Below are positions 1-64,000 of a stretch of 64,000 nt of DNA, in pieces. The DNA comes from Caprella mutica. Its lineage: Eukaryota; Arthropoda; Malacostraca; Amphipoda; Caprellidae. How positions within the stretch are numbered: the first letter of the stretch is position 1; each line of letters begins with the position of its first letter. Location: contig CANNZV010000422.1 of assembly GCA_947561585.1 (NCBI GenBank), positions 248,994 to 312,993 on the forward strand, written 5' to 3'. The translations under genes and the position numbers were made by a program. The notes beneath the pieces were generated by a model. The model had not been told where the DNA came from. It saw only the letters and a list, made by a program, of their open reading frames with translations, and made no database searches.

Positions 1-477
1 ACATAAAAAATATTAATCATTAAAATAAAATAAATATTACTTACACCCACAATGTGTTAAGTGGCCACAAATATTCATTGCTAGAAAGGCTTTCATTGAC
101 ACTTCGTTAAACGCTCTCACCCCATCAATCCTAAGCTAATCCGCACCTCATTTACAATCAATCAAACTAAATAAAAACCCTACAAGCCAAACAATTGAAC
201 CCCACCTCATCTTAAATATTACACACGTAAAGCATGCACAGCGAAAACAAGCAATTAAATCATTGTGAGCGAGTCCCAGCCCGGGGCAATGAGCCCATAA
301 ACATCTAGCCCTTCAATGAGCTATTTGGTTGATAATTGTGGCAGAGGGGGGCATGGGATATCAAGAGAAAAGCCACTTATTGACTCATGCAGAAGCACTT
401 ACACCCTCAATGTCTTATCATTGAGCCAAAGCCAACGCTACTGTACGACCAAACTCTGATGTTCAAGAAATAGCACT
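1..477. other. AT-rich flank, no feature seen
   Basis: No convincing open frame, RNA gene or repeat structure was seen here. The stretch ends where a family A hairpin-element terminus begins. Confidence 0.4.
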
Positions 478-1000
478 AAGGTAAGTATAAGAATTATCTG
501 TCCTCGGTCATCCTCGGTACGTTAGTAACGTTATAAGGTATGCATGATACCTGAAGGTAAAATTATTATTTATTGATATCCATGATACCTGAAGGTAAAA
601 CTATTTTATTTTCTTTGGTATGCATGATACCTGAAGGTAAAACTATTTTATTTTCTTTGGTATGCATGATACCTGAAGGTAAAACTATTTTATTTTCTTT
701 GGTATGCATGATACCTGAAGGTAAAATTATTATTTATTATTAATTGATATCCATGATACATGAAGGTAAAATTATTTTATTTTATTTTCTTTGGTATGCA
801 TGATACCTGAAGGTAGTTTTATTTTATTTTATTTTCATAGGTATGCACGATACCTGAAGGTAAAACTATTAAATTATTCTCATTGGTATCATAGATAGCA
901 ACTAAAATCAAAATGATATAATCATTAATATTATATCAGTTTTTATTATATGACCGAAGATGTAAAACTGTCCGGTAATTGGTTTGGTTACCCCAGCACC
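478..1000. mobile_element. Family A hairpin element expanded by an internal tandem array
   Basis: The left end (AGGTAAGTATAAGAATTATC followed by CCTCGGTCATCCTCGG) is a decayed family A terminus. The right end (TATATGACCGAAGATGT then AACTGTCCGGTAATT, about 945-990) is the inverted family A terminus. The interior, which in other copies is a short AT hairpin, is here mostly a 42-bp tandem array. The exact ends are uncertain because both termini have drifted. Confidence 0.6.
538..880. repeat. 42-bp tandem array (GATACCTGAAGG unit)
   Basis: About seven imperfect units, each beginning GGTATGCATGATACCTGAAG and continuing with an AT-rich tail. Some units carry CCATGATACC in place of GCATGATACC, which matches the palindromic core of family A elements. 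The array therefore probably grew from the centre of the surrounding element. Confidence 0.85.
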
Positions 1001-1776
1001 ACCACCTCACAGGCTTATCTCCACACTCTGACCACTTTAGGTGCTAACGAAGTAGATTCCTGACAAAATGGCTTATCGATAGTTCTCGTGATTGTTTTTT
1101 CTGACAATAATTTGATTGATGGTAGGCTCGAGACAGACAGGACAAAATAGCTTACAGGGGGAGATAGAACAAACAACCAATGTGTTGCGAGGTGACAGCA
1201 GATTGGTTACATGAGCAATGAAGTAGAAAGAATGGGTTTGGAAGTGGTGAAATACATTCGATGATTGAAGAGGTGAGCTCTAGGACCTTAGGACACGAGT
1301 CCTAGCTGATCATTTTATAGGACAAGAGTTCCTCCTCACATATTCCTCCCCTATCTCACTTGCCAATAGGATGTACAAGGAGGTTAGTACAAGGAGGTTA
1401 GTATATAGAAGGTGTTACCAGTATCACAGATGATGAATGGTATCTCACCCTTGTTCCAATCCTCCCTACAGTACCCAGTTTGTAGGATAGGGTATAATTA
1501 GTGGACAAATAAGTGAATATCGATAGAATGGAGAAAGCCTTAGAGTAAATAACGTGTGTTCAATCAGTATATGATAATACACTATGGGCATTGACTTACA
1601 TTTCTAAAACATAGAATTTATAGCGTGATTTATTGTAGGATATAACTTGTAGGAGTGGAATTTAAGAGATGACGCCCTGTGGGATTTGAAATGTTAAATA
1701 GAGTAGTTTGAGTTACATCTAAGAATTTAGGAAATAATCTATTCGACGTTGCAATTGCAAATAAAAAGGACTTCGA

Positions 1777-1995
1777 AAAAGAAACATGTGACGGAAAGGG
1801 ACACAAGCACCGGTGGCTCCACTCTAGGATGTAAGAGGAAAATGAAGAGGTGATAGTAAATGAAGCATACGAGCCTACCTAACACAATAATTTCAGAGGA
1901 AAATGAAGAGGTGATAGTAAATGAAGCATACGAGCCTACCTAACACAAAATCTAAGACATCGTAGTTGAAAAGCATAACCCTATTGCTATCCTCT
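1777..1995 (+). repeat. SINE-like interspersed repeat, middle and 3' part
   Basis: Matches the copies at 35945-36290 and 60372-60795 from GTGACGGAAAGGGACACAAG through GTAGTTGAAAAGCATAACCC. A block of about 60 bp (GAGGAAAATGAAGAGGTGAT to CTACCTAACACAA) is duplicated in tandem within this copy. The 5' part (TTTAACGTCTGC) is absent. Confidence 0.7.
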
Positions 1996-2950
1996 AAAAT
2001 TCCAAGTAACGTTACAAAAATGGTAAAAAAGAAAATACATCCAAATTACAACAGTTCCAACATACATAAATGGAGATCTCTACGTACCACACTACCAATC
2101 TTCCAAATTAAAAATAGATAACTATATTCACTATACTAGTTACATAATGATACAAAATGTAGAACACTACATATGTATTTGAATAATTCGCACATTATGT
2201 TATGATGTAGCTGATGTAGCATGTAGTGGATGTAGTATGTAGCAATGCTGTCACTACATGATGATTTAGAGCCCCCTCATCTACAGTGGTTGTTTGTAGT
2301 AAGTACAACTCGTAGTCGTGTTCTAATAATCTTAGCTACTCTCAATTGAATAAATACCATTATATTAAACATGGCGATAAACATGAACACCAATAACATT
2401 GCCTCATTATTTAAACATTCGAAAATAATTCTAAATTGAGTAAATTAAAAGAAAGGGGAACAAATTAATTTTTTTAAATATAAATTTATAATGAAATGAT
2501 AGTTTAAAAATGTATTATCTTATATGGTAGATTCTGAGTATATTCCATATTTTCGACCTTAAAAAAATAAATAATCCTTATTGTAAAATTCGTAACTTGT
2601 TATATACTTTGAGATCGGTAATGTGGAACAGTCTGATAACTGGGAATGTACCCTATTGCTATTATGCAAATGTTAAAATTCATTAAACAGTTTTCATTAA
2701 TCAATATACCGATAAATGTTAACATTAACACATTCTTTACATACCCTTTAACGAAATAACAATTTGTTAGTTAATTAGGCAGGACAAAGTATTGCTAATG
2801 GCTTGTGAAAACATGTAGAATATTGTACATAGGACTTTCACACCTCATCAGCCGAGAAACTTCACCTTTGCTGAGGTGTACGAAAATAACACCTGAGTGT
2901 TAATGAGGTGAGGAGTGAAGAGCAAATCAACGGTCAAGAGGAGAAAATAG
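1996..2950. other. AT-rich sequence, no gene seen
   Basis: No supportable coding region. A short dyad (CACCTCATCAG and CTGAGGTG, about 2840-2880) lies just left of the 26-bp array and may mark its boundary. Confidence 0.4.
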
Positions 2951-4592
2951 TAACGTGCTGGTATAGAGTAAAGCAACAACGTGCTGGTAGAGAGTAAAGC
3001 AATAACGTGCTGGTAGAGAGTAAAGCAATAACGAGCTGGTAGAGAGTAAAGCAATAACGTGCTGGTAGAGAGTAAAGCAATAACGAGCTGGTAGAGAGTA
3101 AAGCAATAACGAGCTGGTAGAGAGTAAAGCAATAACGTGCTGGTAGAGAGTAAAGCAATAACGTGCTGGTAGAGAGTAGAGCAATAACGAGCTGGTAGAG
3201 AGTAAAGCAATAACGAGCTGGTAGAGAGTAAAGCAATAACGAGCTGGTAGAGAGTAAAGCAATAACGTGCTGGTAGAGAGTAAAGCAATAACGTGCTGGT
3301 AGAGAGTAAAGCAACAACATGCTGGTAGAGAGAAAAGCAATAACGTGCTGGTAGAGAGTGAAGCAATAACGTGCTGGTAAAGAGTAAAGCAATAACGTGC
3401 TGGTAGAGAGTAAAGCAACAAAGTGCTGGTAGAGAGTAAATCAATAGCGTGCTGGTAGAGAGTAAAGCAACAACGTGCTGGTAGAGAGTAAAGCAATAAC
3501 GTGCTGGTAAAGAGTAAAGCAATAACGTGCTGGTAGAGAGTAAAGCAATAACGTGCTGGTAGAGAGTAAAGCAATAACGTACTGGTAAAGAGTAAAGAAA
3601 CAACGTGCTGGTAGAGAGTAAAGCAATAACGAGCTGGTAGAGAGTAAAGCAATAACGAGCTGGTAGAGAGTAAAGCAATAACGTGCTGGTAGAGAGTAAA
3701 GCAATAACGTGCTGGTAGAGAGTAAAGCAACAACATGCTGGTAGAGAGAAAAGCAATAACGTGCTGGTAGAGAGTGAAGCAATAACGTGCTGGTAAAGAG
3801 TAAAGCAATAACGTGCTGGTAGAGAGTAAAGCAACAAAGTGCTGGTAGAGAGTAAATCAATAGCGTGCTGGTAGAGAGTAAAGCAACAACGTGCTGGTAG
3901 AGAGTAAAGCAATAACGTGCTGGTAAAGAGTAAAGCAATAACGTGCTGGTAGAGAGTAAAGCAATAACGTGCTGGTAGAGAGTAAAGCAATAACGTGCTG
4001 GTAAAGAGTAAAGAAACAACGTGCTGGTAGAGAGTGAAGCAATAACGTGCTGGTAAAGAGTAAAGCAATAACGTGCTGGTAGAGAGTAAAGCAACAAAGT
4101 GCTGGTAGAGAGTAAATCAATAGCGTGCTGGTAGAGAGTAAAGCAACAACGTGCTGGTAGAGAGTAAAGCAATAACGTGCTGGTAAAGAGTAAAGCAATA
4201 ACGTGCTGGTAGAGAGTAAAGCAATAACGTGCTGGTAGAGAGTAAAGCAATAACGTGCTGGTAAAGAGTAAAGAAACAACGTGCTGGTAGAGAGTAAAGC
4301 AATAACGTGCTGGTAGAGAGTAAAGCAACAACGTGCTGGTAGAGAGTAAAGCAATAACGTGCTGGTAGAGAGTAAAGCAATAACGTGCTGGTAGAGAGTA
4401 AAGCAACAACGAGCTGGTAGAGAGTAAAGCAATAACGTGCTGGTATAGAGTAAAGCAATAACGTGCTGGTAGAGAGTAAAGCAATAACGTGCTGGTAGAG
4501 AGTAAAGCAATAACGAGCTGGTAAAGAGTAAAGCAATAACGTGCTGGTAAAGAGTAAAGCAATAACGTGCTGGTAAAGAGTAAAGCAATAAC
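2951..4592. repeat. 26-bp minisatellite, about 63 units
   Basis: The unit starts TAACGTGCTGGTAGAGAGT and ends AAAGCAA. Point variants (GAGCTGG, GGTAAAGAG, AACAACG, AATAGCG) recur in blocks. A recognisable block with AACAAAGTGCTGG followed by AAATCAATAGCGTGC appears near 3415, 3834 and 4093, so segments of about 16 and 10 units were duplicated (higher-order structure). Because 26 is not a multiple of 3, all three minus-strand frames cycle through one 26-residue peptide. The long minus-strand open frames across 2848-4655 are by-products of the array. Confidence 0.97.
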
Positions 4593-4895
4593 ACTCTTTC
4601 TTAACCACGTTACCCATTCACAGGTAAAGTAGGTACATTTCGAAGGTTCATACATCGCTACGATATATCAATACGTCGTGACTCTTATATTGCAATGAAA
4701 GTCAAAAATCTTATTTGTTAGAAAGTTTTTGATGATAAACATCAGAAATATATGAGCCTACTATTGAAATGTGTGTGCAGTTCATGAACTATATAACAAG
4801 GTTAAGGCAATTAACGTGTTATGCCCTATATAAGAAAGAAAGAATAAAGGCTATTTGAACCTTTAGACTACAGAGGAAAGAGCATGTTAATAAAT

Positions 4896-5073
4896 AGGGT
4901 TGTGACCATATGCACTTAAAATCATAGATCCCAAGAATATCATAGACGAAACGAAATGAAATAGTATTGAATACTATATACCGCTGGTTTAGAATGATTT
5001 AATACTGTTTAATTCTCTCCGTCTATACTATTTTCCGGATCTATGATTTTAAACGCATATTGTCACAACCCAT
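4896..5073. mobile_element. Family C hairpin element (about 178 bp)
   Basis: The terminal inverted repeat begins GGGTTGTGACCATATGC and continues with AAAATCATAGATCC. The right end is its reverse complement, ending GCATATTGTCACAACCC. There is no open frame, so it is non-autonomous. A second copy is at 28868-29033 and a half copy at 38140-38238. The central ATACCGCTGGT stretch is conserved in all three. Confidence 0.85.
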
Positions 5074-5844
5074 ACTAATATGTATGATTTATATTTACTA
5101 TCTGAGATTATAATTATAGTTTAAATAAAATTAACCTCACTCATGACAAGTCTAAATGGAACTATTATGTTGTTTATTTGTATTACAATATTGATACCAT
5201 GCACTGTAAGTATACATACACATATAATATAGTAAAATATTAACATACAATAGAACATTATATTTTATTTATAATAATAAAAATACGTATAACACGTGTT
5301 TAAATATTCAAAAGATTCCAACTCAATTCCTGAATCTAAAGAAACAGAATCGTAACGGTGTTAGATGTGTACATGAAACAAACATGTTAAGGTCTTTTTT
5401 TCGCCTTATCTATTATCAGAAAGAACGTTTGTTTGTTTTGAGTACTGTGGACATTTATTTGTAATATCCTTATCTGTGGCCCTGGGCAGGGGCGTACCCT
5501 TTTTAACCCCTGAGTAACCACAGTGTCCCACTCTGCACGGAGCATCTAACAGCTTCATATCTGATACACCATCATCCCAAGTAGATATTGTTAAAACCTT
5601 CAAATTGCCTGCCTCAATTGCAGGCTTTTTTTTTGGGGGAGAGATCCGCTCTTTAGTTTTTTTTTTGTGAGATCGTCTCTTTTTGGCGCCGAAACTCACT
5701 GAGCAAATGTTCTATAGTCGTGGCTATGGCGCTAATTTATCGTACCTGGCTATACAGGATGGAGAGGATTCTATCGGTAACAAAAACAAAAGTAAGAGGG
5801 AAAGTGTAAGATGATGTGAAAAGTTTCTGGAGAAAATTTGAGAT
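5074..5844. other. AT-rich spacer with one doubtful short open frame
   Basis: A 97-codon minus-strand frame at 5406-5699 is GC-richer than its surroundings. Its N-terminal part is a Lys-rich patch produced by poly-A runs; its C-terminal part (APCRVGHCGYSGVKKG) has two Cys and one His. I recognise no family and see no splice or promoter context. It could be a decayed transposon or gene scrap. Confidence 0.2.
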
Positions 5845-6712
5845 GAAAACAACCATCAATTTTTGTAAATAAAGTGCATAGTGAAGGGTTGAAACAACCA
5901 TCAATTTTTGTAAATAAAGTGCACAGTGAAGGGTTAAAACAACCATCAATTTTTGTAAATAAAGTGCACAGTGAAGGGTTAAAACAACCACCAATAGTTG
6001 TAAATAAAGTGCACAGTGAAGGGTTGAAACAACCATCAATTTTTGTATATAAAGTGCACAGTGAAGGGTTATAACAACCACCAATAGTTGTAAATAAAGT
6101 GCACAGTGAAGAGTTAAAACAACCACCAATAGTTGTAAATAAAGTGTACAGTGAGAGGTTGAAACAACCACCAATAGTTGTAAATAAAGTGCACAGTGAA
6201 GAGTTAAAACAACCACCAATAGTTGTAAATAATGTGCACAGTGAAGAGTTAAAACAACCACCAATAGTTGTAAATAAAGTGTACAGTGAGGGGTTGAAAC
6301 AACCACCAATAGTTGTAAATAAAGTGCACAGTGAAGAGTTAAAACAACCACCAATAGTTGTAAATAAAGTGCACAGTGAAGGGTTAAAACAACCACCAAT
6401 AGTTGTAAATAAAGTGCACAGTGAAGGGTTGAAACAACCACCAATAGTTGTAAATAAAATGCACAGTGAAGGGTTGAAACAACCACCAATAGTTGTGAAT
6501 GAAGTGTACAGTAAAGAGTTAAAACAACCATCAATAGTTGTGAATAAAGTGTACAGTAAAGAGTTAAAACAACCACCAATAGTTGTGAATGAAGTGTACA
6601 GTAAAGAGTTAAAACAACCACCAATAGTTGTGAATGAAGTGTACAGTAAAGAGTTAAAACAACCACCAATAGTTGTGAATGAAGTGTACAGTAAAGGGTT
6701 ATAACAACCACC
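5845..6712. repeat. 45-bp minisatellite, about 19 units
   Basis: The unit begins GTGCACAGTGAAGGGTTGAA and continues ACAACCACCAATAGTTG then TAAATAAA. The first units have TCAATTTTTG where later units have CCAATAGTTG, so two unit types form left and right domains. The period is a multiple of 3, so each strand stays open: a 15-residue peptide on the plus strand (VHSEGLKQPPIVVNK) and a hydrophobic one on the minus strand. A decayed tail runs to about 6795. Not thought to be coding. Confidence 0.95.
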
Positions 6713-7017
6713 AATCGAAGAAATGGTGAAGGGTTATAACAACCATCAATCGGTATAAATAAATAAGCAGAAGGGTCATAACAATCATCAGAGTGTGGAA
6801 AGTGTTGCAGGCTGTAGTTAGTACATTATGGCCGTACTCTGAGCGTGTAACTCATCTGTTGATAATATCAGGCCATTTACAGACCAACTGAAGAAGACAT
6901 CATGAAATTAGGCTTTATTATAAGTATGAGCTATCAGCGCACTAAATTCGATGATTTGTAGTTAGGAGAGATAAGGCAGAGTAAGGGCGAGACTTAAACG
7001 CTATGTACTTACTGAGA

Positions 7018-7600
7018 AACTCTGATGAGGATATAGTAAATATATTAGATAAAAAGAAAGAAGAGAGTGATGAGAATATAGTATATATATTAGATATAAA
7101 GAAAGAGGAGAGTGATGAGAGTATAGTAAATATATTAGATAAAAAGAAAGAAGAGAGTGATGAGAATATAGTATATATATTAGATATAAAGAAAGAGGAG
7201 AGTGATGAGAATATAGTAAATATAGTAGATAAAAAGAAAGAGGAGAGTGATGAGAATATAGTAAATATAGTAGATAAAAAGAAAGAGGAGAGTGATGAGA
7301 ATATAGTAAATATAGTAGATAAAAAGAAATAGGAGAGTGATGAGAATATAGTAAATATAGTAGATAAAAAGAAAGAGGAGAGTGATGAGAGTATAGTATA
7401 TATATTAGATAAAAAGAAAGAGGAGAGTGATGAGAGTATAGTAAATATAGTAGATAAAAAGAAAGAGGAGAGTGATGAGAATATAGTAAATATAGTAGAT
7501 AAAAAGAAAGAGGAGAGTGATGAGAGTATAGTATATATATTAGATAAAAAGAAAAAGGAGTGTGATCAGAATATAGTTATAGTATATAGGTATATTAGAT
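7018..7600. repeat. Second 45-bp minisatellite, about 13 units
   Basis: The unit reads GAGAGTGATGAGAATATAGT, then AAATATAGTAGATAAAAAG, then AAAG. Plus-strand translation is the acidic/basic 15-mer EESDENIVNIVDKKK, open from 7003 until a TAG at about 7330. The sequence is unrelated by eye to the 45-bp array 300 bp to the left, but the period is the same. Confidence 0.95.
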
Positions 7601-8445
7601 AAAAGAAAGAGAAGTGTGATGCGAATATACTTAGAACACTATAATTTATTCATCACTATACATTTTTTATAATTGAATCATAGCTATTATTTTTTTAGAT
7701 GATTATACAGTTGAACAGCAGGCTGTGTGTGTAATACAGCAGAACATTATAAGGTAGTTGCCTTAAAAGGTGAAGATATATGCAAAGTATCTCTCCGATA
7801 GCATCACATAACAGTTTAGAGTCGGTAGAATAATTGTGCAAGGGGTTTATAAGGAAAAGAATTCGACATTGGACATGATAAAATAAATGTATTATGATAA
7901 CTATAACTACGGAAGATAGTGTTAATTAAAGGGTAGCTAGATATGTCTTATGTATATGTTAATGTTGATAATACAGTATTCCATTCATTACGTAGTTCAG
8001 AAATTTAGTTAAAACAATAAGAATATAAAACTAAATACCTCTTTATGTACAAAACATATTTCATCGGTAATTCATTCATTATAAAATCAATAAATCCCTT
8101 GTATTAATATTTATATATTAAATGCATTATTTTTACATGATATTCTTATAGCATATTTTTGAGAGCAACACTTTAAGTTGTTATGTTCTAGCTACTTAAA
8201 TCATAAGAAAGTTATACAGGTACAGACATAACACACGTTAATGAAGTCCCGTGGAAGTGGGTCACGTGAATTAGACGTGAAGGTACGAGAAAAAACACTA
8301 ATGAAGGCAAAGGAGATAAGACGGATGAAGGTAAATAGAAACAGTGACCAGTTCATACTAGAAAAAAGTGATAAATAAATAATTATTAAATAAATAAATA
8401 AATAATTATTAAATAAATGCCCCCTAAAAGCGATGGTAACTAGCA
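7601..8445. other. AT-rich spacer, nothing seen
   Basis: Runs of A/T, a short TAAATAAATAAT repeat near 8375-8415, and no supportable gene. Confidence 0.4.
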
Positions 8446-8595
8446 CTAGTTTCGAATTATCAGTCAGTTTCACATGTTCGGTCATATAAGAAAAAACAAT
8501 ATAATAATTATTTAAATGTAATTATTATAATATCGTTTTATCTTATATGACCGAAGATGTGGATCTGACCGATAATTCGTAACTTAAACTAGTGG
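8446..8595. mobile_element. Family A hairpin element (about 150 bp)
   Basis: The left arm has TTCGAATTATCAGTCAG and GTTCGGTCATATAAG; the right arm has CTTATATGACCGAAGATG and GACCGATAATTCGTAAC. The centre is AT-rich and lacks the GATACC module. The flanks read ACTAGT on both sides, a possible palindromic target. Confidence 0.85.
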
Positions 8596-8734
8596 AGTCA
8601 AACTAATGTTAAAGTAAATATATATCATACTAATGTTAAAGTAAATATATATGATATAAATATAGTTTGGATTGAATATAAAAAATATCATTAATTTATT
8701 AAATGCAATTCAGCATAGAACTAAAGTCTAGCCC

Positions 8735-9043
8735 CAGAGAGGAAGTTATGGTGGGGCCAAAGAAGATTAAGAGAAAGTTATGGTGGGGCTATAGAAGATT
8801 AAGAGAGAAAGATATCGTGGGGCCGCCATAGAAGATTAAGAGAGAAAGTTATGGTAGGGCCATAGAAGATTAAGAGAAAGTTATGGTGGGGCCATAGAAG
8901 ATTAAGAGAGAAAGTTATGGTGGGGCCATAGAAGATTAAGAGAGAAAGTTATCGTGGGGCCATAGAAGATCATGAGAGAAAGTTATGGTAGGCCCATAAC
9001 AGATTAAGAGAGAAAGTTATGGTGGGGCCATAGAAGATTAAGA
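8735..9043. repeat. 34-bp minisatellite, about 9 units
   Basis: The unit reads GAAGATTAAGAGAGAAAGTT followed by ATGGTGGGGCCATA. The first unit is preceded by AGCCCCAGAGAGGAAG. Isolated copies of the same core occur at 13671-13733 (inverted pair) and about 16513-16538, so the unit derives from a dispersed element. Confidence 0.93.
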
Positions 9044-9135
9044 GAAATCCCCTCGTAATTTTTTCAATTCAATAAGTTCATGTATAATGTAAAAGAATTT
9101 TAGGTAAGTTCTATTTGATCACTGTTTGACAGACA

Positions 9136-9296
9136 TAGTTCCAAGTTATCGAACAGTTCCACATTTTCGATCATAATAAAATATATAATTTAATTAATAT
9201 TTAAATACCTATAGGTATCATGGATACGAATTGAATAATGTAAATTCTTTTTCTTATATGATCGAAAATGTGAAACTGTCCGATAACTCAGAACTT
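9136..9296. mobile_element. Family A element, TTTTCGATCA subtype
   Basis: The left arm is AGTTCCAAGTTATCGAACAG then ACATTTTCGATCATA. The right arm is TTATATGATCGAAAATGTG then CTGTCCGATAACTCAGAAC. The core keeps one GGTATCATGGATAC half-module. Confidence 0.8.
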
Positions 9297-9527
9297 CTTC
9301 CACGATGCCCGATATCTGATGTCCAATTCATGCCCACTGTGCCCCGAGATAAGGATGGGGAATGGACCCTAGGGTCACGCCCTCAGGGTGTCTGACCCAA
9401 GGCCTACCTAAGATGGTATCTGGCTACACGGAAGATAGAGAAAGAAATTACAATAAAAAAAAAAATTTCGTTGGAAATATAAATGATAAGTTGATCTCAA
9501 TAACAGCCACTCTTAGAATTATTATAT

Positions 9528-9632
9528 AAACTGTAATGTAGTTTGTTGTATCCGCTAGTTTGTTGTAACACAAACTTAATGATTGTTTAATGACCTGGCA
9601 GGGGGATTGGGGGGGGGGGGGGGCGACAAGCC
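9528..9632. repeat. Interspersed repeat ending in a poly-G tract, copy 1
   Basis: Shares GTAGTTTGTTGTATCCGC, TAGTTTGTTGTA and TTAATGACCTGGCAGGGGG with the segment at 17007-17095. Both copies run into a homopolymer of 12 or more G. Two dispersed copies with the same ends suggest a small mobile element or its tail. Confidence 0.65.
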
Positions 9633-10579
9633 CCTCTATATTCATATATTTGATGTTATATCAGAAAAATATACAGTAAAAAGTGTCGGACCAATGCAGT
9701 GTCGGACCAATAGGGTGTCGAACCATTGAATAGTAACCCTTCAACGTATCTGACATAACGGAACTTAAATACCTTTTTTGTCAACTTTTGTCAATGTTAT
9801 AAAATGTCTAGAACAGATATATAAGTTCATCCAACCATGGTGGAATGAGTGGGGGAGATAATGGAGGTGGGGGTTTGATAAGGAGGGTGATTACGAAGAG
9901 AGGGGGGGGGGGAAGCATTCATTCATTTTATTTATTCTTCAAGTTATATTTTCCATAACTCTATGGATTTTCTTAGAGATATTACAGTGGATTTAACGCC
10001 AACCAATAATTAGAAATAGATAGATCTAAGATTTTTTTTTAAAGGCCCCCCTGCCAGAAGAAGCAGACCTTCTTTAAATAATTAAAAATAATTATAAAAG
10101 ATAGTCAAATTAAGTCGAAAATTAATTTTCAAAATAAATACTTCAATTTGAACAAATTGAGATTAACAAACATTTTCTTTGCAAATTCGAATATGGCTGA
10201 AAATTTTATTCATCACAATCAACAATCGCGTATAATTAGCATAGGTTGAACCATCTCATCACATTCTAGTTGGTAAGCTGTAGACAAACAACTTGAATAG
10301 GCAAATCACAAGGAACCTTTTTAGCAGTTTGATTGAGTGTCAGACCTGTAGTGATATAGTAATTTATAGAGTGGGTAAGACGTTAAGGAACCACTCCTGC
10401 AGTCAATAATATGGCACAGCTATTTTCATAAACAGAGTAAAGAATGATCTAAGTATAAGGAAATGAGCAAATCTGTTACTGTTAAACACAGTTAAATTAT
10501 AGTATAAAAAAAAAACGCTAAATACTGGTCGAAAGTTTTACAACTGTAGAACATGAAATTGATACCATAGGGTATATAG
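9633..10579. other. AT-rich spacer, no gene seen
   Basis: Contains a G-rich tract at about 9840-9915 (GGGGGAGATAATGGAGG, then a run of G). No coding region is supported. Confidence 0.4.
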
Positions 10580-10906
10580 TAAATAAATAGAGAAGTATAC
10601 TAAGTACAATATTGGAACATCCGAAAATATTATGAGTGACGTCACACAAAATATTTTCAATTTGTTTTTAAATAAATGTGCTATCATTCAGTTAAATGTG
10701 CATTTCTATGGAATTTATAACTTAGGTGCATAAAATTGTTTTTATCACGTTTTACATACACTCTATTCTCTTATAATATTCACCTAATAATACTTTTAAT
10801 ATTTGAGAGTACTCTGTGTGACGTCATTTGTTTACATCGTTTCTGAAGAACGGATCAAGTTCACCGTCAATGAATTCGAAATTTAGCATACTTCTCTATT
10901 TATTTA
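10580..10906. mobile_element. Family D hairpin element (about 327 bp)
   Basis: The left terminus is TAAATAAATAGAGAAGTATA and the right terminus is its near-exact reverse complement. Further in, both arms carry TGACGTCACACA or its complement (about 10634 and 10818), so the arms extend past 60 bp with gaps. There is no open frame. Family A begins eight bases to the right. Confidence 0.8.
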
Positions 10907-10913
10907 TTATGAT

Positions 10914-11105
10914 AGGGTAAGTTCCGAGTTAAGGGGCGGTTCCACATTTTCGATCAAATAGGGAAAAGAATATTATAACATTTTATCTCTGTAATAATAT
11001 TGGTATCCATGATACCTGCAGGTATTATGGATACCAATTAAAACAACGAGTTAAAAATTAAAATATTAATCTTTATATTTTTTCCTTATATGATCGAAAA
11101 TATAT
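10914..11105. mobile_element. Family A element, TTTTCGATCA subtype, right end damaged
   Basis: Begins AGGGTAAGTTCCGAGTTAAG. The core has GGTATCCATGATACC, TGCA and GGTATTATGGATACC, an almost perfect 34-bp palindrome. The right arm is recognisable only through TTATATGATCGAAAATAT, after which the match is lost. Confidence 0.8.
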
Positions 11106-11780
11106 GATTTTGTGTGTTGCCGAATATATCAATAGTATATATAACAAGTCGATTAAACCGGCCGATCGTATTTTATGATCCATTACGGTAAATACTAATG
11201 GTATTTTATCGTAAAATATTCTAAAACCATACATCGTCGGACATTAAATTGAATAATTAAATTAATTACGATTGAATTTTATTCGAAAATAGATGATCTT
11301 ACATCAATTGAATATAATCAGCAATCAAAAGTTGATGTAGTGTTCCAAGAGGTGTGCCTGTAGCGTCACATTTCATTGTGACGTTAGGAAGGCGTCACAC
11401 CCCTCTGTTACTGGTGTCACAGCCTTTACTGGAGGTGTTGAGACCATTCATTGTCAACACCTTTAAAAGGGAACAGCCAAAATAACACATAGTGCCACAT
11501 TAGTCATAATGCAACTAGAACTGCCACTCGTAGAGCGCACACCTTCACCAGCGCTATTTAATTTGACCCTAAATGACCTTGACCTTTGACCCGATCACTC
11601 CCAAAAATCTAATCAAATGGTTACTGGATAATGACCAATTGGCGTACTAAATTGCAGGCTATTTGGTTGAATCTTTTTAAATTATGCAAATAACAAGATT
11701 GTCATTAATTTGTGATAACAAGAATACAAATGAGTAAAGGCCCATCGAAACATGACCTTCCGAAATTTAGTGAAATTAAC
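11106..11780. other. Spacer with a TGACCTTTGACC repeat-like tail
   Basis: At 11563-11650 a segment with TGACCTTGACCTTTGACCC, AAAAATCTAATCAAATGG and AATGACCAATTGG resembles, from general knowledge, a motif seen in dispersed repeats of many invertebrates. I cannot assign it to a family. Short dyads involving GTGACG and GTCAC lie at about 11365-11465. Confidence 0.3.
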
Positions 11781-11955
11781 TAGGGTAAGTTATGAGATAT
11801 CAGACAGCTCCAAATTTTCGAGCATGTAAGAAAAAATTATATTATATTATTATTCAAATTTTATATTTATCGGTATCCATGATACCTACAGGACGCAGGT
11901 ATCATGGATACCAATTAAAATAAAAGTTTATGTATTAACACGGAACTTACCCTAA
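11781..11955. mobile_element. Family A element with palindromic core
   Basis: Left end TAGGGTAAGTTATGAGATAT, right end CGGAACTTACCCTA. The core has GGTATCCATGATACC and GGTATCATGGATACC, separated by TACAGGACGCA instead of TGCA. The right arm is partly deleted. Confidence 0.8.
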
Positions 11956-11968
11956 TGATATACGTATG

Positions 11969-12030
11969 TAATAGTGATACATAAACTATCAGGAATAGTG
12001 ATACATAAACTATCAGGAATAGTGATACAT
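11969..12030. repeat. 24-bp repeat, about 2.5 units
   Basis: AATAGTGATACATAAACTAT followed by CAGG, repeated in tandem. Confidence 0.8.
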
Positions 12031-13670
12031 AATTGTATCACTATTTGAAAATAGAGCGAATCATTGAATCTTATGATTTTTTTAATTATTTTATTTAAAA
12101 TGTTAATTAATGAAGTTTAGTTTACTCACCTGTGGAGAGAGGCAGGTAAGAGCTGATGAAGAGGTATGCAGACCAGAAGATGAAGAACGTCGCGTACTTA
12201 CTCATCGTATTGAGTCACTTACTCACTCATAGTAAAAGTCAATAGTAATGAGTAACTGCTAGTGAGTAAACCTTTCTATGTTCATCATTAAATTAAATCT
12301 GCAACAAAATCACTCATTTAAAAATCAAATTCTTAATTAATGGGATTGCCTGCCTTCAGAAAAATAATTTTTATTGATAATCTGTGAGTTCTAAAATTCG
12401 GATAAAATAAAATATTTCTGTTCCTGCTAAAATTTGGCCACTGCAAATAAAAAACGAGTTTTTTATTGAAAAATTAATATTTTAGGAGTAACTTCAACGC
12501 AAGATGAACCGTGTCAAAATTTTCCTTACTGAGATAATAGAAGATGCATTTGAAAGACTTGCTCTACGAATTAACATAGCTAGATATATTTGAAGGGAAA
12601 TGTTTCTTTACAAGTTATTTGGAAAAATGCTTATTTTCAAATTCTGGTACCTATAGTTTTTTTAAATTCAAATACCTAAAAAAATTGATAACTAATTATA
12701 GAGCACCTCAACCTCTATCAAATGAACCTTGCCACGTCTCTCCAAGTAAAAAATTGATACCGATGAAGTAGCATCAAAAAGTAGCGTTCATCAAAAAACA
12801 ATTTTTCAGGAGACAAAAACATAATTTTGCAAGAGAATAAAACATCTCTACCTTCAGGTCATCTCGCTCTAGATTCTAGAAGGATGTCACTTATACAAGC
12901 GACACATTCTCTCGTATAAAAGTCAGTGCGGCACTGATTTCCTATTGGAGCCTAGAATTTAAGGGTGGTTGATTTCCCCCCAAATTAACTTCCAACTCCC
13001 CCCCAGGGGTGTGGAAGAGCGGATGGATTCCTAGCCACTCCTCCACTTTTCACTCTCACTGCACGCGTTACAGACTAGCTATGACTGTAATTATTACACG
13101 GTATATATTACACACTTATACGTTTTTTTCAGGCGAATACAATTTTTTTTTTGAGACATGCCTTTTCTAAATTAAAAAGTTCGAGTCACAATACTGTGAT
13201 ATATCACTGTTACACTCACTGTAGAGTGTGAGTCAGAGTATATATCACTGCTCTGCTCACTGTGAGGTACTAATCATATGTAAATAGTGATTTGTCATTC
13301 ACGTAGATAGATTAATGAGTTACAGTGTTGGATGACTCCCCCTGTGACATGACAACGGTTTGCAGACGAGTATTTTCTTACGCTCAATTGGTTAAGATGA
13401 ATAGTTAAATAGGGAGTAAGATGAATAGTTAAATAGGGACACGGTGGGTATGATGTGTAGATAGTACAGTGGTACATGCATTGATGGATAGACTAATTGA
13501 TAGGCACAGGACTTACAAAAATATCAGTTAGTTATGACAAGATAAACATTATGTGTAAGAAGAGAGTTTGGTGATTAATTCTTTAATAGCAAACACGTAA
13601 AAAAATAGCTATTGATGGATATTTGAAATAGATACAGTATTCTAATTATATTATATACTGATATGTTGGG
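12031..13670. other. Spacer without a supportable gene
   Basis: Minor structure only: a paired CACTG / CTCACTGT motif at 13195-13275 and a 2-copy AAGATGAATAGTTAAATAGG repeat at 13390-13438. A GC-richer patch at 12950-13070 has no open frame worth calling. Confidence 0.35.
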
Positions 13671-13733
13671 CCATAGCAGATTGAATACCCGGTTAAATCT
13701 TCTATGGCCCCACCATATATCTTTCTTAGAGGG
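13671..13733. repeat. Inverted pair of the 34-bp minisatellite core
   Basis: GGGCCATAGCAGATT is followed about 15 bp later by AATCTTCTATGGCCCCACC on the opposite strand. The core is the one amplified at 8735-9043. Confidence 0.7.
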
Positions 13734-13931
13734 TATAGCCTGGTGCTCTTTCTGAAGGTGCCTCTATTCCGCCTCTATCTCTTAATTAGAAGCAAAGTTT
13801 ACTACCAATCAGTACCGACTGAACAACTAAATCACATGTCAACAACACGGTTAATACACCGGGGACACAGACTCCCACTATCGAGCTTAAAACGAGTCTT
13901 CACAAGCGCCACCAGTGCCAGTGTGAACAGG

Positions 13932-14138
13932 TAGGGTAAGTTCTTAATTATAGATCAGGACCACATTTTCGGACACGTAAGAAAAAATTATATAATAATA
14001 TCTTTTTAAATTGGTATCCATGATACCTGCAGGTATCATGGATACCAATTGAAATAAAAATTGAATAATTATTATTATATATTTTTTTCTTACGTGTCCG
14101 AAAATGTGGACCTGACCGATAATTAAGAACTTACCCTA
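13932..14138. mobile_element. Family A element, near-perfect hairpin
   Basis: Left arm TAGGGTAAGTTCTTAATTAT, CCACATTTTCGGACACGTAA. The right arm is its reverse complement, ending TTAAGAACTTACCCTA. At the centre, GGTATCCATGATACC, TGCA and GGTATCATGGATACC form a perfect 34-bp palindrome. TTTTCGGACACG differs from both main subtypes, and the change is present on both arms. Confidence 0.9.
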
Positions 14139-14922
14139 AGTCATTCACACGAGTCATTACTAAAATAACATTTTTTACAACTTTAAAATTTTGAGTAGAC
14201 TTCTATTCAATATTTTTATGGTTACGTATATGCAAAATAAATGAAAATAGGTATAATTAGTTACATTCAATTTATAACGGTTAGAAGACACATCTGTAAA
14301 TAGCAAAGAAAGTAATCGTTCACTTAGATTAAATCTAGCGAAACTTCTCTCTTTTTTGGGCATGATACATTGTAGAGGAAGCGAATAATGTAAAAATGAA
14401 TTAACAACAATTACAAACTTAAAACATCTACTAAAATAAATTAATTGAAAAACCAAACATAACAGTAATAAAAAAATATAATAATGATAATAATAAAAGT
14501 AGAACATAAAATAAATTTAGCTTGAATAAAGTACTGTAAAGATATATACATTTTTTGCTGTTATTTTACACAAATATCAAAGAAAACCTTTAAATTAATT
14601 CTTTTTCATTATCTTATTTGTATATACATTAATTATAGCTATATAATAAATAGCAAGCGATACATCACTTCATTTCAAATGATTCACAACGTGTGTTTTT
14701 ACTATCTTTTCAAAGAAGACTGTTCAATCATTATTCAGTACATTAAATAACACTCGTCGACACATAGTGCATGGGTAGCTAATATATATATATTGTCATA
14801 GCTCTAATTATTGTAGCAATATACCTCAGTCACTTATAGCTGCCAACTATTCAATCAGTATAGCAAGTAAATATAGAACAAACACAAGCGTCACATTCAA
14901 AAAAATTAATTAAATATAAATA
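14139..14922. other. AT-rich spacer, nothing seen
   Basis: The minus-strand open frame in 14175-14507 is low-complexity Phe/Tyr/Leu sequence typical of AT-rich noncoding DNA. Confidence 0.45.
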
Positions 14923-15775
14923 CAGGCAGAGAAGTTTTTTATGTGTTATTTGTAAAGTTGATATTGTATCATGGATACCTTAGAAAAAATAATTAATATG
15001 TAAATAAGGGTAAAAAAATAGGTGCTATTTGTAAAGATAATACCGTATCATGGATACCTGAAAAGAAATATAATTAAAATGTAAATAAAGGTAGAGAAAA
15101 AAGGTGTTATATGTAAAATAAATATCGTATCATGGATACCTTTAAAATAACTAATGATATTAAAATGTAAATAAAGGTAGAGAAAATAGGTGTCATATGT
15201 AAAATAAATATCGTATCATGGATACCTTTAAAATAACTAATGATATTAAAATGTAAATAAAGGTAGAGAAAATAGGTGTCATATGTAAAATAAATACCGT
15301 ATCATGGATACCTTTAAAATAACTAATGATATTAAAATGTAAATAAAGGTAGAGAAAATAGGTGTCATATGTAAAATAAATATCGTATCATGGATACCTT
15401 TAAAATAACTAATGATATTAAAATGTAAATAAAGGTAGAGAAAATAGGTGTCATATGTAAAATAAATATCGTATCATGGATACCTTTAAAATAACTAATG
15501 ATATTAAAATGTAAATAAAGGTAGAGAAAATAGGTGTCATATGTAAAATAAATATCGTATCATGGATACCTTTAAAATAACTAATGATATTAAAATGTAA
15601 ATAAAGGTAGAGAAAATAGGTGTCATATGTAAAATAAATATCGTATCATGGATACCTTTAAAATAACTAATGATATTAAAATGTAAATAAAGGTAGAGAA
15701 AATAGGTGTTATATGTAAAATAAATATCGTATCATGGATACCTTTAAAATAACTAATGATATTAAAATGTAAATA
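14923..15775. repeat. 86-bp satellite array, about 10 units
   Basis: Each unit contains CGTATCATGGATACCTTTAA, AATAACTAATGATATTAAAA and AGGTAGAGAAAATAGGTGTC. The central units are almost identical; the first two are the most diverged. Every unit has one copy of the ATCATGGATACC half-module found at the centre of family A elements. Confidence 0.97.
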
Positions 15776-16922
15776 ATTCACTCGACGAAAACTCAACCGT
15801 AAATTATTATACCATTAAATAAAAACACCCCACAGTTTATCGTCTATCGTCAGACATAACTAACGAAAACCGACGATGATTTATCGCTGAAACTAACGAT
15901 AATCACTGAATATTTATCGTATTGGCCTTAGCAGATAATCTAGCGATTAGAATTTTGTAGCAATAAACTGCAAATGAGTTAATGGTAGTAGAACAGTAAA
16001 GAATTGGGGTAATACGTTATTGTCAAGCCAATATTTGTTTTTCTCTTGGTGAAATAGGGTGATTGCATGGCTTGTGAATGACTTAAGCAGAAGGGTATAA
16101 CGGAGGTTGAACAGTTCATTTACTGGGGTTAAACAATCAGCGGTAAGAAGAAATTACTGAAAAAAACTGAATTAATTGAATTTTACAAAAAGTATCAGAA
16201 TCAGAGTACATAATTTTTTTAAATTACTTAAATTGAATCACAGTTAATGTTAGCTTTAATATTATGAGGAAATGGAAAAGATTAAATAAAGCATATTTAC
16301 TTGTTACACTTCCACTATTAGTTGTAACTAACTGCTAATAAATGATAAAATCAATGATTATTAAGAGTCATCCATCAAAATATCAATAGAAAAATAGTTG
16401 ATGTTAACATTACCATATTAAATACACTAAACATCTAACTAACCAATGACGATAAATTTCAGCAGGTCGTTATTATACTTCATCCAAAGGAAAAAATCAC
16501 CTCTTAATGTACGATAGCCCCACCATAACTTTCTCTGGGTAATATTTCGCTACGGATAATACTATCATCATGTATCATATATACCATATTTCTATCACGT
16601 ATCATAGCTACCATACACTTCAGTTACGTATCGCAGATACCATATACTTCAGGTAAGTATCGTAGATACCCCACTTTCATCAGCCAGCATATTTTCTAGA
16701 GAAAGGAGTCAATCTCTGTAAACAAGAGACTCAAAGAAGTCACGAATCGTATGACCCAGTGGTTTGCTAACCATCTGAGTCACTTCCTCTGCCAGCACTA
16801 ATTCTCAGTACTCATCAGCACGACCAGATTAACCAGCACCAAAAAACTAATCAGCAGACTGCAACCATCCTTAACCAGCTGCTGGGGGAATTAATGTCAT
16901 GTGATGTACCTATAGAGGTGTA
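15776..16922. other. Spacer with decayed GTATC/GATACC units
   Basis: At about 16565-16680 there are four or five degenerate units of the form GTATC-N-GATACC (GTATCATATATACC, GTATCATAGCTACC, GTATCGCAGATACC, GTATCGTAGATACC). At about 16513-16538 GCCCCACCATAACTTTCTCT is an isolated copy of the 34-bp array core. No gene was seen. Confidence 0.5.
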
Positions 16923-17152
16923 TGTACGGACATTTCGTCGAAAGGACATTTCGAAGATGAATTTTCGTGAAGGGGATATTGATATACTCAACATGAATGG
17001 CCGTTATGTAGTTTGTTGCATCCGCTAGTTTGTTGTACTGCACACTTCATTATTTTTTATTGACCTGACGGGGGTTGGGGGGGGGGGGCATTTTTCGATA
17101 CTTCGTCGACGTAACGTCCTGTCGACAAAATGTCTTTTGACAAAACGTCTAG
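16923..17152. mobile_element. Inverted-repeat element with GACATTTCGTCG termini
   Basis: The left side has GGACATTTCGTCGAAAGGAC then ATTTCG. The right side carries the inverted, diverged counterpart (GTCGACAAAATGTCTTTTGA then CAAAACGTC). The poly-G repeat (17007-17095) lies between the arms, probably as an insertion. The termini resemble those of DNA transposons in several invertebrates, from general knowledge only. Confidence 0.5.
17007..17095. repeat. Interspersed repeat ending in a poly-G tract, copy 2
   Basis: Same sequence as 9528-9632: GTAGTTTGTTGCATCCGC, TAGTTTGTTGTA, GACCTGACGGGGG, then a G run. Confidence 0.65.
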
Positions 17153-17180
17153 CATTAAACTAAGCTATTTTATTGTACCA

Positions 17181-17310
17181 CCTATCACTGATAGTGTTCT
17201 ATCACCTATCACTGGTAGTGATCTATCACCTATCACTGGTAGTGTTCTATCACCTATCACTGGTAGTGTTCTATCACCTATCACTGGTAGTGATCTATCA
17301 CCTATAACTG
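17181..17310. repeat. 24-bp minisatellite, about 5.5 units
   Basis: Unit CCTATCACTGGTAGTGTTCT followed by ATCA. Each unit contains the small dyad ATCACTGGTAGTGAT, so single units can form hairpins. Both strands stay open because the period is a multiple of 3. Confidence 0.92.
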
Positions 17311-17629
17311 CACCCCTTCGAATCACAGGTTGTTTATTTTTAGCGTGCAGTATGGCTACACTATCACACAAACAAACAGACAGAATAAATAAACAGCGTG
17401 AGTGACAGATAAGCGTGAGCATCACGCTAATTGAGATCATACTGACCGTAGAATGCCACTAGCGTGAATGTCTCGACAACCAATAACACTAACTTAGAAC
17501 AACAAGGTTAGCATCTCTAGATTCATTTGTACGATGAATACAAAAAAAACATCATTGAAAGAAAATCATCAGTGAAAAATCATTTTGTAAAGAAAAAACA
17601 TTGAACTGTAAATTTATTGTACATAAGTT

Positions 17630-17829
17630 GTAAATATAATATAAGAAAGAAAAAAGCGATATAATTATTATTATTTAGTTTGTATCCATGATACTTGCAG
17701 GTATCATGGATACCAACTAAAATAATATTTATATCGCTTTTTTTAATATTCTCGTGTAAAAAGTAGGAGGAGCTTAGCAAAAAGTGGGGTGGAAAGACTT
17801 AAAAAACCCTACGTGTGTACGGCCCTTTA
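17630..17829. mobile_element. Family B hairpin element, left arm truncated
   Basis: The right half is complete: AAGTAGGAGGAGCTTAGCAA, then ACCCTACGTGTGTACGGCCC. The left half begins only at AATATAAGAAAGAAAAAAGC. The core has GTATCCATGATACTTGCAGG and TATCATGGATACC, the same palindromic module as family A. The full copy is at 25025-25275. Confidence 0.8.
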
Positions 17830-18109
17830 AAATATTCTCCCTCCCCACCCCACGTTCATATCAAATCCATAACATGCTAATGCTGAGTGCGACAGTGGTG
17901 GTCTGAGACATGATGAATTGAGTCAAATAAAGCAAAGCCATTATCCTTTGATGACTCGTTAGATGAGTCAAACTAATATGGCTACAGTGAGCCATTGTAA
18001 CGACAATCATCGCTACACAATACTTTCTACCTCATCCATCAGTGTAACAATAAAGAATATTAAGATGTAGCAAAGCACTCAAGACAATGCTCTACATACA
18101 GTTAGTTGA

Positions 18110-18229
18110 ATCCTCTATAGTGAAAGGGAATTTTCTTTAGTCCGTCAAGAATGGCAGATTAGAGAAAATTTGTTCACTATAGAGGCTACTTCCTTACTCA
18201 TGGCACTACATTCACTATAGAGGATTCCT
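18110..18229. repeat. Short inverted-repeat element (about 120 bp)
   Basis: GAATCCTCTATAGTGAA at the left is inverted at the right as TTCACTATAGAGGATTCC. A third, internal TTCACTATAGAGG copy sits near 18172. Confidence 0.65.
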
Positions 18230-18263
18230 TTATATTGGAGTTCTATCGTATGGTAACATATTA

Positions 18264-18627
18264 TACCGTATCATAGATACAGCATCTTGATCTAAAGATT
18301 TAAGGTATCCATGATACCATATCAAACTCATACCGCATCATAGATACAGCATCTTGATCTAAAGATCTAAGGTATCCATGATACCATATCATACCGTATC
18401 ATAGATACAGCATCTTAATCTAAAGATTTAAGGTATCCATGATACCATATCAAACTCATACCGTATCATAGATACACCATCTTGATCCAAAGATTCAAGG
18501 TATCCATGATACCATATCAAACTCATACCGTATCATAGATACACCATCTTGATCCAAAGATTCAAGGTATCCATGATACCATACTATACCGTATCATAGA
18601 TACACCATCTTGATCCAAAGATTAAGT
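18264..18627. repeat. 61/67-bp array built from the GATACC module
   Basis: About six units, each with ACCGTATCATAGATACA, CATCTTGATCTAAAGATTT and GGTATCCATGATACCATATC. Some units carry an extra AAACTCAT, giving the longer period. Each unit holds both a GTATCATAGATAC and a GGTATCCATGATACC dyad. Confidence 0.9.
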
Positions 18628-18820
18628 CAATTAGGGTAAAAGGTAGTTACTTTAGCGTGTAAATGGTGCATCAAGAAGCTCCAGATTGGCACACATTCCA
18701 CAGATAGTTTGGCTAAGTATTTAGTGTGGTAGGAGTGATAGACTATCTATTATGGCAGTTACAAACGCACACCAGTAACCCTCAACACATTAAATCAGGT
18801 GAAATAGAACAGACATGCTG

Positions 18821-18993
18821 TAGGGTAAGTTCCGAATTATCGATCAGTTTCAAATCTTCGGTCATATAAGAAAAACCAATATAGTAATAGTTATTTCACT
18901 AGGATTGGTTGAGTAAAATTATTATTATTATATTGTTTTTTTCTTATATGACCGAAGATGTGGAACTGACCGATAATTCGGAACTTAGCCTAG
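18821..18993. mobile_element. Family A hairpin element
   Basis: Left end TAGGGTAAGTTCCGAATTAT with CTTCGGTCATATAAG; right end TATATGACCGAAGATGTGG, then CGGAACTTAGCCTA. The centre lacks the palindromic module. Confidence 0.88.
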
Positions 18994-19422
18994 ACCAGAC
19001 AAATGCACACTCGTAGAATTTAAGCTATAATTGCCATTAAATTAGACAAATTATAGTCTAAAGTCAACACTGCAGACAGATTAAATAATAGGTCATTATA
19101 AAGCAAGACGAAAAGGGTAATTAAAGGCATTTACTTGCCCATAGTGTCTACAGTAGCATCAGCCAACTATTTGGCAGGTGCCCGTGCCCGTATAATCCCG
19201 TAGATATTTAAATACGGCGGCGGAAAGAGCAACAATGTGATAAATGACTAATAATGCCCAATGAGACGAATTGAGAGGCTAAAAATGGTGTGGGGGAAGA
19301 CTTTATGACATGTTTGGATTAACCAGTTAGTGAATATTGAACAGGAGATCAGTGAGAGTAAACAACATGGGGAGAGTACTGTCTGTCATTTCGATGTACA
19401 GTGATAGCATGTTAGAGTAGAA

Positions 19423-19565
19423 GGGTAAGTTACGAATTATCGGTCGGTTTCACATCTTCGGTCACATCAGAAATAAGCTATATAAAAATTAAATAATAAT
19501 AATTATATCGTGTTTTCTTATATGATCGAAGATGTGAAACCGACCGATAATTCGCAGCTTACCCT
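19423..19565. mobile_element. Family A hairpin element, short
   Basis: Left end GGGTAAGTTACGAATTATCG, right end GATAATTCGCAGCTTACCCT. Arms of about 50 bp with an AT-rich loop. Confidence 0.88.
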
Positions 19566-19962
19566 GTAGTGATTATTTTTATCACGGTTTACTAATTTTA
19601 ATTCACAAAAAGAAATTTCAATAAATATAATGATTGTAGATATTTTATAAATGGTCTGAATACAGGATGTTAAATTTCTACGTACTATATCTGATAGTAC
19701 GTATAAAGTCATTCAGAAATTAATTATAATAAACTATTTTTAATGTTTAATTTGAGGAAAATTAATTAATATTAATATGTATTAATATTGATGATAGTAC
19801 ATATATGATATAATTGTAAAATATATCATCATTATTAGAATATTCTAGAGAATAATAGCAAAGTAGTTGGCAATAGAATACAAATTATATTATAAAAAAA
19901 TTGACCAAAATTAAATATTAGTATTTACATATAATGAAATAAAATATATATAATTCTCATCT
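19566..19962. other. AT-rich spacer, nothing seen
   Basis: Very AT-rich; no supportable feature. Confidence 0.45.
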
Positions 19963-20079
19963 AGGGTAAGTTCACAGTTATCGGGCGGTTCAACATTTTC
20001 GATAATAATAAAAAGTTGAATAATAATTACCTATTTTTCTTATATGATCGAAAGTGCGGCACTGTCCGATAACTCTGAT
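19963..20079. mobile_element. Family A element, TTTTCGAT subtype, short
   Basis: Left AGGGTAAGTTCACAGTTATC, ACATTTTCGATAATA; right TTATATGATCGAAAGTGCGG, CTGTCCGATAACTCTG. Confidence 0.8.
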
Positions 20080-20859
20080 TTTGTTCTTGAAACAGAAGAT
20101 ATCATTTAATATAAATTCAATGAATTATCTAAGATTTTCTCAGAGTAGAGCTAAATCCGCAGAGTCAATACTTTAACTAAACTGGTTGTTTTCTTTTCAA
20201 TCAGGTTGGTTCAGGTAGGTAATTAATTGCAACCTCAGGTGTACTCGAAGACAATGTTGTAGACATCTGATACCTTCAACTACTGCTCTTTTTACTACAC
20301 AATCAATACGATAATGTAAATAAAAAATATAATACAAGGATATTTATTGAAATAAATCGTATAAAATTGATTTTTCATTATTAAGACTATATTTAAAATC
20401 GTAATAGTAAATAAGTGAACATAATTGTTAATATTAATTAAATATACAAGTTTTATATAATTATTAATACAATATTAAATTACATACTGAGTTCACTATA
20501 CAAATAGTCTTTTTAACTCAAATGAGTTTGTTGTATATAATAGAAAATAAGCCTCTATAAAAAAGTTACTAAACATAACATGAAATTTATACCATAGTGA
20601 AAGTAACTTTTTGTTGTTGTACCTAACGGTTTGACAAAGTACTAATTAAGAGACTATTTAATTCAGAAGGTATATTTCAGAGACTACCCAGGACTACCCA
20701 GTTGTTGAGTTTAATAACAGTGTCATTATTCAATGAAAGGGCCCGTGCAATTTAAGAGTAATTGCATCCCCTAACTAACTTTGACCAGCAGAACAATATA
20801 AGGAAATGAACTGAATGCTTAACTTGACGCGACAGCAACACAACATGTGACAGAGCATT
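20080..20859. other. AT-rich spacer, nothing seen
   Basis: No supportable gene, RNA or repeat. Confidence 0.4.
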
Positions 20860-21044
20860 TAGGCTAACTTACGAATTATCGGTCAGTTCACATCTTCGGT
20901 CGTATAAGAAAGACCTATACAATAATAATTTAACTTTTAGGTTTATGGATACATATTTAAATATAAATTAAATAATTATTATAATATAGTTTTTTCTACA
21001 TGACCGAAGATGTGAAACTAACCGATAATTCGTAACTTGCCCTA
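20860..21044. mobile_element. Family A hairpin element
   Basis: Left AGGCTAACTTACGAATTATC with CTTCGGTCGTATAAG; right CATGACCGAAGATGTGAAAC, then TTCGTAACTTGCCCTA. Confidence 0.87.
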
Positions 21045-21733
21045 TGTGAAGATTTTTAGGCTAGGTTATATGAATTTAAATAATTCAATAAAATTAATAC
21101 TATATATGGATGTCTAAAATTTGAATTTTTATAAGTTAATCCTTATTAGAATTCATCAAATAATAATAGAAACAAAACTGAAAATAACTTCCATAATTGA
21201 GACTAAAAAAATAGATTTTTTTTAAATTATTTATATACAGACAAAAAGTTTTTAAATTTTGCTATTATCAACTTGACCATTTAAAGTTAGTGATGGGGTT
21301 GGGGGGGTTGATTGGGTTGATATAGATGGGTTGTACCGTTAAGGGGACAACCTCTCCCATGGGAGTGGCTAGGTCATTAGAGTCTAAATAAGGGGGCAAG
21401 GGGGTAATTAAGGTAATTATCAGGTACTGTACTTAAGTCTTTTCTCCAAAGAACTGTACGGAAGTAGAGCATAGAGTAGCTACCCAAATGGAGCATTTCA
21501 TTTTTGTTTTTTTAAGTAGTCAAGTATAATTTAAGACGAATATACCGAATTAAAATTCATATTAGTAATTAAAATTACGAAGAAATATGGTTAAATGAAA
21601 TAAATCAAATATGTTGAAACAACATTTAAATACCTACATGATTAACATAATAATATATATTAATTATCAGATGCATTTCACGCTAATAAAATATTTTAAA
21701 AATTCAAAACAATAGTTCACATTAAAATTTATG
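21045..21733. other. Spacer, no gene seen
   Basis: A G-rich patch at 21290-21410 (GGGGTTGGGGGGGTTGA) is the only compositional feature. Confidence 0.4.
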
Positions 21734-21930
21734 TAGGGTAAGTTACGAATTATATGTCAGTTTCACATTTTCGGTCATATAAGAAAAAATGATATAATAA
21801 TAATTATTATTTAATTTATATTTTAATTGGCATCATGGATACCAATAAAAAATTATTATTATATCGTATTTTTATTATATGACTGAAGATGTGAAACTGA
21901 CAGATAATTCGTAACTTCTTCTACTACCCT
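21734..21930. mobile_element. Family A hairpin element
   Basis: Left TAGGGTAAGTTACGAATTAT, TTTTCGGTCATATAAG; right TATATGACTGAAGATGTGAA, then TTCGTAACTTC. One GGCATCATGGATACC half-module survives in the core. Confidence 0.87.
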
Positions 21931-24213
21931 AAGATGATATTTTCTTTAGTGTATCAGGGGATGAGAGTGCGAGTAGAGGAAGGCATTGCTGATGACTCAT
22001 AGAGAATAACATCGTGAGCAAAAAGTCTTAGTGAGATAAGAGCAATCCAACCCTCCACAGCCCTCTGTACTAATTTAAACACCATAAGAAAGTCATTTAA
22101 TTACACCAGCAACCTCTAATCAGTATCATATTACATGGAAACATCGCAAGAAACAGCTCCAGACTTATTTTAATTAGCCTTGAGTACGCACTAGTGGAGT
22201 AAAATAAAGTAAATACAAACTAAATGCAGTGTAAACAGCAAGAAGAGTGTTGGACTAGCGGCCTCTTAGTAACTAGGTAAAGTTAAATAAACCTAGACCA
22301 CCATAGCTATTATTCTTGACTGATACCATGACCAGCAGTGCCTTCTAACAGTTTGCTAACACATCAAAATGCCAAACACGGAGTAAATGTATGCACTGCA
22401 TCCATCATTTCACAACATTCAAATATTTACTGACAAACTCCAAGAGAAAAAGAGGCGATGAAACTGTAGCGTAGAGATTACCAGTCTAGACGTAGTAATG
22501 CGACTCAACGAAACTAACGTTGCAGCAAAGCAACTTGATAGTTATACTGATTTGCAAAGATGAAAAATAGGAAATATTCCTTACTCTACCAGTCTACCAT
22601 TTTCCTTATCTGCGTGAATTGAAAACTGCAAATACGAGTCACAAGTCTCGATGTAGACCACCAATGTTAAAATAATCATTTAGGTCACAATTCAGTTTCA
22701 GTGATCTATAAACTTAGTCCATACCACTCAAATCTATTCAGTTGTAGTTTGTACATTTCTAAGGTACTATTTAAGTAACTAGAATTAGACGGTACAACCG
22801 AAGAGTGAAGCACAATGCACTAGCCAACTAATCCTGTTGCACGCTCACTCTACATTGCGTATAGAATATGTACAACCATGCACCATTTCTTCCTGATGTC
22901 TGTAAGAGGCTTATGTACCTTAAAGTCTGACGACCTAGCACAGGTGCATGTCATATCAGAACAGGTATATTGTAATGATATCATAGTCGTGGCAATTGGT
23001 GTTGCCTAGCAAGCACTGGTTAGCTACAAACCTGTTCATGCTAACATTGCAGTCAAAAGCGTAAGTTAGGGTGTAGTCACTTTGTTACCGTGTCACTCTT
23101 TCCTACAAATCTCACTCATCATCACGAGTTAAAATTCCGTTTGTTTTTTCTAAGTCATTTGACCGAGAGTGACTGTCAAGACCATTCAGAATGGACATGG
23201 TTGAGGGAGGATTGAAACAGGCAGGTATATCAAAATTTATTTAATTTATCGTCAGACATAATGATCCAAGAGTATAACATTAAAATCACTTTAGGTCCTT
23301 CAAAATCCAGGTATCCTATGTTTATCGGGAGATAATCATAACTTATTGAAGTTTATCTGCTACGTAGATTAGTTCTTGAATGTTCTTCAAAAATCTTATA
23401 GCTGCTAAGTATGCAAAGGATACTTTATCATGATTACCATCATCAGGCAGTCAGTGTCTATACAAGGAATCTAAGATGCAAATCATGCAATGCACCTATA
23501 AAAAAAGAACACTTAAATTACATGCACCAAGCCAAGATGAAAATGAGCAGGGCAATTTAGTTTAAATTGCACCAGTAGATGACGGACAGGGGACAAGTTT
23601 TGATCATGTCTGGAGATAAGACTCTAAGGTAGCCTAGAACCACAATAAATGTAGTGAATCAAAATGACACTATACAGAGTATAGTAACATCATGTGACGA
23701 TTACTAACATTGCCTACATATTACTCTAATACTTATGATTCTACTGTATCTTTATTAAATTACAGTGATCCCCTTTCATAATTGACCAAGGCCATCGTCT
23801 AACTAATAATGTGATTCATAATCTTGTATAGTCACCAGATTTTAAGGGTTTTTAATTAGTTACATTTTTTGCGTTTTTAATTAGTTATTTTGTTTGTTGT
23901 TTCTCTAATAATTCGTTACGAAAAGTTATCACTAAGATTTATGGATTTAGCTGCATACGTACCCTGTTAAGACTGAAATTAGTGTTTCAGGGTACGACGC
24001 CCATACCCTAACTATGCGATGAAATATAAGGATCTAACTAAATTCTATTTTAAATGCGTCGTTCTGTTCAAAAACAATACACTTTTCACAAGTCATGTAT
24101 GTTATTTAAAATAACTGAAGAAATATGTAATCGTATCGATAGCAACAGTAAATTATCAGCGTATGACACAATAATTTAAAATTTCAATTGGTTCATTTTG
24201 CTAGAATTCAGTT
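21931..24213. other. 2.3-kb stretch without recognisable features
   Basis: Less AT-biased than the surrounding hairpin-rich DNA, but frames are broken every few dozen codons on both strands. I saw no splice-bounded coding segments, tRNA-like fold or tandem array. It may hold intronic or intergenic host sequence. Confidence 0.35.
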
Positions 24214-24562
24214 TCTCATCATTAGGTAACACTCTCATCACTAGGTAACACTCTCATCACTAGGCAACACATCACTAGGTAACACTCTCATCACCAGGCA
24301 AAACATCATTAGGTAACACATCACTATGTAACACTCTCATCACTAGACTACACATCATTAGGTAACACTTCACTAGGTAACACTTTAATCACTAGGTAAC
24401 GCATCACTAATTAATACTCTCATCCCTAGGTAACACTCTCATCACTAGGTAACACATCACTAGGAAACACTCTCATCACTAGGTAACACTCTCATCACTA
24501 GGCAACACTCTCATCACTAGGCAACACTCTCATCACTAGACAACACATCACTAGGTAACACT
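24214..24562. repeat. CATCACTAGGTAACACT array, irregular 13-22 bp units
   Basis: About 18-20 units of CATCACTAGGTAACACTCT with frequent loss of the CTCT segment, giving irregular spacing. GGCAACAC and AGACAACAC variants recur. Confidence 0.9.
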
Positions 24563-25024
24563 GAGCTTCAGAATCAAAGGGATAGCATCCTTTATCTCTT
24601 GACGTGTTCGGGACATGCTTGCAGACAGTCGCACATTGTACCTCTGTGCCGTACAGTAGTGTGGCCTATTAACATTCCGCAGCGAAACCTCTTGACATTT
24701 TATAACGAGCAATTAATGTACCGGATAGAGGAAGAGAACATCATTAGCTTTCAACTTCAATACTATGATATACTAATTAGAAAAGAGTATTCTAGTTATT
24801 TAAATCCTAAGGGTTTCCTCACTTCTACCGCCTTTTAACTAGTAATTAATTAAATGTGAGGTAGAGCTTTTCTTATTTACTGTGTTTGTTATTAATCACC
24901 TTTTTTACTGGTTCAATAAATCTATAAGCATGGTGTTCATAATATTTGGAATGAGGAATAATCAGATTGAGCTTTTTGGTTATATTCCGCCCAGTTAGTG
25001 CCATATGTAGTTGTTTTCAATCTT
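24563..25024. other. Spacer with a doubtful 79-codon open frame
   Basis: A plus-strand frame at 24599-24838 begins with a Cys-containing stretch and ends in AT-rich sequence. No motif is recognisable and I do not call it a gene. Confidence 0.25.
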
Positions 25025-25275
25025 AAGGGCCGTACACACGTAGGGTTTCTTAAGTCTATACACCAGACTTTTTGGTAAGCTCCTCCTACTTTTTCAACAA
25101 GAATATAAGAAAAAACGATATAATTATCGTTTTACCTGCAGGTATCATGGATACCAACTGAAAATAAATAATAATTATATCGTTTTTTCCTATATTCTCA
25201 AGGAAAAACTAGGAGGAGCTTAGCAAAAAGTCTGGTGTATAGACTTAAAAAACCCTACGTGTGTACGGCTCTTAA
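25025..25275. mobile_element. Family B hairpin element, complete (about 250 bp)
   Basis: The termini are GGGCCGTACACACGTAGGG and its reverse complement. The arms also share CTCCTCCTA and AAGTCTATACACCAGACTTT. The core keeps ACCTGCAGGTATCATGGATA, the same module as in family A, beside AACGATATAATTAT. No open frame, so a non-autonomous DNA element is likely. Confidence 0.9.
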
Positions 25276-25543
25276 TAGACTTGTAGCTAGCTACAAGATG
25301 TGTTAGTAAAAATACCATAAATCACTCAGGAAGTAACTATGCAATTCTGAAACATGAGACACAGAAACTGTAATTTAGTGCCGTGATGCTAACTATAGTG
25401 GCTACATTAATTCTACTTCCATTGTAATGGGAGTATTTAACATACTATGATGTCAAAACATTAATAACATCCTCTCTTTAGTTTATACTCTTTTCAATAA
25501 AGTATTTTGCAATACCATCCAATACAAAAACGATAGTTATTTA
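25276..25543. other. AT-rich spacer, nothing seen
   Basis: No supportable feature. Confidence 0.4.
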
Positions 25544-25737
25544 TAGGTAGGGTATCAAGTTCCGGGTTATCAATCGGTTCCACATTTTCGATCAAATAAG
25601 AAAAACAAATATAATTTTACATTCATATTTTAATTTTTAATTGGTATCCATGGATACTAAAATAAAAATATAATAAAAAAATATATATGATCGAAAATTT
25701 GGACTCAGCCGATAACTAGGAACTTACCCTACCTATA
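25544..25737. mobile_element. Family A element, TTTTCGATCA subtype
   Basis: The left terminus reads TATAGGTAGGG, the right terminus CCCTACCTATA. Internal arms are CACATTTTCGATCAAATAAG and ATATGATCGAAAATTTGG. The core GGTATCCATGGATAC is a shortened palindromic module. Confidence 0.85.
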
Positions 25738-26047
25738 AAGTAGATATATCAATTGCTAATTGGAAATATGAACTGATGGGCAGGTATGTAGAACAAGATG
25801 ATGGTCAGTACCTATCTATAGAGATTTATTGGAGTCTTGCACTTACCAGAGGAATTCGCTTGACCAATTATGTTGGTTTTATTTTTTCAAGAGATTACCC
25901 AAGTAATCCCCTGTCACCAGTGTTTATTCAACAGAGACCACTACAGAAATTAGCATAATCCAACCGATTTACTCAGAGCAACTAGCTATGCCATTAATTA
26001 AATCTCTGAACCCTATTGGCTATTTTTGTTTCCAAGCAATTTAAATC
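25738..26047. other. Spacer, no gene seen
   Basis: A 60-codon plus-strand frame (25776-25958) has no recognisable motif. Confidence 0.3.
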
Positions 26048-26213
26048 TAGAGTAACTTACGAATTGTAATAATATTATATTTTATTTCAATTGGTATCAA
26101 TGATACCAGTAGGTACCATGGATACCAATTGAAATAAATGTAAAATAATAATTAGCTACTAGGCTTATATCGTTTTACTAAAGATGTGAAACCGACCGAT
26201 AATACGTAACTTA
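26048..26213. mobile_element. Family A element, left arm deleted
   Basis: Left end AGAGTAACTTACGAATTG lacks the GGTCATATAAG part. The core has GGTATCAATGATACC and GGTACCATGGATACC. Right end AAAGATGTGAAACCGACCGA then TAATACGTAACTTA. Confidence 0.8.
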
Positions 26214-27049
26214 TTTAATATTAGTTACCTAGTTAAGAATTTAATAAAAGCTTGAGTCATAGAAATTTTATATTATAGTTAATTCATGTGCTCTACAACA
26301 TATTTAATTTTAACATATCTAATATAAAAACTAAAATAATTTCTAGAATTTAGAAAAAAATATATTTCAAGTCTGATAATTATTTTTTTAATTTTTAAAA
26401 TTAATTAGGAAAATATTAATATAATTTTAAATATATTACAAATAATTGACAAATATATTTTGTATCGAAATAAAGACTAATTATCATGTTAATCAACACA
26501 ACAAATTAAATTAATAAATTAAATAAAATTACCTACGATAATAAAAAATAATATTTTATACATGTTACAAAAGATGTGATATTGATACATATGTCACCTT
26601 CACCAAACTAATAAATCGTTATTAATCATCACAAATGAAGATCAAACATGAAATTAAAAACCACCTTCATAATAAATAAGCGAAAGTGATATTTGTTGAG
26701 TAGTGCGACAGAAAAAAGTAGTAATTATATGTAATAGTACATAAGTAGAATATAATTAGCTAGACTGGTAATCTTATGAAGAAAGTCTAAGTACATTTTA
26801 ATTAATTAAATAAATTGTATGTAGTAATTGTGGCTGAAAAGTCATGGATCATAGTTAGCAAGAGTAATAAATTCACTAATTAATCTACCTAACTAGTTAG
26901 AGAACACGACTGTTGTGTGAAACTAGTGTAAATTAATAATTACACTACCTAGTGTGTAGACGAGTAAAAACACCCACCGGACATAATCTAATTAAAAAGC
27001 GCCCGCCCCTTGCTTATTTATGAAACAAATTGAGTTTTTCATCTCCTTA
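26214..27049. other. Very AT-rich spacer
   Basis: No gene seen. Composition changes sharply at about 26995, where a GC-rich segment starts. Confidence 0.4.
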
Positions 27050-27212
27050 TTGTGTACGGCACACGACACCAGCCCCAGAGTGGAGGAGCGGACACAACCT
27101 ATCACCACCACTGCCGCCGAAAGACTGAAAAATTTCAACCGAGGAAACCGCTTGCAAAATCTTGTTATTTGGCGCCAGGAGAAATGTTGCTGATGAGCAA
27201 TAAGGTAAGTTA
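27050..27212 (+). other. GC-rich island, possible noncoding first exon
   Basis: A short island of mixed composition with GGAGGAGCGGACACAACC and CCACCACTGCCGCCGAAAG inside very AT-rich DNA. It ends at a strong donor-like sequence (GCAATAAG then GTAAGTTAGG, about 27203). This could be the first exon of a plus-strand gene whose body lies elsewhere. No reading frame or partner exon supports this, so it is only a candidate. Confidence 0.25.
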
Positions 27213-28061
27213 GGAGCTATTCCGAGTGACATCTTACGGCATGTTTACGCAATTACTCGACACTTGCATTCATTCTTGGTGTTAATTTGAAATTGTTGTG
27301 ATGGAACATGTAAAGCCATTGATGACTTGAAGTCATGCACCGTCGACATGGATGACAATCTGAATTCAATTATAGAGTGTAAACATACCATTCTAAAATG
27401 AACAACAATGATATGGCACTGAATTCGTTTCTTATTCAAATTAATAATATATTTACTTACATATGAGTTGCCAAGAAAGTATTATTTACATTGTGTTGGA
27501 AAATAACAAGAAAAAATACCTAAAATATTCAAAATTGGATTGATCAAATTATATGTATACTGAAAGTGTTATATTTTGATAATAAAGTTCAGAGTATTTC
27601 ATATTTATTTTATTTTCCATAAAATCTAATTAATATTCAATATAATAGCCTTTACATCATTTTTTATAGCTTCTATAACGTATATCTAATATTAAATTAT
27701 ATAATATACCTTTATAGGAAAAAAAAAACGTAAAGTATATGGATGAATGGACTTATCTTGCATAAATTGAATTACCTGTAATTCCTATAATTTTCAACTA
27801 TTTTATCAGTTCATACCTAGCGTTATAGAATTTATTTGTACAGTTTATACTTTCCTTAAGTTCCGGTATGAGACACTGTGACTTTATGAGCTAAATATTA
27901 TTGCCATGAGAAAACAATTAAACAGCTTTGTTTGCAATTCTGCTGGTATACACAATTATACATGATGCAGACGTAATGGCAGACAGAAGTATGTGTATGT
28001 GCAGATGAAGAAATTGTATTGACTACGAATGTGGTACGTAGTAAAATGAAGAGTTTCTTTG
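27213..28061. other. AT-rich spacer
   Basis: No supportable gene. If 27050-27212 is a first exon, this is its intron. Confidence 0.35.
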
Positions 28062-28380
28062 ATTATTGGACATATCCCCATTTTCGATCATATAGATTTT
28101 CTTATAAATATTTTAACTCGTTATTTTAATTAGTAACCATGATACCTGCAGGTATCATGGATACTAATTCCATCTTATCATCAGGTATCATGGATACTAA
28201 TTCCATGATATCCGCAGGTATCATGGATACTAATTCCATGATATCTGCAGGTATCATGGATACTAATTCCATGTTATCATCAGGTATCATGGATACTAAT
28301 TAAAATATTAGATATTTTTTCATATATAATATATTTGATCGAAAATGTTCAACCGACTGTTGTCTGGTAATTTACCTTAA
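28062..28380. mobile_element. Family A element with internally amplified core
   Basis: Left arm CCCCATTTTCGATCATATAG; right arm TATTTGATCGAAAATGTTCA then GGTAATTTACC. Between them the palindromic core has multiplied into a 33-bp array. Confidence 0.8.
28134..28305. repeat. 33-bp array of the GGTATCATGGATACTAATT module
   Basis: About five units, GGTATCATGGATACTAATTC followed by CATGATATCTGCA or CATCTTATCATCA. A caught-in-the-act example of a hairpin core becoming a tandem repeat. Confidence 0.9.
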
Positions 28381-28392
28381 TCTATTAATTTA

Positions 28393-28530
28393 GTAGGTGT
28401 TTAACGTCTGCTATGAAACCCAAGACCATATTTCTGATGTCAGAAAGAAATGTAACACAGTCAGACAAGAAAAAGGCGATGATATTCTTAACCACTCTGG
28501 TACACTCATGTATGCAGAAAAGCTACACAG
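28393..28530 (+). repeat. SINE-like repeat, 5' fragment, decayed
   Basis: TTTAACGTCTGCTATGAAAC, CCATATTTCTGATGTCAGAA and later TGCAGAAAAGCTAC match the fuller copy at 35945-36290. Confidence 0.65.
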
Positions 28531-28867
28531 TTATATTATGAATTGAAATATGGAGGATAAACTCTTTCCAAGCACATCTCATTCTTTTATATCAACATTA
28601 ATCTGAGAAATATTTGGAGATAATTTAATGATTATCAACATTAAATTAAATAATATGAAATTTGTTAATTAATTTCAATAAAGGCATTTCTCACAAATGT
28701 TCATTTTTCATTGAACGTGTTTTTAATTTTTGTCATTCGTTTAAATTAACCATAGTAGTTAAATCCATGTTTGAATGAACTTTCCTTAGGTGAAAAAAGG
28801 TTGGTAAACCGTAATGTAATTCGCAATTTTTTAATTTTGACTTTATCGAAATTAATTAGTGATACGT
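28531..28867. other. AT-rich spacer, nothing seen
   Basis: No supportable feature. Confidence 0.4.
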
Positions 28868-29033
28868 AGGGTTGTGACAATTTGCGTTTGAAATCATAGA
28901 TCCCAAAAATGTTATGACGGAGTGAATTAAAGAGTATTGAATCGTTTTAAACCAGCGGTATACAGTATCAGATATCATTTCGTCTATGATATTCGTAAGA
29001 TTTTTGATTTTAAATGCATATTGTCACAATCCT
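28868..29033. mobile_element. Family C hairpin element, second copy
   Basis: Left GGGTTGTGACAATTTGCG, right TGCATATTGTCACAATCCT. The internal AAACCAGCGGTATAC and TTCGTCTATGATATTC match 4896-5073. Confidence 0.85.
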
Positions 29034-29293
29034 GGTGATAAAGTATTACTACATTTAACTGTTAATAGATATTTAAATTGTTATTAATCCACCTAGTACA
29101 GTACGAAGACACAGATGGGCGATAACTATGTCCCAAACACTGCCGAGCACATTAGTATTGCTAGGATTATTTATTTATCTGACCTAGAAGTCAGTGACAG
29201 TTGTTTCATTCAATAATTCTTCAGCTGAAGTGCCAATGAGTAGGTTCTACTTAAAATATCTTAAAGGGTGAGGAAATAATAAATATCTGATAA

Positions 29294-29430
29294 GGTAGGT
29301 AAGTTCCAAGTTATCGGATAGTTTCACATTTTCGATCGTATAGAAGAAGGAAAATATTAAATAATTAATATTTAACTTTTGTTTTAATTGGTATCAATGA
29401 TAACGAGTTAAGTAAAAGTTTCTAATTAAA
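29294..29430. mobile_element. Family A element, left half only
   Basis: GGTAAGTTCCAAGTTATCGG, CACATTTTCGATCGTATAG, then GGTATCAATGATAAC. The right arm is missing. Confidence 0.7.
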
Positions 29431-32404
29431 ATTGTCGTGAACACGTACGCAGGATAGAAAGATAAATTTTAACTTAAAAAATACTAATATGATGTGATTA
29501 ACAAGCTTTACAGTGATGAAAAAGTAATAATAAATCAATATATATATATATTAGTTGTATGTAATTACCTACAATCAATGTCGTACGGTGTTTCATCATT
29601 TCAATTATCGAAGCGGAAACATATATTTGTTGTTCCCATCCAATGGAAGTGTATCATTGGACACTAGGTCTACTGTAATGGTGTAGAAAATTATTACCTA
29701 TATTTCATGGTACTTAAAAAAATAACAAAACTAAAACGCAATAAATAGTTAGAAGAAAATTTAGTAAAGAGTCACTGCATGAAGCTAATTTCACTACAAA
29801 TCATAGTTTTCTAATTTTCTATTATTTTCAAATCAAATCCTACAAATTCATTGTCGTGTACTCAGAAATTTTTTAAAATATCTTCAAGCATTAAAATTAG
29901 CTAGTAACATTTCTCTTAAGAAATGTGAATTAAGTAAACTATGAACAATTCAGTACGAATACACTTTTCTTCGACTGGTCCGGACTGTACACAGTACATT
30001 AGTTAAAATTTATTCTATTTAATAACATTAGCCTATTTATCAATGCAGAATTGATTTAAAATTTCAAAATCTGATACCTATTTAGGCTAGGTACCTAATA
30101 TAAATAGATACGATATGTTTGATCATCTAATAATTTCAAGGGTGCCTACCTATTACAGATCACAAATGATGTAGTTACCTGTTTAAAATTTAAATTATTG
30201 GATTAAATTATTTGTGTTATCGATAATTTACTATCCAACTGTAATTAGGTAGGTACCTACTTCTAACATATTGTCATTTGATAATGACAAATACCTATAG
30301 GCTATAACTTCCTGAGATATGAATCTGTTAGAACAACATTCAAATCTATAGCTAGATCTCAATGTAAATAGTTAATTCAAACAGGTTCTACATTATCTAG
30401 TATCTACATTGAAGATGCCAAGAACAGTAGCTACTTAGGCAATAGGTATACAACGACCACCTGCAACTAGTACCTATAATCAATGTAGACATTTATTATT
30501 GCTCCCTTAGCAAATAGTGAATGAATGTCCTGTACCACTAATTTATACCATATTTGTTTAATTCGATGAGTTGCAAAGACATTATCTTAGTACCTACCTA
30601 CCCGCCATGACTCATTCTTTTTCAACTAAGCAAGCCAATCCCTATTTTACGAGGCTGACAGTTATCTATGGGTGTACTGCGACTCTTAACAGTAAATACC
30701 CATGAAAAGCACCATCAAAAGTAATTAAATTAAAAATGCGCTTGTGTAACTTACTTGTTGATGCATGAGAATTGCGAGCACCTTTCACATGCTCCGTGTC
30801 CATATTTGTACTGACTTAATGGCGCCAAATCGCTTATCCCATGCAATGGTTATCATTTTTATGCGCTGATTTTTATGCAGATTAAAAAATTATATGAATT
30901 GGCACGATTTTGAAGTATGTGCTCTCAACTCATTCATTTCATTGTGCTGTAGACGTTCTACTTTCTATGATGAAGTAATTCATTTACAATTTGCATACGT
31001 GTCAAGTAAAAATTGTATATGTGTGTATTTGACAATAGGTGCTTGGTATATATAAGGATTGGTATAGAGAATTAGTTCAATCTATGTACCACGTTATATG
31101 CATAGCTACACGTAAAATAACAACCTTCTCGTGCGTGAAATTGATTGCTCACATCGGTACTAAGTGTTCGTAAATTACTCGGTAAAATTTTAATAAAAGA
31201 GAGTATAACTACAAGAACTGATATTTAATTTTTTGATTTACGAAATGTATGTATAATACATGTGATATCAATTACATAACATTAATATATTATATGATTT
31301 ACATCCTAAGGCTATTCATATGTTGCATATCTATAACAGAAGATGTGTTTACTAGTTTGGTATCGTCGTTCAAGCATATCTCGATATAATAATGGTACCT
31401 ATAGATCATCTATCCGTGATTACAAAAACGCTTTATATAGAATAAATTCTTTGATAAAGATCATGCATGCTGGATTTAACATTTTGATATTGATTATGAT
31501 CTTGTATAAGTTTTCCAGGAAAAATTTTCATGGAAACATTACAACGTTCATAGTTTTCAGTCTATTCAATGCTATTTCATTTTGTCTAGCAGGAAGAAAG
31601 GAAAATTAACTGTTAATATCTAAACGCTTCTTATCAGACTCTATATCTTGACATTTCGACAGAAAGATAACATTTCCACCCAAGAACAACAAGAACAACA
31701 ATAACATCTTCCACCGAAAGTTCAATGTTAAAGAGAACACAAATGCCAGAATTAAACTAGGTGCTACCTGAGCGTTGCAAGAGACTCTCTGTAACGGTTG
31801 TTAAATTTGCGCAAGAGGTAGGTTGCGGTTGAGGCTCCAAAGAAAGAAAAACATAGCTTTGTTATGACAAACAATGAACAGACCTAAGGTTTATTTCACT
31901 GACTGTATTAATTGTCCTTTGACCTTATTGCTTTTGGCAACGACTTGCAAACACAGTGTGAGATTTAAAACAGCTATAAATGAATTATTGGTATTATAAA
32001 GCACTAAATTGAGCAGGATCAAACATATGGCAAAATAATTGCATGTAACAATAGCAGCGACTCCACGGTAGTAGCAGCGGGGAAAGTTACTCATATGGTG
32101 TTAATTTTTTGTGGAAATAATTGCTCTTTAATAAGGAAGTAGGTTGTTAAAAATACTTATTAATCAAGAGTACCTACCTTTTTTTATACCTACCTAAATA
32201 TTTTAAACACACTAGTTTCTTATTAGAATTAATCAGTGATATTAATAGATTCATCCTGTATATTATTAAACATTACTGAACCATTACTACAAATATAGTG
32301 TACTTTAGAACAAATTCACAGATGCAGAAAAGCTACTCGGTGTATACGAGAATTGTTTTTATTCTACAATAATTAAATTAATTGCTCATACACAGTTTGA
32401 AGTT
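29431..32404. other. 3-kb stretch without a supportable gene
   Basis: Contains several TAGGTAGGTACCTAC palindromic tracts (30060-30260). At 31047-31056 a TATA-like TATATATAAG is followed about 30 bp later by AGTTCAATC, a possible promoter. An 88-codon plus-strand frame at 31343-31609 has one hydrophobic segment (about residues 45-57) and no recognisable domain. A fragment of the SINE-like repeat (GATGCAGAAAAGCTACTCGG) sits at about 32321. None of this is strong enough for a gene call. Confidence 0.3.
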
Positions 32405-32640
32405 TCATGGATGCAGAAAAGCTACTCCGTGAATGCAGTCACTTACAAAGGAATGTGACGAAAAGGGACACAAGCACCGGTGGCTCCACTCATGGACGGA
32501 AGAGGAAAATGAAGATGTAATTCATATTAAATGAAGCCTACGAGTCTACCTAACAACACAATCCAAATTACAACAGTTCGAGAACCAGTGGATACCACCT
32601 TCTTATCTTCACAACAGACAGCTTCAGGATAGAGTCCTCA
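32405..32640 (+). repeat. SINE-like repeat, middle and 3' end
   Basis: Begins ATGGATGCAGAAAAGCTACT, continues GTGACGAAAAGGGACACAAG, and ends CAGACAGCTTCAGGATAGAG as in 60372-60795. A 25/26-bp tandem array starts directly after it. Confidence 0.75.
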
Positions 32641-32665
32641 GAAACAAGAAGGTATCTATCTATTC

Positions 32666-35312
32666 AAGTACAGTGTCCTTCAATACTGTTCAAGTACAGT
32701 GTCCTTCAATACTATTCAAGTACAGTGTTCTTAAATACTGTTCAAGTACAGTATCCTTCAATACTGTTAAAGTACAGTTCTTTCAATACTGTTCAAGTAC
32801 AGTTCTTTCAATACTGTTCAATTAAAGTTCTTTCAATACTATTCAAGTACAGTTCTTTCAATACTGTTCAAGTACTGTGTCCTTCAATACTGTTCAAGTA
32901 CAGTTCTTTCAATACTGTTCAAGTACTGTGTCCTTCAATACTGTTCAAGTACAGTTCTTTCAATACTGTTCAAGTACAGTTCTTTCAATACTATTCAAGT
33001 ACAGTTCTTTCAATACTATTCAAGTACAGTTCTTTCAATACTATTCAAGTACAGTTCTTTCAATACTGTTCAAGTACAGTTCTTTCAATACTATTCAAGT
33101 ACAGTTCTTTCAATGCTATTCAAGTACAGTTCTTTCAATACTGTTCTTTCAATACTATTCAAGTACAGTTCTTTCAATACTATTCAAGTACAGTTCTTTC
33201 AATACTATTCAAGTACAGTTCTTTCAATACTGTTCTTTCAATACTATTCAAGTACAGTTCTTTCAATACTGTTCAAGTACAGTTCTTTCAATACTGTTCA
33301 AGTACAGTTCTTTCAATACTGTTCAAGTACAGTTCTTTCAATACTATTCAAGTACAGTTCTTTCAATACTGTTCTTTCAATACTATTCAAGTACAGTTCT
33401 TTCAATACTATTCAAGTACAGTTCTTTCAATACTATTCAAGTACAGTTCTTTCAATACTATTCAAGTACAGTTCTTTCAATACTGTTCAAGTACAGTTCT
33501 TTCAATACTGTTCAAGTACAGTTCTTTCAATACTATTCAAGTACAGTTCTTTCAATACTATTCAAGTACAGTTCTTTCAATACTGTTCAAGTACAGTTCT
33601 TTCAATACTGTTCAAGTACAGTTCTTTCAATACTATTCAAGTACAGTGTCCTTCAATACTATTCAAGTACAGTTCTTTCAATACTGTTCAAGTACTGTGT
33701 CCTTCAATACTGTTCAAGTACAGTTCTTTCAATACTGTTCAAGTACAGTTCTTTCAATACTATTCAAGTACAGTTCTTTCAATACTGTTCTTTCAATACT
33801 ATTCAAGTACAGTTCTTTCAATACTATTCAAGTACAGTTCTTTCAATACTGTTCAAGTACAGTTCTTTCAATACTGTTCAAGTACAGTTCTTTCAATACT
33901 ATTCAAATACAGTTCTTTCAATACTATTCAAGTACAGTTCTTTCAATACTGTTCAAGTACAGTTCTTTCAATACTGTTCAAGTACAGTTCTTTCAATACT
34001 GTTCAAGTACAGTTCTTTCAATACTATTCAAGTACAGTGTCCTTCAATACTGTTCAAGTACAGTTCTTTCAATACTATTCAAGTACAGTTCTTTCAATAC
34101 TGTCCAAGTACAGTGTCCTTCAATACTGTTCAAGTTCACTGTCCTTCAATACTGTTCAAGTACAGTTCTTGCAATACTATTCAAGTACAGTGTCCTTCAA
34201 TACTATTCAAGTACAGTGTCCTTCAATACTGTTCAAGTACAGTTCTTTCAATACTATTCAAGTACAGTGTCCTTCAATACTGTTCAAGTACAGTTCTTTC
34301 AATACTATTCAAGTACAGTGTCCTTCAATACTGTTCAAGTACAGTTCTATCAATACTATTCAAGTACAGTTCTTTCAATACTATTCAAGTACAGTGTCCT
34401 TCAATACTATTCAAGTACAGTGTCCTTCAATACTGTCCAAGTACAGTTCTTTCAATACTATTCAAGTACAGTGTCCTTCAATACTGTTCAAGTACAGTGT
34501 CCTTCAATACTGTTCAAGTACAGTTCTATCAATACTATTCAAGTACACTTCTTTCAATACTATTCAAGTACAGTGTCCTTCAATACTGTTCAAGTACAGT
34601 GTCCTTCAATACTATTCAAGTACAGTGTCCTTCAATACTGTTCAAGTACAGTGTCCTTCAATACTGTTCAAGTACAGTGTCCTTCAATACTATTCAAGTA
34701 CAGTGTCCTTCAATACTATTCAAGTACAGTGTCCTTCAATACTGTTCAAGCACAGTGTCCTTCAATAATGTTCAAGTACAGTGTTCTTCAATACTATTCA
34801 AGTACAGTGTCCTTCAATACTGTTCAAGTACAGTGTCCTTCAATACTGTTCAAGTAGTGTTCTTCAATACTGTTCAAGTACAGTGTTCTTCAATACTGTT
34901 CAAGTACAGTGTTCTTCAATACTGTTCAAGTATAGAGTTCTTCAATACTGTTCAAGTACAGTGTCCTTCAATACTGTTCAAGTAGTGTTCTTCAATACTG
35001 TTCAAGTATAGAGTTCTTCAATACTGTTAAAGTACAGTGTTCTTCAATACTGTTCAAGTACAGTGTTCTTCAATACTGTTCAAGTACAGTGTTCTTCAAT
35101 ACTGTTCAAGTATAGAGTTCTTCAATACTGTTCAAGTACAGGTTTCTTCAATACTGTTCAAGTACAGTGTTCTTCAATACTGTTCAAGTACAGTGTTCTT
35201 CAATACTGTTCAAGTACAGTGTTCTTCAATACTGTTCAAGTACAGTGTCCTTCAATACTGTTCAAGTACAGGTTTCTTCAATACTGTTCAAGTACAGTGT
35301 TCTTCAATACTG
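32666..35312. repeat. 25/26-bp satellite, about 105 units over 2.6 kb
   Basis: Two unit types: 25 bp (TTCTTTCAATACTRTTCAAG then TACAG) and 26 bp (TGTCCTTCAATACTRTTCAA then GTACAG). The 26-bp type dominates the flanks and the 25-bp type the middle (about 32975-34000). On the right the TGTTC variant takes over (after about 34770). Shortened units (TACTGTTCTTTCAATAC, no AAGTACAG) recur near 33140, 33230, 33370 and 33790, evidence of segmental duplication. Long plus-strand open frames here are repeat artefacts. Confidence 0.97.
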
Positions 35313-35944
35313 TATATGAAATATCATTCGTATCAATCACTTAATTAGGTTAATTTATTTTCTAGATAAGTTTACTATATGGGATTTTTACGTATATGTA
35401 AATCACTATTTAATTAACCCTGGAACAACTGTCCCCCGGGCCGGTTTTAAATATTGCTGTATAATTTGATAACTAATTTACTGAAGTAGCTGAAACTTTG
35501 TGACTTTCATTTACTGTGACGTGTTTATGCATCGTATAACTTTCTCAGTGAAAATAATGCAACAAAATTTGTTCTATTTTGTTTAACATTATTTTTGATA
35601 AAAGGGGCTCTGGAGCCCGGATGAAGTGCAATCGCTGCTGATTCACATTTTTCATCACACTAGTAATATCACTTATAGGAATATTACCAATTTTTGGCTG
35701 TAAATAGCTATGTGACGCAACAGCGCATGTACTTCACCAGAGGAATAGATTTTCGTATGGTAATAAAATGTTTTAAAACTAAATATTTTGCATTACTTTT
35801 ATTAATTTCGCTTAAATAGGTTTTAAACTTTAAAAACTCTGGATTTCAAGGAACTCGAGTCAATATTTAATAGGAAAAAGTTCAAATTCCTACGCAAGAA
35901 GCCTCTCAGGCACCCTGGTGATGAATAAAAAACATTTTCATTTT
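35313..35944. other. Spacer, nothing seen
   Basis: No supportable gene or repeat; a small GC-rich spot is at about 35430 (CCCCCGGGCCGG). Confidence 0.4.
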
Positions 35945-36290
35945 ATTTTAGCAGGGGTTTAACGTCTGCTTCGGAACCAAAGGCCATATCGCTGACGTCA
36001 AAAGGAAATTAAATACAAGGGACTGGAAGAAGCAGTCAGAGAGGAAAGTGGCTCCTTGAATAAAGACACTTACTACCGTCGGTGACAAAGCTCATGGATG
36101 CAGAAAAGCTACTCCGTGAATGCAGTCACTTACCAAGGAATGTGACGAAAAGGGACACAAGCACCGGTGGCTGCACTCACGGATGGAAGAGGAAAATGAA
36201 GAGGTGATAGTAAATGAAGCCTACGAGTCTACCTAACACAAAATCTAAGACCTCGTAGTTGAAGAGCATAACCCTAGCTCTATGAATAAA
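35945..36290 (+). repeat. SINE-like repeat, most complete 5' copy
   Basis: Starts AGCAGGGGTTTAACGTCTGC, continues GGCCATATCGCTGACGTC, GGGACTGGAAGAAGCAGTCA, ATGGATGCAGAAAAGCTACT, and ends GTAGTTGAAGAGCATAACCC. No open frame and no obvious tRNA-type A and B boxes, so SINE is a working label only. Confidence 0.75.
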
Positions 36291-36640
36291 AAACAGAAGT
36301 TGGTAACATTTTCTTTAGAAATATCATACAAAATAGAGAATCTTACATACATACAATAAAGATCCATGTTAAATTTACAACTATATTAGCTATAGCTGCC
36401 TATTGAAATAAAATTATACATTTTTCTATATCGAATGAACGGAAGTTTTAATAAAGAACACATTAATTAAACTCAAGAAAATTCAGTCAAAACTGACAAA
36501 GCGTTAAATATATTATTCAACTATTTTTGAAAAATACCTAATTATTATACATATTCTAAAACTAACATAGTTTTTGAATCAAATTAAATACACGTAATTT
36601 AGAAAGATAATAATCTACCAAAAAATAAACATAATGGACA
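36291..36640. other. AT-rich spacer, nothing seen
   Basis: No supportable feature. Confidence 0.4.
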
Positions 36641-36789
36641 GGGGTAAGTTCCAAGTTATCGAACGGTTACGCATTTACGATCATGTCAGAAAAAATTATA
36701 TAACTATTAATTAACTTTTATTTTAATTGGTATAATCTTTATTATATCCTACATTATCGAAAATGTGGAATCGTCCGATAATTCAACCT
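36641..36789. mobile_element. Family A element, diverged
   Basis: Left GGGGTAAGTTCCAAGTTATC, CATTTACGATCATG; right ATTATCGAAAATGTGGAATC, GTCCGATAATTCAACCT. The core is reduced to AATTGGTATAATC. Confidence 0.75.
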
Positions 36790-37187
36790 AAATAGAAAAA
36801 TATTTGGTAGGATCCCTATAAATTAGTGAATATTGCTATAGGTATTTACATGTACTTCTTTACTTGATATATCATTGGTAAACTAAATTAACAATAACAT
36901 CACATCTTAATAAAAATTAAGGCTATATCTTACATGTAGCTGCTCATAGTTTTTAGAAGGTAAATTTGTAACAGTCCTACAGAAATTAATTACGACTAAT
37001 ATTTACAAATCACAGTCTGAGTTTAATAAAAAAATGATTTTTTACATTTTAGGTAATAGTTTCCTAAATTTTAAAAAGTACGAGTTACTAATTTCTGTAA
37101 ATTTAAAGTTTTTCTCTCAGTTCAGCACTATTTAGTTTAGATCATTTTCTTCAGGATGAAAGTGGAGTATTTGTAGCTTTAAGTAAC
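36790..37187. other. AT-rich spacer, nothing seen
   Basis: No supportable feature. Confidence 0.4.
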
Positions 37188-37372
37188 TAGGGTAAGTTAC
37201 GAAGTATCGGACACAGTCACGTCTTCGATCATAAAGGAATTTTTATTATTTAATTCTTCATTTTAATTGGTATTCACGGAGACCAATTGTAATATAAAGT
37301 TTACTAACAATAATTTTAATATTTTTTTCTTATATGATTTAAGATGTGGAACCATCCAACAATTCGAAATTG
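37188..37372. mobile_element. Family A element, diverged
   Basis: Left CTAGGGTAAGTTACGAAGTA, GTCTTCGATCATAA; right CTTATATGATTTAAGATGTG, then CAACAATTCGAAATTG. The core GGTATTCACGGAGACC is a decayed module. Confidence 0.75.
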
Positions 37373-37529
37373 ATCCATATTCATGTTTTATAGGTTAGAG
37401 ATCTTTAACGAGAATTAAAGCATACAAATTAATATACAGCTAAATGTAATAACATTAAAGAGTTTCAGATGAGATAGCTACGAAAGGCAAAGCCACCGGA
37501 AAAAAAACAATGAGCATGGCCTGATCATG

Positions 37530-37785
37530 CCATGCCTTCTAAGATGGTATGAGCATGACCTGATCATGCAATGCCTTCTAAGATGGTAAGAGCTTGGCCT
37601 GATCACTGCAATGCCTTCTAAGATGGTATGAGCTTGGCCTGATCACTGCAATGCCTTCTAAGATGGTATGAGCTTGGCCTTATCACTGCAATGCCTTCTA
37701 AGATGGTATGAGCTTGGCCTGATCATTGCAATGCTTCCAAAGATGGCATGATAATTGCAATGCTTTCTAAGATGGTATGAGCGAT
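37530..37785. repeat. 40-bp minisatellite, about 6.5 units
   Basis: Unit ATGCCTTCTAAGATGGTATG followed by AGCTTGGCCTGATCACTGCA. The leftmost unit has GATCATGC where later ones have GATCACTGC; the last unit is shortened. Confidence 0.93.
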
Positions 37786-37983
37786 TCATCATCAGTGACA
37801 GCAGGAGGAGCAGGGCAAGAGATGGTGAATCTCTGTCTCTCAGTTAGTCTGCAATGAAATTATTTAAATCAAACAATTGAGCAGAAAGGGGAAAAAAATA
37901 GTCAAGTGTTCGATGAGGTTTAGATAAATTCATTTTTCTAATTAGATTTCAAATTAATTAAATTGTACACTTATTATCTACTA

Positions 37984-38085
37984 GGGAGATTTTAACGTTA
38001 GTCGTTTTTCTGATACCAAAAAGAAAACAAATACAAGAGACTTTGAAAAGTAGTCTAAAAGGAAAGTGACTTCATGAACTGCATC
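37984..38085 (+). repeat. SINE-like repeat, 5' fragment, decayed
   Basis: TTTTAACGTTAGTCGTTTTT, then ACAAATACAAGAGACTTTGA and GGAAAGTGACTTCATGAAC correspond to the 5' third of 35945-36290. Confidence 0.55.
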
Positions 38086-38139
38086 ACTTAGCAGTTATAA
38101 AAATATTATGGATGAAGGGAGTTTAACGCTATTGGATGG

Positions 38140-38238
38140 TTCTACACCAGCGGTATATAGTATTCAATACCATTTCATTTCGTCTATGATATTCTCAAAA
38201 TCTATGAATATAAAGCACATTGTCACAACACTACTAAT
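38140..38238. mobile_element. Family C element, right half
   Basis: CTACACCAGCGGTATATAGT, TTCGTCTATGATATTCTC, ending CACATTGTCACAACACT. The left arm is absent. Confidence 0.65.
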
Positions 38239-38460
38239 TAGCCTCATTAATAGCTACTTCAGGCACTGACTTTTTGTGGCACTTGATGGAGTGGTGTAAC
38301 ATCAAAATGGAGTTCTTGAAGGTGATGAAAGTCCAGATAGCGACAATGTAGTCACTGTACTGAATATTGGACATTATTGCTGCAAAGAGATGTGAGGGTT
38401 AGATGTAGGGAAACTTTAAGGAAATAATATAACGCAGGAAACTTGCAATATAATTTATAT

Positions 38461-38741
38461 TAGGGTAGGTTACGAGTTATCGGACTGTGACACATTGTCG
38501 ATGATATGAATTTTTTTATTTTTTAGATATTAACTCGTTATTTTATGCGAATTAAAAGTAATTGGTATCATCTTCGGTCATATGAAAAAAAACTATAGTA
38601 TAATTGTTATTTTTATTTTATTGGTATCCATGATACCTGCAGGTAGCATGGATACCAATAAAATAAAAATTATAATATAGTTTTTTCCTTATATGTATGA
38701 CCGAAGATATGAAACGGACTGATAATTCATAACTTGCCCTA
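38461..38741. mobile_element. Composite of two family A elements
   Basis: A TTTTCGAT-subtype left end (TTAGGGTAGGTTACGAGTTA, CATTGTCGATGATATG) is interrupted at about 38573 by a nearly complete CTTCGGTCATATG-type copy. That copy has the core GGTATCCATGATACC, TGCA, GGTAGCATGGATACC and the right end CATAACTTGCCCTA. The next family A element starts immediately at 38741, sharing the CCCTAGGG junction. Confidence 0.75.
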
Positions 38742-38880
38742 GGGTAAATAACGAATTATTGGTCAGTTTCACATCTTCGGTCATATAAGAAAAAAACTAT
38801 ATTATAATTTTTATTTCATTGGTATCCATGATACCTGCAGGTATCATGGATACCAATGAAATAAAAGGTAGCCGGTAAAT

Positions 38881-39052
38881 TGCTCGAAAACAATTGCTCG
38901 AAAAACAATTGCTCGAATGAACAATTGCTCGAAAGAACAATTGCTCGAAAGACAATTGCTCGAACGAACAATTGCTCAAATGAACAATTGCTCGAATTAT
39001 CAAATTGCTCGAATGAACAAAATTGCTCGAATTATAAAATTGCACAGTTTTT
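38881..39052. repeat. 16-18-bp TTGCTCGAA array, left arm
   Basis: About eleven units of AACAATTGCTCGAAAG and variants (GAATG, GAACG, GAATTAT). The mirror array is at 39588-39787. Confidence 0.9.
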
Positions 39053-39587
39053 GATTTTATAAAAGTCAGTTATACATGAAGTGGAGCTGCACCTAACAAT
39101 GTTTGTTTCTTTTTAGTAATTGATCATTAATCATTCTATAAATTATTTTAATTAATACTCAATCTGCATAATCTTTTTTTAGACCGTTTGTGTCATCTCG
39201 TATGTAATATGTGAATTGGAATCATGTGGTGAATCAGTACTATTCATGTTTTTCATAAAACCTGAAAATTTATTTATTACTAGCCTATCTGTATGTGGTA
39301 CCTCAATAGGTGAAATAACTCAAAGTTATGGCAGAGTCTTAATAAATCTACAAAAAAAATTCCGGTTTTATGATAAAAAAAACATGAATAGTACTGATTC
39401 ACCACATGATTCCAATTCACATGTTACATACGAGATGACACAAACGGTCTAAAAAAAGATTATGCAGATTGAGTAATAATTAATATAATTTATAGAATGA
39501 TTAATGATCAGTTACTAAAAAGAAACAAGGATTGTTAGGTGCAGCTCCACTTCATGAATAACTGACTTTTATAAAAATCGAAAATTG

Positions 39588-39787
39588 TGTAATTTTATAA
39601 TTCGAGCAATTTTGTTCATTCGAGCAATTGTTCGTTCGAGCAATTGTTCATTCGAGCAATTGTTCTTTCGAGCAATTGTTCATTCGAGCAATTGTTCTTT
39701 CGAGCAATTGTTCATTCAAGCAATTGTTTTTCGAGCAATTGTTCATTCGAGCAATTGTTTTTTGAGCAATTGTTTTCGAGCAATTTA
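39588..39787. repeat. 16-17-bp TTCGAGCAATTG array, right arm
   Basis: About twelve units of CGAGCAATTGTTCATT and variants, inverted relative to 38881-39052. Unit number differs between arms, so the arrays have drifted since the fold-back formed. Confidence 0.9.
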
Positions 39788-39887
39788 CCTAGAACCAAAA
39801 TAAAAATAACAATTATAATATAGTTTTTTTTTATATGACCGAAGATGTGAAACTGACCAATAATTCCTAACTTGCCCTATATCTACT

Positions 39888-41069
39888 TTATTGTGTCTCA
39901 CCTTCTCCATTCTCAATGGCTATGGAGAGGTGCATGGCAGTGAAGACAAAGGACACCGCCAGCAAGAGGCAGGCAATGCCCATGTTCAGCTTCAGACTGT
40001 AGTGGTTATGAGTGTGGTGAATGACATCGTGGTGATGGAGTAGAGTCAGGAAAAGAACAGCACACGCAGGAACAACTGAAACGGTCATCATTGGTCAGAA
40101 ATGAACACCAAGTTTTAGACAGAATTAGGCCGTTTTCATACAGGCATTTTTCCCACCCAAAAATCAATCATGAAAAAATGCCCAAATTAAGTGTACATAC
40201 AAAATATATACATTTATTCAGTTGTAGAGTTTTTTCATAATTTTCATTTAAGAAAAAGTATAGAAATTATTAGTTTACTTTTATTCCTATCCACAATACC
40301 AGAATGTAAATCATCGTAAATGTGGAACCGTCCAATAACTCAGAACTTAATATCGTTCTTGTGATCATATTTAGTAATTTTAACCAAAAATTGGATTTGT
40401 GAAATGATAAAGAGTTAAAAAGTCTAAAGCTATATCTCCAAAAAGTTGCTTTATACCAATTAGCTATTTGAAAGAATTGCAAAACTCAAAAATATCTATA
40501 GCTATAGTTCATTAATTTCAATAACAATATTTAAGAAAATTCATATCTTCCATTAATTTGAATAACAGCAAATTGCAAAAAGTTTAATATTTCCTAATCA
40601 GGTTTTGTCTTCAGTTTAAATTGATTAGCTAATCATAACAGCAAGAATCACGTTTAAATGAACTTTTCTTAAATAGAAAAAGGATAGTAAACAATTCCAT
40701 AGATATAACTCAAAATTAGGATTTACTGATATAAATACATTATATGATAAATGAAAATATTGTCATCTTCAAAGGATCCTCTAATTTATAACACCTTAAA
40801 ATAATCTCAAAGAAGAGACTTAAAATGCTTGAAAAGATTTTTTAATTCTTAATTTCTAAAAAATTTAATTTTTTTTAAATTCTTGAAAAGACCTATTTAT
40901 ATATTATGTATACTTTTTACACAATGAATATCATCATCTCACCAGAAAGCAAAGCCCATGTGGCTGCGGCATTGTTGCCGTAGTCAAAGTGGAAAACCAC
41001 GGCAGCGAACACGCCACCTACAATCCACAGGCACCAGAGAGCTATGGCACATTTGGTAGAGGTGAGCAT
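39888..41069 (-). CDS. Small three-segment membrane protein with His-rich loop (2 exons)
   Basis: Exon 1 is 41069-40943 (ATG at 41067-41069) and exon 2 is 40075-39888. The 867-bp intron has a GTGAGA donor and a TTTCAG acceptor, joining within codon 43. The product is 104 residues. Hydrophobic segments lie at about 7-27 (ALWCLWIVGGVFAAVVF), 36-55 and 73-94. The loop between the second and third is very His-rich (residues 56-67, HHHDVIHHTHNH). An in-frame TAA nine bases upstream of the ATG fixes the start. The stop codon lies inside an AATAAA (39887-39892), so a poly(A) signal may overlap the end of the frame, and a large fold-back element begins 8 bp downstream. I do not recognise the family; a metal- or haem-handling role would be only a guess from the histidines. 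The splice-joined frame and its codon composition make it a convincing gene. Confidence 0.75.
40311..40350. mobile_element. Family A right-end remnant in intron
   Basis: ATCGTAAATGTGGAACCGTC then CAATAACTCAGAACTTA matches the right terminus of the TTTTCGAT subtype. It lies inside the intron of the small membrane-protein gene. Confidence 0.55.
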
Positions 41070-41164
41070 AGTGAGATATTATCATGAATAACAAAGGACT
41101 GTTGGTGTTGAAAATATTAATTAGCAGATATCTGTATAGCTAAGTAAATTACTATCTTGGTAAC

Positions 41165-41465
41165 ATCTTTTGTAGAACCAAAGGCCATATCGCTGATGTC
41201 AAAAGGAAATTAAATACAAGGGACTGGAAGAAGCAGTCATAAAGGGAAGTGGTTCCATGGACAAAGTCATCTACCACCAGTCAGTAGCAATGCCCATTGA
41301 TGAAATAAAGCTAAATATTCATGATTATAGTCAGTAATAATGATATGTGAGAAAAGGATTCACATATGGAAGAGGAAGATGAAGAGGCGATAGTAAATGA
41401 AGTCTACCTAACACAAAAATCTAAGACCTCTTAGTTGAAGAGCACAACTACTGTTTAGATCAAAT
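41165..41465 (+). repeat. SINE-like repeat, lacking the first 20 bp
   Basis: AACCAAAGGCCATATCGCTG, GGGACTGGAAGAAGCAGTCA, then GTGAGAAAAGGATTCACA and TTGAAGAGCACAAC. It lies about 95 bp upstream of the membrane-protein gene's ATG. Confidence 0.75.
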
Positions 41466-41785
41466 TGATGGTACTCATATATCCATTCTAAATATTAATT
41501 TGAGCAATATACAGTATGGGCCACAAAAATGTTTCCACCTTTTCAAATACTTGTAAATCGTTAGCCAAAACTGTATCTTGGTCTCTTCTTCTCCGCCTCT
41601 TATTTTACTATTAACAGATAAAAACAATTTTGAAAGGATGGACATAGTTTAAGAACAGGTAAGCAAAGAGTGAGGGTGATTATTTTTGGCATTGTGCGAA
41701 GGTTATTCTTAGAGCTAACTCTGTGATTTTACTTACTAAAAGGCAGTGAATGAAAAAAAAAAAAATAATTGTATACATTATAATA

Positions 41786-42167
41786 CAGGGTGCTTAAACT
41801 TCTTCCTTGGAAACTATTTGGAAATTGAAGAATTTCAGTGACATTTTAAGGCACGCTTCACACTTTCATTTTTAACAGCAGGGAAAAAAGCTCTTCTTAA
41901 AACTTGTTCATACTTGCATTTTTCTTTATCGCTGAAGTAAAAATATAATGTGATTTTTCCATCAGCAAAAAAAAAAAACGCAACTGTAAACACATTTTAA
42001 GAAGACCTTCTTTCACGCTGTTAAAAATGCAAGTGTGAAGTGGGCTTTAACCATGCAATGAACAAGCGAAAAACGAATATTCAGAGTGAAAACTTCAATG
42101 AGATCAAAATGTCACTGAAGTTGTTCTATTTCCAAATAGTTTCCAAGGAAGAAGTGTAAGCGCCCTG
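41786..42167. mobile_element. Second nested inverted-repeat element (TA-flanked)
   Basis: Left CAGGGTGCTTAAACTTCTTC, continuing CTTGGAAACTATTTGGAAAT. Right: the complement, ending GTGTAAGCGCCCTG. TA is present on each side (41784-41785, 42168-42169). It sits in the loop of the outer element. Confidence 0.83.
41850..42046. mobile_element. Third nested inverted-repeat element (TTAA-flanked)
   Basis: Left GGCACGCTTCACACTTTCAT then TTTTAACAGC; right GCTGTTAAAAATGCAAGTGT then GAAGTGGGCT. TTAA lies on each side (41846-41849, 42047-42050), as expected for a piggyBac-type target. About 197 bp, no coding capacity. Confidence 0.75.
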
Positions 42168-42448
42168 TATTAAAATGTATACCATTATTTTTTTTTTAAT
42201 TCACTGCCTTTTAGTAAGTGAAATCACAGAGTTAGCTCTAAGAATAACCTTCTCGCAATGCCAAAAATAGTCACCCTCACTCTTTGCTTACCTGTTCTTA
42301 AACTATGTCCATCAGTTAAAAAAGTTTTTATCTGTTAATAGTACAATAAGAGGCGGTGAAATAGAGACAAAGATACAGTTTTTTCGTCCATTGGCTAACG
42401 ATTTACAAGTATTTGAAAAAGCGGAAACATTTTTTGTGGCCCATACTG

Positions 42449-43636
42449 TATATAAAGTACTAAACAATAAAAAAAAATAAAAAATCATAATTGTGCTCAA
42501 CCAATGTAAGAGAACATATGTGCTCTAATATATTAAAGAATTTATTTGATTGTTTAAGAAAAAAATATGGCTAATATGTAAAATACATCACTTGAAAGGA
42601 GCCAGACATGTCACATTAGGACATGAAGGGTTAAAAAGAGAGTGAATGATCTACAATAGTTTTTTTTTCAGTAGGTATGGCAAGCCCTGGGAGTCTGAGG
42701 TCCCATAAATAAAGACAAAGTCTTCATTTTCTTGAGGCAAAAATCATTTAAGAAGGTGAAAATAAGAACCATTTCTTCAAGAACAACATAAGTGCATTCA
42801 CAGGTATATTGAACAAAATCAGAGACAAAAATAAAACAAAACAAACTGTAAAAAAAATGACTGAAGTGGCGAACTTTCCATTGAATAATCTCGAGTTAGC
42901 AGTACCAATATCTAGCTACATATAAATTATTGTAGCTACCTTATGTGAAAATGTAGTGAAGACTAATACTATTACAACATTTCACTTCTTAGACCATGAA
43001 GTTAGAAGAAAGATAGTCTGAAGGTGGACTTCCAATGCAGCAACTTAGGGCTAGAGCCAACCGGTTCTTGCCTTTTCAGCCACTGCAGAGGAATTCAATC
43101 TTAAAATGAGAGCCGTACGGCTCTAGCCGCCGCATTGGATGTCGATCTATAAGTTAAACATAAGCTACAAATGTATTCGGAATGTGCCAAGATGTATCGA
43201 AAACCTTAAGACTAAAGAGATAGAACATGAGAGAGCTTAAGAAAAAAAAAAAGAGATAAATAAACCATAACAACCCAGTACCCAACCAAATTAATTGACA
43301 CCATAACATTAGAGCTAATTGAATAATTTAAGTAAATTTTCTTCGTAAAATTGTGAAGTCTGCATCCTTATTAAATAGTGTCGATTTTTGCATGCATTTC
43401 GATAGATTCATCTTATAAAAATACTTACCTAGACTTAATTTGCGAGATAAATTGAGTATTTATGAACGCAGGCACTTGGAAGTAATCTTAAATGTCATTA
43501 TGTAGATACTTGTGAAGCCTTTTATAGTCTGTATTGGTGTTATTGTATTCATATTAGTCTAGAACAAAAGTAAAAATTAAATAATAATCTGTATAGCGTG
43601 TTGTGTAGGAATGTATTAAGTAGCTATAAACATCAT
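42449..43636. other. Spacer with one short inverted repeat
   Basis: No gene seen. A small inverted-repeat element lies at 43027-43142: CTTCCAATGCAGCAAC and GGCTAGAGCC at the left, GGCTCTAGCC and GCCGCATTGGATGTCG at the right. The rest is AT-rich without structure. Confidence 0.45.
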
Positions 43637-44215
43637 TATTCATAAAAATCATTCATGATTTGTAAACATCATTCATGATTTGTAAACATCATTCATGATT
43701 TGTAAACATCGTTCATGATTTGTAAACATCATTCATGATTTGTAAACATCATTCATGATTTGTAAACATCATTCATGATTTGTAAACATCATTCATGATT
43801 TGTAAACATCATTCATGATTTGTAAACATCATTCATGATTTGTAAACATCATTCATGATTTGTAAACATCCTTCATGATTTGTAAACATCCTTCATGATT
43901 TGTAAACATCATTCATGATTTGTAAACATCATTCATGATTTGTAAACACCATTCATGATTTGTAAACATCATTCATGATTTGTAAACATCATTCATGATT
44001 TGTAAACATCATTCATGATTTGTAAACATCATTCATGATTTGTAAACATCATTCATGATTTGTAAACATCATTCATGATTTGTAAACATCCTTCATGATT
44101 TGTAAACATCATTCATGATTTGTAAACATCATTCATGATTTGTAAACACCATTCATGATTTGTAAACATCATTCATGATTCATCAACATCATTCATGATT
44201 CACTAACATCATTCA
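43637..44215. repeat. 20-bp satellite, about 28 units, very homogeneous
   Basis: Unit ATTCATGATTTGTAAACATC in perfect 20-bp register. Only single-base variants occur (CTTCATG four times, GTTCATG once, AACACC twice). The two AACACC variants and two of the CTTCATG variants repeat at a fixed distance of about 200 bp, which suggests duplication of a 10-unit block. The last units change to ATTCATCAAC and CACTAAC. Confidence 0.97.
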
Positions 44216-44673
44216 CTAAAAATTAAAGTGAATGAGTTTATTAATCTAAATATACAAATTGCACCATCAAAAAAATGACCATTTGGAATAAGAGGTAAAC
44301 AATGTTGAATAAATAATACTCTAGCATGAGATGACAGTGGGATTTGTACCTATTATATACAAAAAGTAATCTATACTGGAATAGGTTCATGTATAATATA
44401 ACTATATGCATGTACATCATCATTGCTAAATTAATATAGTGATCATTGTTGTATTTTTGATGGGAAAATTGTTCATCAATAACAAAATATAATAGTTAAT
44501 ATTAGCTCTGTGACAAAACGGGGTGAAAATGGCACACAAGAAAAATTGAAGACTCAATAAAAAACTGTATTTGTAAATAATTGTAAGTTTAGTATTGGTT
44601 TTCTCTATTTATTCTTGGTGTGCCATCTTCAAACTGACCTACACAATGTTGTTTAAATTCGCGAAATGTGTAG
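44216..44673. other. Region 3' of neuferricin with small dyad
   Basis: GGCACACAAGAA (about 44531) and TTCTTGGTGTGCC (about 44613) form an inverted pair about 100 bp long. On the minus strand it includes AATAAA (44608-44613), the nearest good poly(A) signal downstream of the neuferricin stop. If that signal is used, the 3' UTR would run across the family A element at 44674-44836. Confidence 0.45.
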
Positions 44674-44836
44674 CTAGGGTAAGTTGTATCGATAGTTTCA
44701 TATCTCCGGTCACATAAGAAAAAACCTAAATAAAGCTATATATAATCATTATTATTTTATCTTTTAAAATTATCATATAGTTTTTTCTTATATGACAAGA
44801 TGTGAAACGGACCAATAATTCATAACTTACCCTATC
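44674..44836. mobile_element. Family A element next to the neuferricin stop codon
   Basis: Left CTAGGGTAAGTTGTATCGAT, TCTCCGGTCACATAAG; right CTTATATGACAAGATGTGAA, then CATAACTTACCCTA. It ends 22 bp from the stop codon, so it is probably transcribed in the 3' UTR. Confidence 0.85.
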
Positions 44837-44858
44837 TAACAAATTTTTCAAATTTTTT

Positions 44859-47370
44859 CTACTTCACTAAATCACAACTGTTTGCCAATGGCGGGCAATT
44901 GGGGTACTCCTTGAGGTGAGGGTGGTCCAAGTCCCCCCTGTCAGGTAGTTTGGCTTTGATGGTGGTGGAGGGGGAGCCAGAGTTCTTGACGCAAGCACAC
45001 CGCGGTTCAGATTTGCCGGGGGAGAAAAGTTGCCGGGGAACACCAACCCAATTACGGTCAACACCACCACTGCAAAAAAGAAATCAAAACTATAAGAAAC
45101 TCCACATAAGAAAAAAATATATATTTAGTATACATGTAGGTAGCAATACCAATTAAAATAACAAGTTAAAATAATAACGTTTTTCTTAAATTATCAAAAA
45201 TGCGGACCTGTCCGATAACTCAGAGCTTACCCTGTCTTAACATTTATTTTACCCTAACCTTTTCTTTGTACACCAAACTCTGGAGCCTTTGTCATTAGTC
45301 CACTCAGAGTTACATTGAGGGAAGGTCCTCTTGAGATTATCTTCATTGTCTTTGAGTTTCTTGGCCTCTTCCGTCCACGCCTCCAGTTTCTGCAGGTACT
45401 CAGTTGGTTCTCCCCTCAGTGTGTAGTAACGACCAACCAGTTTGCCTGACAGAGGGAGGGATGAATTAGAATGAACTATTTTATTAAAATATGAAGATAT
45501 TCCTTGCTGATTTAATTTGTGATTTGATCAAGACTAATAAACACTTTAAATGCAAATATTAATATCAAAAGATTTTTTGATATATATATATACATAATCT
45601 TGAAAAAGATACCAAAGGTTATAGCTACATCCTATATATATTTTCCATTTGTTGCAAATAATTTAATATATCAAAAGCCTGATATTATTATCTTCATTTA
45701 AAATTCAAAATACCTATTAGCTATTTCTTTAAATAATAAGTATGCACCAAATACTAATATAACATAAAAAAATGCATTTAATTTTACTTCTTGAAGATAG
45801 TAAATAACTCACCAACTGTTTTGTAGTCACTTTTGTAGAAGCTAATCCATTCTTCAATGCCTAAGTAGTCCTGAGGTGACAGACCCTCCACATCATCAAT
45901 CAGTCCCTTCTCTGTGAAATCACCCGTCACAAAAGCTCTTGAAGCATCACGGCCTGAAGGAGGAGATAGATAGAGTAAATTTTAAATCTATTATAACTCA
46001 CCAAATTTATCACAAGTGTAATGTAGGCCAAATTCTGAATTAAACACTTTTACAATTTCGATAATGGAAATTATATAATAAATTGAACAATAATAATTAT
46101 ATATTTAACTACTATATTTTTTCCTATAGCTATAACCAAAAATGTAGAGCTGTCAGATAAGGGATAGCTAGCTCTGAATTTACCCAAACTGATGTAGCTA
46201 TGCTTCATACTGCATACATCCCATGCATGAATACTTCATACATTCCATGTATGTATGCTTCATACATCCCATGTATGTACAACACTTCATGTATCCAGAG
46301 GTGGATGTATTTTTTTATATATTTATATATTTCATGTAGTAATAAATAGTTAAGTGAAGACTAAACTGTTCTCCATTTGACCAGACCTGCAAAGAATTTG
46401 TAGCCTCCATCTGGACCATAGTATTGCTTGCCAGCTGTCACATCAAAAATAATACCCAGGAAAGCAAGATAGATCTTATCTTGCCCACTATTGCCATCAT
46501 ACTTCTTCAGTTCTTCTGCAGACATGATCACCTCCCCATCACCTCTCTCTGTAAACGCACCATATCTGGAATATGGAATGAAAGCTTTATTATTTTTTAT
46601 AAATAAAATAAGGAAATTCTGATAATTTTGATGTAGCTACTGATGATTGCATATAGCTAAATATAGATTAATTTTGTTTAGTTTAAAAAAGTTAATAATA
46701 TATCTCACTGTTTTGATTCATGAAGTTAAATTCAAAGATCAAAGGAAATTCCAGGGATACAACAATAAAGTTTTGAAGATACATGTGTGCTTTGTGTGGA
46801 AAATGAGTTTGGCAAAAACTGATTTTTCAATTATACATCTGGGTTTCTTAATGAAATGCCAGTGATATAAATTAAATTAAAGATTTATAAATTAAATTTT
46901 CAAGAAAAACATAAACCACTGAGTTAAAATAGCTATTATTATTTTGTTTAAATTTGTATATAATGAGTTACAATACCTTTTGTATGGGCAACATTGTTAT
47001 TGTTAGTCTTCAATTGTGATTATAATGATAACCAATCACAAACTTGATAACAATTAGAAGCTAAATAAATAATGAAAAAATCATAGTATTCCACACCCAA
47101 AAACAACAACGAATCTATTTACCCTTGTCCATTTTTGTTGCTTCTATACTTCATAAGATCTTGATATTCAAAAAAGTATTTGATTGGATTATAGCCAAGA
47201 GTTTCCTCAACGTAATCGGAGAAAATTGCTAGATTGTTCACAGCAACGGACGAGACTCCATAGGAGTAATTAACGACTTCATCAGCTGTCTCAGGTGAAT
47301 ATTTCTGTACAAGTACACCTGTGATTGCAATTAGTATGGAAGAAATGAAAAGAAATTTGATGAACCCCAT
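44859..47370 (-). CDS. CYB5D2: Neuferricin (cytochrome b5 domain-containing protein 2-like), 5 coding exons
   Basis: Coding exons are 47370-47123, 46565-46387, 45953-45813, 45445-45259 and 45069-44859, all with GT-AG introns (557, 433, 367 and 189 bp) and consistent phase: 966 nt, 321 residues. Residues 5-22 form a hydrophobic signal or anchor. Residues about 95-195 are the cytochrome b5-like domain of the MAPR family, with YYGPDGGYKFFAGRDASRAF at 131-150; Tyr138 lies where MAPR proteins place their haem-ligand Tyr rather than the His pair of true b5. The C-terminal half carries conserved Cys (234, 248, 276, 278, 310, 317) in the CNSEW, VWC, GVPRQL and RCACV contexts of neuferricins. Human neuferricin is shorter, and the extra length is the N-terminal 90 residues. 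Family members are extracellular or endomembrane haem-binding proteins linked to neuronal differentiation. A TTTTCTAG acceptor 20 bp before the ATG implies a noncoding 5' exon that I could not locate. Confidence 0.93.
45095..45235. mobile_element. Family A element in neuferricin intron 4
   Basis: Left CCACATAAGAAAAAAATATA; right CTTAAATTATCAAAAATGCG, then CTCAGAGCTTACCCTG. It fills most of the 189-bp intron. The outer left arm is missing. Confidence 0.75.
46027..46192. mobile_element. Family A element in neuferricin intron 2, old copy
   Basis: Left AATTCTGAATTAAACACTTT, TTTCGATAATG; right CCAAAAATGTAGAGCTGTCA, then CTCTGAATTTACCC. Much more diverged than other copies. Confidence 0.55.
46199..46300. 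repeat. Short CATACATCCCATGTATG tandem repeat in intron 2
   Basis: Three to four imperfect copies of CTTCATACATCCCATGTATG. No predicted effect on splicing. Confidence 0.7.
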
Positions 47371-47390
47371 TTCTTCAATGATTGAATAAT
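47371..47390 (-). other. 5' UTR tail and splice acceptor of neuferricin
   Basis: On the minus strand TTGTTTTCTAG directly precedes ATTATTCAATCATTGAAGAA and the ATG. This is a good acceptor, so transcription should start upstream of 47400 in a separate noncoding exon. Confidence 0.55.
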
Positions 47391-48229
47391 CTAGAAAACA
47401 AAATTAGATTATATGAACTTGTGTCAAAGAAAAGTCAACCTTATTAGAAAATAAAGAAATTGTATAGACAATTAAAGTTTTAAGCTTCATCTACTTTCAA
47501 GTTTCAGGTAGACTTAGGTAGTCAGGCTCTCAACTGCCGATTTAATTATTTTTATTTTTACTGAATTTCTTTGAAATTCTTTCTACATATTGAAATCATT
47601 AATTTTTTGGATTCTCCCTCAGGGCTAAATTAATTGTACCTAACAGGCTAACATAGGACATAGATTACAGAAATTAATTCAAAATCTACAGTCTACCTCA
47701 GTTTTCAGAGATCTCCCAGTCTGCAAAATATGGTAGATATTATGGTCTAATCACTCTTATGGACATTCTCTATGATCAATCAATAATTTTGAATTAATTC
47801 CTATGTAACTATGTTTACATTAATTTTGTTACAAACACTTCTTAATTAAATTCAATTAATCCCTATAGCTCAGTCTGGAAAGCACGAAAATCCGTCATAA
47901 AGATTAACAAAAACTTAATTAACGTCGTGGACAACAATCACAAAACGTTGCGTCATATTTAAGAAATGTTACACCCCAATTATTTGTGTCGGAGTCGTAA
48001 ATTCAATACATTTTATCTGAGAATTTACCATCAAATACAATCTGGCTGAGAACAGAAGCCAAAATAGGAGATTTCTTCAATTTTCTTGGAGAACAGTTTA
48101 CCAGTTGGCAGTTCCTGCAGTCTGCCGAGTCTGGATATAGCTAGCCAGGCTTAAGGCTCAAGCCTTAAGCTAGGCCTAAATTAAATACAGACTTACCATT
48201 ATTTATCTATGGTCTATACAATAATACAG
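47391..48229. other. Upstream region of neuferricin with an inverted-repeat remnant
   Basis: A likely small element lies at about 47645-47825: AACATAGGACATAGATTACA with AATTAATTCAAAATC at the left, ATTTTGAATTAATTCCTATG at the right. Related sequence (AACATAGGATG, GGAATTAATTCAAAAT) appears at about 55263-55300. The neuferricin promoter and first exon may lie here, but I see no decisive signal. Confidence 0.4.
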
Positions 48230-48403
48230 TATTATAATTAGGTTAAATTATTGGGTTAACAACGTTAAGACATAGAGTTTATTTTAAAGAGTAGTATATG
48301 TTTTACAGTTAGAAGTTTATTAGAGAGATGTGAGAAGCACATCTCTTACTGAGTAATGTAAAAGACAGACTAACGATAGAATTGACATACGGTGCTATAT
48401 AAG

Positions 48404-48410
48404 AAGCACC
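48404..48410. other. Target-site duplication AAGCACC, left copy
   Basis: AAGCACC here and at 50203-50209 flank the non-LTR element. In the uninterrupted LTR at 54762-55111 the motif occurs once, in AAGAAGCACCGGAACTG. Confidence 0.9.
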
Positions 48411-50096
48411 TTCACAGACATCTTCAATTTCTCACTTCAGAACAATAGTATACCCAACACCTGGAAACTTGCCAAAATCATCCCGATCCTGAAGCCCAAC
48501 AAACCCCCCACAGAACTGGCCTCATACAGACCTATATCACTCCTCTCCACCCCATCCAAAATACTCGAGAGGCTAGTTCTAAACAACATTTCACCACACA
48601 TCCCACTATCCCCCTCACAACACGGCTTCAGATCCCAACACTCCACATCTACTCTTCTTACCCACCTCTCACAGACAACACTCGAAGGCTTGAACTCCAA
48701 CAAACCTGCTGATAGGACAATTATAGCTGCCATAGACATTAGTAAAGCCTTCGACACGGTACCCAGACACCTACTAATTAACAAAATACTCAACACACAC
48801 ATCCACGACTCATATAAAAAATGGCTTGCCAATTATCTCTCAGGCCGCTCTGGCAAAACACTTTACAACGGCAAGTCCTCCAGAACACTTCACTACACTG
48901 ACGGGGTACCGCAGGGCTCCGTACTCTCACCTACACTCTTCAACCTATACCTTCACGACCTCCCTACGCCAACACACACCTCGGTTTACACTCTTTCATA
49001 CGCAGATGATGTCACCATCATCTCACAACATCACAAACACGAGACCGCCGCCAACAATTTACAAACATACATCCACTCACTAGAAGACTGGCTAGAAACA
49101 AACAGATTAAAGGTATCCGCAAACAAATCTTCTGTCACCTTAGTTACACCCTACACCCTTGAATACAGAACCCATCCAAACATTACACTCAACAACACTC
49201 CCCTTCCCATTAACAACATGCCGAAAATCCTTGGAGTTACACTCGACCGCGGCTGGACGTTCAAACACCACATAACCGACATTAACAACAGAGCCAAACA
49301 AAGACTGAACGTCCTCCGCACACTCACTCACACAACTTACGGACACTCCAAGGAAGACAAAACAACACTCTACAAACAGTTCATCAGACCCATCCTCACC
49401 TACGCCCACACAGCCTGGTCACCTGACATATCCAACACCCACCTACAGACACTCCAAAAAACACAAAACACCGCACTCCGCATTGCCACCGGTTGTACAC
49501 AAACAACACCCACACACCACCTACACACAGAAACACGAGTCCTACCTCTCACCTCACACATGGACACGAGGGGCACACAATTTTACACTTCTACACTAGA
49601 CCCCTCACATCCCCTACACTACATGCAAACTGAGAGGAGGACACCACGCACACTACACATCACCCCCTCCACACACTACAGACACCTCTACACCACTCTC
49701 CCTCCCACACCCGACAACACTTCTCTTCACAAACACATACACACCACTTTCACACAAAGAGCTCTAGCTTCCTCCCTTCCTAACAAACTCCTTGGGTCTA
49801 GGCCTCCAGCCATCGACCCTAGTGAGTCGGCCATGTTTCGTCGTGATAGGGTCACCCTATCACGTCTGAGATGTGGCCACCATCCTTCTCTTCCTTACTA
49901 CATGCACAGGATTGGGAGATCGGACTCTGATCGGTGCGACTTCTGCCAAGCCGACCAGGGCACGATCTCTCACATTCTCACACAATATCCGTCACTACAC
50001 CAACACAGGACTACACACAACATTCACTCACTGGAGCACCTTTGGACCCATCATCAGGCAGTTATTAACTTCCTGAGTGATGCGGGTTTCCCTTAG
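48411..50096 (+). CDS. Non-LTR retrotransposon reverse transcriptase (ORF2 C-terminal part)
   Basis: The frame is open for 561 codons from the truncation point at 48411 to TAG at 50094-50096; it has no native start. RT motifs appear in order: LAKIIPILKPNK with SYRPISLLS (finger), AAIDISKAFDTV (catalytic Asp, motif A), GVPQGSVLSPTLFNLYLHDL (motif B), SYADDVTII (YADD catalytic pair, motif C), and NKSSVTLVTP (motif D). The C-terminal part ends with CDFC ... ISHIL, a relic of the Cys-His domain of jockey-superfamily elements; the last expected Cys reads Tyr (ILTQYP). No endonuclease domain remains. The uninterrupted frame despite non-functionality argues for a young insertion. Jockey-superfamily placement is inference. 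Confidence 0.9.
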   Translation, partial: FTDIFNFSLQNNSIPNTWKLAKIIPILKPNKPPTELASYRPISLLSTPSKILERLVLNNISPHIPLSPSQHGFRSQHSTSTLLTHLSQTTLEGLNSNKPADRTIIAAIDISKAFDTVPRHLLINKILNTHIHDSYKKWLANYLSGRSGKTLYNGKSSRTLHYTDGVPQGSVLSPTLFNLYLHDLPTPTHTSVYTLSYADDVTIISQHHKHETAANNLQTYIHSLEDWLETNRLKVSANKSSVTLVTPYTLEYRTHPNITLNNTPLPINNMPKILGVTLDRGWTFKHHITDINNRAKQRLNVLRTLTHTTYGHSKEDKTTLYKQFIRPILTYAHTAWSPDISNTHLQTLQKTQNTALRIATGCTQTTPTHHLHTETRVLPLTSHMDTRGTQFYTSTLDPSHPLHYMQTERRTPRTLHITPSTHYRHLYTTLPPTPDNTSLHKHIHTTFTQRALASSLPNKLLGSRPPAIDPSESAMFRRDRVTLSRLRCGHHPSLPYYMHRIGRSDSDRCDFCQADQGTISHILTQYPSLHQHRTTHNIHSLEHLWTHHQAVINFLSDAGFP

Positions 50097-50202
50097 GCCC
50101 ACACACTCCCACACAGTGCCTCGGGTGGCTGAAACCCGGGGCGCCCCTGGCCGCCCCTCCGTCCCGGCGAGGATGTTGGGGAGGTTAAACAACAACAACA
50201 AC
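48411..50202 (+). mobile_element. Non-LTR retrotransposon, 5'-truncated, inserted in the copia LTR
   Basis: The element begins abruptly inside the reverse transcriptase reading frame and ends with a short GC-rich 3' UTR and an (AAC)5-type tail (50188-50202), with a 7-bp target duplication. Base composition is strikingly C-rich on the plus strand, unlike its AT-rich surroundings, so it is a recent arrival or keeps its own bias. 5' truncation is the usual result of incomplete target-primed reverse transcription. Confidence 0.93.
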
Positions 50203-50209
50203 AAGCACC
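50203..50209. other. Target-site duplication AAGCACC, right copy
   Basis: Directly follows the AAC repeat tail of the non-LTR element and continues into copia LTR sequence CGGAACTGTG. Confidence 0.9.
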
Positions 50210-50367
50210 GGAACTGTGTTCGGACTTTAAACCTTAAGTCCGTTTCTCATAAAAATAATACATTGTTATTTAAACAATAGCTAATTAATATAGCTCAGCT
50301 AATCTAACAGGAAGTTAACATTAAACATATATAAGAGCGTGTAATACATTAAACTAAAATTCCAACA

Positions 50368-50378
50368 CTCCTCCTCAC
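50368..50378 (-). other. Copia polypurine tract
   Basis: On the minus strand GTGAGGAGGAG lies directly before the 3' LTR. The same tract precedes the 3' LTR of the plus-strand relative at 59044-59054. Confidence 0.8.
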
Positions 50379-50384
50379 ACGACA

Positions 50385-53300
50385 TTATATATTTTCCATG
50401 CCTATTAATTCAACTAATTTAGTAAATCTATCAGTAGGCAAAGGTTTGGTAAATATATCAGCAAGCATATTTTCACTGGGGCAATAAACAAGTTTAATTT
50501 TGTTTGAAGCAACAAGATCTCTAATGTAATGAAATTTAATATCAATGTGTTTCGATCTAGGATGATTTTTAGCATTTTTAGCAATACAAATTGCTGACTG
50601 ATTATCCTCAAACAAAACGATAGGATTCTTATTAGGTACTTTAAGATCTAATAGTAATTTATTTAGAAATACAGCTTCTTGGGAGGCACCAGAGAGGGAA
50701 ACATATTCAGCTTCAGCCGTTGATAAAGCAACACATTATTTAACAGAAAGCATTGGCCAGAAGTACTTTTCCTATCAACTCTGTTACCTGCCCAGTCAGC
50801 ATCAGAATAACCTATCAAATCAGAATCTTCATTACCATATGTAATGCCAAGATCAGGTGTGCCCTTTAGGTATCTAAATATTCTCTTAATTGCAGTCCAG
50901 TGCTTAGTGTTTGGATTGGAACAAAATTTAGAGACATTTCCAACTGCATAAGTTATGTCAGGCCTAGTTTTAGTAGATAGATAAAGTAAAGCACCTACAG
51001 CTGACTGATATTTAGTTTTATCTACTAGTTCACAATCATCAGTAGTTGGTTCCAAATGAGAATTAACATCAGCAGGAGTGGACACTGGTTTACAATTATT
51101 GAATTCAAATCTATCTAATAAATCGTTGACAAATGAAGATTGATTGAATGATATTTTATTTTCGTCTTGTACGACTTTTATGCCTAAGAAATAGGATAAT
51201 TTTCCTAAGTTTTTCATCTCAAATTTAGCACTTAAATCAGTCTTGATTTTAGTCAGGTCATCATAGTTCTTACATGCTACAATAATATCATCTACATACA
51301 CAGAAATGAAGCATGGTGAGTCATTGATTATTTTAACATAAATACATGAGTCACAAGAGGACTGAATAAATCCTAAGGATTTAAGATATGCATCCAAAGA
51401 ATCATTCCAACATTTGGGTGATTGTTTTAAACCATACATAGATTTGTTTAGTTTGCACACTAAATCTTCTTTTCCTGGTTGAACATAGCCTGTAGGCTGT
51501 CTAATATAAACGTTTTCTTTAAGATCCCCGTTTAAAAAAGCAGAATTGACATCCAAGTGATGTACAAATAATTTTTGTTTAGCAGCTAACGATAACATGG
51601 TTCGCACCGATACAAATCTAACTACAGGAGCAAAAATTTCATCATAGTCGATTCCAGGTCTCTGTAAGAAACCCTGAGCGAATAATCTAGCTTTATATGA
51701 AGCCACTCTACCATCAGATCCCTTTTTCTTTTTAAACACCCATTTAGATTTAATGATATTCAAGTCTGAGGTAGGTTTTAAGAGTTCAAAAACTTTATGT
51801 TTGTCAAAAGCATTTAATTCCCTCTCCATGGCAAGTTTCCATTTAGAGGATTCAGAACCGCTATTAAGAGCCTCAAATACCGACCTAGGTTCGATATTGT
51901 TATTCCCATTGACTAATAAACCCTCCTCCTCAAACTGATCAAAGCTATAATCCCAACTACCGTATCTATCAGGAGCTCGACGCGTTCTAGACGATCGTCT
52001 ATTTTCCAGTTCAGGATGATCCTCATCTGGTCTGATAGCTGGTTCAGGTTGCGTCTCAGGTGCAACTGGAGGATTATAGTCAGGAGTTTGAATCTCCGGC
52101 CCTGCAGGTTCTGAATCTTCTGAAGGGAACACCAGTGGAGAGGTAAGGGGTCTCAATCAGTTTCTTAGATGAAACTGATTCATCAAAGGTTACATTCATG
52201 GAAAAGAAGATTCTTTTAGATTCAACATCATACATCTTATACCCTTTAGTAACAGTGCCATAACCAAGAAACAGGCATTTGGTAGCTTTATTTTCTAATT
52301 TTGATCGCTCATCTTGAGGAATGTGAGCATAAGCAGTGCATCCAAAATTTTTTAAATTCTTTACATTTGGTTTTCTAAGATTTAATGCTTCATATGGAGT
52401 TTTATTAACTAAAAATGAATTAATGCATCTATTGTTAAGGTAATTTGCAGTATATAGTGCTTCACCCCATAATTCCTTATCAATTCCTGAATCAGATAAC
52501 ATACATCTAACTTTTTCCATAATAGTTCTATTAAATCTTTCAGCTAACCCATTTTGTTCAGGAGTTTTAGGAATAGATTTCTGGTGAATTATACCTTCAT
52601 TGCGTAGATATGATTCAAACTTATTTGAGGTATATTCTCCTCCATTATCTGACTACAAGGTTTTAATTTTTCTTTCGTAAATATTTTCAACCATTGCTTT
52701 CCATTCCAAAAACTTCTGAAACACATCACTCTTATGGGCAATAACATATATCCAGGAGTATCGAGTAGCATGATCAATAAAGGTCAGAAAATATGAATTA
52801 TTACCCCTGGAAGTGGGAGTAATTTTCCCACAGACATCTGTGTGGATTAAATCAAGAGGTTTACAACTTTTCTTAATGCTTGTAGAAAATGGTATTTTAT
52901 GCATTTTCCCATTACAGCAGTGTTCACACACACCTTCTATAGCTTTTAATTTACTATCCAGACCATTAACTGATTTAGTTCGGATCATTTTAGTCAAGTC
53001 CTATATGACCGAGCCTTCTATGCCATAGAAGGTTTACTTTATTTTGATCAACAGTTACTGCAGCTTTATGTACTAAAGTATTTAGATAATAGAGTTGACC
53101 AACACAGTGAGCCTCAGCAATTAACTCTTTATTTTCGTTCAATATTTTACATTTATCATTTTCAAAACTAATAGATTTATTATTATTTGTCATTTTTGAC
53201 ACTGATAGTAGATTAAAAGCTAGATTTGGCACATATAGTACATCATTTATTGTACATTTTCTACTTCCACCACCTGGTATATTCACAATAACTGAAACAT

Positions 53301-54258
53301 TTCCTAGTGAAATAGCTTGCAAAACAGCTCCATTGCCTACTTGAACATTGATAGGTTTGCTAATATTTGCAAAATCTCTACATAAATTTTTATCACCACT
53401 CATGTGTTATGAAGAGCCTGAATCTATTATCCAAATATTACTGTCGTCATATTTGTTACAAAGAGCGCTATCATTAGCATACATTGTGTGATTAAGTTCT
53501 ATATGACTTACGTTTACATCATTTGGCTGATTTTGAGTTCTGTTAGTTTGAGAATACTGTTTAAATTTAAAGCAGTCTTTCTTCAAATGGCCTACTTTCT
53601 TACAAAAATGACACTTAATTGACTGTTTAGTAACTGCTGCATCAATCTGTGTATTCGATAATGCCAAACTATCATTGGATTTAATACTCAACTTTTCAGT
53701 TTCTCTCCGGAGTGTGTCAGCTACGGTATTCCAGTTAGGAATGTTTGACTGTTCTTCAAGCGCAGTAACTAAAACTTCAAACTGCCCTGGTAAGGATGAT
53801 AGTAGACAAATAACTTTATCCTCTTCACTGACCGCTTGATCCAACAAGGCAAGCTCTTGAAAAACTTCAGTTAGTTCTTTCAAATGGGAGTTGAGTAGTT
53901 CAGGAGATTTCAATTTCAAATTGTAGAGTTTCTTCTTCAGACAAAATTTGTTCGCCCACGTGTTTTTCTGAAACGTTTCTTGAAGGGTGGTCCAGACAAC
54001 GCGTGGATCAGTGGGTTGTCCAACTATGTACAATTGGTCAGGTGAAATAGATAGTACTATATCTTCCAACGCTTTATTCTTCTTAGTTTCATAGTCATCC
54101 TTAACAGCAGTTGAAGAGGAATCTGGTGGAACTGGTTTAGATCCATCAGCTATACCCATCAGTTTCTCTCTTAAGAGGTACATTTTCATTTGTACGCTCC
54201 ATGTAGGGTAATTATTTCCGTCTAGGGGAACAATCCCCGGTAACTTATTTGAAGACAT
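50385..54258 (-). pseudogene. Copia gag-pol polyprotein, disrupted
   Basis: The frame starts at ATG 54256-54258. The gag part ends in a zinc knuckle (CHFCKKVGHLKKDC); the protease core is WIIDSGSS. Integrase follows, with GHIG and CEHCCNGK, then SDNGGEY, then RT with YVDDIIVA, then RNase H with GYSDADWAG and ADIFTKPLP, ending at 50385. I see five breaks: TAA at 53407-53409 just after the protease core; a frameshift near 52997; TAG at 52653-52655 before SDNGG; a frameshift near 52150 between integrase and RT; and a small deletion with frame change near 50735 in RNase H. No functional product is possible. The undisturbed domain text between breaks shows moderate age. Confidence 0.92.
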
Positions 54259-54747
54259 GTTTTCAAGTATTTATTATCATTCAATACTTAACAAACATAA
54301 ACAAACAAAGCAGTTAAATTGATTTACTGTTTAACTGAATTGATATTTAATCAGGAATAATTATTCTAGTTCATAAGAATAAATTCACAGAATATAATTA
54401 TTAATATTCCAATTGGAACAGCAACACAGCTTAGTTCGCAAGAACCTTTTGTTGAAAGACTGTTTACCAAAGGATAAAGTCACAGATTTAAAGGTAATCT
54501 GTGATCTTCTCTTGACACCTCTTCCGCAAAGAATAATGAATAATTATATGAGACGAACAAATACAGATCGAGATATCAGTCAATATATTATTGACCTCAA
54601 TAGCGCATTAGCAAGGTATGCTTACACAAACATTCGTGCGTATAGGTGTCATTGAGTTACCACTTATCACTGTACTTAAGTCACTTGATTACTCAATATA
54701 CTTCTAAGTGTTTTTAAATATAATTTGATTTATAAACTCTTATCGTC
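54259..54747 (-). other. Copia 5' leader
   Basis: Untranslated region between primer-binding site and gag. Its segment just before the gag ATG (AATATCAATTCAGTTAAACA and following) is the single-copy counterpart of the 125-bp unit repeated five times in the plus-strand relative at 56343-56967. Confidence 0.75.
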
Positions 54748-54761
54748 CTGGGCCCATAACC
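54748..54761 (-). other. Copia primer-binding site (initiator tRNA-Met anticodon arm)
   Basis: The minus strand reads GGTTATGGGCCCAG directly after the 5' LTR. Its complement CTGGGCCCATAACC is the anticodon-loop region of eukaryotic initiator tRNA-Met. Priming from an internal tRNA fragment is known for Drosophila copia. Confidence 0.85.
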
Positions 54762-55111
54762 TGTTATAATTAGGTTAAATTATAGTGGGTTAACAACGTC
54801 AACATTATGACATGGAGTTTATTTTAAAGAGTAATATATGTTTTACAGTTAGAAGTTTATTAGAGAGATGTGAGAGGCACATCTCTTACTGAGTAATGTA
54901 AAAGACAGACTAACGATAGAATTGACATACATACGGTGCTATATAAGAAGCACCGGAACTGTGTTCAGACTTTAAACCTTAAGTCCGTTTCTCATAAAAG
55001 TAATAAATTGTTATTTAAACAATAGCTAATTAATATAGCTCAGCTAATCTAACAGGAAGTTAACATTAAACATATATAAGAGTGTGTAATACATTAAACT
55101 AAAATTCCAAC
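54762..55111 (-). repeat. Copia 5' LTR
   Basis: Runs from ATTCCAAC (outer end on the plus strand) to TGTTATAATTAGG (inner). Contains TATATAAG motifs near both 54945 and 55074, either of which could be a TATA box. Confidence 0.9.
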
Positions 55112-55645
55112 GCAACATACAGTCCTCTAAAAAGACTAATAGCAGGCTTAGCAGCCATGTTTCAGAGGCTGGAAAATTGTAAGCCAACTTTTGAGCCAAA
55201 ATTTCTCAAAAAATCTGAGCCAAGTCAATTTGGCTCATATTTGAAGATTTCAAGCCAAAATTAACATAGGATGTTGGGTACATAGGAATTAATTCAAAAT
55301 TTAAAGCCAATTAGACATATCTGAGATTTGACCATTTCAAATCTAAGCCAATTAATTGACTTTAACTGACATACTCTTATAGATACATGGAATAGCAGAA
55401 GATGAGGAAACAAAATGGGCAAGGCACAGACACAACGTGACTAAACAAAAATTCAAATAGGGATTATCAATTATGTAATACCTAATCATAATAATGTACC
55501 TTACAGTACCTAGGAGGCTAGGTCTTTTTAGTGAAATCCAGCTTAATACATATTTCACATCAATTTTAAAATTATATTAAAATAAGGTAATTGGCTATAC
55601 ACAAACTTGAAAAGATCCATTTAACGAACTATCAAATAATCAATG
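55112..55645. other. Spacer between two head-to-head LTR elements
   Basis: Contains repeated GAGCCAA / TTGGCTCA motifs (55192-55260) and an AACATAGGATG segment related to the remnant near 47650. No gene seen. Confidence 0.4.
55641..55645. other. CAATG target-site duplication, left copy
   Basis: CAATG directly precedes the LTR start TGTTG; the matching CAATG is at 59393-59397. Confidence 0.9.
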
Positions 55646-55983
55646 TGTTGAAATTTTAGTTAAATGTATTACACACTCGTTATATATTTAATGTTAACTT
55701 CCTGTTAGACTAGCTCAGCTATATTAAATTACCTATTGTTTCAATAACTATGTATTACTTTTAATGAGAAACGGACATAAGGTCTAAAGTCGATCACACT
55801 TCCGTCGAGGGTTAAATACCCTGTCTTGTTGGTTCTGAAATCAGTCTGTCTTGAACATTACTCAGTGAGAGATGAGTTCCACTCATCTCTCCATAGACTT
55901 CTAATTGTATAACATATTTACTCTTTAAATAAACTCTATGTCTTAACGTTGTTAACCCACTGTTATTTAACCTAATTCTAACA
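55646..55983 (+). repeat. 5' LTR of the non-autonomous element
   Basis: TGTTGAAATTTTAGTT ... CCTAATTCTAACA, 338 bp. A small dyad (GAGAGATGAGTTCC, ACTCATCTCTCC) lies near its 3' third. Confidence 0.93.
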
Positions 55984-55997
55984 GGTTATGGGCCCAG
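55984..55997 (+). other. Primer-binding site, initiator tRNA-Met type
   Basis: GGTTATGGGCCCAG immediately after the 5' LTR, identical to the site in the minus-strand copia element. Confidence 0.87.
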
Positions 55998-56342
55998 TGA
56001 ACGATAAGAGTTTATAAATCAAATTATGTTTAAACAAATTAGAAGTTTATAATAGTAATAAAAACGAAGTGCTGTGAAAAAAAGTGTTAACCTATATGAA
56101 ACATATCACTTAAAACGCTTGCGTAAGCAAATCGTGCTCACGCGCTAATGAGGTCAATTATAATGATTGCTCTAGCGAAAAATGCACTTGTGTTATAATA
56201 TAATGATTTAGTATTTTTGCGGAAGAGGTGTCAAGAGAGGTCACAAATTACCTTTAAATCTGTGACCTTATCCTTTGGTAAACAGTCTTTCAACAAAAGG
56301 TTCTTGCGAACTAAGGCTGTGTTACTGTTCCAATTAAATATT

Positions 56343-56967
56343 AATACTTATATTCAGTGCAGTTATTCTTATGAATTAGAATAATGTTAAAACATCAATT
56401 CAGTTAAACAGTAAATCAAGTTAACTGCTTTGGTCGTTTATGTTTGTTAAAGTATTGAATGATAGTAAATACTTATATTCAGTGCAGTTATTCTTATGAA
56501 TTAGAATAATGTTAAAACATCAATTCAGTTAAACAGTAAATCAAGTTAACTGCTTTGGTCGTTTATGTTTGTTAAAGTATTGAATGATAGTAAATACTTA
56601 TATTCAGTGCAGTTATTCTTATGAATTAGAATAATGTTAAAACATCAATTCAGTTAAACAGTAAATCAAGTTAACTGCTTTGGTTGTTTATGTTTGTTAA
56701 AGTATTGAATGATAGTAAATACTTATATTCAGTGCAGTTATTCTTATGAATTAGAATAATGTTAAAACATCAATTCAGTTAAACAGTAAATCAAGTTAAC
56801 TGCTTTGGTCGTTTATGTTTGTTAAAGTATTGAATGATAGTAAATACTTATATTCAGTGCAGTTATTCTTATGAATTAGAATAATGTTAAAACATCAATT
56901 CAGTTAAACAGTAAATCAAGTTAACTGCTTTGGTTGTTTATGTTTGTTAAAGTATTGAATGACAGTA
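56343..56967 (+). repeat. 125-bp tandem repeat, five units, in the leader
   Basis: Each unit starts AATACTTATATTCAGTGCAG, includes AATTCAGTTAAACAGTAAAT and ends AAAGTATTGAATGATAGT. Units differ at only one or two positions (GGTCG or GGTTG). A partial, more diverged unit follows at about 57025-57145. It corresponds to the segment just before gag in the autonomous relative. Confidence 0.95.
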
Positions 56968-57155
56968 AATACTTTCAACAAAAGGCTCTTGCGAACTAAG
57001 ACTTCTGTTTTGTTTCAATTGAATATTAATAATTATATTCAGTTATTCTTATGAATTAGAATAATGTTAAAACATCAATTCAGTTAAACAGTAAACTGCT
57101 TTGGTTGTTTATGTTTGTTAAAGTATTGAATGATAGTAAATACTTTCAACAAAAG

Positions 57156-57287
57156 GTGATTTGTCTTCTGTCATCACTGCCAGGGCCGTTTGAAGTGCTT
57201 GTCACTGCACTTGAAGCTCAGACAGACATCCCTAACTGGATTACCGTAGCTGACTCACTCCGGAGAGAAGCTGAAAACTTGAGTATT
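57156..57287 (+). pseudogene. Gag fragment
   Basis: 44 codons (VICLLSSLPGPFEVLVTALE ... SLRREAENLSI) closely match the middle of the copia gag at 50385-54258. The gag start and zinc knuckle are missing. The fragment is joined directly to the Gln/Gly-rich segment, so a chimeric frame of 178 codons (57105-57641) exists in which the downstream part is read out of the donor's frame. Confidence 0.85.
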
Positions 57288-57330
57288 CTTCTCAAACTAA
57301 CAACTCCTCATCCCAGAGCTACCCCAATCT

Positions 57331-57610
57331 GGATACACCCAGCAAGGAGGAGGATACGGCACTTGAAACAGTGGGGGGTACGATGGACAGCAGCAGAATT
57401 ACTATGCACAGCAGCAACAGACACCGCTAACCCAAATCTCTTACGGCAACTGGGGACAACAGGCACCGGGCGGTTGGAATGCCGCAACCACTGGACAAGC
57501 TGCCGGTACTTGGAGTGGCTATGGACAACAAACCGGACAAACGCCCCAGCAAAGCTGGAGCAACTCCACATACTTGTGGTGGCTATGGGAACTACAACTA
57601 CAAGAAGTAA
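57331..57610 (+). pseudogene. Captured 3' end of a Gln/Gly/Tyr-rich RNA-binding-protein-like gene
   Basis: In the frame starting at 57331 the text reads GYTQQGGGYG, a stop, NSGGYDGQQQNYYAQQQQ, then SYGNWGQQAPGGWNAA and WSGYGQQTGQTPQQSW. After a one-base slip the end is GGYGNYNYKK and a TAA at 57608-57610. This low-complexity composition is typical of C-terminal domains of hnRNP-type RNA-binding proteins. A plausible 3' UTR follows (GTAAATAAATAACC at about 57730). No introns are visible, consistent with capture from mRNA. The donor gene is unknown; the hnRNP label is inference. Confidence 0.6.
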
Positions 57611-58458
57611 AATAAGTAAAGACTTGTTTGTTTGTAAATAGCTACACAAGAAAGTGGTAGTGTTAAGTTGCTATAATGACTTAGTTTAACTGACATTTAA
57701 CTTACGCCATATTGTAGTTCTATTCACAGTAAATAAATAACCTGATGTTAGTCTAGTGGTAGGTTTAGTTAACTTTCGCCTCTACGGTTCTTGCACCGGT
57801 GTACAACTTGCTTCAGCATTTGTGAAGTGAATTCTCAAATTAATTGAAATTAGGCTCTTGGATAGTAGTTAGATAGAATTTTTATTGCTTTTTAATGATC
57901 AGCAGCTTAATCTTTGAATCGTAACAAAAACTACCGACACAACATTTAATTATTATTTTAATTGATGACTCAGCATGTTTACTTAATAGAAGTACGCGGT
58001 CTATTAGGTGAGCATATGAATTGAATACAGATGAATTGATATTCATACTGTGAATATTTGTGAATATTTAGAAGTGAATATTTAGAAATAAATATTTTTC
58101 ATTTTGAAATACTAATTAGATTTTGATGATTAGAAAATTTTAAAGTCAAAATAAATTAGGAATTTGCAGGAATGAACTATTTTTAAATTAATATACATAA
58201 ATGAAATGGTTATATTTATAACTAATTTGCAGTAAAATATTAAACGATCTTTCAATTTTTCTGAAGAAAGAATTTAATAGTAAATTTTATTCAATAAAAT
58301 AATTAAAAAATAGAAATTCTATTTTTTGAACGGAAGGATGTTAATTTTAATTGCATGATTATTAAGCAATGTTAATTTTTACAAATTAAATTGAAATAAA
58401 ATAAGCAAGAATGTCACAATATGTTAAGTTCAGTTTTGATGTGTATTCATACTATTTT

Positions 58459-58803
58459 TTATGTTATATGTAAGTTTGAAATATTTTATATACATAGTAT
58501 ATTTTCTTTTTGGATTTCTGAAGACTCTAATTTATATCGACATTCAGAAATAAAAAGAGGGGAAGAAAGGAATTATTTGAAATAGAATTAAACCATTAAT
58601 AAATGTTTAAAATTCTTGCAGTTATAGGTTTGAATTTTTATGTTACATGTAAGTTTGAAATATTTTATATACATAGTATATTTTCTTTTTGGATTTCTGA
58701 AGACTCTATTTTATATCGACATTCAGAAATAAAAAGAGGGGAAGAAAGGAATTATTTGAAATAGAATTAAACCATTAATAAATGTTTAAAATTCTTGCAG
58801 TTA
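58459..58803 (+). repeat. 181-bp direct duplication in the 3' internal region
   Basis: ATGTAAGTTTGAAATATTTT through AAATTCTTGCAGTTAT occurs twice with two or three differences. Function unknown; it may come from the captured 3' UTR. Confidence 0.9.
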
Positions 58804-59043
58804 TGATTGTTCAATTTGAATTTCAGAATTTTTTCAATTTGAGTTTTAATGTTTTGAATTTTAGGATTGATTAAAATGAGATTTATGTCTTTAAATTTAG
58901 AATAATTCATTTCCTATGTAAATTGTTGTTCATTGTTTTTTTTTTTTTTTAATGGATCGTCTGACATATTCTCTAAATCGTTGCCTATTGATAGATTTAC
59001 CAAATTTGTTAAATTAATAGGTATGAAAAATATAAAATGTCGT

Positions 59044-59054
59044 GTGAGGAGGAG
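59044..59054 (+). other. Polypurine tract of the non-autonomous element
   Basis: GTGAGGAGGAG directly before the 3' LTR. Confidence 0.82.
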
Positions 59055-59392
59055 TGTTGAAATTTTAGTTAAATGTATTACACACTCGTTATATATTTAA
59101 TGTTAACTTCCTGTTAGACTAGCTCAGCTATATTAAATTACCTATTGTTTCAATAACTATGTATTACTTTTAATGAGAAACGGACATAAGGTCTAAAGTC
59201 GATCACACTTCCGTCGAGGGTTAAATACCCTGTCTTGTTGGTTCTGAAATCAGTCTGTCTTGAACATTACTCAGTGAGAGATGAGTTCCACTCATCTCTC
59301 CATAGACTTCTAATTGTATAACATATTTACTCTTTAAATAAACTCTATGTCTTAACGTTGTTAACCCACTGTTATTTAACCTAATTCTAACA
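59055..59392 (+). repeat. 3' LTR of the non-autonomous element
   Basis: Read against 55646-55983 without finding a mismatch. Followed by CAATG (59393-59397). Confidence 0.93.
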
Positions 59393-59397
59393 CAATG

Positions 59398-60137
59398 GGC
59401 CAGGCCCATAGGTGCCTACCTAATAAATGGCACTCTTCTTTTCAGTCCCTCTCAATAATTTGAAACAAGTCCTACATTCAGTGAATTTATATTAATATTG
59501 TGAAGCAAATAGGTAGGTACCTACATTCTGCATAATATAATCACACCAGTGTGTAGCTTGTAAATCACATCAAATCACAATTAATATCGGCATACTTCAT
59601 GCTACGAATTCCCTTATAATTTACTAAATTTTGGTTGCCGTTCCGTGTTTCAGGAATAATGTTATGCTGATTTGTAACAAGAATAGACATGATATCGACA
59701 ATTGAGTTATTATTTGCCGGTGACATCACCAAGACACCAAACTTAAACCGATATAAATTGAATTATAGAATATGAGGCTACACTAAATCATTATTGTAAT
59801 TAGCATATTAGAATCAAAATCTATATATTCAAATAGCTTACCTTTTCATTTCGGTTTTAATGTGTTGCACTGATTACGTCACGTACACAAATAACTCGAT
59901 TGTCACTACTGTATTTATTCCGTATAGTGTGAGTCAGGATACAGTAACATACCTATATTTTATGTTCCTGTACCCTGACCCTGAGTGTGAGTATGTATAT
60001 TATACAGCGTTGTTACTAGAATATGAATATAACCAAACATGTTCAGGTACAGAACAGGTAAATTCTAAATAATTTGTTCCGTTTTGATATTGATCAATTA
60101 AAAATGGCATAAGCCTATATACATCATTTTTTTATCT
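59398..60137. other. AT-rich spacer, nothing seen
   Basis: Contains a TAGGTAGGTACCTAC-type tract at 59510-59525. The 70-codon plus frame at 59860-60072 has no recognisable motif. Confidence 0.4.
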
Positions 60138-60335
60138 AGGGAAGAATAGGTTCCGATCACTTATCAGACTGTTTCACATTTTCGATCACATAAGAAATGA
60201 TTGTAGAATATAAAATATTTAACGTTATTTTTAATTGTTAAAATTAGCAATGAAATAAAATGTAAATAATTATTTAACTTTATCGCTTACATGAGCAAAA
60301 ACGTGGAACACCCGCAATAACTATAAATTTACCAC
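60138..60335. mobile_element. Family A element, diverged
   Basis: Left GGAAGAATAGGTTCCGATCA, CACATTTTCGATCACATAAG; right CTTACATGAGCAAAAACGTG, then CAATAACTATAAATTTACCA. The right arm is strongly drifted. Confidence 0.65.
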
Positions 60336-60371
60336 ATTTATATTTCTTTCTCAGTATCAATTTGATCTACA

Positions 60372-60795
60372 ATGAATGGGTTTTACAGTCTTCTTCGGAA
60401 TCAAAGGCCATGTTACAGACGTCCAAAATACAACGGACTGGAAAAAGCAGTCAGCAAGGAAAGTGGCTTCATGGCTAAAGTGACCTATCAGCGTCGGTAA
60501 AAACACTCATGAATCCAGTCAATTACTAAGAAATGTGACAGAAAGGGACAAGCACCCGTGGCTGCACTCACGAATGGAAGAGGTGATAGTCAATGAAGTT
60601 GTAGGTAGCCATCAATGATAAAAATCGTAGTTGAAGAGCATAACCCTAGTGCTATCTTCTAAAACTGCAAGTAGTGCTAAAAATCATGGTAAAAATGAAG
60701 AAAGACAAAAGCTATGTAACCCTTAATTACAACAGTTGGGATCCCCCTTCTCTTCCAGTCCACAGACAGCTTTAGGATAGAGGCCCTGGGCTACT
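60372..60795 (+). repeat. SINE-like repeat, full-length candidate (about 420 bp)
   Basis: Starts GGGTTTTACAGTCTTCTTCG, continues AAAGGCCATGTTACAGACGT, GGACTGGAAAAAGCAGTCAG, GGGACAAGCACCCGTGGCTG, TTGAAGAGCATAACCCTAGT, and ends CACAGACAGCTTTAGGATAG. This copy links the 5' part seen at 35945 with the 3' part seen at 32405. Confidence 0.75.
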
Positions 60796-61375
60796 CACTA
60801 TCAAATAGAACTAGAAATCTGCAAATTAACTTACTACCTTCATTCAACATGCAATTTTTTTTAGCTATGATTGGTTGTAGATGTGGCTTAATTCACATGG
60901 TCAAAATTGAGAATATATCAAATAATGACTGAATAAAAGATACAATAAATCAGATGAAGTGAACATACATATCACATAATAATGTTACACTTTAAGTTTC
61001 TTTACCATTCAACTGTGGGGAAAATAAATAACAAATCATTGCACGGTAACTTATCATTTATATTAGAAATAAAAACGAAATATTTACAGAACTTAACTAA
61101 AAAACAGTAACATTCAATCAGTTTCTTATACAATTATATTGCAAGTCGACAACAGAAAATAATCAACAATGTGCAGGTATTTAAAGTAGCTAGTAAACAT
61201 TTCGAAAAAGGGATGTTTGAAATTTTCCAAAATTCTCAACTATTTTATTATTTAGCTATTAGAACTGTGGCTCCAATCATAAATTAAGTAAAATAGTTTC
61301 AGCAACTATTGCAGTAAGGAACAGATTTCTTTATTGTTTGAAATTGAGAAACTGAATGTGATTTTAAGAGACAAG
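60796..61375. other. AT-rich spacer, nothing seen
   Basis: No supportable feature. Confidence 0.4.
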
Positions 61376-61508
61376 CTAGAGTAAGTTACAAATTATTGAT
61401 CAGTTTCACATCTTCGATCATATAAGAAAAAAGACAATAATTATTTATTATGTCATTTTCTTATATGACGGAAGATGTGAAACTGACGATAATTGGTAAC
61501 TTACCCTA
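61376..61508. mobile_element. Family A hairpin element, short and well preserved
   Basis: Left CTAGAGTAAGTTACAAATTA, CTTCGATCATATAAG; right CTTATATGACGGAAGATGTG, then GGTAACTTACCCTAG. 133 bp, with arms of about 50 bp. Confidence 0.88.
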
Positions 61509-62307
61509 GTAACATTAAAGAATATTAGATATGTCTAAATTTATATTCTATTTCTCTGTTCTAGTTACCAGATTGAAGATTTAGAGTCAATAATAGATAA
61601 ATAAAGGTTAGTTATTAAAAAAATTAATAGTTTACATTAATACAAAGATGCCATAAAAAACAGATGGACAAAAAAATCATACAATCAAATTATGGAATGT
61701 TAAATAAAAATACAACATTTTATTCGTCAATAACAAAGGCGGCAAAGCTAATTCAGTTTTTTAAATATAGATCTTAATCTTTTTCTATTATTATTTATAT
61801 AATCATCAGCACCAATTGACCAATCAGGCATAAAGTAACTAATTAAGCTAAAATACTTCAAACAGTTACTTATAAATTTTCAGTAGCTAGCTATGGTATG
61901 AAGAGAATATAAGAATCAAAATATAAGTTAGAGATAGCTACAACTTCATCACTAACAAATCTATAGAACTTCAAAGTCATATTCTCCCAACAAGAGTGAT
62001 AAGAGTCAAAAGAGTTTATCATCCAAAATGATAGGTACAGTATAAGATTAATGGAAACGGTGAAAGCTATTTACCGGTACACAGCCTCTGACTAATGAGT
62101 TAGATTTACACTATAATTACTTAATGAATATCTACATTTCCAGTTATTCAAAACAGAGTGAACATAAACTAAACATGAGGTAAGTTGATACACTTTCTAG
62201 ATACAAGAAATCTTGAAAGTTTTACCATTATTTGAATAATTTTGAGGTTTGTGCGCTACAGTCGTACACTTTTGGATCATATGATAAATACACACAACTT
62301 TGGTTAA
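61509..62307. other. AT-rich spacer, nothing seen
   Basis: No supportable gene. Confidence 0.4.
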
Positions 62308-62752
62308 TGGGATACATTCACACACTCCAGTGCTTCATTGGATACATTCACACACACTCCAGTGCTTCATTGGATACATTCACACACCCCAGTGCTTCAT
62401 TGGATACATTCACACACCCCCAGTGCTTCATTGGATACATTCACACACCCCAGTGCTTCATTGGATACATTCACACACCCCAGTGCTTCATTGGATACAT
62501 TCACACACCCCCAGTGCTTCATTGGATACATTCACACACCCCAGTGCTTCATTGGATACATTCACACACCCCAGTGCTTCATTGGATACATTCACACACC
62601 CCAGTGCTTCATTGGATACATTCACACACCCCAGTGCTTCATTGGACACATTCACACACCCCAGTGCTTCATTGGATACATTCACACACCCGTGCTTCAT
62701 TGGATACATTCACACACCCCAGTGCTTCATTGGACACATTCACAACCCCCCT
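62308..62752. repeat. 30-bp minisatellite, about 15 units
   Basis: Unit TGGATACATTCACACACCCC followed by AGTGCTTCAT. Single-base length changes in the C run (CACCC, CACCCC, CACCCCC) shift the register, and TGGACACATT is a recurrent variant. The period is a multiple of 3, so overlapping open frames in all three plus-strand phases arise; none is a gene. Confidence 0.96.
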
Positions 62753-63573
62753 GAGCATAAAATGCCATGATATCAATTGTTGATGCCAAGTGTATATTCT
62801 AAGTATTTCTAAGAAAATATCTCAATTAATTATCGAAAACATTAAAACTCTTAAGAATAATCATCTAAAATTTATAATCATGAATGCCACACACAAGTCT
62901 CACCAAACAGTAGCTATATTTAAATAAACCATTTGAGAGAATGAGTATTTGGGACCTATTGGAATCTGGTTAAACTAACACTTTGAACAACGAATACTAT
63001 ACGTAATATTGAAACTTTCAACAATAGAGATGGTACAGAAATACCATATAACTCTTTTAAAATAGCTGACTGTAACTGATGTCATATCTATTCAAAGTAA
63101 TACAACACCATATTGTAAACGTTAGAGTAATATTTTCTAATCAATTAATACTCTTTTACATCAAGTTACCTAATTGAACAAAATAAAGCAGATTTTGTAA
63201 CATCAATGGTCAGCTTTGGAAGGAACCAAATTGGTTATTTACAAAATTTGGTTATTCTTTGTGATTTATCTACAGATGAAGCTACACATAGGTAGCTATA
63301 TTAATTTTAAATGTTAGCAAGGAAAATAGTTTAAATTTCCTAAATGAACATACAGAATCTACAAGAGGTCACAAACTAAATTATAGCTAGCTGTAGTAAA
63401 TCATTTATCTTTGAAATGTATAAATGGAATAATCATAGTTTAAATAGCTAATAGACAAGACAGTTGTATAAATTAGGAAACATAAGACATTTAGTATCAA
63501 GATGAACAGTGAAGATGAAAGAACAGTGAAGAAGAAAGAGTAACAAATATTAATACTAAAAGGTGATGCGTGA
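62753..63573. other. AT-rich spacer, probable 3' flank of the next locus
   Basis: No repeat or coding segment seen; it may include the 3' UTR of the minus-strand exon that ends at 63574. Confidence 0.4.
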
Positions 63574-63984
63574 TTATGAAATATCATGAACTTTCATTCT
63601 CTGAATAGCTATAGAAACATTATCAACATCTTTGGTTTTATCAGACAAGGGAGAAGAAGCTTCAACGGAGCTCAAGTCTTCCATACTACGAGATCGAATA
63701 ATATTCGCTGATGAAATATCAAGTTGATCGAGCATACGTTCATCGCTAGAAAGGTTTAGGATATTGCAAGCACGGGTTCCTCTGACTTTACGGTTTGCAC
63801 AGGTGCCACTACTCAAGCTGGTTGTTCTCAGTCTGTAGCTAGAATCTGAATTTTCACCATGGACATTATTGCAAACTTTCAAGCAAGACTTAGGGCAAGC
63901 TTTACGACTGCTACTATTTTCATAAGGATGACTGCGCAATCTCACACACCTGAGCAAACTACGTTTAAGGTTTTTTGAGATCAT
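63574..63984 (-). CDS. C-terminal coding exon of an unrecognised Ser/Arg-rich protein (partial)
   Basis: The frame ends at TAA (63574-63576) and stays open to the window edge; upstream of the Met at 63982-63984 it reads QFVSK. Whether translation starts there, continues from beyond the window, or begins after an acceptor-like TTTGTTAG at about 63989-63996 cannot be decided. The 136 residues are polar, with a basic Cys-containing first third (KRSLLRCVRLRS, CPKSCLKVC), a Ser-rich middle, and IIRSRSMEDLSSVEASSP, a typical phosphorylation-type motif. Codon composition is clearly less AT-biased than the flanks, which favours true coding. I recognise no domain. A terminal exon of a regulatory or scaffold protein is a reasonable but unproven reading. 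Confidence 0.55.
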   Translation of the reverse strand: MISKNLKRSLLRCVRLRSHPYENSSSRKACPKSCLKVCNNVHGENSDSSYRLRTTSLSSGTCANRKVRGTRACNILNLSSDERMLDQLDISSANIIRSRSMEDLSSVEASSPLSDKTKDVDNVSIAIQRMKVHDIS

Positions 63985-64000
63985 TTTGCTAACAAACTGA

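What the first reader, a model, noticed from the sequence alone, without database searches (positions are those of the whole stretch)
55646..59392. Apparently very young non-autonomous copia-type element carrying a host-like RNA-binding-protein tail
Seen: two 338-bp LTRs that read identical, intact CAATG duplication, primer site and purine tract, and no protease, integrase or RT. A gag scrap is fused to a Gln/Gly/Tyr-rich stretch (57331-57610) that ends in a stop and is followed by a UTR-like segment. Known: LTR elements can occasionally capture host mRNA. Inference: this is a gene-capturing family driven in trans by a copia relative, and it could spread a dead copy of an hnRNP-like C-terminus through the genome.
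Basis: partly seen in the sequence, partly recalled or inferred. Interest (0 to 1): 0.88.

Follow-up and report, generated by a model that had tools for sequence, protein, structure and literature searches.

The report
Copia parasite carrying spliced hnRNP-U tail
This is a young mobile element that lacks its own enzymes and carries the spliced, now broken tail end of the host's hnRNP U gene, probably picked up when reverse transcriptase switched templates, and the same passenger now sits at well over a hundred places in this genome, likely spread by enzymes of related elements.

Summary
The window element (55646-59392) has identical 338-bp LTRs, a CAATG duplication, primer site and purine tract, and no enzymes. 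Its Gln/Gly/Tyr-rich stretch comes from a host gene found here on contig C228, with introns and SAP, SPRY and AAA_33 domains: the hnRNP U (SAF-A) architecture. The elements carry its mRNA form: a 146-nt intron is removed exactly, and in the five longer copies read an 849-nt intron too. All 50 element loci examined (42 distinct copies) share a 1-nt deletion that the gene lacks, so one capture explains them. Three switch points share 5-10 nt. Four structural classes show repeated switching with gag sequence. Two searches give 146 places with passenger sequence (first-look candidates 294). 21 of 22 LTR pairs lack substitutions. Full-length relatives exist, so help in trans is likely. Corrections: the passenger is not in frame with the gag scrap, carries a TGA and frameshifts, and about 1 kb of the 'UTR-like' part has an unknown source. 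Capture of host mRNA by LTR elements is known; this is a large, well-resolved new case.

The parts
55646..55983 (+). 5' LTR, 338 bp
   Evidence: identical to 59055-59392
55984..55999 (+). primer-binding site GGTTATGGGCCCAGTG
   Evidence: position; match to an internal part of initiator tRNA-Met, as in Drosophila copia, is recalled
56000..57152 (+). leader, including 5.1 copies of a 125-bp tandem repeat (56343-56974)
   Evidence: about 80-81% identical to the neighbour's leader; repeat number varies between copies
57153..57287 (+). gag scrap, out of frame with the host part
   Evidence: 84% identical to 53817-53683; Retrotran_gag_2 E 5.7e-5, below cut-off
57298..57411 (+). captured part of the host exon before the last one (114 of its 162 nt); 1-nt deletion and TGA at 57364-57366
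57412..57610 (+). captured last-exon coding part, joined to the previous exon without the 146-nt intron; frameshift near 57575; stop TAA 57608-57610
57611..57887 (+). captured host 3' UTR, first part
57888..58888 (+). AT-rich insert of unknown source with a 179-bp tandem duplication (58456-58804)
   Evidence: no credible match in 15.4 kb of the host gene locus; present in the copies read
58889..58970 (+). captured host 3' UTR, second part; ends in CTGACATATT, shared with pol
58961..59041 (+). 3' end of pol region
   Evidence: 86% identical to the neighbour over 50461-50368
59042..59054 (+). polypurine tract
59055..59392 (+). 3' LTR
48232..55112 (-). neighbouring full-length but damaged copia relative (gag 54270-53407, integrase parts, RT 52156-50663), 3' LTR split by a LINE

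Best explanation
The element is a non-autonomous copia-type LTR retrotransposon that carries the spliced 3' end of the host's hnRNP U mRNA, probably joined into it once by template switching during reverse transcription in virus-like particles, and it has likely been copied since with proteins supplied by related full-length elements. Shown by sequence: the donor gene and its introns; absence of the second intron from the window copy and of both introns from the five longer copies read; the shared 1-nt deletion; short shared sequences at switch points; further joins and deletions that made four classes; near-zero LTR divergence with clean 5-bp duplications. Inferred: packaging of the host mRNA, the order of the switches, and enzyme supply in trans. 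The passenger is likely non-coding baggage: the join was in frame with Gag codon 15 in one class, but all 50 element loci examined carry the frameshift.
For: Host gene: exon frames with SAP (1.6e-15), SPRY (2.8e-9) and AAA_33 (1.1e-6; 2.1e-5 for a second exon, just below cut-off). Splicing: 849-nt and 146-nt introns in the gene; the junction across the second is exact in 48 of 50 element loci, L042 and L046 differing in this 25-nt string; across the first, 17 of 18 nt of the upstream exon end match in class A. Single origin: 1-nt deletion in 50 of 50 element loci, not in the gene (42 distinct copies). Switch points: GGAAA between gag and host, TAACAG between gag and host in class B, CTGACATATT between host UTR and the pol sequence kept in L049/L050; chance of such runs at a random junction 0.55%, 0.18% and 0.0025%. 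Classes. Youth: 21 of 22 LTR pairs without substitution. Possible helpers: 137 gag relatives scored of 1363 candidates, 9 rows with 1,242-1,366-codon frames and no stop in the match; of eight whose 5' ends were read, four have LTRs 90-92% identical to the window's.
Against: The closest helper LTR found is about 92% identical; no full-length element with a matching LTR was seen, though 5' ends of only 8 of 137 scored gag rows were fetched. The 1-kb AT-rich insert has no known source, so the captured part is not one continuous mRNA. Element and gene differ by 6 to 11 of 273 UTR bases plus gaps (ten copies), so the reference gene may not be the exact donor allele. The right-hand join of L049/L050 shares only 1-2 nt. 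The first-intron evidence rests on 18 nt.
Confidence: 0.93

Rival explanations
1. The Gln/Gly-rich stretch is an ordinary low-complexity part of a copia gag or leader, or a chance frame, not a host gene.
For: Pfam, PDB (best E 0.27) and the large protein set (25 candidates, none at E <= 1) gave no credible match to the tail.
Against: A host gene with introns matches at 95-99%; the neighbour's gag has no such part.
Confidence: 0.01
2. The host piece entered as DNA (recombination, or insertion of a processed pseudogene) and not by template switching during reverse transcription.
For: A processed pseudogene is also intron-free; the 1-kb foreign insert shows that other rearrangements took place; one join has only 1-2 nt in common.
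Against: No poly(A) run is seen at the right-hand join; 5-10 nt of shared sequence at three switch points; the classes show repeated gag-host joins.
Confidence: 0.06
3. The captured segment does something for the element: as a Gag-hnRNP U fusion or as RNA it aids nuclear handling or packaging, so it was selected.
For: Class A copies join the gag start in frame to the host tail; the passenger is kept in all four classes and in 5 of 6 further places sampled through the AT insert.
Against: A frameshift 44 codons into the fusion, the deletion being in 50 of 50 loci; classes B and C lack the gag start; stops in the host frame of the window copy, L042, L045 and L050. The sixth place is a 5'-truncated copy without the tail.
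Confidence: 0.1
4. The host gene acquired its tail from the element rather than the reverse.
For: Gene and element share the segment.
Against: The gene has GT-AG introns exactly where the element has none, and lacks the deletion found in all 50 element loci.
Confidence: 0.01

Closest known systems
LTR-mediated retroposition in metazoans (Tan et al. 2016; not held; known from passages in PMC8277862 and PMC5408686), including the CG17604_r family
   Same: Host mRNA joined to an LTR element by template switching at short similar sequences, then amplified with it.
   Different: Here one capture is carried at well over a hundred places by a separate non-autonomous copia family with four mosaic classes; the copy number of CG17604_r was not seen in the passages.
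Pxyfem of Plutella xylostella (passages of PMC9674220)
   Same: Insect LTR-element gag sequence joined to spliced host mRNA, with a 4-nt shared switch point, in several copies.
   Different: Pxyfem is 11 W-linked copies with LTR-element remnants that give rise to small RNAs against the parent gene; this family has whole LTRs and fresh insertions, and small RNAs were not examined.
Bs1 of maize (passages of PMC5408686)
   Same: LTR element that made copies of host genes.
   Different: Bs1 involves three genes; here one gene and an unknown 1-kb piece.
TRIM and LARD elements (PMC4717578 seen in listings only; features recalled)
   Same: Non-autonomous LTR elements with PBS and PPT but no pol, presumably moved in trans.
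   Different: Retains gag scrap and a host gene passenger; 2.7-4.0 kb interior, with a variable tandem repeat in the leader.

Membership tests
Ty1/copia (Pseudoviridae) LTR retrotransposon | LTRs with TG...CA ends and 5-bp target duplication | tested here: met
   TGTTG...AACA ends, CAATG; matching 5-bp duplications at 19 of 20 fetched loci, the twentieth (L056) being cut inside a tandem copy
Ty1/copia (Pseudoviridae) LTR retrotransposon | integrase upstream of an RVT_2-type RT in the coding relative | tested here: met
   neighbour, minus strand: weak integrase matches (rve 0.001, rve_3 2.3e-4, both below cut-off) and SH3_retrovirus 1.1e-28 at 52988-52083, then RVT_2 2e-77 at 52156-50663; the window element itself has neither
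Ty1/copia (Pseudoviridae) LTR retrotransposon | copia-type gag (Retrotran_gag_2) | tested here: met
   44-residue remnant, E 5.7e-5 but below cut-off; neighbour gag E 6.7e-42
Ty1/copia (Pseudoviridae) LTR retrotransposon | primer site complementary to an internal part of initiator tRNA-Met | not tested
   sequence read at 55984; the tRNA match is recalled
non-autonomous LTR element mobilised in trans | LTR, PBS and PPT kept, no enzymes encoded, many copies | tested here: met
non-autonomous LTR element mobilised in trans | dependence on a helper's proteins | not testable with these tools
   candidate helpers exist; dependence needs an assay
LTR-mediated capture of host mRNA | intron-free host sequence inside LTRs, with an intron-bearing parent gene | tested here: met
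LTR-mediated capture of host mRNA | short similar sequence at switch points | tested here: met
   GGAAA, TAACAG, CTGACATATT; the right-hand join of L049/L050 has only 1-2 nt
hnRNP U (SAF-A) as donor family | SAP, SPRY and AAA_33 domains in one gene | tested here: met
   exon order read from open frames along C228, no transcript seen; the family name rests on recalled domain architecture

The most novel reading that the evidence does not exclude
The passenger acts as a shield or a lever: because the elements share sense runs of up to 102 nt (window copy) or 202 nt (L043) with the hnRNP U mRNA, small RNAs that silence this family would also hit an important host gene, so the host cannot silence it freely, or the family has become a dispersed source of small RNAs that tune hnRNP U, an active counterpart of the Pxyfem system.
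Probability: 0.12. Interest if true: 0.9.

Novelty: new member of a known kind. Interest (0 to 1): 0.58.

Why it matters
The donor gene, the lost introns, the switch points, intermediate classes and over a hundred places with the passenger lie in one genome, so the capture of a host mRNA by an LTR element and its later reshuffling can be read step by step. It also gives a natural test of whether carrying a piece of an important host gene changes how a genome silences a parasite.

Tried and rejected
Naming the tail by protein resources failed: Pfam, PDB (best E 0.27), the 5.8-billion protein set (25 candidates, none at E <= 1), viral contigs (13 pattern matches, none confirmed, with the neighbour's RT: 8, none confirmed). 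The RRM_1 scan (150 scored of 296) and four RRM loci (frames listed for three of the four) did not hold the donor; C228 is not among the 150 rows. DNA queries score only the best 40 places each; the 29-residue host piece, mostly absent from classes B and C, let all 107 candidates be scored and showed the gene among the weakest rows. The source of the 1-kb AT-rich insert was sought in the gene locus and the genome (40 scored of 495); of 6 extra places sampled 5 carry tail and UTR like other copies and one (L076/L079) is 5'-truncated. Paper searches; the hnRNP U search found 379 papers with at least 4 of 5 terms and listed 10, none of which held 'hnRNP U'. I make no claim of absence from print beyond these searches. 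One search was a needless scan.

LTR dating is by hand: 21 pairs of about 337 sites without substitution; with a recalled insect rate near 3e-9 per site per generation the mean age is below about 70,000 generations (for the window pair alone only below about 1.5 million). The copies were chosen for likeness to the window, which favours young ones. The other pair (L056, 2 substitutions) lies in a tandem copy.
Full report
WHAT WAS CHECKED. Its LTRs are identical over 338 bases; the CAATG duplication, primer site at 55984 and purine tract at 59042-59054 are as described. The gag/tail frames gave only a 44-residue gag remnant in Pfam, and the neighbour's pol matches only at its last 94 nt. The leader carries 5.1 copies of a 125-bp repeat.

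A RELATIVE NEXT DOOR. On the minus strand, 48232-55112 is a full-length copia relative with gag (Retrotran_gag_2, 6.7e-42) and RVT_2 reverse transcriptase (2e-77), Pol_BBD, SH3 and weak integrase matches. Its frames are broken by stops and shifts and its 3' LTR is split by a LINE. The window element matches it in the LTR (81-85% by two alignments), leader (80-81%), a 135-nt gag piece (84%) and the last part of pol (86%). What lies between the gag piece and the pol end has no match in it. So the element is a copia derivative whose middle was replaced.

THE FAMILY. The captured stretch 57288-57700 matches 40 scored places of 294 candidates, all listed at 99-100%. Thirty loci cut from that search show the same order of parts as far as they reach. 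Twenty further stretches with element copies were fetched: 21 LTR-LTR pairs were measured in them, 20 without a substitution and one (L056, a tandem copy) with two; with the window that is 21 of 22. Three of the zero pairs have two gap columns, perhaps through trimming of match ends. Five-base duplications match at 19 of 20 loci; L054 is LTR-interior-LTR-interior-LTR with one outer duplication. Mean divergence among 41 copies over the captured part and insert (57327-58455) is 0.8%, at most 2.9%, one copy being compared in part. The number of matches to the 125-bp unit, degenerate units included, ranges from 3 to 12 per copy.

THE DONOR. Copies of one class (L042, L045, L049, L050) and the intermediate L043 carry about 65 nt more host sequence upstream. 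The protein of this extra piece, run into the shared part, was used as a query: all 107 candidates were scored and matched. One, on C228, has a different start and a wider spacing to the tail match. Of the other 106, five were read in full and are element copies; the rest are taken to be so. The C228 stretch shows a gene with introns. One exon ends ...GGAAACAGATATCAACAG|GT, an 849-nt intron follows, then a 162-nt exon, a 146-nt intron, and the last exon with 198 nt of coding sequence and the 3' UTR. Frames further up hold SAP, SPRY and AAA_33 domains, the make-up of hnRNP U, also called SAF-A; that naming rests on recalled knowledge. A PDB search with the SPRY part found DDX1 as the nearest solved relative (5.7e-12).

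PROOF OF AN mRNA ROUTE. The window copy lacks the second intron exactly; the five longer copies lack both, though for the first the upstream exon end compared is only 18 nt, 17 of which match. The 25-nt string across the second junction is exact in 48 of 50 element loci; L042 and L046 differ in it. All 50 share a 1-nt deletion that the gene lacks. These 50 loci are 42 distinct copies, because eight stretches overlap loci. Over 273 aligned UTR bases, gene and element differ at 6 for L043 and 11 for the window copy.

SWITCH POINTS AND CLASSES. Class A: gag through codon 15 is joined in frame to the host exon at a shared GGAAA; the host frame is lost 29 codons later by the 1-nt deletion. Class B, the most frequent among the loci read, which were picked for likeness to the window: a 302-nt gag piece, a deletion between two AGTATT copies that spans the zinc knuckle, then the host part entered at a shared TAACAG. 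Class C, with the window copy: the same with a shorter gag piece. L043 joins part of the class C gag piece to the class A host part. At the 3' side L049 and L050 keep more of host UTR and pol; in the other copies read these are joined at CTGACATATT, which L049 and L050 have in both parts (the neighbour's pol has one base different there). Random junctions show shared runs of 5 or more nt in 0.55%, 6 or more in 0.18%, and 10 or more in 0.0025% of 200,000 trials, with the neighbour as stand-in for the unknown helper. The right-hand join of L049 and L050 itself has only 1-2 nt in common.

WHAT THE PASSENGER IS. In the window copy the host frame is interrupted by TGA 57364-57366 and a frameshift near 57575 and is not in frame with gag. 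L043 keeps a 95-codon open host stretch, but preceded by the common deletion. So protein function is unlikely. The passenger is likely noncoding, carried because the ends of the element suffice for copying. The 1-kb piece 57888-58888, 21% GC, has no credible match in 15.4 kb of the gene locus. It is present in the copies read and matches 40 scored places of 495 candidates. Of six further places looked at, five carry tail and UTR like other copies and one is a 5'-truncated copy. Its source is unknown.

WHO MOVES IT. A gag search scored 137 of 1363 candidates; 9 rows show frames of 1,242-1,366 codons with no stop in the match. The 5' ends of eight of these nine were read: four have LTRs 90-92% and leaders 91-93% identical to the window's, the other four LTRs 86-88%. 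A helper within or near this group is likely, but none with a matching LTR was found.

COMPARISON. LTR-mediated retroposition of host mRNAs is known in metazoans (Tan et al. 2016; not held; passages in PMC8277862, PMC5408686, PMC8232201); PMC8277862 names the CG17604_r family as amplified in this way. Pxyfem (passages of PMC9674220) is traced by its authors to a switch between an LTR element and Masculinizer mRNA and yields small RNAs against its parent gene. A review of plant gene capture (PMC13317346, passages) describes abnormal template switching in plants. The present case belongs to this kind.

BOLD READING. The window copy shares 224 of 731, and L043 419 of 731, 31-mers of the gene's last two exons, with exact runs of 102 and 202 nt. 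Silencing RNAs against the family could strike hnRNP U. Nothing here tests that.

Noticed in passing
window 48411-50199: A LINE-type element (RVT_1 frame 48357-50096, E 7.1e-39) is inserted in the 3' LTR of the neighbouring copia relative, with GGTGCTT on both sides.
   Followed up: partly
window 2951-4592, 5846-6715, 32663-35313, 43643-44215: Large minisatellite arrays, up to 104 copies of a 25-bp unit; some read as long open frames by repetition alone.
   Followed up: no
window 56343-56974 and copies L039-L058: A 125-bp leader repeat varies from 3 to 12 matched units between near-identical copies; four full-length relatives have this leader segment twice.
   Followed up: partly
window 57888-58888: AT-rich 1-kb insert of unknown origin inside the captured host 3' UTR, with a 179-bp unit present 1-3 times in different copies.
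   Followed up: partly
L054 (G000:C4348:13600-22600): Two element interiors in tandem sharing a middle LTR, with one outer target duplication.
   Followed up: partly
G000:C310, C176, C1861 (rows): Three open frames of 652-660 codons with four RRM matches each and no introns, perhaps retrocopies of a poly(A)-binding protein gene.
   Followed up: no
L061 (G000:C1102:226300-227900): One of several neighbouring RRM open frames on C1102 (299-408 codons), possibly a tandem cluster.
   Followed up: no
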